Shown piece after piece: positions 1 to 64,000 of a stretch of 64,000 bases of DNA. Source of the stretch: Gilliamella sp. App4-10 (GTDB lineage Bacteria; Pseudomonadota; Gammaproteobacteria; Enterobacterales; Orbaceae); assembly GCF_001690495.1 (NCBI RefSeq), contig NZ_LZGS01000046.1, forward strand, positions 1 to 64,000. Reading direction: 5' to 3'. Positions within the stretch are counted from its first letter, which is position 1, and every line of letters begins with the position of its first letter. The notes below the pieces were generated by a model. The model was not told the DNA's origin, did not search any database, and was given only the letters and a program-made list of their open reading frames with translations. The position numbers were made by a program, and so were the translations under genes.

Positions 1-383
1 TTAATTAAAATAATTTAATTTGTTATCGCTAGCTTAGTTAAATTTAATTTGATACACTAAATCAGGTGCAAGATAATGTATCATACATGGCTCTGGCATT
101 ACTAATTTTATTGACCTCGCCAAGTCAATCAGGGAAAGCCACCTTTATTCATTATTAACCTCAGTTGTTTATTTTAAAATTTTGGGGATGATATTGATCA
201 ATACGATTAAGTTTTAAAAAAGAATATTCTAATTTATGTTATCAGTAAATATAATTTATTGAATTAATTAGGTATTTTAAAGATTAAAATATGCTTAGCA
301 ATAGGATTTTGTGGTAATTAATTGATTTTATTTAAGTTATATTGAATTTGTTTTCAAATACATATTTAACTTAGGAGAAAATT
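1..383. other. Leading non-coding stretch
   Basis: AT-rich sequence upstream of the first gene. I see no reading frame with recognisable content and no RNA gene. A purine-rich ribosome binding site (TTAGGAG, about 371-377) lies just before the ATG at 384, so the promoter of that gene must sit here, but I cannot place it confidently. Confidence 0.5.
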
Positions 384-1271
384 ATGAGCAAACAAATCTA
401 TAATCCACTTACCAAATATCATCATGACAAATTTCCAAAACAAAAGCAGGTGGCGCCAGCTCTACAATACGAAATGAACCCAATTCCTGATTGTGGTGAA
501 GAAAGTTATCAAGGTCATAATCGGTTAGAAGGGCGTAAAATGCTTGTTACTGGTGGCGATTCAGGCATCGGGCGAGCGGCGGCGATAGCTTATGCTAAAG
601 AGGGTGCTGATGTGGCAATAAACTATCTTCCTGTTGAACAAAAAGATGCAGAAGAGGTAGCAAAAGTTATCCAAGCTGCAGGACGCAAAGCCGTATTAAT
701 TCCTGGTGATTTAAGTGATGAGGCTTTTTGTAAAAAATTAGTTGATGAAGCACATCATAAATTAGGTGGATTAGATAATTTGACACTGGTTGCTGGTAAG
801 CAAACTGCAGTTGAAGACATTATGGAACTTACCACCGAGCAAATTAAGAAAACCTTTGAAGTTAATGTGTTTTCGCTTTTTTGGATCACTAAAGCAGCGT
901 TAGGGTATTTAAAGCCAGGTTCAACCATTATTACAACTTCGTCTGTTCAAGCTTATCAACCTAGTGCTAATTTATTAGATTATGCTGCAACTAAAACAGC
1001 TATTATCGCGTTTACTCGTGGCTTAGCTAAGCAGTTAGGAAATAAGGGCATCCGCGTAAATAGTGTCGCACCTGGGCCTGTTTGGACGCCATTACAAATT
1101 TGTGGCGGTCAACCAAGTGATGTTATTCCAGAATTTGGACAACAAACACCATTACAACGCGCAGGTCAACCGGTTGAACTTGCTGGTGTTTATGTGCATT
1201 TAGCATCAGAAGAATCAAGCTATACTACGGGCGAAACTTATGGCGTTACAGGCGGTATGAATATTAACTAA
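384..1271 (+). CDS. yghA: SDR-family oxidoreductase, YghA-like
   Basis: A 295-residue NAD(P)-dependent short-chain dehydrogenase, probably cytosolic. After a roughly 50-residue N-terminal extension typical of the YghA/YhdF-type SDRs comes the Rossmann fold with the cofactor motif TGGDSGIG, then the active-site YAATK (YxxxK) near residue 200 with a preceding serine-rich strand (TTSSVQ), and the C-terminal GGMNIN. Length and extension match E. coli YghA, an aldehyde/alcohol dehydrogenase of uncertain substrate. The ATG at 384 is preceded by TTAGGAG. It is followed by a hairpin and appears to be a single-gene unit. The family assignment is firm; the physiological substrate is unknown. Confidence 0.88.
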
Positions 1272-1281
1272 TTGTTTTTTG

Positions 1282-1319
1282 TAACAGTAAACAGACTGAT
1301 TTAAATCTTTTTACTGTTA
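1282..1319 (+). terminator. Hairpin downstream of the SDR gene
   Basis: A 10-bp perfect inverted repeat (TAACAGTAAA at 1282-1291 and TTTACTGTTA at 1310-1319) lies just after the stop codon at 1271. There is no clean T-run after it, so it is a weak terminator candidate. Confidence 0.4.
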
Positions 1320-1350
1320 ATGTTATAAGTTATTAATTTTAAAATTAGTG

Positions 1351-1378
1351 GACAATAATGAATGAATTCATTATTGTC
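1351..1378. promoter_or_regulatory. Perfect 12-bp inverted repeat in the lipoprotein leader
   Basis: GACAATAATGAA (1351-1362) and its exact reverse complement (1367-1378) are separated by four bases, 40 bp upstream of the lipoprotein start at 1419. No T-run follows, so an operator or mRNA leader hairpin is more likely than a terminator. Function is inferred from position only. Confidence 0.45.
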
Positions 1379-1418
1379 ACAACCATTGAAATAGAAAACA
1401 AGCAAAAAGGGCAATAAA

Positions 1419-2078
1419 ATGAAATTTTTTAAAGTGATTACTTTAGCAGTATTAGGGTTTTTTTTAGTCAATTGTGATAATTCAAAAACAACAGTTGATG
1501 ATATTAAACAAAAAGCCGAACAAACAGGTTCTGAAATTGGTGACAAAGCTAATCAAATGAGTTCAGACGCTGTAGATAAGGTTAAGCAAATGAGCGCAGA
1601 TGTTAGTGACAAAGCTAAGGAAATAGGCGCAGAGATTAGCGATAAAGTTAAACAAACAAGTGCAACCATTAGTGATAAAGCGAAAGATTTGTATGAGCAA
1701 ACAAAATCTGAAAAAGAAGATATGCTTAATAAGGTGCAAGAGGGTAATTATAGCGTTGCTGAAAATTTGATGATTAAGGCGATTAAAACAAAATTACCAG
1801 CGACAATTGATCAGAACACGACTTTAGTTGATGTTTCGACAGATAATAAAACTATCAATTATAAATACGTTGTGAATAATAGTACTAAAGATGCATTACA
1901 GGCTGAAGGCAATCAAAAAGAGGTACGCAACAAATTGATTGAGTTTTACTGTAGTGATGATTCTAATATGAAGACACTAAGATTAGTATTTCCACGAGGA
2001 GCGAATCATGATTACTATATCAATGATGATAAAGTTTTTTCAGTGGATGTAAAACCGAATGATTGTGATGATGACTAG
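1419..2078 (+). CDS. Lipoprotein with 11-residue amphipathic repeats
   Basis: A 219-residue predicted lipoprotein. A basic start and hydrophobic stretch lead to the lipobox LVNC, so lipidation is expected at Cys19. Residues about 33-100 are about six tandem 11-residue units of the form KQMSADVSDKA / KEIGAEISDKV, which should form a long amphipathic helix like LEA or apolipoprotein hendecads. The C-terminal half (about 105-219) is a separate globular-looking domain with two cysteines (FYCSD and NDC). The domain family is not recognised. Decayed relatives of both halves follow immediately downstream. Start: ATG 1419, with AAAAAGGGC upstream. It is followed by a good terminator. Likely in the periplasm or outer membrane; role unknown. 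Confidence 0.75.
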   Translation: MKFFKVITLAVLGFFLVNCDNSKTTVDDIKQKAEQTGSEIGDKANQMSSDAVDKVKQMSADVSDKAKEIGAEISDKVKQTSATISDKAKDLYEQTKSEKEDMLNKVQEGNYSVAENLMIKAIKTKLPATIDQNTTLVDVSTDNKTINYKYVVNNSTKDALQAEGNQKEVRNKLIEFYCSDDSNMKTLRLVFPRGANHDYYINDDKVFSVDVKPNDCDDD

Positions 2079-2123
2079 ATATATTTGGTTAATTTGAACA
2101 AATAGTTAGAATTTATTTGTAAT

Positions 2124-2152
2124 AAAAGGGCTACTTGAAGCCCTTTTATTTT
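2124..2152 (+). terminator. Rho-independent terminator of the lipoprotein gene
   Basis: A 9-bp stem AAAAGGGCT / AGCCCTTTT with a six-base loop, followed by ATTTT, 45 bp after the stop codon. Confidence 0.85.
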
Positions 2153-2263
2153 GACCATTCTTTTTTTTATATTGTTTATTTATTACTCTTTAATGGACAA
2201 TTAAAAATTTATCATTACTCTATAAGATAGCGAGTAGTCATGAATTGACTTGGATAGGAATAA

Positions 2264-2629
2264 ATATGACAGGTATTAAAGCAACAGTTGTCATGTTAAT
2301 GGAATAATATTATTTGGTTTTGATAATTCAGAAGCAAAAGTTATAGATACTCAACAAACGGATATTCAAGAAAATATGGATATTGTGGAAAGAAGGATAA
2401 AAATTATAGCTCAATCAACACCTGAAAAAATCAAACAATTAATAATCAAAAAGATAGTGATTATAGTTTTGATCAAGATTCGGTTGTTGAAGGTCTAAAA
2501 GAAAAGTTACCCATTATGGTTGATAAATTTATGATGTTCGATAATATATCAAAAGATAACAATAAACTTATCTATAAATATATTATGAAAGGTATGCCTA
2601 AAGAAGTGATATTGCTAGAGCAAAATTGA
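2264..2629 (+). pseudogene. Decayed paralogue of the upstream lipoprotein
   Basis: The frame starting at ATG 2264 is stopped within 14 codons, but shifted frames translate to pieces matching the C-terminal half of the intact lipoprotein at 1419-2078. Examples are DYSFDQDSVVEGLKEKLP against NYSVAENLMIKAIKTKLP, and KLIYKYIMKG against TINYKYVVNN. At least one frameshift and a premature stop (TGA, 2627-2629) remove the rest, and the C-terminal end is missing. It is best read as a tandem duplicate that has lost function. Confidence 0.7.
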
Positions 2630-2637
2630 TAAGCTTG

Positions 2638-2860
2638 GTTCTTTGTAGTTGTGATAATTCAAAAGCTGATGCTAATCAAGCAAGTAATAATTCTTCAAAA
2701 AATGACGACAGAAAGTCTAAAAACACTTTATTATAGTAATAGCCCACAAGTTCAAAAACTTAGGGATGCTTTCCCAAATGGTGTTAGTCATCATTATGAT
2801 ATTCATGATGAAAAATTGTTTAGTATTCAATTGACGCCTTCTTCTTGTAATACTCACTGA
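2638..2860 (+). pseudogene. Second decayed lipoprotein paralogue, internally deleted
   Basis: The 5' part reads VLCSCDNSKADANQ, which resembles the lipobox and mature N-terminus (LVNCDNSK) of the intact gene at 1419. This frame stops at a TAG about 35 codons on. In another frame the sequence continues as YYSNSPQVQKLRDAFPNG and FSIQLTPSSC, matching FYCSDDSNMKTLRLVFPRG and FSVDVKPNDC of the intact gene. The start of the gene and its end are therefore joined across a deletion and out of frame. An ORF of 69 codons at 2651-2860 covers only the tail. It is unlikely to make a functional lipoprotein. Confidence 0.68.
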
Positions 2861-2904
2861 AGATAGTTTGCTTTAATTTTTTGATGTAATTAATCAATAG
2901 CGTA

Positions 2905-2930
2905 TAAAAAACAGAGCAACTGCCCTGTTT
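2905..2930 (-). terminator. Terminator of the MFS transporter gene
   Basis: The stem AAACAG / CTGTTT with an inner GC pair, read on the minus strand, is followed by six Ts (A-run at 2905-2910 on the plus strand). It lies 11 bp past the stop codon of the minus-strand gene ending at 2941. Confidence 0.75.
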
Positions 2931-2940
2931 ATGTGTAATT

Positions 2941-4182
2941 TTATTCGAGTTCTTTACCTTTTGTTTCCGGTATTAAAAAGACAAATGCAGTCGCGGATAA
3001 TAAATAAGCGGCTGATAGTAAAGCTAATGCGTAGCTAATTGAGTAAACGGTGGCTAAATAAGCAATTAGTACTTGTGATACACCGGCAATGCCTCGACCG
3101 ACATTGAAAATAATATTTTCAGCACTTGAACGGGCATCTGTTGGGTAATGTTCAGCAAGTAGAGCGCCATATCCGCCCATCATACCATTAACAAAAAAGC
3201 CAATTACTGAGCCAAAGATAATTAATATAAACATATCGGTTTGATGAAAATAGAACCAAATTGAAACGGCCGAAATGAATAAAAAGAAGATATAAGAAGG
3301 GCGACGACCAAACTTATCACATAACCAACCAAAAATTAGAATTCCTAATGACATACCTATAGTGGTTGAAATAGTCCAAAACATGGTATTTTTAAATGGC
3401 AATTTAAGTTCAGTTGCAATCATATTTGGCATCCAAACCATGAGTCCATAAAAACCGAAGTTTTGTACAGCACAAGCGATGGTTAAACCTATTGTGGTTG
3501 CTATGGTTCTTGGATTTTTAAATAATTTGCCAACGGCTATTTTGTTTTTGTTTTGGTCTTTTAGATTTTGCCAGATTTCTGGCTCTTTTAGACCTTTACG
3601 TGTCCATGCAACAAATAGCGCAGGTAGCACACCCATCGCAAAAGCCCAGCGCCAACCATAAATTTCACCAATAAAGTTGACGGTTAATGCTGCTAAAATG
3701 ATGCCGACTTGAAAACCTAATGCAACAATAGATGTTGCTCTTGAGCGTTTATTTTTAGGCCAGCTTTCAGAAACTAAAGTCATCCCAATTCCAAACTCAC
3801 CACCAAGTCCAAGTCCACTTAAAAAGCGAAATATTAAAAAGCACTCGTAATTAGGTGAAATTGCACATAATCCAGTAAAAAGAGAAAATATCAAAATTGT
3901 CCATGAAAAGACTCTTACTCGACCATATTTATCGGCTAGTACACCAAATAAAATACCACCTAATACGGCGCCAAGTAAAGTTACTGAGGTTAAGGTGCCT
4001 AAATCTGTTTTTGTTAGGTTAAAACTGACTGAGATTAGGCTAAAACATACACCTAAAATCATCATATCCATACCATCTAGCGCATAACCAACGGTAGATG
4101 CAAATAAGGTTCTTTTTTGATATGGGGTTGTGCATTTGCTTTCACTTTCTGCGTGCAAGATAGTGTTTGCTTCAGTTTTCAT
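2941..4182 (-). CDS. MFS transporter, aromatic-acid/sugar porter type
   Basis: A 413-residue inner-membrane transporter of the major facilitator superfamily with about 12 hydrophobic segments. The cytoplasmic loop 2-3 signature reads GVLADKYGRVRV and its repeat in the second half reads GWLCDKFGRRPS. RFLSGLGLGGEFG after helix 4 and PETKGKELE at the C-terminus are typical of the branch containing sialic-acid, aromatic-acid and dicarboxylate proton symporters. The substrate cannot be told from sequence alone. It is a single gene with its own terminator, and no catabolic genes sit beside it to hint at a substrate. Confidence 0.82.
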   Translation of the reverse strand: MKTEANTILHAESESKCTTPYQKRTLFASTVGYALDGMDMMILGVCFSLISVSFNLTKTDLGTLTSVTLLGAVLGGILFGVLADKYGRVRVFSWTILIFSLFTGLCAISPNYECFLIFRFLSGLGLGGEFGIGMTLVSESWPKNKRSRATSIVALGFQVGIILAALTVNFIGEIYGWRWAFAMGVLPALFVAWTRKGLKEPEIWQNLKDQNKNKIAVGKLFKNPRTIATTIGLTIACAVQNFGFYGLMVWMPNMIATELKLPFKNTMFWTISTTIGMSLGILIFGWLCDKFGRRPSYIFFLFISAVSIWFYFHQTDMFILIIFGSVIGFFVNGMMGGYGALLAEHYPTDARSSAENIIFNVGRGIAGVSQVLIAYLATVYSISYALALLSAAYLLSATAFVFLIPETKGKELE

Positions 4183-4334
4183 GTATACCTCTAGTTATTA
4201 AAAATAGATAGTTACTTAAAATTTGCGTTTTATGATGTTTAATTTTTGTTTAAACGGCGGGTAAATTAAAGCGGGGCAAGTATATACTTAAAATTAACAA
4301 AAAGCTAAGTTTAAAGCGCTAAATAGTCGTTTTA

Positions 4335-4358
4335 TCCGCCGATTTTATTATCAGCGGA
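4335..4358 (-). terminator. Hairpin after roxA
   Basis: A GC-containing stem (TCCGC 4335-4339 with GCGGA 4354-4358, extendable to 8 bp with one wobble) just past the roxA stop codon. The following minus-strand sequence is TAAAACG with no real T-run, so termination is uncertain. Confidence 0.4.
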
Positions 4359-4366
4359 GATATTCG

Positions 4367-5479
4367 TTATTCTTCAGCAAAGTACCAATAGCCTTTGTTG
4401 ACAAGATCAAGCATGACTTGAAGAGTGTCTTTATCTTGTAACTGTTGGTAAGAGAGTATTTCCGTTTTACAAAGAAGATCAATCATGGGCATTGGTAAGT
4501 CAATTTTTTCGCCATGGATGTAGCCAAAATTGCCCACCTTAAGGATTCGAATACTCTGTACTCGGTTTAGTTCTGCTCCATTTTTTAGTAGTGATTCAAA
4601 TTCATCACAATCGTATGGTGGTTCAACTGGTACAATATTTAAATCGTGCATTGGTAGTGTAATGTGTTTACCGAACCAATCGTTAAATAACTCAGGTGTT
4701 TTGATTACATCGATGATTTGATCTTGTAGTTTTGTTAGTTCATAAGGTTGAACTTGGTATGGATCTTTAGGTCGTTTTAAATTTGGATCTTGATAATAAA
4801 TACCGTTTGGCAGGTTATCAATGACATAATCAGCAAAGCTACTTAATAGCTCTTGGGATGTTCGCGTCATAAAACCAACAGAATAACTGAGTGATTCACC
4901 AATGGATGTGCCATTATGTGGACAACCTAGTGGAATGTATAAGATATCGCCAGCAGTGATTTCCTCGTCAAGGATGGGTTGATATTCTTCAACATGTAAT
5001 AATGCTTTGTGTGCATTAAATTGTTTATAATGTTGGTTGCGATCGCCAACTTGCCAACGCCTGCTGCCCATGCCTTGAATGATAAACACATCATAATTAT
5101 CGATATGGGGCCCAACGCCTGCACCTTGTGTTGCGTAAGAAATCATGAGATCATCAAATTGCCATTGTGGCATGCATTTAAAAGGCTCAAGTAGTGTGGC
5201 AGCTTGCTCGTGCCAGTGATCAACAGCTTGTACTAGTAAACTCCAATGATCTTCGCCTAAGTTATTATATTGAGTAAATGGTCCAAATCTAGCATCCCAA
5301 ATACCATCTTTATTAGAAACAATCCGGCTATCGATTTCTTCTTCCATCGCTAAACCTGCGAGTTCATCCGGTGTAATGGGATCAATAAAATGTGCAAATG
5401 CTTTGCGTAGGATTACAGGTTTTTTTTGCCAATAATTTGTTAAAAAATCATCCCAATCAATGGCTAACTTATAATTCAT
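4367..5479 (-). CDS. roxA: Ribosomal protein uL16 arginine hydroxylase RoxA (YcfD)
   Basis: A 370-residue JmjC/cupin-type 2-oxoglutarate and Fe(II) oxygenase that hydroxylates an arginine of ribosomal protein L16. The metal triad is visible as HID in GPHIDNYDVF (about residues 125-127) and the distal histidine in GCPHNG (about 190). The N-terminal WQKKPVILRKAF and the C-terminal winged-helix region match the family, and length is close to E. coli YcfD (about 373). Its start overlaps the end of the upstream tatD-type gene by 11 bp, implying translational coupling. Confidence 0.93.
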   Translation of the reverse strand: MNYKLAIDWDDFLTNYWQKKPVILRKAFAHFIDPITPDELAGLAMEEEIDSRIVSNKDGIWDARFGPFTQYNNLGEDHWSLLVQAVDHWHEQAATLLEPFKCMPQWQFDDLMISYATQGAGVGPHIDNYDVFIIQGMGSRRWQVGDRNQHYKQFNAHKALLHVEEYQPILDEEITAGDILYIPLGCPHNGTSIGESLSYSVGFMTRTSQELLSSFADYVIDNLPNGIYYQDPNLKRPKDPYQVQPYELTKLQDQIIDVIKTPELFNDWFGKHITLPMHDLNIVPVEPPYDCDEFESLLKNGAELNRVQSIRILKVGNFGYIHGEKIDLPMPMIDLLCKTEILSYQQLQDKDTLQVMLDLVNKGYWYFAEE

Positions 5480-6254
5480 TTAATTTTCCTTGCAGATTGA
5501 ATAATTGACAAAAATTAGATGTGGTCTTTTGTGCTATCTCTTCTAAAGAGACACCTTTTAAAGCAGATAAATATTGTGCCACTTCACGAACATAAGCGGG
5601 TTGGTTTTCTTTGCCTCGGTATGGAACGGGAGCAAGATAAGGTGAGTCGGTTTCGACCAAGATACGATCAAGTGGCACGTATTTGGCAACTTCACGTAGA
5701 GCTTCGGCATTTTTAAAGGTGATTATTCCTGAAAATGAGATATAAAAACCGATATCTAATAGTTGTTTTGCTGTTTCGATATCTTCTGTAAAACAGTGCA
5801 ACACGCCCGAATGAACATGCTTATCTTTTAAGATTTTTAAGGTATCTTCTTTGGCATTACGTGTATGGACAATGACGGGTTTACTTAATTTTCGGCCTAA
5901 TCGAATATGTTCTTTAAAATTCTCTTGTTGTAGCTCCAAATTATCTTGTTGGTAATAATAGTCAAGACCTGTTTCACCTAGTGCTATGACGTTATCTTCT
6001 TGGGCTAAGTTTTGAAAGCGCTCGGCATCGTATATTTCGTCATCAAGGTTAAGTGGGTGAATTCCACACGAAAAGGAGCATTGATTTTGATAGGGTGTAA
6101 GCTTATGTTTCATCGATTCATAGCCCGACAGTGTTGTTGCCACACTTAGGCAATGTTTAACGTCATTGTTGGTAGCTTCTTGTAAAACATCTTCGATAGA
6201 TTTAGTACTAAGGTCTAAACTATCTAAATGGCAGTGAGAGTCAATTAGAAACAT
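5469..6254 (-). CDS. ycfH: TatD-family metal-dependent hydrolase, YcfH-like
   Basis: A 261-residue TIM-barrel hydrolase of the TatD family, a DNase/D-aminoacyl-tRNA deacylase-like group whose YcfH members are poorly characterised. Metal ligands are visible: N-terminal DSHCHLD, GETGLDYY, VIVHTRNA, LHCFTE and VETDSPYLAP. Length is normal. It overlaps roxA by 11 bp and lies 15 bp downstream of lapB, so the four genes lapA-lapB-ycfH-roxA may be co-transcribed. Location is cytosolic. The family is certain; the exact in vivo substrate is not. Confidence 0.92.
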   Translation of the reverse strand: MFLIDSHCHLDSLDLSTKSIEDVLQEATNNDVKHCLSVATTLSGYESMKHKLTPYQNQCSFSCGIHPLNLDDEIYDAERFQNLAQEDNVIALGETGLDYYYQQDNLELQQENFKEHIRLGRKLSKPVIVHTRNAKEDTLKILKDKHVHSGVLHCFTEDIETAKQLLDIGFYISFSGIITFKNAEALREVAKYVPLDRILVETDSPYLAPVPYRGKENQPAYVREVAQYLSALKGVSLEEIAQKTTSNFCQLFNLQGKLNEL

Positions 6255-6269
6255 AAAAATCTCTTTTTT

Positions 6270-7448
6270 TTATTTATTTGAAAGTTGTTCAAAATCACGA
6301 ACAGGTTTTATTGTTGACCACGAACGGCAAGCAGGGCATAACCAGTAGATTGAATTAACCGTAAATCCACATTTTTGGCACCGATAATTGGGTACGGTTT
6401 TTATTTGTTCGCCAACCATGTTGCGTAAAAGTAAAAGGCTTTCTTTGGCTTTACCTTGTTCTGCATCAGCAACATGATAGTTCATTAATCGATAAAATCC
6501 TTTTAAGTTAGGATGTTTAAGTAATTCACGATACATAAAGTATTGTGCAGCATCTAAGCCTTTTTGTTCTTCAATAAGATCAGCAAGCATCAACTCGGCT
6601 ACATTACCGGTATCTTGATCGACACATAATTCCAAAAATTGTTGAAATTCATATCGGTTATTTAGCTTTAAATAGCACTCTTTTAATAAAGGCAATGCTT
6701 CGCCAATAAAGGCTTTGTCTTGCTGTAATATCTGTTGAAAAGATTTGATAGCTTGCTCTGTTTTGTCTTGAACCATAAGAACCCGACCCAGCATGAGCGA
6801 TGTGCGTGCACATTTAGCATCAGCCATTGCAGATTTTTGTAATAGACTATTTGCTTTATCAAGCTCATTATTTGCTATCGTCAGTGATGCTAACTCACAA
6901 TAAAATTGCGCAATATCGGTTTTGTATTTTTCATTACCAAGTTTGACCAGTTTAGTTGCCATATTAATGGCATTTACCCATTCACTGGTTGATTGATATA
7001 TAATGATAAGTTGCTGTAATGCGTGTTGTTGAAAATCTTCTTCATCAATGAGTTGCAAAAACATCTCTTCGGCACGATCGTAAAGACCTGCAACCATATA
7101 ATCCCGCCCCAGTTGTTGAATAGCTAATAATCGTTGTTCAAATGTCAAAGATGAGCTTTCTAATAGTGCTTGGTGAATACGTATCGCTCTGTCAACTTCG
7201 CCTCGAGAGCGAAATAAGTTACCTAATGTTAAATGTGCTTCGAGTGTGCCATCGTCTTCTTTTAACATATCTAAGAAAAGATCGACAGCTTTGTCTTGTT
7301 GATTGGATAAAAGAAAGTTCAAACCATCTACATATTCACGAGATAGTCGATTAGATTGATTTAAATATTTTTGTTTTGTATTTCTGTCACCCATATACCA
7401 ACCGTATGCGGCGGCGATAGGAAGTAACAGAAATAACAGTTCAAACAT
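6270..7448 (-). CDS. lapB: LPS assembly regulator LapB (YciM)
   Basis: A 392-residue membrane-anchored TPR protein that in E. coli controls LpxC turnover by FtsH and so sets lipopolysaccharide synthesis. An N-terminal transmembrane anchor (MFELLFLLLPIAAAYGWYMG) is followed by roughly nine tetratricopeptide repeats and a C-terminal rubredoxin-type zinc finger, CQKCGF ... CPACRSW. Length fits E. coli LapB (389). It lies 12 bp downstream of lapA, in the same order as in E. coli. Its presence fits a genome with a large LPS glycosylation locus (see 40-58 kb). Confidence 0.95.
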   Translation of the reverse strand: MFELLFLLLPIAAAYGWYMGDRNTKQKYLNQSNRLSREYVDGLNFLLSNQQDKAVDLFLDMLKEDDGTLEAHLTLGNLFRSRGEVDRAIRIHQALLESSSLTFEQRLLAIQQLGRDYMVAGLYDRAEEMFLQLIDEEDFQQHALQQLIIIYQSTSEWVNAINMATKLVKLGNEKYKTDIAQFYCELASLTIANNELDKANSLLQKSAMADAKCARTSLMLGRVLMVQDKTEQAIKSFQQILQQDKAFIGEALPLLKECYLKLNNRYEFQQFLELCVDQDTGNVAELMLADLIEEQKGLDAAQYFMYRELLKHPNLKGFYRLMNYHVADAEQGKAKESLLLLRNMVGEQIKTVPNYRCQKCGFTVNSIYWLCPACRSWSTIKPVRDFEQLSNK

Positions 7449-7460
7449 AGTAACCTATTC

Positions 7461-7766
7461 TTAATTGCTTTTAGTTAAGTTTATTTGTTGATGATTAGCC
7501 ATACCTTCATCATATTTTTTTTGTAGTTTGCTCAGTTTTCGTTTTGTTGATAAGTGTTGTAATTTAGATTTTAAAAAGAAAATACCTGTTAATATCCAAC
7601 CCACAATAAAGCCTGAACCAAATAAAATTGCTAATAACACTGATAAGCGAATTTCAGTTTTATCAATCAAATAATTAAATGTTACTATTTGATCATTAGC
7701 TGACCCTATTGCTATTGAGATGGCAAAGATGAGAATTATTAATAAAATTGATATAACAAATTTCAT
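7461..7766 (-). CDS. lapA: LPS assembly protein LapA (YciS)
   Basis: A 101-residue inner-membrane protein with two transmembrane segments (about residues 3-23 and 42-66) and a short basic cytoplasmic tail with coiled-coil character (LSKLQKKYDEG). It matches the DUF1049/LapA family in size and topology. It is the first gene of a lapAB unit and partners with LapB in coordinating LPS synthesis. The gap to the upstream pgpB gene is about 160 bp, so lapA could have its own promoter. Confidence 0.9.
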   Translation of the reverse strand: MKFVISILLIILIFAISIAIGSANDQIVTFNYLIDKTEIRLSVLLAILFGSGFIVGWILTGIFFLKSKLQHLSTKRKLSKLQKKYDEGMANHQQINLTKSN

Positions 7767-7924
7767 AATGTTGACCTTTCTTTTTTATTTTTAGTTAAAC
7801 GTTTTTATTTATTATACTAGACTGTTCCTACAAATTGCTTTGATTAGTTAAGTAGTCACCTATAACGTTCAAAAATCAATGCTGCCTGTTGTGAATAGCA
7901 CTTTTTCAAAATTAGTATTTAAAA

Positions 7925-8656
7925 TTATTGATCTACTATATGCCATTTTCTAGCATAAAAACAGAAAATTAATGAAATTACCCAAGCGATTAATACACTT
8001 GCTATTAGATCAATGGGTTTGTGCATGCCTAATAATAACCGGCTAATTTCAATCAATATAGACCAAATAATGGTGAACGATACTATTATATAATGTTGCT
8101 CACATTTTAGTAATGTTAAGGCTAAAAATGCCCAAGTTACAGCTAATAAAGTATGTCCAGAAGGAAAAGCGTATCCAGTTTCATTTTGCCAGTGGTTTGA
8201 TAACCAACTTGGGATCGTTGGTGAATTGTTAAATAACTGACGGATAATTTCTTTTCTTTCTGATTGTGATTTCGAATAAAATTGTTGGTCGCTAATATTA
8301 AATTCCGTAGCCATCCAAAGTACATAAGGCCTTGATTCTGCTATCTGCGATTTTATAAGGTTTTTAATTATTTGCCCACTTAATATTGCACTAACAAGAA
8401 GCAACCATAATAATATAATTCGTTTTTTTGTTTTCTTGGGTAATAACAGACAAAATACTAAAAATAAAATTGTTGATGTAATTATTGCCCAAGGGAAACT
8501 TGCTGTTTCCGTTATTAAGAATAAATATTTAGATGTATTATTTAATGACGCTGGTTGCCAATGCCAATTTATGGCTATAATAACAAAAGGAACAGCTAAG
8601 AAAATAGCTAATATAGCTATTGTTTTTTTTATTACTAACCTCATTAATAAACTCAA
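7925..8656 (-). CDS. pgpB: Phosphatidylglycerophosphatase B (PAP2 family)
   Basis: A 243-residue integral membrane phosphatase that removes phosphate from phosphatidylglycerophosphate and undecaprenyl pyrophosphate. The three PAP2 motifs are present: KSQIAESRPY (KxxxxxxRP), YAFPSGHT (PSGH) and SRLLLGMHKPID (SRxxxxxHxxxD). About six hydrophobic segments flank them. It lies between lapA and the divergent ribA, as in the E. coli ribA-pgpB-yciS-yciM block, though ribA is inverted here. It supplies carrier lipid and phosphatidylglycerol for envelope synthesis. Confidence 0.92.
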   Translation of the reverse strand: MSLLMRLVIKKTIAILAIFLAVPFVIIAINWHWQPASLNNTSKYLFLITETASFPWAIITSTILFLVFCLLLPKKTKKRIILLWLLLVSAILSGQIIKNLIKSQIAESRPYVLWMATEFNISDQQFYSKSQSERKEIIRQLFNNSPTIPSWLSNHWQNETGYAFPSGHTLLAVTWAFLALTLLKCEQHYIIVSFTIIWSILIEISRLLLGMHKPIDLIASVLIAWVISLIFCFYARKWHIVDQ

Positions 8657-8745
8657 TTAAGTACAAATTACTTAATATTTTAGCATAGAAGATAGATTTA
8701 TTTTTATAAAATCTTATCTATGTTTTAGTTAAAACGGAGATAATA

Positions 8746-9357
8746 ATGCAATTAAAACGTGTTGCACAAGCGAAACTGCCAACACCATGGGGATGTTTCA
8801 CTATTGTTGGATTTGAAGAAATTGCGACAAAAAAAGATCATGCTGCATTAGTATTTGGTGATGTGTCGGGTGATACACCAGTTCTTACAAGAATTCATTC
8901 TGAATGCCTAACGGGTGATGCGCTTTTTAGTTTACGCTGTGATTGTGGCTTTCAATTAGAAGCAGCCTTAAAACAAATTGCAAAAGAAGGTAAAGGGATT
9001 TTAATTTATCATCGTCAAGAAGGGCGTAATATTGGTTTACTGAATAAAATTAGAGCTTATGCGTTACAAGATCAAGGTTTAGATACGGTGGAAGCCAATG
9101 AGCAATTGGGTTTTGCAGCGGATGAACGCGATTTTACTTTATGCGCAGATATGCTGACTTTATTGGGGGTGTCACAAATCCGTTTATTAACCAATAACCC
9201 AGAAAAAATAAGAGTGCTTGAGCAGTCTGGCATTAAAATTACACAGCGGGTACCGTTGGAAGTCGGTGAAAATCCGAATAATGAACACTATTTAGAAACC
9301 AAAGCGAATAAAATGGGCCATTTGCTTCATCTGCATCACGTCAATTGTAAACATTAA
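8746..9357 (+). CDS. ribA: GTP cyclohydrolase II
   Basis: A 203-residue cytosolic enzyme for the first step of riboflavin synthesis: GTP to diaminopyrimidine phosphate, formate and pyrophosphate. The zinc-binding cysteines are in [17 protein letters not shown], and the GTP-binding region contains [10 protein letters not shown] and TNNPEKI. Length matches the stand-alone RibA of E. coli (196), with no fused RibB domain. It is divergent from pgpB with only about 90 bp between starts, too short for an FMN riboswitch. ATG 8746 is preceded by ACGGAGA. Confidence 0.96.
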
Positions 9358-9425
9358 TTGCTTGGTTAAATAGCAAGTTGTTTATCTGCGATTGATTTTA
9401 GCTAATATAGTAAAAATGTTGGAAT

Positions 9426-9464
9426 AAAAAATCTCAAAATATATTTTCTATTTTGAGATTTTTT
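9426..9464. terminator. Bidirectional terminator between ribA and the tautomerase gene
   Basis: AATCTCAAAATA / TATTTTGAGATT form a 12-bp stem with a short AT loop, flanked by A5 before and T4 after. It can serve ribA (plus) and the convergent luxS-tautomerase unit (minus). Confidence 0.85.
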
Positions 9465-9536
9465 ATGGAGCAGGATATACAAAATAATTTTAACTTATTG
9501 ATACTGTTATTTTTTATATTATTTCCCACGTTAATA

Positions 9537-9725
9537 TCAATCTCTATCACTGCGCAATACGCCACCATTAGCAATCTGATCTTTAGATATTTCGTGCATG
9601 ATGATTTGTACGGCTTCCGGTTTGCAGTTGAGGGTTTCGGCAATAGCATGAGTCACGCGTTTTGCCATTTCTCTCTTTTGCTCTATAGTGCGACCTTCTA
9701 AAAAGTCGATAACGACATTTGGCAT
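9537..9725 (-). CDS. 4-oxalocrotonate tautomerase family protein
   Basis: A 62-residue small tautomerase. The protein begins MPNVVIDF, so removal of Met exposes the catalytic proline (Pro1) that defines the family, and the conserved helix EGRTIEQKREMAKRVTHAI and the strand with VQIIMHEI follow. The length is normal for a 4-OT subunit that assembles as a hexamer. It starts 9 bp after the luxS stop codon, so the two are almost certainly co-transcribed. The substrate is unknown; many chromosomal paralogues have no assigned role. Confidence 0.85.
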   Translation of the reverse strand: MPNVVIDFLEGRTIEQKREMAKRVTHAIAETLNCKPEAVQIIMHEISKDQIANGGVLRSDRD

Positions 9726-9734
9726 AAATATCTC

Positions 9735-10253
9735 CTAGTGATGATTAATTTTGGCAAGCTGTTCATCCGTCAATGCTATTTCATCATTATGACATACACC
9801 AATACCGGATTTTATAACTTGTTCAGCGATGTCTTTGGCTTCATCTAATGAGTGCATTTTATAAGTACCACATTGATATTCATTTAATTCTGGAATCTGA
9901 TTTTGCGATTTAACATTTAATACATCATGCATTGATTTGAGCCATGCATCAACGACTAATTCTTCGACGGGTTGACCAATTAAGCTCATGTAAAAACCAG
10001 TGCGACACCCCATTGGTGAAATATCGATTATTTCAACTTTATCATTGTTGAGATGATCGCGCATAAAGCCGGCAAATAAATGTTCTAATGTATGAATTCC
10101 TTTTTCTGGCAATTTGTCTTTGTTGGGAATGGTAAAGCGTAGATCAAACACCGTAATATCATCACCTTTTGGGGTTGCCATGGTTTTGGCTATTCGCACA
10201 AAAGGAGCTTTCATTTTGGTATGATCGACTTTAAAACTATCTAATAAAGGCAT
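9735..10253 (-). CDS. luxS: S-ribosylhomocysteine lyase LuxS
   Basis: A 172-residue metalloenzyme that splits S-ribosylhomocysteine to homocysteine and DPD, the precursor of autoinducer-2. Metal ligands His54 and His58 with the general base Glu57 lie in HTLEH, catalytic Cys83 in MGCRTGFY, and the third ligand Cys128 in YQCGTY. Full length. An AGGAGG-type site precedes ATG 10253. Followed closely by the tautomerase gene. Cytosolic; links methyl recycling to AI-2 signalling. Confidence 0.97.
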
Positions 10254-10320
10254 AATGTCCTCCTTGTTTTTTGCTTGTTATTTTAATCAATCAGCTAATA
10301 AGTACCAATGGATTTTATAT

Positions 10321-12411
<2,091 letters not shown>

Positions 12412-12526
12412 TTAAATTAAAACGTAGGTTTTGGGAATATCATTACAATTATATTAATTTAACTGTGATTAACACCTAGTTAAATTAACATAACTTATTA
12501 TAGGTTATATCGATATTTATTTTTCG

Positions 12527-12546
12527 CCACCAACCCGTGTTGGTGG
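12527..12546. terminator. Strong hairpin between zipA and ligA
   Basis: A perfect 8-bp GC-rich stem CCACCAAC / GTTGGTGG with loop CCGT. On the plus strand AATTTTG follows. On the minus strand, the direction of zipA transcription, the tail is A-rich, so it is not a canonical terminator for zipA and could be an attenuator or mRNA-end stabiliser. Confidence 0.5.
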
Positions 12547-12579
12547 AATTTTGTTCAAGTTTTGTTGAAGATAATGTGG

Positions 12580-13497
12580 CTAAATTTCGTTACAAGCTTT
12601 TTTAATGCGTTCTTTATAACTGTCGATTTTTTGTGGCGTTAGCATATGATGTTCATCATCTAATACTACTCCGTTGACATCATCAGCTATACGTTGCGCT
12701 GTTTGTAACATTAATTTGAAATTTTGCTGATTGTTTCCCTCAGTTGGTGCAACCATAAAAATAGATACGCCAGGTGTGGTAAATTCATGCATTGTTTCGG
12801 GATCCAAATATCCAGGTGCGACCATATTGGCTAAACTAAATAGTATTGGACCATTACCAGCAGGATCTACATGACGGTGGAAAATTCTCATATCTCCAAA
12901 TAGAAAACCTGATTGTATCATGCTCGCAAGTAGCACATCGCCTTGTAGTAATGTTCCGTTCAGACCTGTAACATTTAACACAATAATTTCGGTTGTGGAT
13001 TGCTCGTTGTCAATATTTAGTTTTTTAGGTTTGTTGTTATGGTCAATTTTGTTATTAGTATCAAATTGGTTTTCTTTTGTTATTTGAGTTAAATTAAGTT
13101 TTTGTTCATCTTCATCTTCATCTTCAAAAAGGTCACGATTAACGTTGATAACAGGATCTTCTGTTATATCAGTATTAATTTCTTGTTTATCATCATTATC
13201 AACAAATAAATCATCTTGTTGTGGTATATTTTTTTGCTCTATAGATTCATCGATAATTATACTAGTTTCAATTATTTCATTATTTTTTGTTGCTTTGGGT
13301 TTGAATAAAATCACATCTTCATCATTATCGGTCATAGAAAAGTCTTGATGTTGTTGTGTATTTTGTGCAAATTTGCTTTTTTTATTTGAACTAAAAAGCG
13401 AAGAATGTTCTTTTTTATTGATCCAAAATCCATGGATAAGCAATGCAATAATGACTAAGGATGCAACAACAACTAGAACAATACGTAAATTATCCAT
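12580..13497 (-). CDS. zipA: Cell division protein ZipA
   Basis: A bitopic inner-membrane protein that tethers FtsZ. The N-terminal transmembrane helix (MDNLRIVLVVVASLVIIALLIHGFW) is followed by a long acidic and glutamine-rich linker (about 40-165, with a DEDEDEQ run) and the C-terminal FtsZ-binding domain (about 165-305). Alignment with MQDLRLILI of E. coli ZipA favours the ATG at 13497; an in-frame ATG at 13506 would add three residues and cannot be excluded. E. coli ZipA is 328 residues; here it is about 305. Upstream of ligA, as in E. coli. Confidence 0.93.
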   Translation of the reverse strand: MDNLRIVLVVVASLVIIALLIHGFWINKKEHSSLFSSNKKSKFAQNTQQHQDFSMTDNDEDVILFKPKATKNNEIIETSIIIDESIEQKNIPQQDDLFVDNDDKQEINTDITEDPVINVNRDLFEDEDEDEQKLNLTQITKENQFDTNNKIDHNNKPKKLNIDNEQSTTEIIVLNVTGLNGTLLQGDVLLASMIQSGFLFGDMRIFHRHVDPAGNGPILFSLANMVAPGYLDPETMHEFTTPGVSIFMVAPTEGNNQQNFKLMLQTAQRIADDVNGVVLDDEHHMLTPQKIDSYKERIKKACNEI

Positions 13498-13506
13498 AAT
13501 AACCAT

Positions 13507-13904
13507 CTCTGTATTAAATTAAATATAGACTCAAATTATTCAATCATATTTTGAAAAAATCATTACGAAGTACAATAATGTGAAATTTTTATTTTTTATC
13601 AGTAATTTGAATTAAACTTCATTAGAGTAACCGTATTTTGATATTAGTAGTATAACATTTTATTTAAGATACTTTATAGCACAAAAAACAATTAGTCTAT
13701 ATTACTTTATTTCTAATAATAATCATAATTATCAATATACATTTTAATATCATAACTCAGTAAATCATTTTTTAGAACTCTGTGCTATTAAAATGTAAAG
13801 ATACTTACAATCTATGTATATTTTTTGTAAAATTGCCGATTACTTTTAAATAGGATCTATTATTATAAATAAAATAATTATTAAGTTTACTGAGGTCATT
13901 TTAT
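13507..13904. other. Divergent intergenic region between zipA and acrA
   Basis: Very AT-rich. It must hold promoters for zipA (leftward) and acrA (rightward). No adjacent repressor gene of the AcrR type is present. The only motif I would single out is the Fur-like sequence listed separately. Confidence 0.5.
13715..13733. promoter_or_regulatory. Possible Fur-box-like site upstream of acrA
   Basis: The 19-base sequence AATAATAATCATAATTATC matches 15 of 19 positions of the classic Fur consensus GATAATGATAATCATTATC. It is 170 bp upstream of acrA and 220 bp upstream of zipA. In sequence this AT-rich, chance matches are plausible. Confidence 0.25.
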
Positions 13905-15101
13905 ATGAGATTTAACAAGCTAGTATTAGCCTTGCCAGTGGTATGTGCAAGCCTACTTATATTAACAAGTTGTGATAATGGTAAATCACAAAACAGTAAT
14001 AATAAATTACCTAAAGTAACCGTATTTAAAGTTGAACCATTGAACTATACATTAAAAATCAGTTTACCAGGTAGGGTTATTGCATCTCAAATAGCTGAAA
14101 TTAGACCTCAAGTAGGTGGAATTGTTTTAAAACGTGAATTTGACGAAAGTTCAAATGTTAAAGCTGGGCAGTCACTTTATCAAATAGATCCAGCTATTTA
14201 TCAAGCTAATTATGATAGTGCTGTAGCAAGTGTTGCTAGTGCTAAAGCAAATGCAAATATTGCACAACTGACTCTTAAACGTTATGCTGGATTATTAAAT
14301 ACTAAATCAATTAGCCAACAAGATTACGATAAGGCAGCAGCCGATGCTAAACAGGCTGAAGCTGCTGTATCAGTTGCACAAGCAGCTGAGCATACAGCCA
14401 AAGTCAATTTAGACTATACAAAAGTATATTCGCCAATTGATGGATATATTGGTAAATCGAGTGTTACCGAAGGGGCATTAGTTTCGGCTGGTCAATCTTC
14501 TCCATTAGCATTAGTTCAACAGCTTGACCCTATTTATGTTGATATGACCGAAGCGGCTACTCGTTATAATAAATATCTTCAAGATGAAAATGTTATTTAT
14601 GAACCAGCTAAAGATAATAATGTCGAATTATACTTTAATGATGGTTCTAAATACGCTTATCCTGGTAGTGTTAAATTTTCTGATATGACGGTCAATGAAA
14701 CCACAGGGACTGTAACATTACGCTCACAGTTTGCAAACACTGAAGGCAAAATTTTACCAGGTATGTTCGTTAAACCTCAGATGACATTAGGTTATATCAA
14801 AAATGCTGTGCTTGTACCACAACAGGGCATTACCAGTAACGCAAAGGGACAGTACACAGCTAAAATTTTAAAGCCTGATAATACTATTGAATATCGACAA
14901 GATATTCAAGTATACACGGGTATTAATGGCTATTGGGTTGTTACAAAAGGCATTGATATTGGTGAACAAGTTATTGTGACAGGCTTACTTAATCTAATCG
15001 CAGTTGAAATGGGTATACCAATGAAAGGTAAAATGGTTGGAGAGCCGGCAAAGCTAACCCAAGAAGAATTAGATAGTATTATTCAAAAAAGCATGAAATA
15101 A
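13905..15101 (+). CDS. acrA: RND efflux periplasmic adaptor, AcrA type
   Basis: A 398-residue membrane fusion protein. The signal peptide ends in a lipobox LTSC, so the protein is anchored to the inner membrane by lipid at about Cys23. The barrel-sandwich/lipoyl region (IRPQVGGIV, YSPIDGYIG), an alpha-helical hairpin (about 100-170) and the beta-barrel (LFPGM-type ILPGMFV) are all visible. It joins an AcrB-type pump to an outer-membrane TolC, which is not encoded nearby. 17 bp separate it from acrB, so they form one operon. Confidence 0.93.
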   Translation: MRFNKLVLALPVVCASLLILTSCDNGKSQNSNNKLPKVTVFKVEPLNYTLKISLPGRVIASQIAEIRPQVGGIVLKREFDESSNVKAGQSLYQIDPAIYQANYDSAVASVASAKANANIAQLTLKRYAGLLNTKSISQQDYDKAAADAKQAEAAVSVAQAAEHTAKVNLDYTKVYSPIDGYIGKSSVTEGALVSAGQSSPLALVQQLDPIYVDMTEAATRYNKYLQDENVIYEPAKDNNVELYFNDGSKYAYPGSVKFSDMTVNETTGTVTLRSQFANTEGKILPGMFVKPQMTLGYIKNAVLVPQQGITSNAKGQYTAKILKPDNTIEYRQDIQVYTGINGYWVVTKGIDIGEQVIVTGLLNLIAVEMGIPMKGKMVGEPAKLTQEELDSIIQKSMK

Positions 15102-15118
15102 CAGGGGTAGGTTTAATT

Positions 15119-18100
15119 ATGGCTAAGTTTTTTATTGATAGACCTATTTTTGCATGGGTAATTGCTATCATGATGATGCTGGGTGGAGCTTTATGTATAA
15201 AGCTATTAGCCGTTGAGCAGTATCCTGATATTGCTCCTCCTGCTGTAACTGTTAGTGCAGTTTACCCAGGCGCCGATGCACAAACTATCGAAAATACGGT
15301 CACTCAGTTGATTGAGCAGAATTTAACTGGATTGGATAATCTAATTTACATGAAATCAACCAGTAGTGCTCAAGGTGTTGTCCAAACAACGTTAACTTTC
15401 GCACCAGGTACTAATCCAGATTTTGCTCAAGTACAAGTGTTAAACAAAGTAGAAAGTATAAAATCTCGTCTACCTGAAAGTGTACAAAAAAATGGGGTAT
15501 CGGTTGCTAAAAATAACACTAACTTCTTAAAAGTTGTTGGTTTTTATTCAACAAATCCACAAAAAACACAAGCTGATATTGCTGACTTTGTTTACTCTAC
15601 TGTGCAAGATCAGATTCGTCGTGTACAAGGTGTTGGTGATACACAATTATTTGGTTCTGAATACGCTATGCGTATCTGGCTTGATCCAAATAAACTGACC
15701 TATTTTAATTTATCAATTGAAGAAATCATCGCTGCTATTCAAGCGCAAAATGCGCAAGTAACAGCAGGGCAATTAGGCGCTTTACCATCAACAGATGGAC
15801 AAGAACTTAATGCAACGATTACCGCCCAATCGCGTTTAAAAACGCCTGAACAATTTCAAAATATTCTTGTTCGAGTCAATACCAATGGCTCGAACATCTT
15901 ATTAAAAGATGTAGCTACAGTTGAAATAGGCGCATCGGATTATAATTTTATTTCGCGTTATAACGGTAATGCCTCAGCTGGTCTTGGGATATATTTAGCA
16001 ACAGGAGCTAACCAATTAGATACATCAAATAAAGTGGATGAAAAATTAGAAGAGTTATCCAAAATCTTCCCAGAAGATATCAAATATGCTTTTCCATATG
16101 ATACGACCCCATTTGTTAAATTATCTATTAACAATGTAATTCATACGTTAGTTGAAGCAATCATTTTGGTTGTTATTGTAATGTATGTGTTTTTACAAAA
16201 CCTGCGTTCGACACTTATTCCTACTATCACGGTACCTGTTGTGCTGTTAGGTACATTTGCAATTTTGTATATTTGTGGATTTACTATCAACACGTTATCA
16301 ATGTTCGCGATGGTATTGGCTATCGGATTATTAGTTGATGATGCAATTGTTGTTATCGAAAACGTTGAACGTATTATGCATGAAGAAGGCCTATCGCCTT
16401 ATGATGCAACTGTTAAATCAATGGAACAAATCACTTCAGCGTTGGTGGGTATTGCGGTTGTATTATCTGCTGTGTTTGTACCGATGGCATTTTATGGTGG
16501 TGCAGCAGGGGGAATATATCGTCAATTTTCTATTACCATTGTAACTGCGATGGCATTATCAGTATTAATGGCGATAGTGTTGACACCGGCTCTTTGTGTG
16601 CAGATTTTGAAAGCCCCATCAAAAAGTAAAATTAGAAGAACTTCTTTAGGTGAAAAATTAGAGTCAATACCACCATTTAGTTGGTGCTCAAAAGGAACCA
16701 AACGTTTCTTTAGATGGTTTAATCGTTTTTATGACAAGAGTTTACATTCTTATGAAAAAGGCATTATAAGGGTTATTCGTAAACCAGTAATTGCTTTTGT
16801 TTGTTATGCTTTAATACTAGTCGGATTATTATTTGGTTTTAACCGTTTACCTACAGGTTTTTTACCAAACGAAGATCAGGGTGTTCTTTTGGTGATAGTT
16901 GAATTGCCACCTGGCTCAACATTAGAACAAACGATGTCAGTATTAAATAAAACATCACGTTTTTATACCGAACAAAAAGCAGATTCTGTTGAAGAAATTT
17001 TTACTGTCGCCGGCTTTAGTATAATTGGACGTGGGCAAAATATGGGAATGGGGTTTGTCCGATTAAAAAATTGGGATGAGCGTAAACGCACTGATCAAAA
17101 AATTAATGCTTTAGTTGGAAGTGGTATGGGATTTGCTTCAACCATAACCGACGGTCGTGTGATTGTCACTAATTTACCCGCGGTGCCATCTTTAGGTATG
17201 GCTAATGGCTTCTCTTATATGCTTAAAGATACAGCAGGATTGGGACACCAAGCATTAGTTGCTGCGTTTTTCCAAATATTTGGGCAAGCATCTCATCACC
17301 CTTATTTACAGCAAGTTCGTCCTGGTAGCATGTTAGATGTTCCTCAATATAAAATTAATGTTGATTTTGAAACTGCTCAAGCACTGGGTGTGTCGGTTAG
17401 TAGTGTAAATACCGTATTATCAACAGCATTAGGTTCTGCTTATATTGATGACTTTGTTTATAATAACCGGGTTAAGAAAGTCTACCTTCAATCAGAAGCA
17501 CCTTACCGCATGTTGCCTGATGATTTTAGCTATTGGCATGTTAAAAATAAAAATGGTCAAATGGTACCTTACGATGCTTTTGCAACTACTTCAAAAAGTT
17601 ATGGTTCACCATCATTGGTTCGTTATGATGGTGTGGCGGCAATGGGTATAAGTGGTTCAGCTGCACCAGGCCTGAGTTCTGGGCAAGCTATGGCTGTGAT
17701 GGCAGCGTTATCAAAAAACTTACCTAAGGGTTTTACTTTTGATTGGACAGACATTTCTTATCAAGAACGTCAAACAGGATCACAAACAACGACACTTTAT
17801 ATTATTTCGATCATTGTGGTGTTCTTGTCATTAGCTGCGTTATATGAAAGTTGGACTGTCCCTATTTCGATTTTATTTATTATTCCACTGGGTATTTTAG
17901 GTACAGTTTATGCAACGATGTTTAGAGGACTTGATAATGATATTTACTTCATTGTTGGTTTATTAACAACAATGGGGCTGTCAGCTAAAAATGCTATTTT
18001 GATTGTAGAATTTGCCAAAGATGCTCTTGAAAAAGAGGGCAAATCATTAATTGACGCAACACTTGAAGCTTGTCGTTTGCGTCTACGTCCAATTTTAATG

Positions 18101-18316
18101 ACTTCATTTGCCTTCATTCTTGGGGTATTGCCACTCGCATTAAATAGTGGAGCAGGTTCTGCAAGCCAAAATGCAGTAGGTACTGGAGTAATTGGTGGTA
18201 TGTTAACAGCAACATTTTTAACTATATTTTATGTTCCGTTGTTCTTCTTGTTTATAACTAAAATATTTACTAAACATAGAAATAAAGTTGTGTTACCAAC
18301 TAACCGTTCAAAATAA
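15119..18316 (+). CDS. acrB: RND multidrug efflux pump, AcrB/HAE1 type
   Basis: A 1065-residue inner-membrane proton/drug antiporter. N-terminal FFIDRPIFAWV is diagnostic of HAE1 pumps. The proton-relay aspartates are in GLLVDDAIVVIENVERI (near residue 405), and the relay lysine is in MGLSAKNAILIVEF (about 940). The two large periplasmic loops are present. Slightly longer than E. coli AcrB (1049), mainly in the central cytoplasmic segment (about 500-530) and the tail. Full length with no disrupted motifs. Likely exports bile salts, dyes or plant compounds; the substrate range cannot be inferred. Confidence 0.95.
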   Translation: MAKFFIDRPIFAWVIAIMMMLGGALCIKLLAVEQYPDIAPPAVTVSAVYPGADAQTIENTVTQLIEQNLTGLDNLIYMKSTSSAQGVVQTTLTFAPGTNPDFAQVQVLNKVESIKSRLPESVQKNGVSVAKNNTNFLKVVGFYSTNPQKTQADIADFVYSTVQDQIRRVQGVGDTQLFGSEYAMRIWLDPNKLTYFNLSIEEIIAAIQAQNAQVTAGQLGALPSTDGQELNATITAQSRLKTPEQFQNILVRVNTNGSNILLKDVATVEIGASDYNFISRYNGNASAGLGIYLATGANQLDTSNKVDEKLEELSKIFPEDIKYAFPYDTTPFVKLSINNVIHTLVEAIILVVIVMYVFLQNLRSTLIPTITVPVVLLGTFAILYICGFTINTLSMFAMVLAIGLLVDDAIVVIENVERIMHEEGLSPYDATVKSMEQITSALVGIAVVLSAVFVPMAFYGGAAGGIYRQFSITIVTAMALSVLMAIVLTPALCVQILKAPSKSKIRRTSLGEKLESIPPFSWCSKGTKRFFRWFNRFYDKSLHSYEKGIIRVIRKPVIAFVCYALILVGLLFGFNRLPTGFLPNEDQGVLLVIVELPPGSTLEQTMSVLNKTSRFYTEQKADSVEEIFTVAGFSIIGRGQNMGMGFVRLKNWDERKRTDQKINALVGSGMGFASTITDGRVIVTNLPAVPSLGMANGFSYMLKDTAGLGHQALVAAFFQIFGQASHHPYLQQVRPGSMLDVPQYKINVDFETAQALGVSVSSVNTVLSTALGSAYIDDFVYNNRVKKVYLQSEAPYRMLPDDFSYWHVKNKNGQMVPYDAFATTSKSYGSPSLVRYDGVAAMGISGSAAPGLSSGQAMAVMAALSKNLPKGFTFDWTDISYQERQTGSQTTTLYIISIIVVFLSLAALYESWTVPISILFIIPLGILGTVYATMFRGLDNDIYFIVGLLTTMGLSAKNAILIVEFAKDALEKEGKSLIDATLEACRLRLRPILMTSFAFILGVLPLALNSGAGSASQNAVGTGVIGGMLTATFLTIFYVPLFFLFITKIFTKHRNKVVLPTNRSK

Positions 18317-18756
18317 ACAGATGGATAGTTAGTTTCATATGCACGTATCAGTTTTTGTGGCACGTGCATTTTGAATAAGTTATTAATATACAAAAATGCG
18401 CTATTTGAATTAGCGCATTTTTTATGGTTCTAATTATGTAGTAACTAACTATAAAATAATCAGTAAAAGTAGCAAATTCTCTTCAAAAAGTGTAATTACC
18501 CGACTGCCAATTTTGTGCTTTCATTTACTTTTTTACAATTAGTTTAAATTTTATACACTTTTTCTTTTTGTGGTTGCGCTTAGCCATTTCATTGCTAGGT
18601 AATTTTTAAATCTATTCATTTTTCAATTAATAATTAAACTTAGTGATTAATTCAAGTAATATATAAAAAAAGATTATTATGATGATTTTTTTATATAAAT
18701 TTAGTATTCAAATATGTTAATGTTTTAAGCTTATTTTTAATAAACAGGAAAATACC
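18317..18756. other. Intergenic region acrB-sstT
   Basis: Contains the acrB terminator near its left end. The remaining 330 bp are AT-rich with no recognisable gene or RNA; they presumably hold the sstT promoter. Confidence 0.5.
18393..18424 (+). terminator. Terminator of acrAB
   Basis: The 11-bp stem AAAATGCGCTA / TAGCGCATTTT with a 7-base loop runs into TTTT. Confidence 0.9.
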
Positions 18757-20013
18757 ATGTCACACTCATCTAATCCGTTGGTTCGTTTTTACTTAAAAGT
18801 AGGGTTGATACCGCAGATTTTGTTGGGCTTAATATTTGGCATTATTCTTGCTGCAGTATCAAAAGATACCGCATTAGGAATGTCACTCATAGGTGGATTA
18901 TTTATTAATGCTTTAAAATCAGTTGCCCCTATACTTGTGCTCATTTTAGTGATTGCATCAATATCCAACCATCAGCATGGTAAGCAAGCAAATATGGGAC
19001 CGCTAATTGCCCTTTATTTTGTTGGAATGATGCTGGCGGCACTATTAGCAACCATTGCTAGCTTTTTATTCCCATCGCAACTTTCATTTGGTGACACACT
19101 AAATAACCTTGAGCTTTCTCCGCCTAATGGCATTAGTGAGGTGTTAAAAACGTTACTAGGAAAAATGATCGACAATCCAATCAATGCGCTTATAAAGGCA
19201 AATTATATCGGTCTTATTGTATGGGGCGTAGGTATTGGTTTGGCACTAAGGCACGCTAGTCAAAGCACTAAAACAATGATGAATGATCTGTCTCATGCTA
19301 TTTCATTTATTGTCAGAATTATTATTCGATTTGCTCCTTTTGGTGTATTTGGGCTTGTAGCTTCGACGTTAGCAGAGACTGGTTTTGGTGAATTACTGAA
19401 ATATGCACATTTATTGGTTGTATTAGTTTGTTGTATGTTAATTGTCGCATTAGTTATCAATCCATTACTCGCCTATTTAGTTATGCGGAAAAATCCTTAT
19501 CCCCTGGTTTTTACCTCTTTAAAAGAAAGTGCTATACCTGCTTTCTTTACGCGTAGCTCTGCGGCCAATATTCCCGTGAATATTGAAATCTGTAAAAAAT
19601 ATAACATGGATGAAGATACCTATACTGTTGCTGTGCCATTAGGCGCTGCAATTAATATGTCGGGTGCTGCTGTCACTATAACGGTTTTAACTTTAGCAAC
19701 GGTTAATTCAATGCCGGTTAGTGCTGGTATACATGTTGATATTTATTCTGCGGTATTACTTTGTATTGTAACTTCGGTGTGTGCTTGTGGTGCATCGGGA
19801 ATTGCGGGAGGCTCGTTACTACTTATCCCTGTTGCTTGTAGTATGTTTGGTATACCGAACGAAATTTCAGCCAAAGTGATTGGGATTGGGATTGCCATCG
19901 GCGTGATCCAAGATTCGGTTGAAACTGCATTAAACTCGTCAAGTGATGTAGTGTTTATTGGCGCTGTTTCATCGGCAGCCCAAGAAAAACAAAAGGCAAC
20001 CAACAAAACTTAG
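18757..20013 (+). CDS. sstT: Sodium:serine/threonine symporter SstT
   Basis: A 418-residue member of the dicarboxylate/amino acid:cation symporter (DAACS) family, located in the inner membrane. Eight hydrophobic helices and the re-entrant loops are visible; the substrate-binding serine-rich loop reads TRSSAANIPVN, followed by GAAINMSGAAVTI and the NxxxD-type helix ending VQDSVETALNSSSD-like (IQDSVETALN). Length matches E. coli SstT (414). It imports serine and threonine with sodium. A monocistronic unit with its own terminator. Confidence 0.93.
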   Translation: MSHSSNPLVRFYLKVGLIPQILLGLIFGIILAAVSKDTALGMSLIGGLFINALKSVAPILVLILVIASISNHQHGKQANMGPLIALYFVGMMLAALLATIASFLFPSQLSFGDTLNNLELSPPNGISEVLKTLLGKMIDNPINALIKANYIGLIVWGVGIGLALRHASQSTKTMMNDLSHAISFIVRIIIRFAPFGVFGLVASTLAETGFGELLKYAHLLVVLVCCMLIVALVINPLLAYLVMRKNPYPLVFTSLKESAIPAFFTRSSAANIPVNIEICKKYNMDEDTYTVAVPLGAAINMSGAAVTITVLTLATVNSMPVSAGIHVDIYSAVLLCIVTSVCACGASGIAGGSLLLIPVACSMFGIPNEISAKVIGIGIAIGVIQDSVETALNSSSDVVFIGAVSSAAQEKQKATNKT

Positions 20014-20072
20014 GTTATGATAAACATTAACGTTCATTAAATACGCAAATCTATTTGATTAGCAATTTTTGC

Positions 20073-20113
20073 AAACTGAGCATGTGATTTTTGTGATTAT
20101 CTGCTCAGTTTTA
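20073..20113 (+). terminator. Terminator of sstT
   Basis: Stem AAACTGAGCA / TGCTCAGTTT with a 19-base loop, followed by TTA. Confidence 0.72.
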
Positions 20114-20282
20114 TTAAATAATTTATAGGTGACTAGTCCTTTCTCTTTTTTTGATCATATATTATTAATTTTTCATATATAACATATTGCGTTGCTTTTT
20201 CTTGAATGACTACTTATTATTGGAACCTTGTTTAAGGTAAATACTGACTTTACTTGAGTACCTTAAGCTATAAGGAGACATT

Positions 20283-21278
20283 ATGTCATTCAATGCCATT
20301 ATTCTAGAAAAAGAAGAAGCGACGGGGGTTACCTGTTCATTAAAAAACGTTAATAAACAACAATTATTAGCACAACAAGGTGATACATTAATCCAAGTGG
20401 CGTATTCAAGTATTAACTATAAAGATGCATTAGCCATAACCAATAAAAGCCCTGTAGTTAGGAAATGGCCTATGGTGCCGGGGATTGATGGTGTTGGCTG
20501 TGTGGTAGAATGTGCTAGCGATCGTTACCAAAAAGGCGAACAAGTAATTTTAAACGGTTGGGGCTGTGGCGAAACGCATTGGGGGGGCTTGGCGCAATAT
20601 GCTTATTTAAAATCTGAATGGCTAATACCTTTACCCAACAAATTTACCGCCCATCAAGCAATGACTATTGGCACGGCAGGTTATACAGCTGCGTTATGTA
20701 TTGAGCGAATTGTCGATTTTGGCGTAAAACCACACGATGGCATAGTACTAGTGACTGGGGCAAGTGGTGGAGTGGGATCGATTGCTATCAGTTTACTGGC
20801 TAAATTAGGTTACCAAGTCACGGCATCAACCAGTAAAATTGATGAAGCATATTATCTACAAAAACTTGGTGCAGTTAATGTTATTGATAGCCAAACTTTA
20901 AAAGAAACCGGTAAACCATTACAAAAAGAACAATGGTCAGCCGTTGTCGATGTGGTTGGTTCGCACACTTTAGCAAATGCTTGTGCACAGACTCAATATG
21001 GTGGCATTGTTGCTTGTTGCGGGCTTACCCAAGGTATGGACTTACCGGCAACCGTGGCACCATTTATTTTACGTGGCGTAACTTTGGCTGGGATAGATAG
21101 TGTCATGGCAAGTTATGATAAACGCATAGCGGCATGGAATTTATTAGCGCATCATCTGGATGAAGAAATCTTATCTTATGTCGGCAGGACAATCACATTA
21201 AACGAGTGTGTTGAAGTGGCAAATAAAATGATCGCAGGGAAAATAAAAGGGCGTTTTGTTGTTGATGTAAACAAATGA
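20283..21278 (+). CDS. acuI: Acrylyl-CoA reductase / YhdH-type quinone oxidoreductase
   Basis: A 331-residue zinc-independent medium-chain dehydrogenase/reductase. The GroES-like N-terminal domain has SSINYKDALAI and PGIDGVG; the NADPH-binding Rossmann domain has VTGASGGVGS (about 158-168). It matches E. coli YhdH/AcuI, which reduces acryloyl-CoA to propionyl-CoA. ATG 20283 follows AAGGAGA. It ends in KGRFVVDV, as expected for the family. A decayed fragment of a second copy lies about 1.4 kb downstream. Confidence 0.92.
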   Translation: MSFNAIILEKEEATGVTCSLKNVNKQQLLAQQGDTLIQVAYSSINYKDALAITNKSPVVRKWPMVPGIDGVGCVVECASDRYQKGEQVILNGWGCGETHWGGLAQYAYLKSEWLIPLPNKFTAHQAMTIGTAGYTAALCIERIVDFGVKPHDGIVLVTGASGGVGSIAISLLAKLGYQVTASTSKIDEAYYLQKLGAVNVIDSQTLKETGKPLQKEQWSAVVDVVGSHTLANACAQTQYGGIVACCGLTQGMDLPATVAPFILRGVTLAGIDSVMASYDKRIAAWNLLAHHLDEEILSYVGRTITLNECVEVANKMIAGKIKGRFVVDVNK

Positions 21279-21359
21279 ATCTAGGTTTGACTAAACAGTG
21301 GTATTTTGATAATTACTTTTAATCACTTGTCTGCTCATTTACTATAAAGTTAAAAAAAC

Positions 21360-21385
21360 AGCGGTGTAATCTTTACACCGCTTTT
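21360..21385 (+). terminator. Terminator of acuI/yhdH
   Basis: AGCGGTGTAA / TTACACCGCT stem with a 3-base loop followed by TTT. Also A-rich on the left, so it may serve the convergent lipoprotein gene in part. Confidence 0.88.
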
Positions 21386-21454
21386 ATTTATAACACTATT
21401 TATTGTCATTGATAATGACTGAAATGTTCGCAATGAAACGGTTTTTATCTATTT

Positions 21455-22519
21455 TTAATTGATTATTTGATTATAGCCGTCAATTACACTTTCAAGTTCC
21501 CCATTCAAAAATTCAACTTCTCTTTCCACAGTGTTAGCCTGTAAATTTTTTAAAACTATTTTCATTTGATTAATCAATCTAGGTAAACGATCGACAAAAC
21601 GGTCATAATACATATCGTTTAAACCTTGTTGTTTAATCAATTTAGTCTTGCCTTTATTCGTCATTAATTCATTGGCTATGGATTCTATTTGTTGAATTTT
21701 TTGTTCAAGGGCAGCTTTATCGAGATTTTTAAACTGATTGTTTTCGGTAAAGCTTTTATTGATTAATGTGACAATATCTTCAGATAAATCCATGATTTCA
21801 ATGCAATTATAGTTAAGTGTTAACCCTTTGTTTTTTATTTCTGATTTTTGAAATGCGTGGATTTCTTTGTATAATTTATCATAAGTCGCTGAAGCAACAC
21901 TTTTTGCTTCAACATATTGGTTATAAAGCGTGTCAAGATTATTTAACAGTTCAGGTAATTTGGCAAAGTCATCCAATTTGTACTCATTATCTAAATAATA
22001 TTTAGCTATCTGGTCATAAGCTAATCCTATTTCAATGTATTTATCACTTAATGCTTTGCCTGCGGCATCAAGTTCGGGTAACTCTGGTTTAAATGCTAAT
22101 AACTCAGTAATCAATTGTTTATATTCATCAAGAACTTCTGGTGTTGGGTGATAACCGATAAATAGTTTCGTTGGATTTTTTTTCACATAATTGACATCAA
22201 TTTTACCGTTTTTATCACTGACGCTTTTTAAAAATCTCCCGACTTTGTCATCAAGATGATAAAGAGAAGAAGTCATATTGCCTCGTCCTCTTAATTCTTC
22301 TGCAGCTTGGGAAACATTAGTATTAAAAACGTCTAGCCATATATTACCTTTACGTGCTTTCAGGGCGAATTGTTGTGAAACATCATCAGTTGTTTTAGAC
22401 TCAGAAGATTTAACTTCTGAAGCAGCTGAGGGTTGTTGCGTTTTGTTTTCGGTTGGTTTGTCATCACAGCCAATCATCAAAAATCCAGCAATCAATACGG
22501 TTAAAAATTTTTTTTTCAT
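21455..22519 (-). CDS. Lipoprotein of the DUF3829 (YiiG-like) family
   Basis: A 354-residue predicted lipoprotein. Basic start and hydrophobic run, then lipobox MIGC with CDDK after it (Cys18). The mature part is predominantly helical and charged, with a linker rich in S, K and E (about 20-50) and then repeated long helices (for example VDRLPRLINQMKIVL near the end). This resembles DUF3829 proteins such as E. coli YiiG. No enzymatic motif is visible. It is convergent with acuI and upstream of a decayed region. Role unknown. Confidence 0.7.
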   Translation of the reverse strand: MKKKFLTVLIAGFLMIGCDDKPTENKTQQPSAASEVKSSESKTTDDVSQQFALKARKGNIWLDVFNTNVSQAAEELRGRGNMTSSLYHLDDKVGRFLKSVSDKNGKIDVNYVKKNPTKLFIGYHPTPEVLDEYKQLITELLAFKPELPELDAAGKALSDKYIEIGLAYDQIAKYYLDNEYKLDDFAKLPELLNNLDTLYNQYVEAKSVASATYDKLYKEIHAFQKSEIKNKGLTLNYNCIEIMDLSEDIVTLINKSFTENNQFKNLDKAALEQKIQQIESIANELMTNKGKTKLIKQQGLNDMYYDRFVDRLPRLINQMKIVLKNLQANTVEREVEFLNGELESVIDGYNQIIN

Positions 22520-22670
22520 TATTTATTTCCTTAATTTTGGCATTATAGATTCATTACGCTAATACTTTATTATCTTTTAACGATTATTTCTAATAAAATA
22601 TGAAGTTGAAACGATGAATTTCGATCTTTATGCTCAATTATTTTTAATAACTCTGGCATTCTTACTTAAA

Positions 22671-22797
22671 ACGCCGTTTATTTTATAAGGCATCACACTA
22701 GCAGGCGTGGATAGTGTGATGGTAAGTTATGATAAACGCTCAGTTACATAGCATTTATTGGAACACCATCTAGATAAAAAGTCTTATTTTATAACCT
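22671..22797 (+). pseudogene. Remnant of a second acuI/yhdH gene
   Basis: The sequence translates as TPF-I-L-stop-GITLAGVDSVMVSYDKR followed by LLEHHLDKKSYF. It matches APFILRGVTLAGIDSVMASYDKR and LLAHHLDEEILSY of the intact gene at 20283-21278, with in-frame stops. Only about 40 codons of the 3' third remain, and the match ends where the transposase-related sequence begins (about 22795). Confidence 0.8.
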
Positions 22798-23275
22798 GTA
22801 GGAAAATGCCGAGTTGTTTACACTTCATGATTAAAATAATCCGTTAAAAACTCATAAGGTGTTTTGCTGGAAATCGATTAAAATTTTGTTTTTTCTCTTT
22901 TTAATTAAAAATTATTTGCTAATTATGCGACATCGCCATTAAAGTATGTATCTTTTCACCTTGATCATTTATTTGTTAACTGGCAGGTTTTGTGAGTATT
23001 TGATTGATACGATGATTATTACACTTTTTAACAAATAGGATATTGCGAAGTGTTAATTAATCACGAAACGGTATAGAATCCTGAATATTTTTTACAAAAA
23101 TTTAGCTTGCTGTTTTAATTTATCTTCAATCGGCTTTCTTAAGCACACTATAAATGGTTGAATGACTGACCATAAAATGTTTATCCAATCAATGACGGTG
23201 ATTTTTTTATGATATCGGCGCTATAACGCTTGTCTCAAATACAGCGTTAGGTGTATGTATTACTGACATTTCTGA
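22795..23275 (-). mobile_element. Degraded IS481-like insertion sequence remnant
   Basis: Read on the minus strand, broken frames give NQILTKPAS, HTLMAMSHN and FLTDYFNHEV. These match NQNLTKQPC, RTLMEIWHN and FLENYFNHKV in the better-preserved remnant at 44.04-44.76 kb. Nucleotide similarity between the two stretches is also plain, for instance GTTGTTTACACTT and the block around TATAAATGGTTG. There are multiple stops and deletions, so no active transposase is encoded. Confidence 0.7.
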
Positions 23276-23450
23276 AATTACTATCAACAACGCGAGGAAT
23301 TCCGACTCGTTAGATCACATCGGCGGGTTCTTAAATGAAATTAGCACTTGTATTATTTTATAAATGGGAATACATTCGTTGGAGTGCTATTTTTATCATT
23401 ACCATTTTAAATTTTCAGTCATCTAAGATTAATTTATGAGGGAATGTGAT

Positions 23451-23678
23451 ATGCCATATAAAACACGTGAAGATTTACCTGATTCAGTACGCCATGTCTT
23501 GCCTGAACATGCGCAAGATATTTTTAAAGAAGCATTCAATAGTGCGATTAAGGAATATCAAAATCCGCATAAGCGGCGTGATAATAGTGATCCCGAAACG
23601 ATTGCTTTTAAAGTGGCTTGGTCAGCGGTCGAAAAGGTTTACCACAAGGGTGAAGATGGTAAATGGCAACGTAAATAA
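23451..23678 (+). CDS. chaB: ChaB family protein
   Basis: A 75-residue small soluble protein of the ChaB family, described in E. coli as a putative regulator of the ChaA cation antiporter. It shows the usual MPYKTREDLPDSVRHVLP start and the helix AQDIFKEAFNSAIKEY. I place the start at ATG 23451, where GAGGGA sits 8 bases upstream and the protein aligns with family members of about 76 residues; an ATG at 23436 would add five residues. No chaA gene is in view. It is an intact gene between pseudogenes. Confidence 0.88.
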   Translation: MPYKTREDLPDSVRHVLPEHAQDIFKEAFNSAIKEYQNPHKRRDNSDPETIAFKVAWSAVEKVYHKGEDGKWQRK

Positions 23679-23849
23679 TCATTAGGCATAACAGTTAAAT
23701 AATAATTCGATAGAAATAATTTATATCATCCTAATTTTTTACTAATAATTACTTTTGTGAGAATAAAATAAATTAGGATTAGATTATTTCTATCACAAGT
23801 AAAAACGGATTTATTATATTGGTTTGCTTTTTAATCCTAGTTGGATATA

Positions 23850-24136
23850 AACTCTGTTTATTTTTTCTCTCAATTACCTTAAACCTATTAGCGAAGTAGA
23901 ACGTTATTTACAGCAACATATTAATTATCTTGAAATTAACTATAAATTGGGACATTTTATATCATCAGATCGTAAAGTTCTCGCACAGGCGGTGTGATTC
24001 TTTGCCGAGTAGAAAGTAAGGAAAAGCAAGTTTAATCATGCAGAAAGTGACATTTTATATTCATTAAATTGCTCAATATTATATTATCGAGTTTGTGCCC
24101 TCAAAATATGCCGATGGGCTTGAAGAGTTTATTTAA
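23850..24136 (+). pseudogene. Broken YciI-like (YCII domain) gene
   Basis: Three successive frames read as one YCII-type protein of about 95 residues: FIFSLNYLKPISEVERYLQQHINYLE, then GGVILCRVESKE, then FYIHxIAQYYIIEFVPSKYADGLEEFI (shown in parts). These resemble the small YciI-like family (dimeric ferredoxin-like fold with a His-Asp pair). A frameshift around 23990 and stops (TAA near 24034 and 24067) destroy it. There is no clear start codon. Confidence 0.72.
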
Positions 24137-24339
24137 AATTTTCTTTAACTATTTAAAAATTAAAATTATTTTTTAGATATTTATCGTGTATGTTGATAAA
24201 GTTCTAAATATCGAAAAAAATTACTCACTTTACTAACATTAATTCATAACTTTCCTCCAAAATATACTTATATTTTTCCTGATCAATACGGAAAAAGTTG
24301 GTTAGTAATTCTATTTTTTTCCTTTTATACTAAATTTGA

Positions 24340-25803
<1,464 letters not shown>

Positions 25804-25828
25804 AGCATAATTACTTATAGGAGAATCT

Positions 25829-26146
25829 ATGAAAAAAGCATTAATAATTTGTGCCGCAGGCATGTCATCATCATTAATGGCTAAAAAAGTGACCGAATAT
25901 TTTGCTAGCAAAGATAAAGTGATTTCGGTTGATGCAGTATCAGCAACTGAAGGGGCAAATATGATTAAAAGTGGTGATTTTTCACTCTTTTTGATTAGTC
26001 CGCAAACGATGATGATGTTTGATAAATTGAAAAGTTTGGGCGATGAAGAGAGTAAACCTGTCGTGAGTATTCCTTTTCAGGCCTATATACCCATTCAATC
26101 GGGCATCGAACAATTAGCCAAGTTAATTGAAGATAATATCCAATAA
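25829..26146 (+). CDS. PTS cellobiose/beta-glucoside transporter subunit IIB
   Basis: A 105-residue lactose/cellobiose-family EIIB. The phosphorylated cysteine lies in the P-loop-like motif IICAAGMSSSLM (Cys8). AGGAG precedes the ATG. It transfers phosphate from IIA to the incoming sugar bound by IIC. Stand-alone domain, as usual for this family. Between it and the regulator gene lies a GC-rich hairpin. Confidence 0.95.
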   Translation: MKKALIICAAGMSSSLMAKKVTEYFASKDKVISVDAVSATEGANMIKSGDFSLFLISPQTMMMFDKLKSLGDEESKPVVSIPFQAYIPIQSGIEQLAKLIEDNIQ

Positions 26147-26179
26147 TGTTAATGAAATTTTGTTTTAGAGATAAGTTTT

Positions 26180-26202
26180 GGCGTTTGCCAAATGGCATCG
26201 CC
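26180..26202 (+). terminator. GC-rich hairpin between IIB and regulator genes
   Basis: GGCG-TT-TGCC / GGCA-T-CGCC with loop AAAT, followed by TTATTATCTT, 34 bp after the IIB stop codon. Possibly a leaky intra-operon terminator or an mRNA processing or stability element that sets a different level of the regulator. Confidence 0.45.
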
Positions 26203-26301
26203 TTATTATCTTGCAGGATATGTGGCGTGACGATCTAACTAGTAAAAGCCGTCACTATATTATTAACAATATGGTTTTAGTTGGCACAGGAATGGATAAT
26301 T

Positions 26302-28302
26302 GTGATTAAAAATAAACAACGTGACCTTATTAGTTTATTAGTTAGTTCTAAAAATCTATTCAAAAGTAGTGCGTGGTTAGCAACTGAGCTATCATTATCA
26401 GATCGCACAGTTCGCACTTACCTTAATGATTTGAAACCATTGATTGAAAGTCATGGTGGATGTATTGTTAGTAAACAAGGTTATGGCTACCAACTGCAAA
26501 TTAAAAACAGAACCGCTTTCAACTTATTTTTAATTGAACATCATCTATTAGATCGCAATGAAGAACAAGCGAATTGTCGAGAAGCATGTCAAAGAAAACA
26601 CCATATTCTTAATTTGTTATTGTTAGAATGTCAAAAAATTGATCTAGAGGTATTATCAGAGCGATTATTTATTAGTTCTTCCCAACTCAATAAAGATATT
26701 TTAGAAATTAAACACCAACTCAAACCGTATGGCCTTACTGTTAAAAAAAGCCAATCCTTATTTTATGTTGAAGGCGAGGAAAAAGCAAAACGACATTTCA
26801 TTTTGAGTTATTTTTTCCATGAAGGATCGATTAATCTTTTGCAGCATCTAACTTATTTAAACAAGTTTAGTGATGTCATTAGTTTTGATTCGTTAACCAT
26901 TATTATTTTAGATGAATGTCGTGAGGCAAAAATAAAATTATCCGATGTGATGATGCAAAATATTGTGTTACATCTGTCATTAAGCATTAAACGCTTACAG
27001 TCAGGGCTTTCTATTCAAAATCTTGATATGTCACAATCGACCAAAAATACTTTGGAATATCAAGTCGCTAAAAAAATTATCAATAGAATTGAAAAGGTGA
27101 CAGGTTTTTGTTTTCCAAAAGAAGAACAATTGTATTTAACTTTACATTTAATGAGTAAATCAAATTTTTGTCAAAATGATTTTGATGCTGAATTGTACTC
27201 ATCTTTGACTAATTTACTCATCAAAATAGAACATGAGGCAGGATATTTATTCTTAAATGATGAGCAATTGAAAAACGGCATTATCCAGCACTTAAAACCG
27301 ATGATGGTTCGCTTAAAGCAACATATTAAACTGAAAAATCCATTGCTTAATGAAATTAAAGCCAATTCTCCAAAATTGTTTGAGTTAGTTAAAAATTACC
27401 TTAACCAGCTTCCTGAGCTTAAAAAATTTACTATTCATGACGATGAATGGGGCTATTTGACTTTGCATTTTTTAGCTTCGATTGAAAAACAGAAAAATGA
27501 ACAAAAAGCCAAGGTATTAATTATTTGTGCAACAGGTCTTGGAAGTGCTCAGCTACTAAAAAATCGCGTTGAATGTGAATTTAATGAAAGAATCAAAATT
27601 GTTGCCACGCAAGGCTATTATGAAATTGAGCCAAAGATATTAGACAAGATTGATTTTATTATCTCGTCAGTGGATCTCTCATCAAAAGTATTTAAAGTCC
27701 CGGTTTTTCATGTATCAGTATTTTTTACCGAAGATGATGTACAAAAAATTCGCCGTCATCTTTTGTCACCTAATATGCTTATTTCGGCAAATAAAGAACA
27801 AACAATAACGTCAAGCTGTTTAGATCATGTTATTGATGCTTTGCAAATGGTAGATGATTTATCCGCTGATTATTTTTACCGATGTGAACAGCCACAAAGT
27901 AAAGAACAAGTTTTAAATTGTTTACTTGATCTTTTAGCGCTAAATGAAACTAGCGATTATAAACAACAGATGATAAGACAAATGGAAAACCGTATGCGAT
28001 TAGGTGATATTTTCTTTAGCCAAACTATTGTGGTGCCACATCCAGCAATGCCAGTAGGAAAATTGCCTAAAATTGGCATTGCAATAATTCCTGATGGCGT
28101 ATTTTGGGATGATAATTACCCACAAGTCCACTTTATCTTTCTGATTTCACCGTCTATTTATCAAAATCCAACTCTAGCGATGATGACAAAAGCGATTGTT
28201 AACTTGATTGACGATTTAAAAATGCAAGCAAAACTATTGAAAACACATAATTTTGACCAATTTAAACAACTTTTTATCCAACTTATTGAAAAAGGGGTAT
28301 AG
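26302..28302 (+). CDS. licR: PRD-containing transcriptional activator with EIIB and EIIA domains (LicR/BglG type)
   Basis: A roughly 666-residue regulator. Domains in order: an N-terminal helix-turn-helix (SAWLATELSLSDRTVRTYL), a second HTH-like segment (VLSERLFISSSQLNKDIL), two PTS regulation domains with candidate phospho-histidines (about 185-400), an EIIB-like domain (KVLIICATGLGSAQLL) and an EIIA-type mannitol/fructose domain whose active histidine is in TIVVPHPAMP. I prefer the GTG at 26302, with AGGA upstream; a TTG at 26281 would add seven residues. It probably activates this operon when the sugar is present. Located between IIB and IIA genes, 2 bp from the next gene. Confidence 0.88.
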   Translation: MIKNKQRDLISLLVSSKNLFKSSAWLATELSLSDRTVRTYLNDLKPLIESHGGCIVSKQGYGYQLQIKNRTAFNLFLIEHHLLDRNEEQANCREACQRKHHILNLLLLECQKIDLEVLSERLFISSSQLNKDILEIKHQLKPYGLTVKKSQSLFYVEGEEKAKRHFILSYFFHEGSINLLQHLTYLNKFSDVISFDSLTIIILDECREAKIKLSDVMMQNIVLHLSLSIKRLQSGLSIQNLDMSQSTKNTLEYQVAKKIINRIEKVTGFCFPKEEQLYLTLHLMSKSNFCQNDFDAELYSSLTNLLIKIEHEAGYLFLNDEQLKNGIIQHLKPMMVRLKQHIKLKNPLLNEIKANSPKLFELVKNYLNQLPELKKFTIHDDEWGYLTLHFLASIEKQKNEQKAKVLIICATGLGSAQLLKNRVECEFNERIKIVATQGYYEIEPKILDKIDFIISSVDLSSKVFKVPVFHVSVFFTEDDVQKIRRHLLSPNMLISANKEQTITSSCLDHVIDALQMVDDLSADYFYRCEQPQSKEQVLNCLLDLLALNETSDYKQQMIRQMENRMRLGDIFFSQTIVVPHPAMPVGKLPKIGIAIIPDGVFWDDNYPQVHFIFLISPSIYQNPTLAMMTKAIVNLIDDLKMQAKLLKTHNFDQFKQLFIQLIEKGV

Positions 28303-28304
28303 CA

Positions 28305-28655
28305 ATGAATAAAGAAATGAACTCTGAGGATATTCAACTTATCGCTTTTAATATTATTTTATATAGTGGTAATGCTAAAACTAAAATTCACGATGCTTTT
28401 AAAGCGATGAGACAAGCCGATTTTATTACCGCCAATCAATTGCTTGAAGAAGCAAATAAAGAGATTTTACAAGCACACCATTCACAAACACAATTACTGC
28501 AAAATTATGCAAATGGCACCAAAATCACGATGGAAATTATTATGGTGCATGCACAAGATCATTTAATGACAACCATGAGCTTTCGAGAAATGGCGATTGA
28601 AATGTTACATCTATATGAAAAATATCATGAGCTAGAAATAACATTAAAGGGCTAA
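28305..28655 (+). CDS. PTS cellobiose/lactose-family subunit IIA
   Basis: A 116-residue helical EIIA of the lactose/cellobiose family. The phosphorylated histidine is in MVHAQDHLMTTM (His about 83 or 87), and the N-terminal helix IQLIAFNIILYSGNAKTKI is characteristic. It accepts phosphate from HPr and passes it to IIB. Starts 2 bp after the regulator, so the genes are translationally linked. Confidence 0.95.
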   Translation: MNKEMNSEDIQLIAFNIILYSGNAKTKIHDAFKAMRQADFITANQLLEEANKEILQAHHSQTQLLQNYANGTKITMEIIMVHAQDHLMTTMSFREMAIEMLHLYEKYHELEITLKG

Positions 28656-28670
28656 ATAAGGAGTCGCATA

Positions 28671-29156
28671 ATGACAGAAAAGCTAACCATGCATAAAAAA
28701 ATCAGCCTAACCAATCTCTATTTTAATCGATTTTTAGCGATTCGTTATACCGTCGCATTTTTTTTATTTTTAAATCTTTATTGGGCAACTTTTTTAATGG
28801 GGTCATTGTCGATGGTAGCGATTTTACCGTTTGCTCTTTTTGTTTTAGGCATACTCACCACATGGGAACAAATTAAACTTTATCGAAATCACTGCAATAA
28901 ATTGCCTTATGCACGGTTATTTTATCGTGCCTTAGCGATAGTATTTGTGACACTAATGATTACGCTCTATACCCCTTTGTATCACTTTTTCTTTCCCTTT
29001 TTAAAACAGACACCAGTTGCTTTACATGTATTAATGGTGTTACTGACAGTAAGCCTAATCATTATCACTTTAATGCTTAGCAAGTTAAATAAAATTCAAC
29101 ATAATCAGGATTTGCATTTCAAAAGAATCCAAGCTTACGAGGAATTTATTAATTAG
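28671..29156 (+). CDS. Small membrane protein of the PTS operon, function unknown
   Basis: A 161-residue protein with four likely transmembrane segments (about residues 25-42, 44-62, 85-107 and 117-137), a basic N-terminus and a charged C-terminal tail (KIQHNQDLHFKRIQAYEEFIN). I do not recognise a characterised family. From memory, hypothetical membrane proteins of this size sit between IIA and IIC in streptococcal cel operons, and this gene is in the same place. AAGGAG precedes its ATG and it ends 14 bp before IIC, so it is clearly part of the operon. It might assist the IIC subunit, but that is inference. Confidence 0.75.
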   Translation: MTEKLTMHKKISLTNLYFNRFLAIRYTVAFFLFLNLYWATFLMGSLSMVAILPFALFVLGILTTWEQIKLYRNHCNKLPYARLFYRALAIVFVTLMITLYTPLYHFFFPFLKQTPVALHVLMVLLTVSLIIITLMLSKLNKIQHNQDLHFKRIQAYEEFIN

Positions 29157-29170
29157 ATGAGGAAAACAAA

Positions 29171-30499
29171 ATGAATACGGGATTTGTTATTTTACAGAAA
29201 TATCTGATGACGCCCATGGCGAAAATATCACAATTCAAAATTGTTCGAGCTGTAATGGCGGCGGGAATGGCGTCAGTACCTTTTTCTATTGTTGGCTCCA
29301 TGTTTTTAGTATTCAACACGTTACCAATGACATTTACGGGATTAGAAGGCTTTTTTGAAAATACTTTTTTTAGAGTGAGTGATCTTTATATGATTGCTAA
29401 CACGGCAACAATCGGTATTTTAGCGCTCTATTTTAACTTTGTGGTTGGTTATGAACTGACTAAAATCGAAGCGGAAGAAACTGGTCTTAAAGTTAACGCT
29501 CTTAATGGTGCAATGTTGTCGGTGTTTGCTTTTTTCATGACGCTGCCTGAACTAATTATGCAAAATGGTATTATTACCTTACTCAATGATCAAAGTAATT
29601 TAGTTTTTAATGGGTTACGTTTAAAACCATTTATCTTTCGGTTAGGTACGTCGGGTATATTTATTGCAATAGTCATGGCTATTGTGGCGACTCATCTCTA
29701 TTTTTTATGTGTTAGACGAAATTGGGTTGTGAAAATGCCTGAAACAGTTCCATTAGGTGTTTCGCGATCTTTTACTGCATTGATTCCAACCTTTGTGATT
29801 GCTTTTTCCGTGATCGTTCTTAATGGTATTTTGATTTATTTTGGCACTGATATTTTCAATATTATTGCCGTGCCATTTGCCTTTGTGACCAATCTCACCA
29901 AAAGTTGGTTGGGTATTATGGTTATCCTATTTTTAATTCATGCATTATGGGTGGTTGGGATTCATGGTGCGAGTATTATTGGCGCATTTATTACCCCTAT
30001 TATGTTAACTAATATGACTGAAAATACGGCGGGAGCACATATTCCTTTTGCTGGTGAATTTAATAATTCACTCGTGATTTTAGGGGGATCAGGTTCTACC
30101 TTATTAATGACATTCTTTATTGCGTTTTTTGCAAAGTCTAGCCAACTAAAAATCTTAGGACGAGCGTCTGCAGTGCCAGCAATATTTAATATCAACGAAC
30201 CGGTTATTTTTGGTATGCCAATTGTATACAATCCTTATTTAGCACTGCCTTTTTTCTTAGCACCTATGGCTTGCGGAACATTAGGTTATTTGGCTATTAA
30301 TACGGGTTTTATTCATCCAATCATCGCATTAATTCCTTGGCCATCACCAATGGGATTAGGGGCATTTATTAGTACTGGCGGTGATTACAAAGCGGCTATA
30401 GTTGCGATACTTTCGGCTATTTTAGCTTTGCTAATTTATATTCCTTTTGTCAAATTATATGACAATAAATTGTATAGAGATGAGCAGGTAAGTCAGTAA
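29171..30499 (+). CDS. PTS cellobiose-family subunit IIC (permease)
   Basis: A 442-residue inner-membrane EIIC of the lactose/cellobiose family with about ten hydrophobic segments. The conserved features AAGMASVPFSIVGSMF near the N-terminus, LWVVGIHGASIIGAFITP in the middle and FNINEPVIFGMPIVYNP (substrate-binding region) are all present. Last gene of the operon, followed by a strong terminator. It would carry cellobiose, gentiobiose or plant beta-glucosides; the exact sugar is not determinable here. Confidence 0.95.
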   Translation: MNTGFVILQKYLMTPMAKISQFKIVRAVMAAGMASVPFSIVGSMFLVFNTLPMTFTGLEGFFENTFFRVSDLYMIANTATIGILALYFNFVVGYELTKIEAEETGLKVNALNGAMLSVFAFFMTLPELIMQNGIITLLNDQSNLVFNGLRLKPFIFRLGTSGIFIAIVMAIVATHLYFLCVRRNWVVKMPETVPLGVSRSFTALIPTFVIAFSVIVLNGILIYFGTDIFNIIAVPFAFVTNLTKSWLGIMVILFLIHALWVVGIHGASIIGAFITPIMLTNMTENTAGAHIPFAGEFNNSLVILGGSGSTLLMTFFIAFFAKSSQLKILGRASAVPAIFNINEPVIFGMPIVYNPYLALPFFLAPMACGTLGYLAINTGFIHPIIALIPWPSPMGLGAFISTGGDYKAAIVAILSAILALLIYIPFVKLYDNKLYRDEQVSQ

Positions 30500-30536
30500 G
30501 CTAAATTTAAACAGCTTAATTTATCATGATTTATAT

Positions 30537-30579
30537 AAGAGCGTATACACTTTAATTTAAGTTGATTACGCTCTTTTTA
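30537..30579 (+). terminator. Terminator of the PTS operon
   Basis: AAGAGCGTA / TACGCTCTT stem followed by TTTT, 38 bp after the IIC stop codon. Confidence 0.85.
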
Positions 30580-30779
30580 TTTAAACTGAATGTTAGGAAC
30601 AAGCAAGCATTAAGCCTAAGAGTGTTGATTTAAATCGATTAATATTTGATCGATATTTGAATTTTCTATGTTATATTGATAATTCCATTTAGCTAATCGT
30701 TACATATTTTATTAATGTGTTTCATGCGTGTTGTTGTTAAGTGGTGGAGTTAAATAATAGTGTTATTAGGAGATGCCAT

Positions 30780-32483
30780 ATGTTCTATCTTAAACGTAAA
30801 TTGATAAAGTATTATTGCCTTATTGTATTTTTAGTGGTAGGTCAACCAGCCTTTGCTGTAGAAAATTTAACGCAAAAATTAGAGGCTGGAGCAGTGGCTT
30901 CACCTGATTATTATGGTGCAATCGCTGCACAAGAAATGTTAAAAAAAGGCGGAAATGCGGCTGATGCTGCTGTGGCTACCGCTTTTGCTCTTGCTGTTAC
31001 CTATCCCGAAGCGGGTAATATTGGTGGTGGGGGCTTTATGACCCTTTGGATGGATGGTCAGCCTTATTTTATTGATTATCGAGAAATTGCCCCTAATAAA
31101 GCTGATAGAGATATGTATCTTGATGAACATAAAAATGTGATCCCTAATTTGAGTTTATATTCTTACAAAGCATCGGGCGTGCCAGGAACAGTTGCCGGTA
31201 TGTGGGCAGTACATCAACGTTTTGGTAAATTATCTTGGAAAGAGGTGATGGCACCGGCTATTCGATTTGCCAATGAAGGGTTTACTGTAGATAAACAGTT
31301 AGTTAAACGTTATCAAGAAGTAGCCGAGCTTGCACCTGCTAATGGTCACTTTAAGCAATACTTTGGTGCTATGCAAGCAGGAAAAATATTTAAACAGCCC
31401 GAACTTGGCAAAGTATTAGCGCGTATAGCAAACCAAGGTAGTGATGGATTTTATAAAGGTGAAACCGCTAAATTAATCGCACAACAGATGGAAAAAAATG
31501 ATGGTTTAATTACTGAAAATGATTTAGCTAATTATCAGGCTAAATGGCGAGATCCTTTAGTTGCTAAATGGCAAGATATGCAAATTGTTACCGCCCCTCC
31601 GCCAAGTTCAGGTGGCGTAGGTTTAATTCAACTCTTATTAATGAAACAAGCTCTTGCAAATGAGTTCAAAGATGTGAAAGTGAATTCAGCACAGTATGTT
31701 CACTTATTAGCAGAAATAGAAAAACGTGTTTTTGCTGATCGGGCTGAATATATGGGGGATCCTGATTTTATCAGGGTACCTGTTACTCAGTTAATTGATG
31801 CTAATTATTTGATGCAAAGAGCTAAGCAAGTTAATCCAAAAGCCATTTCGATTACTGAACAAGTTAAACCTGGTTTAGACAATAATCGCGAAAAATTACA
31901 GACAACGCATTTTTCTATTGTGGATAAATGGGGCAATGCGGCATCTAATACATATACGCTCAATGGCTGGTTTGGTTCGGCGGTTGTAATAGAAGGCACT
32001 GGTATTATACTCAATAATGAAATGGATGATTTTAGCAGTAAACCAGGTGTTGCTAATCAGTTTGGTGTTGTGAGCAAAGATGCTAATGCAATCGAGCCAA
32101 ATAAACGCCCTTTATCTTCTATGACGCCAAGTATATTTATTAAAAATAATGATGTTGCAATGGTTATTGGTACGCCGGGCGGTTCAAGGATTTTTACTTC
32201 TATCTTTCAAGTAGTAACGAATGTCTTTGATAACCATATGTCATTACAAGCAGCAATAGATGCTCCGCGTTATCATCATCAATTATTACCAACTAATCTT
32301 ATCTTTATTGAGCGTTTTCAAAATAAAGTACCAGAAGATTTAAAAGATCAACTCAAACAGATGGGGTATCAGTTTAAGCAGCAAGATTTTAGCGGTGATA
32401 TTCAAGCCATAAAAATCACTGACAATAAACCCGAAGCGGTGTCAGATATCCGGGGTAGAGGTAAATCAATTATTATTAACTAG
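30780..32483 (+). CDS. ggt: Gamma-glutamyltransferase, periplasmic
   Basis: A 567-residue precursor that self-cleaves into two subunits. The signal peptide ends at PAFA-VENL. The catalytic threonine is the second T in QTTHFSIVD (about residue 376). The binding motif GTPGGSRIFT and the substrate-facing YMGDPDFI are present. I chose ATG 30780, which has AGGAGA six bases upstream and gives a proper signal peptide; a GTG at 30741 would add 13 residues before it. Role: hydrolysis or transpeptidation of glutathione and gamma-glutamyl compounds to supply amino acids. Confidence 0.95.
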   Translation: MFYLKRKLIKYYCLIVFLVVGQPAFAVENLTQKLEAGAVASPDYYGAIAAQEMLKKGGNAADAAVATAFALAVTYPEAGNIGGGGFMTLWMDGQPYFIDYREIAPNKADRDMYLDEHKNVIPNLSLYSYKASGVPGTVAGMWAVHQRFGKLSWKEVMAPAIRFANEGFTVDKQLVKRYQEVAELAPANGHFKQYFGAMQAGKIFKQPELGKVLARIANQGSDGFYKGETAKLIAQQMEKNDGLITENDLANYQAKWRDPLVAKWQDMQIVTAPPPSSGGVGLIQLLLMKQALANEFKDVKVNSAQYVHLLAEIEKRVFADRAEYMGDPDFIRVPVTQLIDANYLMQRAKQVNPKAISITEQVKPGLDNNREKLQTTHFSIVDKWGNAASNTYTLNGWFGSAVVIEGTGIILNNEMDDFSSKPGVANQFGVVSKDANAIEPNKRPLSSMTPSIFIKNNDVAMVIGTPGGSRIFTSIFQVVTNVFDNHMSLQAAIDAPRYHHQLLPTNLIFIERFQNKVPEDLKDQLKQMGYQFKQQDFSGDIQAIKITDNKPEAVSDIRGRGKSIIIN

Positions 32484-32564
32484 TTGATTTTTTTAATAGT
32501 ATATAGTGATGTACAATAACTCAATGATTTTATCTGGCCTGTTATTGTACCGAAAAGAGATAAT

Positions 32565-32595
32565 AAAAAACCCGTTTTTATTAACGGGTTTTTTA
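32565..32595. terminator. Bidirectional terminator ggt / rplI
   Basis: Stem AACCCGTT / AACGGGTT with loop TTTATT, preceded by AAAA and followed by TTTT. It serves the convergent ggt and rpsF-rplI operons. Confidence 0.92.
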
Positions 32596-32612
32596 TTTGT
32601 ATTGAGTGATAA

Positions 32613-33062
32613 TTATTCAGAAATAATTTCAACAATAAGTTTGGCAAATGCTTCGCTGTGTACTTGGAAGAACACTTCGTGTTCGCCAGTAGTACGCAGT
32701 ACACCATTTGGCAGGCGAACTTCACTTTTTGATACTTGAATACCGCGTGCTTTAACTGCATCTGCGATATCACGAGTACCGATTGAACCAAATAATTTGC
32801 CTTCATCACCAGCTTTAGAAGTGATAGTGACTTTACCAAGTGCATTAATTTCAGCAACGCGTTGTTCAGCGGCTTTTAATGTCTCAGCAAGTTTTGCTTC
32901 TAATTCAGCACGACGAGCTTCAAAAAATTCGATATTCTTTTTAGTCGCTGCTACTGCTTTACCTTGTGGAATCAAAAAGTTACGCGCATAACCCGCTTTA
33001 ACATTAACTTGATCACCTAAGCTGCCTAAATTAGCAACTTTATCGAGTAGAATAATTTGCAT
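32613..33062 (-). CDS. rplI: 50S ribosomal protein L9
   Basis: A 149-residue bL9. The N-terminal [30 protein letters not shown] is unmistakable (here cited in part: [15 protein letters not shown]), the central connecting helix (about 42-75) and the C-terminal domain follow. Last gene of the rpsF operon. Confidence 0.98.
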
Positions 33063-33084
33063 TATATGTTCCCTCTGTTGCTAA

Positions 33085-33312
33085 TTACTGATGGTTATCA
33101 GTGTATGGTAATAATGCCAAGTAACGAGCGCGTTTGATAGCGCGAGCTAATTGACGTTGATATTTTGCACTTGTACCAGTAATACGACTTGGTACAATTT
33201 TACCACTTTCTGTGATATAGCTTTTTAATAAAGAAACATCTTTATAATCAATTTCTTTAACGCCTTCTGCAGTAAAACGGCAGAATTTGCGACGACGGAA
33301 ATAACGTGCCAT
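33085..33312 (-). CDS. rpsR: 30S ribosomal protein S18
   Basis: A 75-residue bS18 with the conserved [29 protein letters not shown] and [14 protein letters not shown] blocks. 22 bp upstream of rplI and 4 bp downstream of priB. Binds S6 in the 30S platform. Confidence 0.98.
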
Positions 33313-33316
33313 TTGG

Positions 33317-33625
33317 CTATTCTCCTAATAGTTTAACTTGGTCAGCGTGTAAAACAAGTTGACTTGTTTTGTTACGTTTAGTGTGGGTGCTTATAAATCC
33401 ACTAACTGAAACTTTGCTGCCTTTTTTTATGTAACTTAACTCGTGATGTCCACTAGCAATCACTGGCATGATGCACCATGCTTGCCTTGTGAGTTCTGCT
33501 TCAATTTGCTCAGACACATGTTCTAGATAAAATTGACAGTGTGAGATCCCACTTGGACTGATTTTTCGTATCGGAGTTTTTTTAACAATACCCGATAACA
33601 TTAAACGATTATTCGTTAGAATCAT
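33317..33625 (-). CDS. priB: Primosomal replication protein N (PriB)
   Basis: A 102-residue single-stranded-DNA-binding OB-fold protein needed for PriA-dependent replication restart. [27 protein letters not shown] and [10 protein letters not shown] align with E. coli PriB. The reading frame is open from 33673, but the start that aligns with PriB is ATG 33625, which overlaps the end of rpsF by 17 bp. Order rpsF-priB-rpsR-rplI is conserved. Confidence 0.94.
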
Positions 33626-33992
33626 CGTCCATATTTGCTTCGTTAAAATCTTCTTCAGAACCACGACGTTCATCTTTAGCTTTTAACATAGGCGAAGTTT
33701 CAGTTACAGCGTGTTTGGTGCGCATAATTAAACTGCGAATTACTGCATCATTGAAACGGAAGTTATCTTCAAGTTCGTTAACAGCTTCTTGAGTTGCTTC
33801 AACATTCATCAACACATAATGTGCTTTGTGCAGTTTTTCGATAGGATAGGCTAATTGACGACGACCCCAATCTTCTAAACGATGGATTTTACCACCATCA
33901 GTGGTTAACGTACCAGTATAACGTTCAATCATACCCGGTACTTGTTCACTTTGATCTGGGTGAACCATAAATACTATTTCGTAATGACGCAT
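33609..33992 (-). CDS. rpsF: 30S ribosomal protein S6
   Basis: A 127-residue bS6. [19 protein letters not shown], the [17 protein letters not shown] block and the acidic C-terminal tail ([14 protein letters not shown]), which is the substrate for glutamate ligation in some bacteria, are all present. First gene of its operon. Overlaps priB. Confidence 0.98.
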
Positions 33993-34015
33993 TATCGCTC
34001 CCTACGGATTAATCA

Positions 34016-34050
34016 GCTTTCTGTCGGGGCAACCGCAACCCATTGAAAGC
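34016..34050 (-). promoter_or_regulatory. Candidate S6:S18 autoregulatory leader hairpin
   Basis: On the minus strand the leader of rpsF has a closing stem GCTTTC / GAAAGC and an inner GGG / CCC stem with the loop TTGCGGTTG, with CCGA just after the CCC. This resembles the known rpsF leader structure where the S6:S18 complex binds a bulged CCG and represses the operon. I see the stems directly; the regulatory assignment rests on position and resemblance. Confidence 0.6.
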
Positions 34051-34471
34051 AAGGAACATGAAAATAGGCGGTTGAAATCGACGAGGCATTATATATCAAC
34101 TTATTATATTTGACAAACGAATATACCAAGATTATTTGAGGGTTTGTATTACGTTTTTATAAAGAAAACTTCTTGTATTTATATTGGTTTTTAACAGAGG
34201 ATATGGTTTGATCTTACATCTAAAATGGAAAGCAAAAAATTTATTAAAAATCAAATTGATATCTGACGAATTTCAATATTGATTAACTATTTTACAAACT
34301 ATCAAAAACATTTAAATAATAAATAAAATTAACTCGTTTCTAGAAGAATTTTTATATAAAAATGTATTTTAAAATGTAACGATTTCTATACATTTTTGCT
34401 ATTAAAATATGTTATGCTTGTACATACATGTCAATTTTACGCATAGAAGTTTGTATAAAAGGAGAAGTTTG
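34051..34471. other. Divergent intergenic region rpsF-hinT
   Basis: AT-rich; contains the promoters of the rpsF operon and hinT and no gene I can recognise. Confidence 0.5.
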
Positions 34472-34819
34472 ATGGCTCAGGAAACTATTTTTAGCAAAAT
34501 TATTCGAAGAGAAATCCCTGCTGATATCGTTTTTCAGGATGACAAAGTTACGGCATTTCGTGATATTTCTCCTCAAGCGCCGACACATATTTTAATTATT
34601 CCTAACAAACTTATTCCAACTGTTAATGATATTAAAGAAGAAGATGAAGTCATTCTTGGGCATATGATGGTTGTTGCTGCCAAAATTGCAGCACAAGAAG
34701 GTATTGATGAAAGTGGTTATCGTTTAATCATGAATTGTAATAAAGATGCTGGGCAAGAAGTTTTTCATCTACATATGCACCTATTAGGTGGTAAAAATTT
34801 AGGTCGATTAATAGGTTAA
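34472..34819 (+). CDS. hinT: HIT-family purine nucleoside phosphoramidase
   Basis: A 115-residue Hint-type protein that hydrolyses AMP-lysine and related phosphoramidates. The histidine triad is in [12 protein letters not shown], near the C-terminus. Start at ATG 34472, with AAAGGAG upstream; the frame is open 21 codons further upstream but that part has no family similarity. E. coli HinT is 119 residues. First gene of hinT-lpoB-nagZ-tyrR. Confidence 0.95.
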
Positions 34820-34826
34820 ATATTAT

Positions 34827-35456
34827 ATGAAACAGATAAAACGTCTATTTGTTATTAGTGCAATGACTTGTGTATTAGCAGGTTGTCATCTTATTAGTCA
34901 TTCCCCAAAAGTTGAAGTAAAACCGTCCGTTGATGTCACTGAACCTGATGATACAGAGGTGATTGAAACGCCGCCTCAGATCGTTAAACAAACTGATTGG
35001 AACACAATATTATCACCATTTGTAAATAAAATATTACACGTGTCACTTTCAAATAATGACAATAAAATTATTTTAATTAGTGACATTCAAAATCGTAGTG
35101 GTGATTATCTTGTAACAAATCAAATTGATGACGTATTACATCAATTAATGAATAAACAAAATATGTTTACAGTTGTCAATAGGCAGTCAACAAACCAAGC
35201 TAAACAAGCGTTAGGTATTTCGGCTGATGATAAGTTTGTGTCACGTGGTAAGATGATAGGGTTAGCTAAATCAATCAATGCTGGATATGTGCTATTTACA
35301 ACTATATATAAAGTACCAACTGAGAGTAATGATGCTAATCTTTCAGTCGAATTGCTATCAACACAAAGCGGAGAAATCTTAACAAGAGTGACATCGAAAG
35401 ACTTCTCTTCACAACAAAATACTAATAAAGATAACGTTTCAGAGGCACATGAATAA
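34827..35456 (+). CDS. lpoB: Penicillin-binding protein activator LpoB
   Basis: A 209-residue outer-membrane lipoprotein that activates PBP1B. Signal peptide with lipobox VLAGC (Cys19), a proline/acid-rich linker (about 22-60), and the LpoB domain, with VNRQSTNQAKQALGISADDKFVSRGK in the middle (cited in parts). Lies between hinT and nagZ, as in the E. coli ycfF-ycfL-lpoB-thiK-nagZ block but without ycfL and thiK. It stops directly before the nagZ ATG. Confidence 0.88.
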   Translation: MKQIKRLFVISAMTCVLAGCHLISHSPKVEVKPSVDVTEPDDTEVIETPPQIVKQTDWNTILSPFVNKILHVSLSNNDNKIILISDIQNRSGDYLVTNQIDDVLHQLMNKQNMFTVVNRQSTNQAKQALGISADDKFVSRGKMIGLAKSINAGYVLFTTIYKVPTESNDANLSVELLSTQSGEILTRVTSKDFSSQQNTNKDNVSEAHE

Positions 35457-36500
35457 ATGGGACCATTATTGATTGATGTCGAAGGTACTTCATTAACCAA
35501 TGAAGATAAAGTGCTTTTGAAAAATCCATTGATTGCAGGGGTGATTTTATTTAGTCGTAATTATCAAGATCAAGCTCAATTAATGGCATTGATAAAACAG
35601 ATTCGAGCGGCTTCTTCACAGCGTTTATTAATTTCGGTCGATCATGAAGGTGGACGTGTTCAGCGGTTTAGAGAGGGATTTACGGCGATTCCTCCTGCGC
35701 AATCGTTTGCAGCCCTTAATAATCTTGAGCAAGCTAAGTCATTAGCCTTTGATGCCGGCTGGGTACTTGCTATGGAACTCATTGCCTTTGATATCGATCT
35801 TAGCTATGCACCTGTTTTAGATTTAGGTCATGACTGCTTAGCTATTGGTACACGTTCGTTTCATCAAGATACCAATATCGCTTATCAAGTTGCTTCCGCT
35901 ATGATTGATGGTATGCATGTAGCAGGTATGAAAACAACGGGTAAACATTTTCCGGGACATGGTCATGTGATTGCTGACTCGCATAAAGAAACGCCCATTG
36001 ATGATCGTAAAAAATCGTTGATTGAACATGATATGCAAATATTTGCTAAGCTTATTGCTGATAAAAAACTCGATGCGATTATGCCTGCTCATGTTATCTA
36101 TCCTGCTTTTAATAATAAACCGGCTAGTGGTTCATCGTATTGGCTTAAAACAGTACTTCGCGAGCAATTGCATTTTGATGGTGTCATCTTTTCTGATGAT
36201 TTATCAATGGAAGGTGCTTCAATAATGGGCAATTATGCCGAGCGAGCACAAGCGGCATTATCCGCAGGCTGTGATCTGCTTTTGGCTTGTAACAATAGAC
36301 AAGGGACGTTAGCTATTTTAGACCAATTGACTGCATTAGATAGGGTTCATCCTGTAACATCAGATAAAGCAAAACGTTTACTAACCAATACAAAAATGAC
36401 TTATTCAGAATTAACGAAAAGTTCTGAGTGGCAACATCGACGAGATAATTTAGTAAAACTTAGTGAAAAGTGGGCAAATTATGCAAGTAGCAATCATTGA
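35457..36500 (+). CDS. nagZ: Beta-N-acetylhexosaminidase NagZ
   Basis: A 347-residue cytosolic GH3 enzyme that removes N-acetylglucosamine from anhydro-muropeptides in peptidoglycan recycling. Key motifs: DHEGGRVQRFREGF near the N-terminus, KHFPGHGHV with the catalytic histidine loop, and FSDDLSMEGA with the nucleophilic aspartate. The ATG abuts the lpoB stop codon (TAA-ATG), so translation is coupled. The tail overlaps the start of tyrR by about 20 bp. Confidence 0.96.
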   Translation: MGPLLIDVEGTSLTNEDKVLLKNPLIAGVILFSRNYQDQAQLMALIKQIRAASSQRLLISVDHEGGRVQRFREGFTAIPPAQSFAALNNLEQAKSLAFDAGWVLAMELIAFDIDLSYAPVLDLGHDCLAIGTRSFHQDTNIAYQVASAMIDGMHVAGMKTTGKHFPGHGHVIADSHKETPIDDRKKSLIEHDMQIFAKLIADKKLDAIMPAHVIYPAFNNKPASGSSYWLKTVLREQLHFDGVIFSDDLSMEGASIMGNYAERAQAALSAGCDLLLACNNRQGTLAILDQLTALDRVHPVTSDKAKRLLTNTKMTYSELTKSSEWQHRRDNLVKLSEKWANYASSNH

Positions 36501-37722
36501 AATTGATAATAACCAACATCTGGTTGCGTATAATCATGTCGCTAAGGCATTATTGCCTAATCATGCTTTAGTATTAAATCAACCTTTTGATTATCAAAAG
36601 ATCTTCAATCTTGATAATATAATCAATATAGATGAACAAGATGATACGATCATAGTTTTAAACTCTCAGCATGTTTTATTGCAAAGAGTAATGGGATCGT
36701 CTAAAACCCTATTTATTTTACAATCAATTGATTATCTAAAAAAACGATTATCAAAAATCAAAGTAGTGGGTGGGCATGCTTTTGATATTTTTGCCACCGA
36801 AAGTTTGGTTATGCAAAAACTCATTGCTCAAGCTAAAGCCTTTTCTATACAACGCGAACCATTATTAATATCTGGAGAAACTGGCACAGGTAAAGATTTA
36901 CTGGCTAATGCTTGCCATCAATATAGTCCACGCGGTGATCAAACCTTTCTAGCATTAAACTGTGCAGCCATGCCTGATGATGTGGTCGAAAGTGAATTAT
37001 ATGGCCATGCAGCAGGCGCCTATCCTGGTGCTATTGAGAATAAAAAAGGCTTTTTTGAGCAAGCTAATGGTGGTTCTGTATTGCTTGATGGTATTGATGA
37101 AATGTCTTTTCAAATGCAAACCAAATTACTTCGTTTTATTAATGATGGTTATTTTCGCCGTGTGGGCGATGATAATGAAGTCTATGTTGATGTAAGAATT
37201 ATTTGTGCAACAAAGGTCGATTTAGCCGAGTTGGTCGAACAAGGTAAATTTAGAAAAGATCTTTACTACAGACTGAATGTGTTGTCGCTTAATTTACCTT
37301 CTTTACAAGAGCGTAAAGATGATATTGCGCTACTTACTCATATTTTTGTCAATGAATTTGCCAATAAACAAGGCATCACTCCACCAAGGATTGATCATAA
37401 TGTGATTGATTATTTGATAGGTTATTCATGGCCTGGGAATGTAAGACAACTAAAAAATATCCTCTATTCAGCATTAGCGCAATTAACCTCGCCGATATTA
37501 ACTGTCAAAGATATTGTGTTACCAACTTCAGCCACATCGCAATTATCATGGGTTAGCAATATTGAAAATAAAACCCTTGATGAAATGACTAAACAATTTG
37601 AGAAAGAAATCTTATTAAAATTATATGACCAATATCCAAGTTCAAGAAAACTCGCCAAAAGGCTAGGCGTATCACACACGGCGATTGCGAATAAGCTGAG
37701 GGATTATAGGATAGGACGGTAA
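36481..37722 (+). CDS. tyrR: TyrR-type transcriptional regulator, N-terminally short
   Basis: About 413 residues (ATG 36481; a GTG at 36463 would add six). A PAS-like N-terminal part of about 100 residues precedes a sigma54-type AAA+ domain and a C-terminal HTH (SSRKLAKRLGVSHTAIANKLRDY), which is near-identical to E. coli TyrR. The N-terminal ACT domain of E. coli TyrR (513 residues) is missing. Walker A is intact (SGETGTGKD), but Walker B reads LLDGIDE where LLDEIGE is expected, so the catalytic Glu is a Gly. Unlike E. coli TyrR it keeps a GAFTGA-like loop, GAYPGA. It should regulate aromatic amino acid genes. Overlaps nagZ by about 20 bp. Confidence 0.88.
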   Translation: MQVAIIEIDNNQHLVAYNHVAKALLPNHALVLNQPFDYQKIFNLDNIINIDEQDDTIIVLNSQHVLLQRVMGSSKTLFILQSIDYLKKRLSKIKVVGGHAFDIFATESLVMQKLIAQAKAFSIQREPLLISGETGTGKDLLANACHQYSPRGDQTFLALNCAAMPDDVVESELYGHAAGAYPGAIENKKGFFEQANGGSVLLDGIDEMSFQMQTKLLRFINDGYFRRVGDDNEVYVDVRIICATKVDLAELVEQGKFRKDLYYRLNVLSLNLPSLQERKDDIALLTHIFVNEFANKQGITPPRIDHNVIDYLIGYSWPGNVRQLKNILYSALAQLTSPILTVKDIVLPTSATSQLSWVSNIENKTLDEMTKQFEKEILLKLYDQYPSSRKLAKRLGVSHTAIANKLRDYRIGR

Positions 37723-38311
37723 TAAATTAGATTAAAAAAGTTCGAATCTAATTAATAAATTTGAATATTATTTGTGGAAGGCTTGATTTACTCTTAAAAT
37801 GTAGGAAACCCCATTGTTGTTTATTGTAATTTGCGTAACTACTATGGTTATAGTGAATGAATATATTTAAAAAAACAAAATTAACTGCCTATATTGTGAA
37901 ACAATATTAAAAATTACTTCACAAAGAAAAAATACACATTGTAGACTATGTATATTATAACGTATTAAGTTAGATTACGGCTTATTTGCGTCTTATTCAC
38001 AAGGCAAGGTGTTACAAAGCAATGTATTGTTACAATTTCTTCTACCATTAGAAGTACTTATTCTGATACTTGATGTGAATATTAATGTGTGTCCGCAAGT
38101 GCTTATCTATTTAAAAACATATTTAATATAATATAATACAAATCAATAAGTTATAGTATGCTTTACAAGTAATTTGGGTAAAGCACTTTATGAGTTTGTA
38201 GCGGATAATTTTATAATTAAGTTTAAAAAATGGTTATTTTCTAACGGCTAAATAATTGCATTCTGCTTTAGGCTATTTAGCTTCTGTTGAATTTGCCAAC
38301 AAATTAAATAT
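37723..38311. other. Long intergenic stretch after tyrR
   Basis: About 590 AT-rich bases. The longest open piece I noticed (about 43 codons near 38000-38130) has no recognisable similarity. No RNA gene or clear terminator seen. Confidence 0.45.
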
Positions 38312-40071
38312 ATGTTATTTTGTATAACATATCGCAAAAAAAAAGTAAAATATGAAGTGAAATTAATACTGGCTTTTTTGTTCCTAATACCAATCAGTGC
38401 AATAGTGGAACATACATTAATTGCGCCCAGGATAGAGGGTTTTGGTGTTTGTGAGTTAGCCATAAATAAGGGAATTTCCAGTTCTAATGAAGCTTTGCTT
38501 ATTGCGAGTCTATTAATGTGACCTCAGCTTCCTTTCTTGAAAAGAAACTATCAATGTTTGGAAATTTTAAGAGTGTAAATGGTAAATTTCAAATAAGCTA
38601 TGTTATATCTTTACCTCTCTTGTGCTATGCTGTTATGGAACAAAAAGGCGAAATTAAAATAAATAAAAAGAAGATAAGTTATCAGTTAAAATTATTAAAA
38701 GACAGCATGTTGCCAGTAGTTATTTATCTTTTTTCTAACTACTTCAGTGTAAGTTAAAGTGCCTATATTGAAGATATGATTGCAAAATTAGATAGCAGAA
38801 GTTTAATGCAACTTAGTGATGGAACTATTCCTTTGGATAAATATTTTGCAAGCAGAATATATCCGTGGTCTATTAATTCAAACCAATCACTTGTTGATAA
38901 GGTTAGAAAAGCGTCATTAAATGAAATCTTAACGCAAATATGTGAAATGAGTCCCTCCGGTAAAAATAAAATTCGATCAGTTATTACTCTTAGCTCAGTT
39001 CGCTATACTTTTCATAATGTTTGGGGGAGTATAGGGTATAAAGAAAAAATGCAATTAACTGATTATTCAACGGACTCCATTAAGCGTTTTCGATTCTATT
39101 TAATTAATAAATATAAAACAAACAATAAATTAAATGATAAATTAACTTTAAATTTTAACTTTTTTGATGAGATTGCTTCTCTTTCTAAAAATATAATGAA
39201 AGATGATTTAAATAAATTTTTCGAACCTCTGAATTATGACTCTTCAGGTAAGCTTACTCTCTACAGTTGGGCCGATTTAGGGAAAAACAAATCATCTAAA
39301 ATAAAAATTTATGCTGATATTGGGTTTAATATGATGGTTGTTTATCAAGCGATACCAACGCTTGAAACTTCAGTTGTTAGATATCGTTATTATTTAGATT
39401 TTCGTAATATGAGCCATGGCATCTATTCAGTTGATAGACCTGTTCAATTCTCAGTTGAAAATAAAATACTATTTTGGTATGTCTATCCGAGGTCTTTAAC
39501 GGCTGTTTATTATAATCCTTTTTCTGAAGATTTTTATAATTCCAAAGAAAATGAAGTTAAAAGTGAAATTTCCGATTATGCTGACATAGTTCGTGCTTCA
39601 TGTATTGGTAAAGAAAAAACTTTTTCACATCAGATTGAACCAGTATAAAATGGAGATTGGCATGAAGAGAAAATGACGACTGAAGATTTACAAAAAATAA
39701 ATGGTCCTTACAATATAGGTTCCAATTCCGACAGATTTTCATTTTATAGTGATTATACCTTTGATTGGTTCAAACAATCAAAAATTAATAAGTATGACAT
39801 ACCCGAAGCTCATCCTATGGCTAATAATGCAGATATAATAAAAAAGGCAATTTTACGCCATCATGATAACGGGACTGTATTTGTCGTTTCTCATTATGTT
39901 GATATTGCCTCTGATTCTTTTGAAGAAGATAGAAATCATGCTAAATTTAAAATTGAGATAGATAATAAAGAATACAATTCAAATGTATATTTTGATACTA
40001 TTTATAATAAGTATAATTTATATCAGTTAATTAAGTCGTTAGATGGATTTAAAATATTTTGTAGTAAGTAA
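38312..40071 (+). pseudogene. Broken unrecognised gene with two in-frame TAA codons
   Basis: The 5' segment (38312-38521) encodes a basic start and a hydrophobic anchor (KLILAFLFLIPISAIV), then a frame change between about 38490 and 38521. From 38518 a single frame runs to 40071 (about 518 codons), interrupted only by TAA at 38755-38757 and TAA at 39646-39648. The three pieces (79, 290 and 132 residues) look coding, rich in aromatic residues, for example RYRYYLDFRNMSHGIYSV and VVSHYVDIASDSFEED. I do not recognise the family. The likeliest reading is one recently inactivated membrane-anchored protein of about 580 residues; separate small genes or sequencing errors are alternatives. Confidence 0.6.
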
Positions 40072-40276
40072 AATTTAGGTAAATATTATAAATGATCATT
40101 TATAGAAACGTTTTTTATTTCAATTAGTATTAATGTTTATCAATTTTTGTTTCTTAGTTAATGAGTAACCAATTGAATAGTTAACATAATTTATATTTAA
40201 TTAAACAATATTAATGGGAATTTATTTTAATTTTAGTGTATATATTATCGAGTAATAACCGCACGGCTACTAATTT

Positions 40277-41536
40277 ATGTTAAAAGTATTAATATGTACT
40301 AACCATATGGCTAGTATAGGAGGTTCTGAAATTGTCGCCTTAGAAATTGCAGAATGCTTCAAAAAAAATAATTATATAGTTGATATCGTTGCCAATTATA
40401 TAGGCTCTCCAGTTGCTGATATTGTTAAAAATTCAGGTGTTAATTTATTAACCACAGACGACTTACCAGATCCTTTCAAGTATGATATTGTTTGGGCTCA
40501 ACACCAGGTGTTGCCTATACTGGTTGATCATTATATAGATAATTTTAATAATAAAACATACTTTGTATTTGCGCATTTATCTCCTTATGAGCATTTAGAA
40601 ACTTTTGGCTTATATACTGAGAGATTATTAGCTAATAAAATTTTTGCTAATAGTAAAGAAACGTTTAATCACTTATGTGATTTAGGTTTACCTACTAATA
40701 TTAGTAATATTTTATTTAATGCATCGCCAGCTGAATTTTTCCATGAAAAAACTGCAAATGAAGAATCATTAAAAAACATAATGTTAGTTAGTAATCATCC
40801 TCCAGAAGAAATCTTGGATGCGATGGAAATTTTAAAAAATGAATATTTATTAAATGTAACGAACATTGGTGTTCGAGGAAGTACAGAGCGTTTAACTCCA
40901 AAAATGATTGAAAATGCTCATGCTGTTGTTACCATTGGAAAAACTGTTCAATATGCTATTGTGGGTGATACTCCAGTTTATTGCTATGATCATTTTGGTG
41001 GGATTGGCTGGTTATCCGTAAATAATTATAAAAAAGCAGAAGAGTTTAATTATTCTGGGAGATGTTGCTTAAGAAAAATCTCTGCACGGGAGATAGTTGA
41101 AGAAATAATTGTTGGCTACGAAAAAGCTAGAGAGGATATTCACAAAATTAGGCGTGAAGTTTTATCTAAATATTGTTTAGATTCCTATATTAGTGCCATA
41201 ATCAAAGAGTCCCAAGAAAATATTAACACAAGATTTATCGGTTTAGAGGATCGGCAAAAAATAAGATCTGAATCAGAAATTGTTAAGTCAATTAAACAAT
41301 ATTACAATGCATATAATGAATTATCTGTATACCATAATAATCTATTGAAAAAGATTAACGATTTATCGTCTCAAAATGATCATTTATTATCTGATAATAG
41401 TATTAATATGGAAAAGTACAATGTATTATTAAGCTCTTATAATAAATTAGAAAGTCGATATTTAAAATATAAGAATACATTTTTTAAAAAATTAGCAAGA
41501 ACAATAAAGAAAATATATAACAAAAACGTAGATTAA
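40277..41536 (+). CDS. GT-B-type glycosyltransferase with C-terminal coiled coil
   Basis: A 419-residue protein. The N-terminal half looks like a GT-B (GT4-type) donor/acceptor domain: MASIGGSEIVALEIAECF is the usual GGAE/S loop and FANSKETFNHL the link to the second domain. The second half has NIMLVSNHPPEEI and VVTIGKTVQYAIVGDTPVY where the family binds nucleotide-sugar. The last roughly 90 residues are charged with heptad-like leucines (YNVLLSSYNKLESRYLKYK) and a basic end, a likely coiled coil or membrane-association tail. It probably adds a sugar to a surface glycan. Convergent with the next gene. Confidence 0.72.
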   Translation: MLKVLICTNHMASIGGSEIVALEIAECFKKNNYIVDIVANYIGSPVADIVKNSGVNLLTTDDLPDPFKYDIVWAQHQVLPILVDHYIDNFNNKTYFVFAHLSPYEHLETFGLYTERLLANKIFANSKETFNHLCDLGLPTNISNILFNASPAEFFHEKTANEESLKNIMLVSNHPPEEILDAMEILKNEYLLNVTNIGVRGSTERLTPKMIENAHAVVTIGKTVQYAIVGDTPVYCYDHFGGIGWLSVNNYKKAEEFNYSGRCCLRKISAREIVEEIIVGYEKAREDIHKIRREVLSKYCLDSYISAIIKESQENINTRFIGLEDRQKIRSESEIVKSIKQYYNAYNELSVYHNNLLKKINDLSSQNDHLLSDNSINMEKYNVLLSSYNKLESRYLKYKNTFFKKLARTIKKIYNKNVD

Positions 41537-41545
41537 ATGAATAAA

Positions 41546-41605
41546 AACCAATCTTTACAAAAATGATTATCTATTTTTATGGTAAATCATTTAAAAAGAT
41601 TGGTT
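41546..41605. terminator. Nested inverted repeats between convergent glycosyltransferase genes
   Basis: An outer 11-bp stem (AACCAATCTTT with AAAGATTGGTT) encloses an inner 8-bp stem (AAATGATT with AATCATTT). A TTTTGTTTTTT run follows at about 41610. It probably terminates both converging genes. Confidence 0.7.
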
Positions 41606-41651
41606 GTACTTTTGTTTTTTTGTATTATTTAGTATATTAATATTTAAGCAA

Positions 41652-43961
41652 CTATACTTTTCTAGCTTCCTTCCATAACTTATCAATATTTAGATTAACG
41701 ATTAAATCAGAAATACCTCTTGGGTTATTCATTAATAATGGATCTAGTTTTACCACCCAACTGATGTCTTTGGTTCTTTCAGATTGTGCTCCAATATCAA
41801 AAACTAATGTAGGTATTTTTAGAGCCAAAGCTATTGATAAAGTGTAAGAAAATGTCTCTTCCCATATACTTGGTAATATAATTAAATCGGGAGAAATTTC
41901 TCTAATTTTATCAATACATTCTTTATTATTTTTGTATTTACCGGTGATTGTAACATGATTTGTTTTCATTACGTGTTGATCACCTGGATTACTAAATCCG
42001 ACTAAAAAATAAGATAAATTTAAATTTCTATTTTTTGAATCAATTGCTAATGTAGAAAGTAATTGTGAACCTTTCTCAATACTAAGTGCACCTATTGATG
42101 CAATTTTTATTTTATTTTTTTGTTTTTTTCTCTCAGCAGGTAAAATATTACCTAATTCATCATCATGAGGGATAACATCAATGTCCAAATCAGGAAAATC
42201 CTTTAGAACTATATCCCTAGCGCAATAAGATGGTGATTCGATTTTAAAACAATTTTTTAAAAATGATGCATATGCCTTATGCCGTGCATAGGCGTCAGCA
42301 ATATTAATGTCGTAATCAACCGGAACCGTTTTTACATTATACCAATGATTTCTTCGTGCTAATGAAGGTACCCCTTCATAAATATATTCAGGTTTTAGCA
42401 ATTTATAATCATATGACATACAAGCATAATCGTGAATAATGAATTTGTAAGTTAAATTAGATGAAGCAAAATAAGATAAAATTTTCTCATGATGATGCCA
42501 ATCAAGGCTGGCAAAGCTATTGATGTGTACTAAAATCGGTTGAATAGTTTTAAAAAATAGATCTAAAAAACCGAAGTCACAACTTAACGACAAATTTTTT
42601 AAATTGCAAAGATTAAATTGGCCATTTTCATGAAAATAAATAGAATAAAGTTTCTTGTCGTGAACTTTTAACAAAATACAATTAATACCTTGATCAGTAT
42701 ATTGACCTATTATTTTTTCTAAATATGTATTAATTCCCCCTTCCCATGCATGGGTAACAATTACAATACTCTCACTTTGCCCAATTTTCAATTTCAATCT
42801 TGCAACGTCCAAATTACGACGCAAAATAAAGACAGGATCTACATTTATAAAATTATGAACCAAATTAAGATAATTTGGATGTTTTAGATTTAATGCATTT
42901 TCTCCTTTTTTCATATTTTCAGCTTTAATGGCGGAGAAAGAAACAGATCCGACATGATATACAAATACATCACCAATGATAATATTTTTAAAACCAGCAT
43001 GGATAGCTCTCATACAAAAATCATTTTCTTCCCCATATCCAACTTTAAAAGAATTATCATCAAGCATACCTATTTGATTAATTACTGTTCTTCTCATATA
43101 AAAGCAAAAACCAACACCAGTTGGTGTTTCGATATAGGATCCTTTATTTATTTTAGCTGCTAATTTATCTAATTCTGATGGTGAAATCTCGAGGTTGTGA
43201 TTGTTATCTTGGCATGTAAAAGGATAGCTACATATAGTAGCATTATTTGACATAGGTGTTATTGTTGCAATAGTTTCATCTTTATCTGCATAATCAATCA
43301 TCCTTTCAAACCAACCTTCAAAAACGAAAGCATCAGAATTAAGTAATATAACATCCAGATTATGGGATAAATTATTAATTGCAAAATTGATTGTTCTAAC
43401 AAAACCTAGATTTTGCTCATTCAAATGGTAATCAAATAACCCTTTTTTTGATAATTCATTTAGTTTTATATTTAATTTTTCATCTGGTCCAGCATCATTG
43501 ATAACTAGTAAGCTATATTGATCTGAAACTCTACTTTTTAATGCATGATAAATTGAACATAATGATTCATCTAATCCTTTATAAACAGGGAGTATAACCA
43601 CACATTTCGTATTTGATGTATATTTAGCTGGTTTAAGGCGATCCCAAAGTTGATCTTGTGGTGATATAGGTGTAAACCACAACTTGTTAGATGAACTTAA
43701 TAAATCAGAATTAGTTCTAGATGCTTCTGGTATATTATTAGTGGAATCAGTGACCAAATTAATAATATTATTTGTTACGAGCTGTTTTTTAGATAGAATA
43801 TTAAAGCCCAAGAAGCTGACTGTTTTATAAGTACGATCTTTTTTAATTACGAGTAATTTTTTTAAGAAATACTGCTCTCTAGGATTAAAATTTCTTTTAT
43901 ATATAGTGAGCCACAAAAATTTAACTTTTACTGATTTTTGTGATGCTATCCGTTTTATCAT
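41652..43961 (-). CDS. Two-domain glycosyltransferase (GT2 plus GT4)
   Basis: A 769-residue protein. Residues 10-60 carry two copies of a short motif (VKFLWLTIYKR and VSFLGFNILSKK) common at the N-terminus of polysaccharide glycosyltransferases. Then a GT2 (GT-A) domain, about 95-370: CVVILPVYKGLDESL, the DxD-like LLNSDAFVFEGW and GYGEENDFCMRA. Then a GT-B/GT4 domain, about 390-765: VIVTHAWEGGINTYL, IASIGALSIEKGSQLL and LPSIWEETFSYTLSIAL. The protein may add two sugars in sequence to a surface polysaccharide. Cytosolic or peripheral membrane; no transmembrane segment seen. Confidence 0.85.
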   Translation of the reverse strand: MIKRIASQKSVKVKFLWLTIYKRNFNPREQYFLKKLLVIKKDRTYKTVSFLGFNILSKKQLVTNNIINLVTDSTNNIPEASRTNSDLLSSSNKLWFTPISPQDQLWDRLKPAKYTSNTKCVVILPVYKGLDESLCSIYHALKSRVSDQYSLLVINDAGPDEKLNIKLNELSKKGLFDYHLNEQNLGFVRTINFAINNLSHNLDVILLNSDAFVFEGWFERMIDYADKDETIATITPMSNNATICSYPFTCQDNNHNLEISPSELDKLAAKINKGSYIETPTGVGFCFYMRRTVINQIGMLDDNSFKVGYGEENDFCMRAIHAGFKNIIIGDVFVYHVGSVSFSAIKAENMKKGENALNLKHPNYLNLVHNFINVDPVFILRRNLDVARLKLKIGQSESIVIVTHAWEGGINTYLEKIIGQYTDQGINCILLKVHDKKLYSIYFHENGQFNLCNLKNLSLSCDFGFLDLFFKTIQPILVHINSFASLDWHHHEKILSYFASSNLTYKFIIHDYACMSYDYKLLKPEYIYEGVPSLARRNHWYNVKTVPVDYDINIADAYARHKAYASFLKNCFKIESPSYCARDIVLKDFPDLDIDVIPHDDELGNILPAERKKQKNKIKIASIGALSIEKGSQLLSTLAIDSKNRNLNLSYFLVGFSNPGDQHVMKTNHVTITGKYKNNKECIDKIREISPDLIILPSIWEETFSYTLSIALALKIPTLVFDIGAQSERTKDISWVVKLDPLLMNNPRGISDLIVNLNIDKLWKEARKV

Positions 43962-44002
43962 TTATTTTCTCGCCATTATTTTATTCTAATTTTGTTTAGA
44001 TT

Positions 44003-44036
44003 ATAACCTGTTTTATGGTTTAATAAAATAGGTTAT
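44003..44036. repeat. Long imperfect palindrome beside the IS remnant
   Basis: ATAACCTGTTTTAT at 44003-44016 and ATAAAATAGGTTAT at 44023-44036 pair over 14 bases with one mismatch. It lies between the start of the two-domain glycosyltransferase and the edge of the IS481-like remnant. Confidence 0.55.
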
Positions 44037-44040
44037 ATAT

Positions 44041-44760
44041 AGGAAAACATAGGGTTGTTTACACTTTATGATTAAAATAATTCTCTAAAAATTCTGAAAA
44101 TCGTTTAAGCTTCTGTTTACTGTCTTTTGAATCACTAAATATTTGCTGATTATGCCATATCTCCATTAAAGTGCGTATCACTTTTTCTGCTTTCCCATTC
44201 TTTTGAGAGCAGGGTTGTTTTGTAAGATTTTGATTAATAATATAATTACCGCTCATTTTAACAAATAGGTGCTTGTCTGTGCTTTGATATTCACGACCAT
44301 TATCCGAATAAATACAGTTAATGATATAAGAACATTGGGCTAATACGTCGTTGTATAGAAACTGTGCTGAGCTAAATTGGAATTTGTCTGGTTAGAGATC
44401 CTCAGCTCTTTTGAAAAATTATCAAAACCGATGAATAAATATTATCTAGTCTGCTATTAAATTTCGTCTTTAAATAAGGTAAACGCTTAGTGTCGACATA
44501 CCGCATTTCATCCGGATAAGTTTTGTTCATAGCGTTCATTCTTACTGGTTAAGGAATCAACAGCTTTAATCTAGTTTGTTAGTATGTTATAAATGGTTGG
44601 ACAACTGACTATAAAACGATTTTGCCTAATCGGTGGCGGTTATTTTTATGGTGTAGTCGCCATATCTCTTGTCTGTGATGCGGCATTAATTTTATTTTTT
44701 TCATGTATATTTGTTACAGTTGTTTTTCAAATTACTGTTAATAATTCCATTTATTTCAAA
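44041..44760 (-). mobile_element. IS481-like insertion sequence remnant
   Basis: On the minus strand broken frames read as a DDE transposase. YPDEMRYVDTKRLPYLK matches the HPGEL-DVKKL region, YSDNGREYQST carries the second catalytic aspartate (DNG), and SQKNGKAEKVIRTLMEIWHN with FLENYFNHKV (frame 44059-44256) is the C-terminal portion carrying the third catalytic acidic residue (E in NGKAEK). Stops and frame changes interrupt it between 44256 and 44650, so it is inactive. Related to the remnant at 22.8-23.3 kb. It separates two halves of the glycan locus. Confidence 0.75.
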
Positions 44761-44901
44761 TGGTTATAAATTATTTTAATTAACATTTAAAGCATGTTAA
44801 ACTATGACTGATATTTGCTTAATTAACTTTTTTAAACATTATTAGCTAGTTATATTATAGCTATTTATATTTTGTTAAATCATTTATTGATTGGGACTAA
44901 T

Positions 44902-45963
44902 ATGAAAATATTAATTACGGGTGGCGCTGGTTTTATTGGTTCTGCTGTTGTTAGGCATATTATTAATCAAACAGAAGATGAAGTTTTAGTTATTGATAAA
45001 TTGACTTATGCGGGCAATTTAGAATCATTAATTGAAATATCTAAAAATAAACAATTTCATTTTAAGCAAATTGATATTTGTGATCGAAAATCTCTTGATT
45101 CTACAATCATTGATTTTTATCCTGATATTATTATGCATCTTGCTGCTGAAAGTCATGTTGATCGTTCTATTGATAATCCTTCCGCATTTATAGAAACTAA
45201 TATCATAGGTACTTATACTCTTTTGGAAGCTACTTTAGCTTATTGGAAAGCGTTAGATAGAAGTAAACAATCTACGTTTCGTTTTCATCATATTTCTACA
45301 GATGAAGTTTATGGTGATTTGCATGGAACAAATGACTTATTTACTGAAAAAACGCCTTACTCTCCAAGTAGCCCTTATTCAGCTTCAAAAGCCTCTAGTG
45401 ATCATTTAGTTCGTGCGTGGTATAGAACCTTTGGTTTACCTATTGTTTTAACCAACTGTTCAAATAACTATGGTCCATATCATTTTCCAGAAAAATTGAT
45501 CCCCTTAATGATACTTAATGCTCTCGAAGGCAAACCATTGCCCGTATATGGTAATGGTCAACAAGTAAGAGATTGGTTATATGTTGAAGATCATGCTAGA
45601 GCCCTTTACCTTGTAGCTACTAAAGCAAAAGTAGGTCAGACTTATAATATTGGTGGGCACAATGAACAAAAAAATATTGATGTAGTGAATATCATTTGTG
45701 AATTACTTGAAGAGCTAGCTCCAAATAAGCCAAATGGAATTAATTATTATAAGGATCTCATTACACATGTTTCAGATCGACCTGGTCATGATCAGCGATA
45801 TGCTATTGATGCCTCTAAAATTTATCAAGATTTAGGTTGGAAACCACAAGAAACATTTGAAAGTGGTATGCGTAAGACTGTAATTTGGTATTTAAATAAC
45901 AAAAGTTGGTGCGAGCATATTAAAGATGGTTCATATGCACGATCAAGACAAGGTATTATTTAA
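44902..45963 (+). CDS. rmlB: dTDP-glucose 4,6-dehydratase
   Basis: A 353-residue extended SDR enzyme, the second step of dTDP-L-rhamnose synthesis. The NAD motif is [12 protein letters not shown]; the catalytic STDEVYGDL and YSASKASSD (YxxxK) and the [14 protein letters not shown] block are present. The start is ATG 44902 (MKILITGG), with TTGGGA upstream; the frame is open ten codons further. First gene of an rmlBACD cluster; the next gene starts 12 bp after its stop. Confidence 0.97.
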
Positions 45964-45975
45964 TAAGGTAGATTT

Positions 45976-46842
45976 ATGAGAGGAATTATACTTGCAGGTG
46001 GTTCAGGAACTCGTCTTTACCCTATAACTCGAGGTGTATCAAAACAGCTATTACCAATTTATGATAAACCAATGATTTATTATCCATTATCTGTACTTAT
46101 GTTGGCAGGTATTCGTGATATTTTAATTATTACAACACCAGATGATTTCCCTATGTTTCAACGCTTATTAGGTGACGGTTCTCGTTTTGGCATTAAACTT
46201 AGTTATGCCAAACAACCTAAGCCAGAAGGCTTAGCTCAAGCTTTTTTAATTGGTGAAGAGTTTGTTCAAAAACAACATTGTGCATTAATTTTGGGTGATA
46301 ACTTATTTTTTGGCGAAAGCTTCGGAAAAAAATTAGAAAAAGTAGAGTCTCAAAAAGAAGGCGCAACTATTTTTGGGTATCAGGTAGTAGAGCCAGAGCG
46401 CTTTGGCGTAGTTGATTTTGATAAAAATTTTAAAGTAGTATCTATTGAAGAAAAACCAATTAAACCAAAATCCAATTGGGCTGTTACAGGACTTTATTTT
46501 TATGATGAAAATGTTGTTGAAATGGCAAAGCAAGTGAAGCCATCAGCAAGAGGGGAATTAGAAATCACTACTCTGAATCAGATGTATTTAGAAGCTGGAT
46601 TATTAAATGTTGAAATTCTAGGTAGAGGTTTTGCTTGGCTTGATACAGGTACGCATGATAGTTTGCTTGAAGCATCATCATTTGTTCAAGTTATAGAAAA
46701 AAGACAAGGGTTTAAAGTAGCTTGTCTTGAAGAAATTGCATATCGTAATGGGTGGTTAAGTATAGAGCAATTAAAAGAGGAAGTAATAAGTTTAGGTAAA
46801 ACATTATATGGTCAATACTTATCAAAATTGATAGAAGGATAG
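45976..46842 (+). CDS. rmlA: Glucose-1-phosphate thymidylyltransferase
   Basis: A 288-residue nucleotidyltransferase making dTDP-glucose from glucose-1-phosphate and dTTP. The signature [20 protein letters not shown], then [18 protein letters not shown] and LGDNLFFG, are all present (cited in part). Normal length. Product-inhibited by dTDP-rhamnose in the family. In operon with rmlB, rmlC and rmlD. Confidence 0.97.
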
Positions 46843-46851
46843 GGGGTTATA

Positions 46852-47382
46852 ATGGAAGTCATTCAAACTGAAATTCCTGATGTAAAAATCGTGCAACCTA
46901 AAGTTTTGGGAGATGAAAGAGGTTTTTTCCTTGAAACATTTGAGCAGAAACGTTATCAAAAAATGTTAGATATTGAACTTAATTTTGTACAGGATAACCA
47001 TTCCCGCTCACAAAAAGGAGTTTTAAGGGGATTACATTTTCAAAAAGAAAATCCTCAAGGAAAACTTGTTAGAGTTGTTAGAGGAAAAGTTTTTGATGTT
47101 GCTGTAGATATCAGAAAAAATTCACCAACCTATGGAAAATGGGTTAGTGTTATTCTATCTGAAGATAATAAAACGCAATTATGGATTCCACCTGGCCTTG
47201 CACATGGTTTTTTGGTAATGTCAGATATAGCTGATTTTGAATATAAATGTACCAACTATTATGATCCATCATCTGAAGAGTGTTTATTGTGGAATGATCC
47301 GACTATAAATATCAATTGGCCAATATCAAATCCTATATTATCTGCTAAAGATAAATTAGGTAAAACTTTAAGGGAGTTATAA
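46852..47382 (+). CDS. rmlC: dTDP-4-dehydrorhamnose 3,5-epimerase
   Basis: A 176-residue cupin epimerase. DERGFFLETFEQKRY, VLRGLHFQKENPQGKLVRV (with catalytic His) and GLAHGFLVMSD are diagnostic. Nine bp downstream of rmlA and eight bp upstream of rmlD. Confidence 0.96.
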   Translation: MEVIQTEIPDVKIVQPKVLGDERGFFLETFEQKRYQKMLDIELNFVQDNHSRSQKGVLRGLHFQKENPQGKLVRVVRGKVFDVAVDIRKNSPTYGKWVSVILSEDNKTQLWIPPGLAHGFLVMSDIADFEYKCTNYYDPSSEECLLWNDPTININWPISNPILSAKDKLGKTLREL

Positions 47383-47389
47383 TAAGTTC

Positions 47390-48253
47390 ATGAAAGTTTT
47401 GTTAACGGGAGCCAATGGTCAATTGGGGCATTGTTTTAAAAATATATTTCCTAAAAATTGGACGTTACTTATAACTGATAGCCAAGAATTAGACATAACT
47501 GATAATTTAGCTATTGATAATTATTTCTCTATACATAGACCAGATGCCATTGTTAATGCAGCTGCTTTTACGGCAGTTGATAAAGCAGAAGATGAGTATG
47601 AATTGGCTTATCAAGCCAATGTTATTGGACCTGAAAATTTGGCTATTGCCGCTGAAAAATACAATGCTAAACTTGTCCATGTTTCAACTGATTACGTATT
47701 TGATGGAACAAAAAATCAACCTTATGTGGAAAGTGACATAACTAATCCAATCAACGTATATGGCGAAACTAAACGAAAAGGTGAACTCGCGGTTTTAAGC
47801 AATGACCCCTCAGCGATTATTATTAGAACTTCCTGGGTGTTTAGTGAGCATGGTAATAATTTTGTTAAAACTATGTTAAAGTTAGCAAGTGAAAAAATAG
47901 AGTTATCTATTGTGAACGATCAGGTTGGCAATCCAACTTATGCTGGAGATCTTGCCAGAGTAATTATTCAACTTCTTGAGAAAAAAATTGATGGAGGCAT
48001 TTATCATTATTGTGGTGATGAGTCTACATCGTGGTTTTTATTTGCTAAAAAGATATTTGATATAGCATTAGAAAAAAAATTATTGACACAGGTGCCTGAA
48101 GTTTTTCCAATTAATTCTCAATCTTTTCCTACTAAAGCTAAAAGACCATTATATTCAGTGATGAGCATGGAAAAATTAAAAAAATATAATATATCGGGTT
48201 CAAATTGGAGAGAACAACTACTTTCTTGTATTTCTAAAATTAAATCTATTTAG
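47390..48253 (+). CDS. rmlD: dTDP-4-dehydrorhamnose reductase
   Basis: A 287-residue SDR completing dTDP-L-rhamnose. LLTGANGQLG is the NADPH motif; VHVSTDYVFDGT, YGETKRKGE (YxxxK) and RTSWVFSEHGNNFVKTML are present. Last of the four rml genes. The next gene begins eight bases later, so rhamnose supply and its likely use are co-expressed. Confidence 0.96.
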   Translation: MKVLLTGANGQLGHCFKNIFPKNWTLLITDSQELDITDNLAIDNYFSIHRPDAIVNAAAFTAVDKAEDEYELAYQANVIGPENLAIAAEKYNAKLVHVSTDYVFDGTKNQPYVESDITNPINVYGETKRKGELAVLSNDPSAIIIRTSWVFSEHGNNFVKTMLKLASEKIELSIVNDQVGNPTYAGDLARVIIQLLEKKIDGGIYHYCGDESTSWFLFAKKIFDIALEKKLLTQVPEVFPINSQSFPTKAKRPLYSVMSMEKLKKYNISGSNWREQLLSCISKIKSI

Positions 48254-48261
48254 GCTATTTG

Positions 48262-49263
48262 ATGACTGTTTATTTTGCTGAATGGAATGCTGATTATGAA
48301 AAGTATATGGTTAATAGCATGAAATCTGAGCATGACGTTGTGCTTTTTAACAAATTAATGAAACATTTTAGGGATATTAATTTTATATTAGATAGAAAAA
48401 ACCTTCCTAGGCAATGGTTTATCAAAATTCACCAATTTATGAAATTAAGAGCGTTAAAAACCAATGATATTCTATTATGTAGTGGCTTTGCTATTTCTGG
48501 ATTTATTGACTTAGTTAAAAATCTGCAATGTCATCGAGTTCTGATATTACGTGATACTATTGAAGTTTTAAATAATAGTATGAAAAATAACAAAAAATGG
48601 TTGTGCCAAAATGAAGATTATGTAGATAAAATCACACCTTTTTTTGATAAAATTTATAGTTTTGATTTTGATGATTGCCACAAATACAATTTTACATATT
48701 TAAATCAATTTTTGCCATTTACTTATTCAGAAATGAAAAAATTGAGGGCTGAGTCAAATCATTTTTGTAACTCTATAAAAACTTGCTTTTTTATAGGTGA
48801 GTATTGGGAAAATAGGGCCGAGGTTATTAATAAAATTGCGCCCATATTACAACAACATGGTTATCAAACAGATTTTAATTTAATCAATTACAAATCAACC
48901 AATATAGATCATCAGCTTAATCAATCTGGTTATTATAAATCAGGAGAAAAAATCAGTTATTTTGAGAATATAGAAAAAGTAAAACATAGTGATATAATTT
49001 TAGAAATAGGACAAATTGGTCAAAGTGGAGTGACCTTAAGAGCTATTGAAGCTATTTTATTTAATAAAAAATTAATTACTACTAATAAATCTATAAAAGA
49101 ATATGATTTTTATTCACCAGAGCAAGTTTTTATTCTTGATGATGAAAATTATCAAAATATTGATTTTTTTCTAGAGAATAAGTTTAAACCTGTTGCTTTA
49201 GATATTTTGTATCAATACAGTCCAGATGCAATGTTAGGTACGATTAGAAGTGCGTTCTTATAA
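48262..49263 (+). CDS. Putative LPS/capsule biosynthesis protein, glycosyltransferase-like
   Basis: A 333-residue protein co-oriented with rmlBACD. N-terminal MTVYFAEW and a central ILLCSGFAISGF. The C-terminal half has SDIILEIGQIGQSGVTLRAIE and NKKLITTNKSIKEYDFYSPEQVFI, where residues of a GT-B family bind the nucleotide-sugar; it resembles uncharacterised LPS/capsular biosynthesis proteins. Start: ATG 48262, with a TTG at 48259 just before. It may be the rhamnosyltransferase that uses dTDP-rhamnose, but that is a guess from position. Confidence 0.6.
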   Translation: MTVYFAEWNADYEKYMVNSMKSEHDVVLFNKLMKHFRDINFILDRKNLPRQWFIKIHQFMKLRALKTNDILLCSGFAISGFIDLVKNLQCHRVLILRDTIEVLNNSMKNNKKWLCQNEDYVDKITPFFDKIYSFDFDDCHKYNFTYLNQFLPFTYSEMKKLRAESNHFCNSIKTCFFIGEYWENRAEVINKIAPILQQHGYQTDFNLINYKSTNIDHQLNQSGYYKSGEKISYFENIEKVKHSDIILEIGQIGQSGVTLRAIEAILFNKKLITTNKSIKEYDFYSPEQVFILDDENYQNIDFFLENKFKPVALDILYQYSPDAMLGTIRSAFL

Positions 49264-49275
49264 ATAATTATATTT

Positions 49276-50289
49276 TTAGATTTTTATTTTTTTTATACAA
49301 TATCTTAAATAACAAATTATTCCCGAAAAAAATTTTCTCTGATGTAGTCTATGCTTTGCACAATATCTCATTTGCGTAGCTGAGGTAGCTGATAATAAAA
49401 GCGTTGATTTCCACGGCGAAGCAGATTTAGCATCAATAAAATATTTGGAACATTTGTAATCTTTTGCCCAACTATGCCATGGTTTAGTTGGTCCAATATA
49501 ATGAATTAATATTGTTTCATCTGAAATAGGTGGGCAATGGTTGATGTCTGATTTATATTTTAATTCATAATTAATACTGACTTGTTGATTATATTTTCTA
49601 TCAAGATATTTAACTTTTTCGAGCAATAACAGATTCAATACATCTTGATCCAGATGGGTGAATTTTTTTGATAGATTTGAATCAGAAAGTAACTCTAAAG
49701 CTTTACTATTTACATTAAATTCTTGCCATTTTTTCAGATTAATCAGTAAAAATCCCGCATTAAAGTAACCTGTTGATAATTTGTGTTCGTTGAGTCGAGT
49801 AGCACATTTATCCCACCATATTGGATCTTTTTCAGTCACTACATAGGCAACAGCATTGTCAAACTGCAATATAAATAAATCTTCCAATGATCCTTTACAT
49901 ATAATATCAGCATCCAGATAAAGTATTTTATCTGTTTTCTCATAGAAATAATCGGCAACTATAAATCTAAAGTAGGTCGCAATTGTCCAGTTTTTAGTAG
50001 TTGGTAGGTTAGATAAATTATTATCATCCACTAAATAAATTGTTATATTGGTGTTATATTTATCGGCAAGTTGCTCTAATTTCTTTTCAAGCTCATTGTT
50101 AATGTAATTTGTGAATATATGAAAACTAAAATCCAAATTAGGATTAGCTAATAAAATAGACGTGATTGAAACAGCACAACCCAAAAAAAAGTTTTTATCA
50201 ATGCCATATGCAATGTTTAATTGATGAATATTATCATTGACTCCAAATCTTATTCTTTTTTTTATAATGTCATTAGCATTGAAATACAT
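49276..50289 (-). CDS. Family 8 glycosyltransferase (WaaI/RfaJ-like)
   Basis: A 337-residue retaining glycosyltransferase of the LPS core type (glucosyl- or galactosyltransferase). NIAYGIDKNFFLGCAVSITSIL is the N-terminal GT8 block (cited in part), KILYLDADIICKGSLEDL the DxD metal site, YFNAGFLLINLKKW and FTHLDQDVLNLLL the acceptor region, and HYIGPTKPWHSW the C-terminal end. A basic tail may bind membrane. Convergent with the preceding gene; it faces away from the msbA pair, so it has its own promoter or shares the divergent region at 50.29-50.51 kb. Confidence 0.88.
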   Translation of the reverse strand: MYFNANDIIKKRIRFGVNDNIHQLNIAYGIDKNFFLGCAVSITSILLANPNLDFSFHIFTNYINNELEKKLEQLADKYNTNITIYLVDDNNLSNLPTTKNWTIATYFRFIVADYFYEKTDKILYLDADIICKGSLEDLFILQFDNAVAYVVTEKDPIWWDKCATRLNEHKLSTGYFNAGFLLINLKKWQEFNVNSKALELLSDSNLSKKFTHLDQDVLNLLLLEKVKYLDRKYNQQVSINYELKYKSDINHCPPISDETILIHYIGPTKPWHSWAKDYKCSKYFIDAKSASPWKSTLLLSATSATQMRYCAKHRLHQRKFFSGIICYLRYCIKKIKI

Positions 50290-50505
50290 TGCCTATTTCC
50301 TATTGCATCACTCTTTAATACAATTAATTATTAATTGTTGAGTTGAGCTTTCTATACAGTAAAGAATAAAAACTTGTTTTGCTTTAATTGTGTATTATAT
50401 AGGTAAAACAAATTTTTTCTAGTTGAAAAAGAATTGTAATAAAATTTCAAATTCATAGATTATGTATAGTATAATCTATATTCTAATTAACTTTGTGTAT
50501 CTATT

Positions 50506-52242
50506 ATGTCCAATAAATATAGCTCATTAAATACTATAAAACAATTGTGGCCATTTATTTATCCGCATAAAAAAGCTTTAATTGTTGCAATTATTGCACT
50601 TTTATTCAATGCAGCAACGGATGCAACTTTAATTTCATTAACAAAACCTTTGCTTGACAATGGATTGATGGATAAGAACTATGAGTTATTGATTCTTTTT
50701 TCAATTGGCATTATTGGCCTAATCGCATTACGCGGTTTATCAAATTATTGTTCTACCTATTGTCTTTCTTGGTTGTCGGGTAAAGTGGTAACTAAATTTC
50801 GGCAGTTAATATTTAACCATTTAGTAAAAAGTCCTATTAGTTTTCTCGACAAAAATCCTATTGGAGAGCTTGTTACATTAATAACATATAATACACAACT
50901 ATTATCAAAAGCATCATCAGATGCACTTATTATATTAGTTAGAGAAGTAGCCTATGCTATTGGTTTATGTATAGTGATGTTTTATGGAAATTGGAAACTT
51001 GCTTCAGTTTTAATTGTTGTTGTGCCATTAGTCATTTTTATCGCTCAATTTATCGCAAAAAAATTTCGACATGCACTTATTTCCATGCAAAAAGGTATAG
51101 GAACTATTACAACTGCAGCAGATGAAATGCTAAAAGGGCATAAAGAAATTTTGATTTTTAATGCTCAAAAATATGAAAAAAATAATTTTTATTCAATTAA
51201 TGAAGTCTTTAGGCGAGGTATTTTAAAGATCGTTCTAGTTTCTGGTTTATCAACACCGATCATTCAATTAGTGGCGACATTGGCTTTAGGGCTAATTTTA
51301 TTTCTTGTCGCTAACCAAACACTAGATATTACACCAGGATCATTTACTGTCGTTTTTTCGGCTATGGTTGCTGTAATGCGTCCTTTGAGAGAGCTAACAA
51401 GTGTGCATCTTGAATTGCAAAAAGGTTCTGTTGCTTGTGAGTCACTCTTTGGGCTTCTAAATTCAGCAGTTGAAGAAGATAGCGGAACTATTGATTTAAA
51501 AAGAGCCAAAGGTAGTATTGAATTTCATCATGTGACATACACATATCCAACAAGAACATCGCCATCTTTAAATAATATTAGTTTTAAAATTAAAGAAGGT
51601 GAAACGGTTGCTTTAGTTGGCCGTTCTGGTGCGGGTAAATCCACTATAGCGAGTCTATTGCCACGATTTTATGATATTTCAGTAGGGGAAATATTATTAG
51701 ATTCTGTGGATATCAAAAAGTACACTCTTAAATCGTTACGTAATCAAATTGGTTATGTTTCTCAGCGAGTTCATTTATTCAATGGAACGATAGCTGATAA
51801 TATAGCTTATGGAGCAAAAAATAAGTTTAGTCAAGAAGATATCATAAATGCAGCAATACAAGCTAATGCAATGGAATTCATTGAAAAGTTGGAGCATGGT
51901 TTGGATACTGAAATTGGTGATAATGGTGTTTTATTATCAGGTGGGCAACGTCAACGAATTGCTATTGCTAGAGTTTTATTGCGAGATAATCCGATTTTGA
52001 TTTTTGATGAAGCAACATCAGCTTTAGATAATGAGTCTGAACGATTAGTCCAACAAGCAATAGAACATTTACAAAAAAATCGTACTTCTATTATTATTGC
52101 ACATCGATTATCAACAATTGAACGAGCAGATCGAATTTTAGTTATTGATCAAGGTAAAATAATTGAGGAAGGCACTCATAAAGGATTGTTATTACAAAAT
52201 GGCCTCTATGCAAAAATGCATCAATTACAATTTAACACTTAA
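50506..52242 (+). CDS. msbA: Lipid A export ABC transporter MsbA, first copy
   Basis: A 578-residue half-transporter of the lipid flippase family, working as a homodimer to move lipid A-core or LPS across the inner membrane. Six transmembrane helices in about residues 20-300, then the nucleotide-binding domain: Walker A GRSGAGKST, Q-loop, signature LSGGQRQRIA, Walker B ILIFDEATSALD, and H-loop IAHRLST. Length matches E. coli MsbA (582). Followed after 14 bp by a second, similar gene. The usual partner lpxK is not adjacent. Confidence 0.93.
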   Translation: MSNKYSSLNTIKQLWPFIYPHKKALIVAIIALLFNAATDATLISLTKPLLDNGLMDKNYELLILFSIGIIGLIALRGLSNYCSTYCLSWLSGKVVTKFRQLIFNHLVKSPISFLDKNPIGELVTLITYNTQLLSKASSDALIILVREVAYAIGLCIVMFYGNWKLASVLIVVVPLVIFIAQFIAKKFRHALISMQKGIGTITTAADEMLKGHKEILIFNAQKYEKNNFYSINEVFRRGILKIVLVSGLSTPIIQLVATLALGLILFLVANQTLDITPGSFTVVFSAMVAVMRPLRELTSVHLELQKGSVACESLFGLLNSAVEEDSGTIDLKRAKGSIEFHHVTYTYPTRTSPSLNNISFKIKEGETVALVGRSGAGKSTIASLLPRFYDISVGEILLDSVDIKKYTLKSLRNQIGYVSQRVHLFNGTIADNIAYGAKNKFSQEDIINAAIQANAMEFIEKLEHGLDTEIGDNGVLLSGGQRQRIAIARVLLRDNPILIFDEATSALDNESERLVQQAIEHLQKNRTSIIIAHRLSTIERADRILVIDQGKIIEEGTHKGLLLQNGLYAKMHQLQFNT

Positions 52243-52256
52243 TTAAAAAATATATT

Positions 52257-54038
52257 ATGAAAAAAAATAATAATCCAGCTAATTCAGCAATAAATAATAA
52301 TATTGATCAAGACTCATCAACTTGGCAAACTTTTTCTAAATTGTGGCCTTATATTGCTAAACATAAATTTATTCTTTTTTTATCAGTAATATTACTGATT
52401 CTTAGTGCTTTTGCAGACACTTCGCTTATTGCTTTGTTGCAACCATTACTTGATAAAGGTTTTGTAGAAAACGATCAGCATTTTTTAATGATGGCGCCTT
52501 TATATATCTTGGGATTAGTTTTATTACGGGGTGTTGCAAATTATGGATATGCTTTCTTTTTGTCTTTAATTTCAACTAAAATTGTCCTTAAAATTCGGCA
52601 ACGACTTTTTAATCATTTTGTTGATGCGCCGGTAAGTTACTATGATCAAAATTCTACAGGAAGATTATTATCACGAATTACTTATGATACAGATCAAGTT
52701 GCTTCTTCTTCATCTGATGCTTTAATAACAATAGTACGTGAATCTGCTTTTATTTGTGGATTATTTTACACAATGTTTACCAATAGCTGGCAACTATCTT
52801 TATCGTTGATCATTATTACACCAGTTGTTATTGGTTTAATCACTTTTATTTCTGTAAAGTTTAGAAAACTGGCTAAAAGTATGCAGAACTCAATGGGTAG
52901 TGTCACGATGTCTGTTGAACAAATGTTAAAAGGTCATCGCGAAATTATTTTATTTGGTGCTCAAGACGAAGAATCTAAAAACTTTGATAAAGTAAGCAAT
53001 AAGTTTAGACATGATTCAATGCGACTTGTGTCTATTTCTGCTTTATCAACGCCTATTATTCAACTTATCATTTCATTTGCAATTGCTTTTGTATTATTAA
53101 TGGCAAGTGATCCTGACTTGAATATCACTCCAGGACAGTTTACCGTCGTTTTTTCCTCACTTGTTGCGTTAATGCAACCGATAAAGAGTTTAACTAGTGT
53201 TAATGCCGAGTTTCAGAAAGGAATGGCTGCTTGCCAAACTTTATTTGCTATTTTTGATCAACCAATCGAGAAAGATAATGGAAAAATCAATATTGATCGA
53301 GTTAAAGGAAACATTGAATTTAAGCACGTTAATTTTACTTATGCAACTAGACAAGAACCAGCTTTACAAAATATTAATTTCACAGTAGAACCCTATAAAA
53401 CGATTGCTTTAGTTGGGCGATCAGGATCAGGAAAAACGACTATCGCAAGTTTGCTAACTCGTTTTTATGATATAAATGATGGTGAAATTTTAATTGATAA
53501 TTATAATATTCAAGACTTTACTTTACATAGTTTGCGTAATCAAATTGGGCTAGTTTCGCAAAATGTTCATCTGTTTAATGATACTATAGCTAATAATATT
53601 GCTTATGGTCGAGTCGGTGAATACTCTCAAGAGCAAATCGAAGAAGCTGCTAAAAAAGCTTATGCTTATGATTTTATAAAAGGACTTGAAAAAGGGTTTA
53701 ATACAATAGTTGGAGAGAGTGGAGTATTATTATCAGGTGGTCAACGTCAACGTATTGCAATAGCAAGAGCTTTATTACGAAATACTCCGATACTAGTGCT
53801 TGATGAAGCGACCTCTGCCTTAGATACTGAGTCAGAGCAAGTAATACAAAAAGCCTTAGAAGATCTTCAAAAAGGGCGGACATCAATAGTTATCGCTCAT
53901 CGTCTATCAACAATTGAAAATGCGGATAAAATACTTGTTATTGATAGTGGCAAGATTGTTGAGCAAGGTAATCATGAAGAATTGTTATCAATGAATGGAT
54001 TATATGCAAAATTATATCAAGGAAATTTTACAAATTAA
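52257..54038 (+). CDS. msbA: MsbA-type ABC transporter, second copy
   Basis: A 593-residue paralogue of the preceding gene. It has a slightly longer N-terminus rich in Asn (KKNNNPANSAINNN), six transmembrane helices, then Walker A GRSGSGKTT, LSGGQRQRIA, ILVLDEATSALD and IAHRLST. The central block (ITPGQFTVVFSSLVALMQP) closely parallels the first copy (ITPGSFTVVFSAMVAVMRP), so a tandem duplication is evident. One copy may keep the essential MsbA role and the other export a modified glycolipid; the sequence alone does not decide which. Confidence 0.92.
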   Translation: MKKNNNPANSAINNNIDQDSSTWQTFSKLWPYIAKHKFILFLSVILLILSAFADTSLIALLQPLLDKGFVENDQHFLMMAPLYILGLVLLRGVANYGYAFFLSLISTKIVLKIRQRLFNHFVDAPVSYYDQNSTGRLLSRITYDTDQVASSSSDALITIVRESAFICGLFYTMFTNSWQLSLSLIIITPVVIGLITFISVKFRKLAKSMQNSMGSVTMSVEQMLKGHREIILFGAQDEESKNFDKVSNKFRHDSMRLVSISALSTPIIQLIISFAIAFVLLMASDPDLNITPGQFTVVFSSLVALMQPIKSLTSVNAEFQKGMAACQTLFAIFDQPIEKDNGKINIDRVKGNIEFKHVNFTYATRQEPALQNINFTVEPYKTIALVGRSGSGKTTIASLLTRFYDINDGEILIDNYNIQDFTLHSLRNQIGLVSQNVHLFNDTIANNIAYGRVGEYSQEQIEEAAKKAYAYDFIKGLEKGFNTIVGESGVLLSGGQRQRIAIARALLRNTPILVLDEATSALDTESEQVIQKALEDLQKGRTSIVIAHRLSTIENADKILVIDSGKIVEQGNHEELLSMNGLYAKLYQGNFTN

Positions 54039-55034
54039 TAGAACAGGATTTTTACAGGCTTAGATGTAAAAATTTTTTGCTTGATAAGGTATTGAAGGGA
54101 GTATGATAATAAACTACGAGAATGTTTTACTACTTAAATAGGCAGAAAAATTTAATGGTAAAAGCGTTTAATTTAGCTATGAAGAGCCTTGTTAAATCAA
54201 AAAAAGTAAGGTCTATATTTTTTATGGAAAAATATCGTTCTGTAGCAAACCTTATGAATGATTAAGGAAGTGGGGGGATGCAATAGTAATAGTTACTTCC
54301 TATTTTTAAATCTCTTCGAGGAAATATCCTTAAGCTTTATGTTGATGTTGTAGCATAAAAATGGATTATCTTTCTTTATTAATAAATTTATTTCTATTGA
54401 TGGTGTTTTATTTTATGATAGAAAGAAGAGTATAAAACAGATAAAAAACGGTTACAAAGTAATAAAATTGATGTTGTGGATAAATGCTATAAAGTGACAA
54501 GCGCTTTCCAATAATTCAAACTATCAATTTGCTACATACAACGAGTTGAATCAAAAAAATAAATTGTATGATATACATCTATATATTATCATCAATATGC
54601 ATCCCACGTTTCACCAAAAAATTCTGTTCGATAAGTGGGTTAAATTGTTCAATATAACCGTTTTGATTTTAATATAATCAATGGTTGTTTATGAAGTTTC
54701 CATACTACTGTATTTTCTCCTTTGTGTATAAAGAGCTGAATTGCCCATATTGTATGTATGGCAAAGCCCTTTAACTGAAATGTTTGCCTCAGCTTCTTTT
54801 AAAATAGATACGATTTGGTGTTCAGTCATTTTTGCATATTTAAATCCTCTTTTATTTTTATCATAGAGAATTTTCTACTATTTTAGGAGGATGGTTACAA
54901 AATTTTTCTCACTGCATCTATTATAGTGAATATGTAATTTTCGTCATTATGCTAAATATTACATCAATGAAAGATGCGATATTTTAGAAATTAAGTTTTA
55001 TTGCTTCTATCTTATATCTAGTTAAAAAGTTTAT
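54039..55034. other. Degraded spacer after the msbA pair
   Basis: Contains no intact gene. A weak hairpin AGGAAGT / ACTTCCT (54265-54301) followed by ATTTTTA could terminate msbA transcription. The right half holds an IS3-type remnant. No lpxK fragment was recognised. Confidence 0.5.
54560..54870 (-). mobile_element. IS3-family transposase remnant with internal deletion
   Basis: On the minus strand the N-terminus reads KRGFKYAKMTEHQIVSILK and EAEANISVKGLCHTYNMGNS, then RRKYSSMETS, typical of the orfA HTH of the IS407-like group. After a gap it continues in another frame with QNGYIEQFNPLIEQN, typical of the end of orfB (QNGYIERFN). The core of both genes has been lost. Inactive. Confidence 0.7.
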
Positions 55035-55991
55035 TTAATTTTTTCTAAACAACTTTAATTTAATATAATGTAAAAAATATTTACAACTTTTTAGGAATTG
55101 TTTTCTTTTAAAATATGATTGAGCATAAATACGATAATCATTAACGCGCATTTTATGTTTATAACTTTTAAGTGGACTAGTTGCCCAAGGTGTGAAGTGT
55201 TTATAAAAACAATAGATATTTTGCGCAAGTCCCGTATGTTCTTGATACCACATTTTTCGAGTACCAGTAAAATGAATGATATAGGGTAAAGATTTTTCAT
55301 TATAAAAAAATGTTTCTTTTTGCTCATCATTCATCCAAGTAAACAAATAATTCCAATTAGGATCTATGAATAGAACTTGATGTTGTAAAACAATATTTAG
55401 CGCATCTTGGTCTGGATAGATCAAATCTTTATGTTCTAACGATAATAATATTTTATTTGTTTTATTTTCTGTATCAAATTTCATCCAGTTATCAACATTA
55501 ATATATAAAAAGCCGGAATTGAAATAACTTTCAGAAGTAAGCTCAAGTCTTTCTTTATTTTTTGACATATTTTGTTTATCTAATGAGTCTGGTGTCACAG
55601 CACAAATGACCGAATCTATATTTATATTTGAAATCGCTGATATGTCAGAAAAACAGAGCGTATCTGCATCTAAGTAAATAAATTTATCAACTTTCCCATA
55701 TAATCGTCTTGGAACTGATAACCGAATATACATTGAACGATTAATATGAGTTATTTTATTGTTTGTTTGAACTTTATATTTATCTAGCTCTTCGCAAGGA
55801 ATAATGTAGATACTAATTAGGGGGCTAATTTTTTGTAATTTCTGTTGGTCTTTTGGAGATACATCATATAAAAAAACATGGAAATGAATATTATGTTGCA
55901 TATTATTAAGCATAATGGAGGTAATAGATACACCTACATGCTCAAGGTAATTTGAATCCGTACAATATGCAATGTTAATTCTATTATTCAT
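55035..55991 (-). CDS. Family 8 glycosyltransferase
   Basis: A 318-residue GT8 enzyme. INIAYCTDSNYLEHVGVSIT, the metal site KFIYLDADTLCF, SYFNSGFLYINVDNW, LIYPDQDALNIVL and IIHFTGTRKMW are the conserved blocks. Likely adds glucose or galactose to LPS core. A basic tail (KLKLFRKN) may associate with the membrane. Divergent from the next GT8 gene, with about 150 bp between starts. Confidence 0.88.
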   Translation of the reverse strand: MNNRINIAYCTDSNYLEHVGVSITSIMLNNMQHNIHFHVFLYDVSPKDQQKLQKISPLISIYIIPCEELDKYKVQTNNKITHINRSMYIRLSVPRRLYGKVDKFIYLDADTLCFSDISAISNINIDSVICAVTPDSLDKQNMSKNKERLELTSESYFNSGFLYINVDNWMKFDTENKTNKILLSLEHKDLIYPDQDALNIVLQHQVLFIDPNWNYLFTWMNDEQKETFFYNEKSLPYIIHFTGTRKMWYQEHTGLAQNIYCFYKHFTPWATSPLKSYKHKMRVNDYRIYAQSYFKRKQFLKSCKYFLHYIKLKLFRKN

Positions 55992-56138
55992 TTCTAACGC
56001 TCTTTAAAAACTTAACCATGCTATTTAGTCATTACAAAATTGATATGTCAATATAAAATTGATTATTACTTCATTGTTTAATTTAACGTATGTTACAATG
56101 GTTCAATTTTTTTTAACCTAGTCGAACCTTGGCACAAA

Positions 56139-57116
56139 ATGAAAGAAAATCTTTTTATCAGCGCAACTAAGACGTTATTTAGTAACGCCATAGAATCTCT
56201 AACAACCCTTCATATAGCATTTTGCTTTGATGATAATTATGCAATGCCAGCTAGCATTGCTATGTCTTCAGTAATTTTGAATAATCCCGATAAAAATCTG
56301 GTTTTCCATTTATTTGCTAATAATGTTTCTAGTGAAAAAATTATAAGATTTAATCAATTCAATAAAGAAAATATTACCATAATTTGTTACGAAATTAGCG
56401 ATAATTTTTCAATTAATCCTGATACTTTAATTCTACATGTTTCGGCATCAACTTGTTTACGATTCGTTGTCCCACAGATACTAAATAAAGTCACTTCTCG
56501 AGTTTTATATTTAGATTGTGATGTGTTATGCACAAATAACCTTAATGAATTAACTAATATTGATTTAAGCAATAAATATTCAGCGGTTGTACCTGATGTC
56601 GAAAAAACACAAGAAAAACAATGCCTCGTTTGCGATATCCCATATGGTGAATACTTTAATGCTGGAATGATTTATATTAATACGGATATGTGGGTGCAAA
56701 ATAACCTTACGGAAAAAGCTTTTGCGATGATTAATAGTGGTAAAGTTTATAAATTTGCCGATCAAGATGTTCTCAATATCTTAATGCAGGGTAAAACCGT
56801 ATTCTTACCTAAACGCTTTAATTATCTTACTGCGCTAACTGTCGGTGGAAAAGAAGATAATCTTATCGGCGATGATGCCGTGATTATCCATTATGTCACC
56901 GGCAATAAACCGTGGTATAAACTATATTTGACGCCACTTTATCAACGTTATATCAAGTCTTCTCCATGGGCAAACGTTAAGTTATTGCTAGCTAATGAAA
57001 ATGCCCCATCAACCACCAGAAGATATGCAAAATTACTTGCTAGCCAGCATAAATATTTTTCTGCATTCAAATATTATTTACTTTATTTGAAGCATAAAAC
57101 TCTGAACAAACGTTAA
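56139..57116 (+). CDS. Family 8 glycosyltransferase
   Basis: A 325-residue GT8 enzyme. LHIAFCFDDNYAMPASIAMSS, metal site RVLYLDCDVLCTNN, YFNAGMIYINTDMW, FADQDVLNILM and IHYVTGNKPWYKLYL are visible. The DxD aspartates are kept but the middle residue is Cys (LDCDVL). Its 30-residue N-terminal extension (MKENLFISATKTLF) and the following blocks resemble the pseudogene directly downstream. The start at ATG 56139 has no strong purine-rich site. Confidence 0.86.
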   Translation: MKENLFISATKTLFSNAIESLTTLHIAFCFDDNYAMPASIAMSSVILNNPDKNLVFHLFANNVSSEKIIRFNQFNKENITIICYEISDNFSINPDTLILHVSASTCLRFVVPQILNKVTSRVLYLDCDVLCTNNLNELTNIDLSNKYSAVVPDVEKTQEKQCLVCDIPYGEYFNAGMIYINTDMWVQNNLTEKAFAMINSGKVYKFADQDVLNILMQGKTVFLPKRFNYLTALTVGGKEDNLIGDDAVIIHYVTGNKPWYKLYLTPLYQRYIKSSPWANVKLLLANENAPSTTRRYAKLLASQHKYFSAFKYYLLYLKHKTLNKR

Positions 57117-57189
57117 GAAATAATACGGTAATTGGTGTTGATAAGTTTATTAGCAAAAACATGAGTTATTGTCATATGATTTTTAGATA

Positions 57190-58067
57190 ATAAAAGGGTA
57201 TTCCATATCCTTTTGTGTTTTGATGATAACGATGCCCTATTAGCTGGCATAGACATTGTTTTAAATATTGAAAATAATAAAAAAATCAAATTCGATCTCA
57301 TATTTTTATGCATATTGTTTCGGAACAGAATAGACAAAAATTGGCAACAATAAAGTTTAATTATGTTTCTATAACTGAATATATTATTAATGATGAGTTT
57401 AAAGTTGATCAAAAAATACTGAACGATTTCCTATATCAGCTTATGTGCAATTAATTGCTCCCATAATTTTAAAAGATGTTGCTGAAAGATTGCTTTATAT
57501 TGATAGTGATGCACTTTGCCTTAAAAACGTAGATTTATTTATCAGGTTAATTTAGAATTTGCTATTGTAGCTTCTGTTGCTGATGAGTCATATATGCAAG
57601 AGTCGCAATGTGCTAAATATAATATAGCATATGGAATTTATTTCAATTCTGGTATCATGTTGATTAATATACTATTTTGGTGTCAGGGAGATATTACTTT
57701 TAAATCTTTAAGGCTATTAAATAATGGTGATAAATACCAATATTCCAATCAAAACGTGTTAAATATTGCAGTAGGTAAAAGAAGAATTATATTAGCAAGA
57801 AAATAGAATAACTTATTGGCGCTATCAATAAATGGTAACGAGAATTCTAATGTGTCAGATGATACCGTATTGATTCATTACATAATTAAAAATCAACCTT
57901 GGCAACAGCTATATCGTTTTATATTATTTGACTCTTATTTGGAAAAGTCTCTGTGGACAGATGATTCACTGTCTTTATATACTCGAAAGAAAATATCCTC
58001 AATCCGAGCTTATTCTCGAATGATGTTTAAAGAAAAGAAACATTTGTTATCAATAATGCATTATTGA
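57190..58067 (+). pseudogene. Decayed family 8 glycosyltransferase
   Basis: Several frames give GT8 blocks: LCFDDNDALLAGIDIVLNI, PISAYVQLIAPIILKDVAER, LLYIDSDALCLKNVDLF, YFNSGIMLINILFW, NQNVLNIAV and HYIIKNQPWQQLYRF. They correspond in order to the intact gene immediately upstream. Frameshifts near 57290 and 57545 and a stop near 57805 break it; the last piece ends with the basic tail. An earlier functional copy of a tandem duplicate is the likely origin. Confidence 0.82.
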
Positions 58068-58422
58068 ATTTATTTAAGAGTGAAATTTACAAAGAGATGT
58101 GTATGAATTTTTGTTGTTAACAAACCGTACATTCAAGTGATTATATTATTACTTCTTAAGAGAAAATTTATTGATTAAATAATTAGATTCATACACTTTA
58201 TTTTTATTTAGCCCTTTGAACTGCTAGTATTCTTATATATCTTTTTTACTTAGTTATTGTTATAGTTCTAACAGTTTAAAAGTTATTAGCGATTCAATTC
58301 CGTTGCAACAATAAATCGTTATTTCAATTAACGGCTTGTTGTTTTCATAACATTGTATAATTCCAAAATTAGTTTTCAAGTTTATTGGTATTTTAAACTT
58401 ATTTTTATTAGGTGCATTTTAA
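58068..58422. other. Intergenic stretch before yoaA
   Basis: AT-rich; no gene recognised. AGGTG lies 10 bases before the yoaA start at 58423. Confidence 0.5.
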
Positions 58423-60327
58423 GTGATTGATGATTTTGCAGAGAATGGTTTGCTTGCTCAAGCGATTGATGGATTTGTGGCAAGAGAGCCACAACGAAAC
58501 ATGGCAAGTAAAGTTTCCGAATCCATAAAAAAACAAAATTCTCTTGTTATTGAAGCTGGAACTGGCACAGGTAAAACCTTTGCTTATTTAGTCCCTGCAT
58601 TACGTAGCGATAAAAAAGTAATACTTTCAACTGGCTCTAAAAATTTACAAGAACAATTATTTAGCAAAGATCTGCCAATTATTAAAAAAGCATTAAATTA
58701 TACAGGCAAGATATCCCTACTTAAAGGTCGTTCCAATTATCTTTGCTTAGAGCGAATGTATCATCAATATGCAGCTGCAGGCGATCTTGATAAAGAATTA
58801 CGTGTTGATTTAGCTCGTATTAAAAATTGGTCAATTAAAACCAAAGATGGTGATATAAGCAAATGTACTACAGTCACTGAAGACAATCCAATTTGGACAA
58901 TATTAACCAGTACTAATGATAATTGTCTGGGTAGCGACTGCGAACATTATAATGATTGTTATGTGGTGAAAGCGCGTAAACGGGCGTTAAATGCAGATAT
59001 TGTTATTGTTAATCATCATTTATTTTTAGCTGATGTTGTTGTTAAAGACACAGGCTTTGGTGAACTTATTCCTCAAGCTGAGGTAATGATTTTTGATGAG
59101 GCTCATCAACTTCCCGATCTTGCCTGTCATTATTTCGGACAACAGCTAAGTAGCCGTCAATTATTTGATCTAGCAAAAGAAATTAATCTCTGTTATCGCA
59201 CTGAAGTTAAAGATATGTCACAACTACAGCAATGTGCAGATAAACTACAAAAATGTACTCAAGATATACGCCTTGTCATTAATCAACAACCGCCAAAAGG
59301 TAACTTACGGTTTTTGTTTAACCAAGAAGCGATAAAAAAAGAGCTATCCTATCTTTTCGATGCTTTAAATTTTTGTCAAGAAGTATTGCTATTGGCAGTC
59401 GGACGTTCTTCAACCTTAGATAACTGTTTTGAACGAATTAATCAATATAATATGCTATTAAAACGGTTGCAGGAGACAAATGTAACTGGTTTTAGTTATT
59501 GGTATGAAAGTAGCCATAACTATTTTGTTTTTGCGCTAACACCATTGTCGGTTGCTGATAAATTTACCGAATTATTAACACAGCGCAAAGGTAGTTGGAT
59601 TTTTACTTCGGCAACGCTATCAGTCAATAATCAGTTAGATTATTTTACCAAACGTTTAGGATTATCTGATGCAGATTCACTTATTTTAGAAAGTCCATTT
59701 GATTATTTGAATCAAACGGTTATGTGTGTGCCCCGTTATATTCCATCACCAAATGAGCGAGGTAACGCTGAAAAACTGGCCGATATTTTACTGCCAGTCA
59801 TTGAAGCTAACAAGGGGCGTTGCTTCTTTCTATGTACTTCTTATGCGATGATGAATGCTTTAGCTAAACAGTTTCGAGAGCTAACAAAGTTACCAGTGTT
59901 AGTCCAAGGTGAAACGAGTAAAGTTAAATTACTTGAACAGTTTATTTATAGTGGTAATGCATTATTAATTGCAACAAGCAGCTTTTGGGAAGGTATTGAT
60001 GTTAGGGGGGATACCTTGTCATGTGTTATTATAGATAAATTACCCTTTACATCTCCAGATGATCCTTTAATTAAGGCTCGCATGGAGGATTGCCAAATGC
60101 AAGGCGGTGATGCATTTTACGAAGTGCAATTACCTGAAGCGGTTATCACCTTAAAGCAGGGGGTTGGGCGATTAATTCGTCATCACAACGATCGGGGTGC
60201 GGTTATTATCTGTGATAATCGTTTAGTGATGCGACCTTACGGTGCAACATTTATTAATAGTTTGCCACCATCGCCAAGAACACGAGATATAAATAAAGTG
60301 ATTAATTTTTTATTAGCTAAAAACTAA
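58423..60327 (+). CDS. yoaA: ATP-dependent helicase YoaA (DinG/XPD family)
   Basis: A 634-residue iron-sulfur SF2 helicase implicated in DNA repair. Walker A is EAGTGTGKTFAYL. The four iron-sulfur cysteines are near CLERMY and CLGSDCEHYNDC (about 107 and 165-180). The DEAH box is IFDEAHQLPD. Motifs IV-VI include TSATLSVNN, SSFWEGIDVRG and QGVGRLIRH. GTG start at 58423. Length matches E. coli YoaA (636). Upstream of tsaB, as in E. coli. Confidence 0.95.
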   Translation: MIDDFAENGLLAQAIDGFVAREPQRNMASKVSESIKKQNSLVIEAGTGTGKTFAYLVPALRSDKKVILSTGSKNLQEQLFSKDLPIIKKALNYTGKISLLKGRSNYLCLERMYHQYAAAGDLDKELRVDLARIKNWSIKTKDGDISKCTTVTEDNPIWTILTSTNDNCLGSDCEHYNDCYVVKARKRALNADIVIVNHHLFLADVVVKDTGFGELIPQAEVMIFDEAHQLPDLACHYFGQQLSSRQLFDLAKEINLCYRTEVKDMSQLQQCADKLQKCTQDIRLVINQQPPKGNLRFLFNQEAIKKELSYLFDALNFCQEVLLLAVGRSSTLDNCFERINQYNMLLKRLQETNVTGFSYWYESSHNYFVFALTPLSVADKFTELLTQRKGSWIFTSATLSVNNQLDYFTKRLGLSDADSLILESPFDYLNQTVMCVPRYIPSPNERGNAEKLADILLPVIEANKGRCFFLCTSYAMMNALAKQFRELTKLPVLVQGETSKVKLLEQFIYSGNALLIATSSFWEGIDVRGDTLSCVIIDKLPFTSPDDPLIKARMEDCQMQGGDAFYEVQLPEAVITLKQGVGRLIRHHNDRGAVIICDNRLVMRPYGATFINSLPPSPRTRDINKVINFLLAKN

Positions 60328-60357
60328 TTGATAAAACTAATATATTTAGGAAAAAGA

Positions 60358-61038
60358 ATGAGTACTATTTTAGCCATCGATACCTCCACAGAAGCTTGTT
60401 CAGTAGCTTTACTTTATCGTAATGAAATTACACACGATTTTAAAATATCTGCTCGCGATCATACAAAGCAGATCTTACCCATGATCGATAGTATTCTTAA
60501 ACAATCCGATTGTTCGCTTTCTCAAGTTGATGCAATTGCCTTTGGTCAAGGTCCAGGGAGTTTTACTGGGGTTAGAATTGGCATTGGTATAGCACAAGGT
60601 TTAGCATTAGGAATTGATAAGCCGATGATAGGTGTATCAACGCTATTGACCTTAGCTCAAGGTGCGTATCGGACAAAGCAGGCGACGGATGTGATTACCG
60701 CAATCGATGCAAGAATGAGCGAAGTTTACTTAGGACAATATCATTATGAAAACAACCAATGGCAAGCGGTTATTCCAGAATGCGTGATTGCTCCCGAAAG
60801 AGTAATAGAAAAAGTGAATAATATTAATAAAAATGGTTATTGTGCTGGCACTGGTTGGCAAACTTATCCAGATATGATTAATGGTATAAGACAAAGTGAT
60901 ATTTTATTACCTCACGCACAAGATCTCATTATTATTGCTAGGAATAAATGGCAAAAGAATGACGTGATTGATGTTGAAGAGGTCGAGCCAACTTATTTGC
61001 GTAATGAGGTTACTTGGAAAAAACTACCAGGTCGTTAA
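60358..61038 (+). CDS. tsaB: tRNA threonylcarbamoyladenosine synthesis protein TsaB
   Basis: A 226-residue ASKHA-fold protein that works with TsaD and TsaE to install t6A37 on ANN-decoding tRNAs. ILAIDTSTEACSVAL and FGQGPGSFTGVRIGIGIAQGLALG are diagnostic (cited in part). I place the start at ATG 60358, with AGGAAAAAG upstream; the frame is open ten codons further upstream. Lies directly after yoaA and ends before a terminator shared with grxA. Confidence 0.95.
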   Translation: MSTILAIDTSTEACSVALLYRNEITHDFKISARDHTKQILPMIDSILKQSDCSLSQVDAIAFGQGPGSFTGVRIGIGIAQGLALGIDKPMIGVSTLLTLAQGAYRTKQATDVITAIDARMSEVYLGQYHYENNQWQAVIPECVIAPERVIEKVNNINKNGYCAGTGWQTYPDMINGIRQSDILLPHAQDLIIIARNKWQKNDVIDVEEVEPTYLRNEVTWKKLPGR

Positions 61039-61057
61039 TAATAAATAAACATTAAAA

Positions 61058-61085
61058 AAGCCACCAAATGGTGGCTTAATTTTTA
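61058..61085. terminator. Bidirectional terminator tsaB / grxA
   Basis: AAGCCACC / GGTGGCTT stem with loop AAAT, A-run before and TTTTT after; serves both convergent genes. Confidence 0.9.
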
Positions 61086-61100
61086 TAAACTCATTTCTGG

Positions 61101-61367
61101 TTATTCTTTAAATAAGCCTAAATGTTCTTTAGCATACGCTTCAAAATCTGTACAGCCACCGATTGGTTTTTCATCAATAAAGATTTGCGGCACAGTTTCA
61201 ACAGGTTTGCCAACACTTTTAGAAAGATCTTCTTTAGTGATACCTTCAGCATTAATATCAACATAACGATAAGAAAAATCATCACGCTCTTGAGAAAGCT
61301 TTTCGGCTAGTTCTTTAGCGCGGACACAATAAGGACAACCTTGACGGCCAAAAATTACAGTATACAT
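61101..61367 (-). CDS. grxA: Glutaredoxin 1
   Basis: An 88-residue GrxA with redox motif GCPYC (about residues 10-14), the cis-proline VETVPQIF and GGCTDFEAY. Strong similarity to E. coli GrxA, which reduces ribonucleotide reductase, OxyR and protein disulfides with glutathione. Start chosen at ATG 61367 (MYTVIFGR), with AAAGGTG before it; the frame extends 16 codons upstream without family match. Confidence 0.95.
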   Translation of the reverse strand: MYTVIFGRQGCPYCVRAKELAEKLSQERDDFSYRYVDINAEGITKEDLSKSVGKPVETVPQIFIDEKPIGGCTDFEAYAKEHLGLFKE

Positions 61368-61716
61368 TTTTTCACCTTTATTATTTATTTCAAACATGTA
61401 CTTACTATACTTCACTTTTAAAGAAAAAAAAGAGGTTAAATATAGTTGGTTAAATAGATTATATCTATTGATAAAGGATTTGGAAAGTCAACTAGCTTTA
61501 TGGCTAAAAACTTGAATTTGGTTGCTTATTTTTTCACAATTTCACAACCTCCTTTTACCGTGACAGAAAGGTAATTGTATTTCTATAAAAATCGGTCAGG
61601 AAAGTTATTGATTTTATTTAATTTTTTTAATTATATTACAGCATGCGTTCAACTTTATTATGTTTATTATCTAGTAGAAGTTATAATCTATATTAATTAA
61701 CCAACTGGATATAAAT
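61368..61716. other. Divergent intergenic region grxA-yggN
   Basis: AT-rich; presumably holds both promoters. No RNA gene or clear operator recognised. Confidence 0.5.
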
Positions 61717-62391
61717 ATGTTGAAAAATTTATTATTGATTGCTTTATTGTTACCTATCTCTGTCTTTGCAGCTAAAAAAGAGTGTGAGATTAAACCCAGT
61801 TATGATATTACGATAAGCAAAGAAAGTGTACGTATTTTTAATAAAAAAAATGATTTAAACATCACTCCAAATGGCAATGTCGTCTTAAATAAAAAATCAG
61901 CAATACTTAATCCTTTATTACAAAAGAAACTGGCTCTATTTCAACAAGATTTACGACAAAAGTTACCACAGTTAGAACAACAATATTTAAACCTTTTGTT
62001 AGAGGTTAAAATAACTTTTGAACAAGCAATAAAAAATCAATTGGGCGATGATAATGGGCTTAAAAATGAATTAGACAAATTCTATAAACGTTTAGTCAAG
62101 TTATTACATGCTTCGATTATTACTGAAAATGGTAATACACGATTTTTCTACCAAAATTTTAATAATTTAAAAAAAGATGGAGAAGATATCGGTCAACGTA
62201 TTTTTTATAATGTGGTGGGGGGCAGTATTTTACATTTCGATTTCTTTAAAAATTTAGGCGCAATCAAACAAATCTCTAAAAATGAGTGGAAAGCTCAAAA
62301 ACCTAAATTAAAAGCTTTTGATGCCCATATTTGTTCAGTTATTACCGATATTGATGCGCAATACAAACAAATATTAGCTCAACTTAATTAA
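61717..62391 (+). CDS. yggN: DUF2884 (YggN-like) periplasmic protein
   Basis: A 224-residue protein with an N-terminal signal peptide (LLLIALLLPISVFA-AKK). The mature part has a small beta segment (ITISKESVRIFN, ITPNGNVVLN) and a long helical region with LEQQYLNLLLEVKITFEQAI. It matches the YggN/DUF2884 family of unknown function. Two cysteines (KKECEIK and HICSVI) could form a disulfide. It stands alone between grxA and folD. Confidence 0.82.
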   Translation: MLKNLLLIALLLPISVFAAKKECEIKPSYDITISKESVRIFNKKNDLNITPNGNVVLNKKSAILNPLLQKKLALFQQDLRQKLPQLEQQYLNLLLEVKITFEQAIKNQLGDDNGLKNELDKFYKRLVKLLHASIITENGNTRFFYQNFNNLKKDGEDIGQRIFYNVVGGSILHFDFFKNLGAIKQISKNEWKAQKPKLKAFDAHICSVITDIDAQYKQILAQLN

Positions 62392-62469
62392 TCACCTTAC
62401 AAGTAAATAGACATTAATAAAAACTTTTGCGAAAATAGTACCTTTATTCGGATAGCTAAACGGAAGCTT

Positions 62470-63321
62470 ATGACTGCACATATCATTGATGGAAAAGAAT
62501 TAGCACAACAAATACGAACTGACATTGCTAATAAAGTTAACACACGTATTGAAAAAGGTCTATCTGTTCCTGGGCTTGCAGTAATTCAAGTGGGTTCAGA
62601 TCCCGCATCAAAAATCTATGTCAAAAATAAGCAAAAAGCTTGTGATGATGTTGGTTTTATTTCATTTGCATATGACTTCCCAACGTCGACTACTGATGAA
62701 TTGTTGACATTAATTGACGAACTCAATCAACGATCAGATGTACATGGTATTTTAGTGCAACTTCCTTTACCTGATAATATTGATAAAACTAAGGTGCTTG
62801 AACGTATTGATCCAAGTAAAGATGTTGATGGTTTTCATCCTTACAATATTGGCCACTTATTACAACGCGATCCGATTTTACGACCATGCACACCATATGG
62901 TGTGGTTAAAATGCTTGAGTCAACCGGTATTAATTTATCAGGATTAAATGCCACTGTGGTTGGTGCATCAAGCATTGTAGGTCGTCCAATGGCATTAGAA
63001 TTATTGTTATTAGGCTGCACAACAACCATTACTCATAGTCGTACTATTGATTTAGCCAAACATGTGAGTAATGCGGATATCGTTGTTGTAGGAGTTGGCA
63101 TTCCTAATTATGTTAAGGGTGAGTGGATAAAACCAGGCGCAATCGTGATTGATGTTGGTATCAATCGCTTGCCAGATGGTAAACTAGCCGGCGATGTGGA
63201 GTTTGATGTTGCCGTTAAACGGGCAGGTTGGATAACGCCTGTGCCTGGCGGTGTTGGTCCAATGACCGTTGCTATGTTAATGAGTAACACGCTTGAAGCA
63301 TGTGAAAAATTTAGTAAGTAA
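62470..63321 (+). CDS. folD: Methylenetetrahydrofolate dehydrogenase/cyclohydrolase
   Basis: A 283-residue bifunctional enzyme interconverting 5,10-methylene- and 10-formyl-tetrahydrofolate. The motifs [12 protein letters not shown] (catalytic Tyr and Lys), [21 protein letters not shown] and [14 protein letters not shown] (NADP fold), and the C-terminal [15 protein letters not shown] are present. Normal length (E. coli 288). No cys-tRNA or other RNA was found near it. Confidence 0.98.
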
Positions 63322-63391
63322 GTCAAATTGATTAAGGCTCACTAAATTTTGCTCTAAAGATGTACATTAAATAAAAAATAAGGAACATGTC

Positions 63392-63883
63392 ATGATTACA
63401 TTTCACACTAATTTAGGTGATATTAAAATCAAAACTTTTGACGACAAAGCGCCAGAAACCGTTAAAAATTTTGTTGAATATTGCAAAGACGGTTTTTACA
63501 ACAACACAATCTTCCATCGTGTTATTAATAATTTCATGATTCAAGGTGGCGGTTTTGAGCCAGGCATGAAGCAGAAAAAAACGAAAGATCCGATCAAAAA
63601 CGAAGCGGATAACGGATTAAAAAACAATCGTGGCACATTAGCAATGGCACGTACATCTGATCCACACTCTGCGACAGCACAGTTTTTTATCAATGTGGTT
63701 GATAATGATTATCTTAATTTCCGCTCTGCGGATGTTAATGGCTATGGCTATTGTGTTTTTGCACAAGTCGTCGAAGGGCTTGATGTGGTTGATAAAATCA
63801 AAGTCGTTAAAACAGGGCGTAGCGGTATGCATTCAGATGTTCCTGTGGAAGATGTCATTATTACGAGTGTTACGGTTGAATAA
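63392..63883 (+). CDS. ppiB: Peptidyl-prolyl cis-trans isomerase B
   Basis: A 163-residue cytosolic cyclophilin without a signal peptide. [36 protein letters not shown] and [15 protein letters not shown] are the active-site blocks, including the arginine (FHRV). ATAAGGAA precedes the ATG. Overlaps the start region of lpxH, as in the E. coli ppiB-lpxH arrangement. Confidence 0.97.
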
Positions 63884-64000
63884 TCCTGTTCGTTATTTTA
63901 TCGCTGATATTCATCTAACCGATAATGAGCCTGATGGTTATATGGGTATAACCGCAGGCTTTCTGTCTTTTTTAAACACATTACCCGATAATTGCGAACT
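63867..64000 (+). CDS. lpxH: UDP-2,3-diacylglucosamine hydrolase LpxH, 5' end
   Basis: The frame reads [17 protein letters not shown], then [12 protein letters not shown], and runs to the window edge. FIADIHL matches the start of LpxH (metal motif DxH of the calcineurin-like phosphoesterase fold), and the order ppiB-lpxH agrees with E. coli. The exact start is uncertain: GTG 63867 or TTG 63876, both overlapping or abutting ppiB. It acts in lipid A synthesis at the inner membrane. Truncated by the end of the window, not by mutation. Confidence 0.85.

Follow-up and report, generated by a model that had tools for sequence, protein, structure and literature searches.

TyrR of Gilliamella sp. App4-10 has lost the catalytic glutamate of its Walker B motif to a glycine, and TyrRs lacking this glutamate are a real, fixed variant spanning two families, the Orbaceae and the Pasteurellaceae. 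Orbaceae TyrR has probably kept ATP binding and lost ATP hydrolysis, because the ATP-binding residues are invariant and only the catalytic glutamate is gone. The gene lies at 36481-37722 of the window, the whole 64,000-nucleotide stretch of contig NZ_LZGS01000046.1 that was analyzed, and encodes a PAS-AAA+-HTH TyrR of 413 residues without an ACT domain; it and its features described below are on the forward strand. Its product is the only TyrR-level match in the 2.43-Mb genome, the next two matches being other bEBPs (L002, with GAFTGA and DEIGDM, and L003, with GAFTDA and DELNAM).

The N-terminal domain (residues 1-96; 36481-36768) is a PAS domain resembling the one in E. coli TyrR. This assignment comes from structure: the AF2 model (pLDDT 83) finds its best match in 2jhe, residues 89-188 of E. 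coli TyrR (Z 10.0, rmsd 2.5, 86 residues), and profile comparison by itself is weak (probability 29%). A preliminary description of this DNA had stated that the protein lacks the N-terminal ACT domain; the ACT domain is indeed absent, but the first 96 or so residues form the PAS domain with which the protein begins. In the broad sense an ACT domain is not treated as obligatory for TyrR, since it is also missing from short Pasteurellaceae proteins accepted as TyrR. The protein scores 480 bits against NCBIfam NF008085 (TyrR equivalog), below the cut-off of 576; the match begins at model position 176, and the shortfall is the missing N-terminus (first 175 positions unmatched). At the other end, the TyrR/PhhR-type HTH (37570-37713), with RKLAKRLGVSHTAIANKLR common to other TyrRs, scores 93.1 bits against TIGR04381 (cut-off 30) and is intact, as had been proposed.

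Upstream lies nagZ (35457-36500, forward strand; Pfam Glyco_hydro_3, 318 bits), the 3′ end of which overlaps the start of tyrR. Throughout Gilliamella the overlap is 20 bp (36481-36500 in the window), or 38-41 bp with an upstream ATG, and in Orbus and Frischella tyrR starts within about 10 bp of the nagZ end. Translational coupling in the lpoB-nagZ-tyrR cluster is suggested by this overlap or near-adjacency across the Orbaceae genera compared. A box within lpoB (35021-35038) was considered as a site of autoregulation and rejected, being present in only a few close relatives. Downstream of tyrR, at 38776-39648, is an open reading frame of 290 residues with no Pfam match.

The AAA+ domain (residues 103-345; 36787-37515) is of the bEBP type (Pfam PF00158, 203.9 bits; AAA_lid_14, 65 bits), with a Sigma54_activat domain, Walker A, arginine fingers and sensor II all in place, and its structure matches FlrC, NtrC1 and PspF with Z up to 31.7. 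Invariant in Orbaceae are Lys138 of Walker A (GETGTGKD, 36874-36897), Asp203 of Walker B (VLLDGIDE, 37078-37101), the arginine fingers Arg258 (37252-37254) and Arg264 (37270-37272), and the sensor II residue Arg322 (37444-37446); the Asn of the PspF glutamate switch is kept as well. The Asp-Glu pair of a sigma54-dependent bEBP, however, is Asp-Gly: Gly204 (GGT, 37090-37092) replaces the catalytic glutamate, which is Glu299 in the LLDEIGE motif (D298/E299) of E. coli MG1655 TyrR. The coordinates, protein and motifs of the preliminary description are all exact on translation of 36481-37722, including its intact Walker A, its glutamate-to-glycine exchange and its E. coli comparison.

An alignment of 180 distinct frames was used to place this exchange. 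Immediately following the Walker B Asp, 42/42 Orbaceae have Gly, 92/92 Pasteurellaceae have Ser, Gly, Asn or Ala, the single genome of family f27 has Gln, and 45/45 rows (one E. coli sequence being counted twice) from the other Enterobacterales families surveyed have Glu. Family f9 was recognized as Pasteurellaceae from the HTH of its member L210, which shares 59 of 61 residues with H. influenzae 1g2h; near-copies of the H. influenzae protein that has been studied are among the 92. The f27 protein (G069, L125) is a short frame of 334 residues on a long branch, reads DQIEE at Walker B and represents a third lineage lacking the glutamate. The earlier question of whether the glycine is fixed is thereby answered in the affirmative for Orbaceae, and relatives carrying Asp-Glu, which would have marked it as an oddity of one strain, do not occur in either family (0/42 and 0/92).

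Both GGT and GGC serve as the glycine codon among Orbaceae. dN/dS is 0.004 around Walker B, whereas the AAA+ domain gives 0.045 and the PAS domain 0.21, rough values given that synonymous sites are near saturation. The glycine is a fixed state under very strong purifying selection, and since it is fixed family-wide it is neither an error nor a strain-specific mutation. With 42 sequences, two codons, intact frames and low dN/dS, a sequencing error, a private mutation or a decaying gene has next to no probability and is refuted by the survey. A strict rule linking N-terminal truncation to glutamate loss was also rejected: full-length Pasteurellaceae TyrRs lack the glutamate too, so that its loss is independent of truncation. 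The accessible literature yielded no remark on the variant.

What the fixed glycine does to nucleotide use can be read in more than one way. The main rival to ATP binding without hydrolysis is an exchange of acids, DEIGE to DGIDE, in which Asp206 (37096-37098) would take over catalysis and ATP would still be hydrolyzed. As a candidate substitute, position 206 is suggestive: all 42 Orbaceae have Asp there and f27 has Glu (DQIEE), and none of the 45 glutamate-bearing rows is acidic at this site, an acid thus being found only in the glutamate-less TyrRs of the survey. Yet Asp206 lies two positions past the normal catalytic site, and an acid occupies position 206 in only 4/92 Pasteurellaceae, with Ala in 63 and Ser in 17, which makes the exchange unlikely. 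Slightly less probable again is that the AAA+ domain uses no nucleotide and is a mere folded scaffold for dimerization or oligomerization of the HTH. The several residues that substitute for Glu in Pasteurellaceae do suggest relaxed constraint there, but no Orbaceae sequence departs from the Walker A Lys, Walker B Asp, arginine fingers or sensor II, and the Pasteurellaceae keep them too, save for a single sequence truncated at Walker A, and the Walker B segment is the one with the dN/dS of 0.004.

The region corresponding to the sigma54-contact loop reads GAYPGA (37015-37032). It is a remnant of the GAFTGA loop in which Pro, Leu or Gln replaces the Thr: all 42 Orbaceae keep the loop, with letters varying as GAY(P/L/Q)G(A/V/I) and the sigma54-contact Thr absent, so the loop is fixed and its exact sequence is not. 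Glutamate-bearing TyrRs carry similar loops (GAYPNA in Tatumella and other members of f19, GAYPGV in f11, GAYPNV in f5), and E. coli MG1655 (K-12) TyrR has ELFGHAPEGKKG in the loop region and LLDEIGE at Walker B. A 2005 paper on the TyrA family (PMC1173090) noted remnants of the GAFTGA loop and its complete loss from the clades of E. coli and of Pasteurella/Haemophilus. The GAYPGA loop is an ancestral remnant, and it is the E. coli deletion that is derived. Use of the loop in a new way, once proposed, finds no support, given the GAY(P)-type loops of glutamate-bearing TyrRs and a remnant known since 2005 (PMC1173090).

A search for rpoN in the genome, advised at the outset, found the gene. Its presence, together with retention of the loop in all Orbaceae, would suit a sigma54 activator in disguise, in which ATP-bound GAYPGA contacts sigma54 without hydrolysis, like PspF E108Q on pre-opened DNA. 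This is very improbable: the GAFTGA Thr is replaced by Pro, Leu or Gln in 42/42, PspF T86A is unable to engage the closed complex (PMC4132715), TyrRs of other families carry similar loops, and no sigma54 -24/-12 site was found at the two box-bearing targets, DAHP synthase and the ABC-transporter binding protein. Despite rpoN, sigma54 activation by Orbaceae TyrR seems unlikely because the sigma54-contact Thr is absent.

The likely operators of Orbaceae TyrR lie at aromatic-pathway genes. The DAHP-synthase gene (G000:C18) has three TyrR boxes on its 5′ side (23250, 23379 and 23410), and the ABC-transporter binding-protein gene has two. Other Orbaceae have boxes at corresponding places: across the family, the DAHP-synthase upstream regions (34 read; automatic detection missed the gene start in seven more) hold 84 sites at up to one mismatch, where shuffles predict 1.2, with a consensus tuned on the window's own genome and an A+T-rich motif in an A+T-rich genome, the shuffle control having the same composition. 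The proximal pair is 31 bp apart, and 4 of the 34 regions have none or one weak site. Genome-wide, 385 TyrR-like sites were counted and the reversed pattern gave 360, so that only clusters and their conservation are informative. Orbaceae TyrR looks like a working regulator, since pairs or triplets of boxes are conserved 5′ of DAHP synthase across the family. One Orbaceae genome (G002, 99% complete; L294) has no TyrR ortholog that was found, its best match being a GAFTGA/DE bEBP (L095), and retains three DAHP-synthase boxes with one mismatch in each; it is possibly a natural loss of TyrR.

Several known systems frame these features. Orbaceae TyrR resembles E. coli TyrR in its boxes, HTH, PAS and AAA+ domains and DAHP-synthase target, and differs in that the E. 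coli protein has the ACT domain and Glu299 and lacks the loop. It shares with Pasteurellaceae and H. influenzae TyrR, described as being without activation (PMC1173090), the loss of the Walker B Glu (L210 reads DGIAEL), a commonly short form and the same HTH type. Unlike those of Orbaceae, however, short Pasteurellaceae forms have no PAS domain, the GAFTGA loop region is deleted, the substitute residue varies (S/G/N/A), and many members keep a full-length TyrR frame. Pasteurellaceae TyrRs in open frames of 526-594 residues (L123, L143-L145, L147-L149, L151, L152 and L154, and further L162, L166, L167, L169 and L170) contradict the 2005 statement that the N-terminal domain was lost in the whole lineage (PMC1173090).

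The AAA+ fold also matches the Walker B mutants PspF E108Q and NtrC1 (4qnm, 3m0e), in which the corresponding residue is changed; these are engineered Gln or Ala in sigma54 activators, and the Gly of Orbaceae TyrR is natural. PspF E108Q has <1% ATPase, binds ATP about 30-fold more tightly and forms constitutive hexamers, and E108A is weaker than E108Q (PMC4132715). R. capsulatus NtrC, V. cholerae VpsR and Caulobacter NtrC are bEBP-type AAA+ regulators that have no working GAFTGA and act at sigma70 promoters; unlike TyrR, they are of the response-regulator type. As cited in PMC10274813, R. capsulatus NtrC, without GAFTGA, is reported to work at sigma70 promoters by binding ATP with no need to hydrolyze it, and VpsR is reported to need no ATP.

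It is fairly likely, judging from conserved motifs and operators, that Orbaceae TyrR is a short PAS-AAA+-HTH repressor that binds ATP without hydrolyzing it and acts at sigma70 promoters. Its sites would be the paired TyrR boxes of aromatic amino-acid genes transcribed from sigma70-type promoters, with DAHP synthase and the ABC-transporter binding protein as proposed targets. The AAA+ pocket would hold ATP, probably together with tyrosine, as a structural cofactor for oligomerization on boxes in pairs or triplets. With the Walker B Glu gone, ATP hydrolysis would be extremely slow or nil, and for this reason TyrR would be a ligand-set switch and not a motor. We infer here not only ATP binding without turnover but also the tyrosine response, oligomerization and repression as the direction of control. 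The suggestion that the protein may bind ATP without hydrolysis and regulate sigma70 promoters fits all the evidence, apart from the new use of the loop that accompanied it: the binding residues checked are invariant, the catalytic Glu is gone, the boxes are conserved and the main target has no sigma54 promoter. Two counterpoints deserve mention. In PspF, E108A is weaker than E108Q, and glycine is a drastic change, so that ATP affinity might fall; and ordinary E. coli TyrR may not depend on hydrolysis either, in which case loss of the Glu would change little.

One, two or three losses of the Glu are all compatible with the trees and AU tests. A free TyrR tree from which the motif columns were left out requires three changes, and RpoB places Orbaceae nearer to the glutamate-bearing f5, f11 and f19 than to Pasteurellaceae. 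A single clade of Orbaceae and Pasteurellaceae is nevertheless not rejected (TyrR p 0.66; RpoB p 0.15), and the sole grouping disfavored is an RpoB clade that includes f27 (p 0.03). Possibly, although we lean against it, Glu loss was a repeated step in the passage of TyrR from sigma54 motor to sigma70 repressor, the acid having moved two residues in Orbaceae and f27 (DEIGE to DGIDE/DQIEE) to give a catalytic acid at a new position or else a switch locked by ATP. If true, these proteins would form a naturally occurring set of AAA+ regulators no longer tied to hydrolysis.

The glutamate-less TyrRs are a natural experiment on the need for ATP hydrolysis in a bEBP-type AAA+ regulator that has left sigma54, and the H. 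influenzae protein examined in vitro falls in, or very close to, this group. If ATP binding without hydrolysis holds true, ATP would be a cofactor of TyrR, and not its fuel, in two whole bacterial families.
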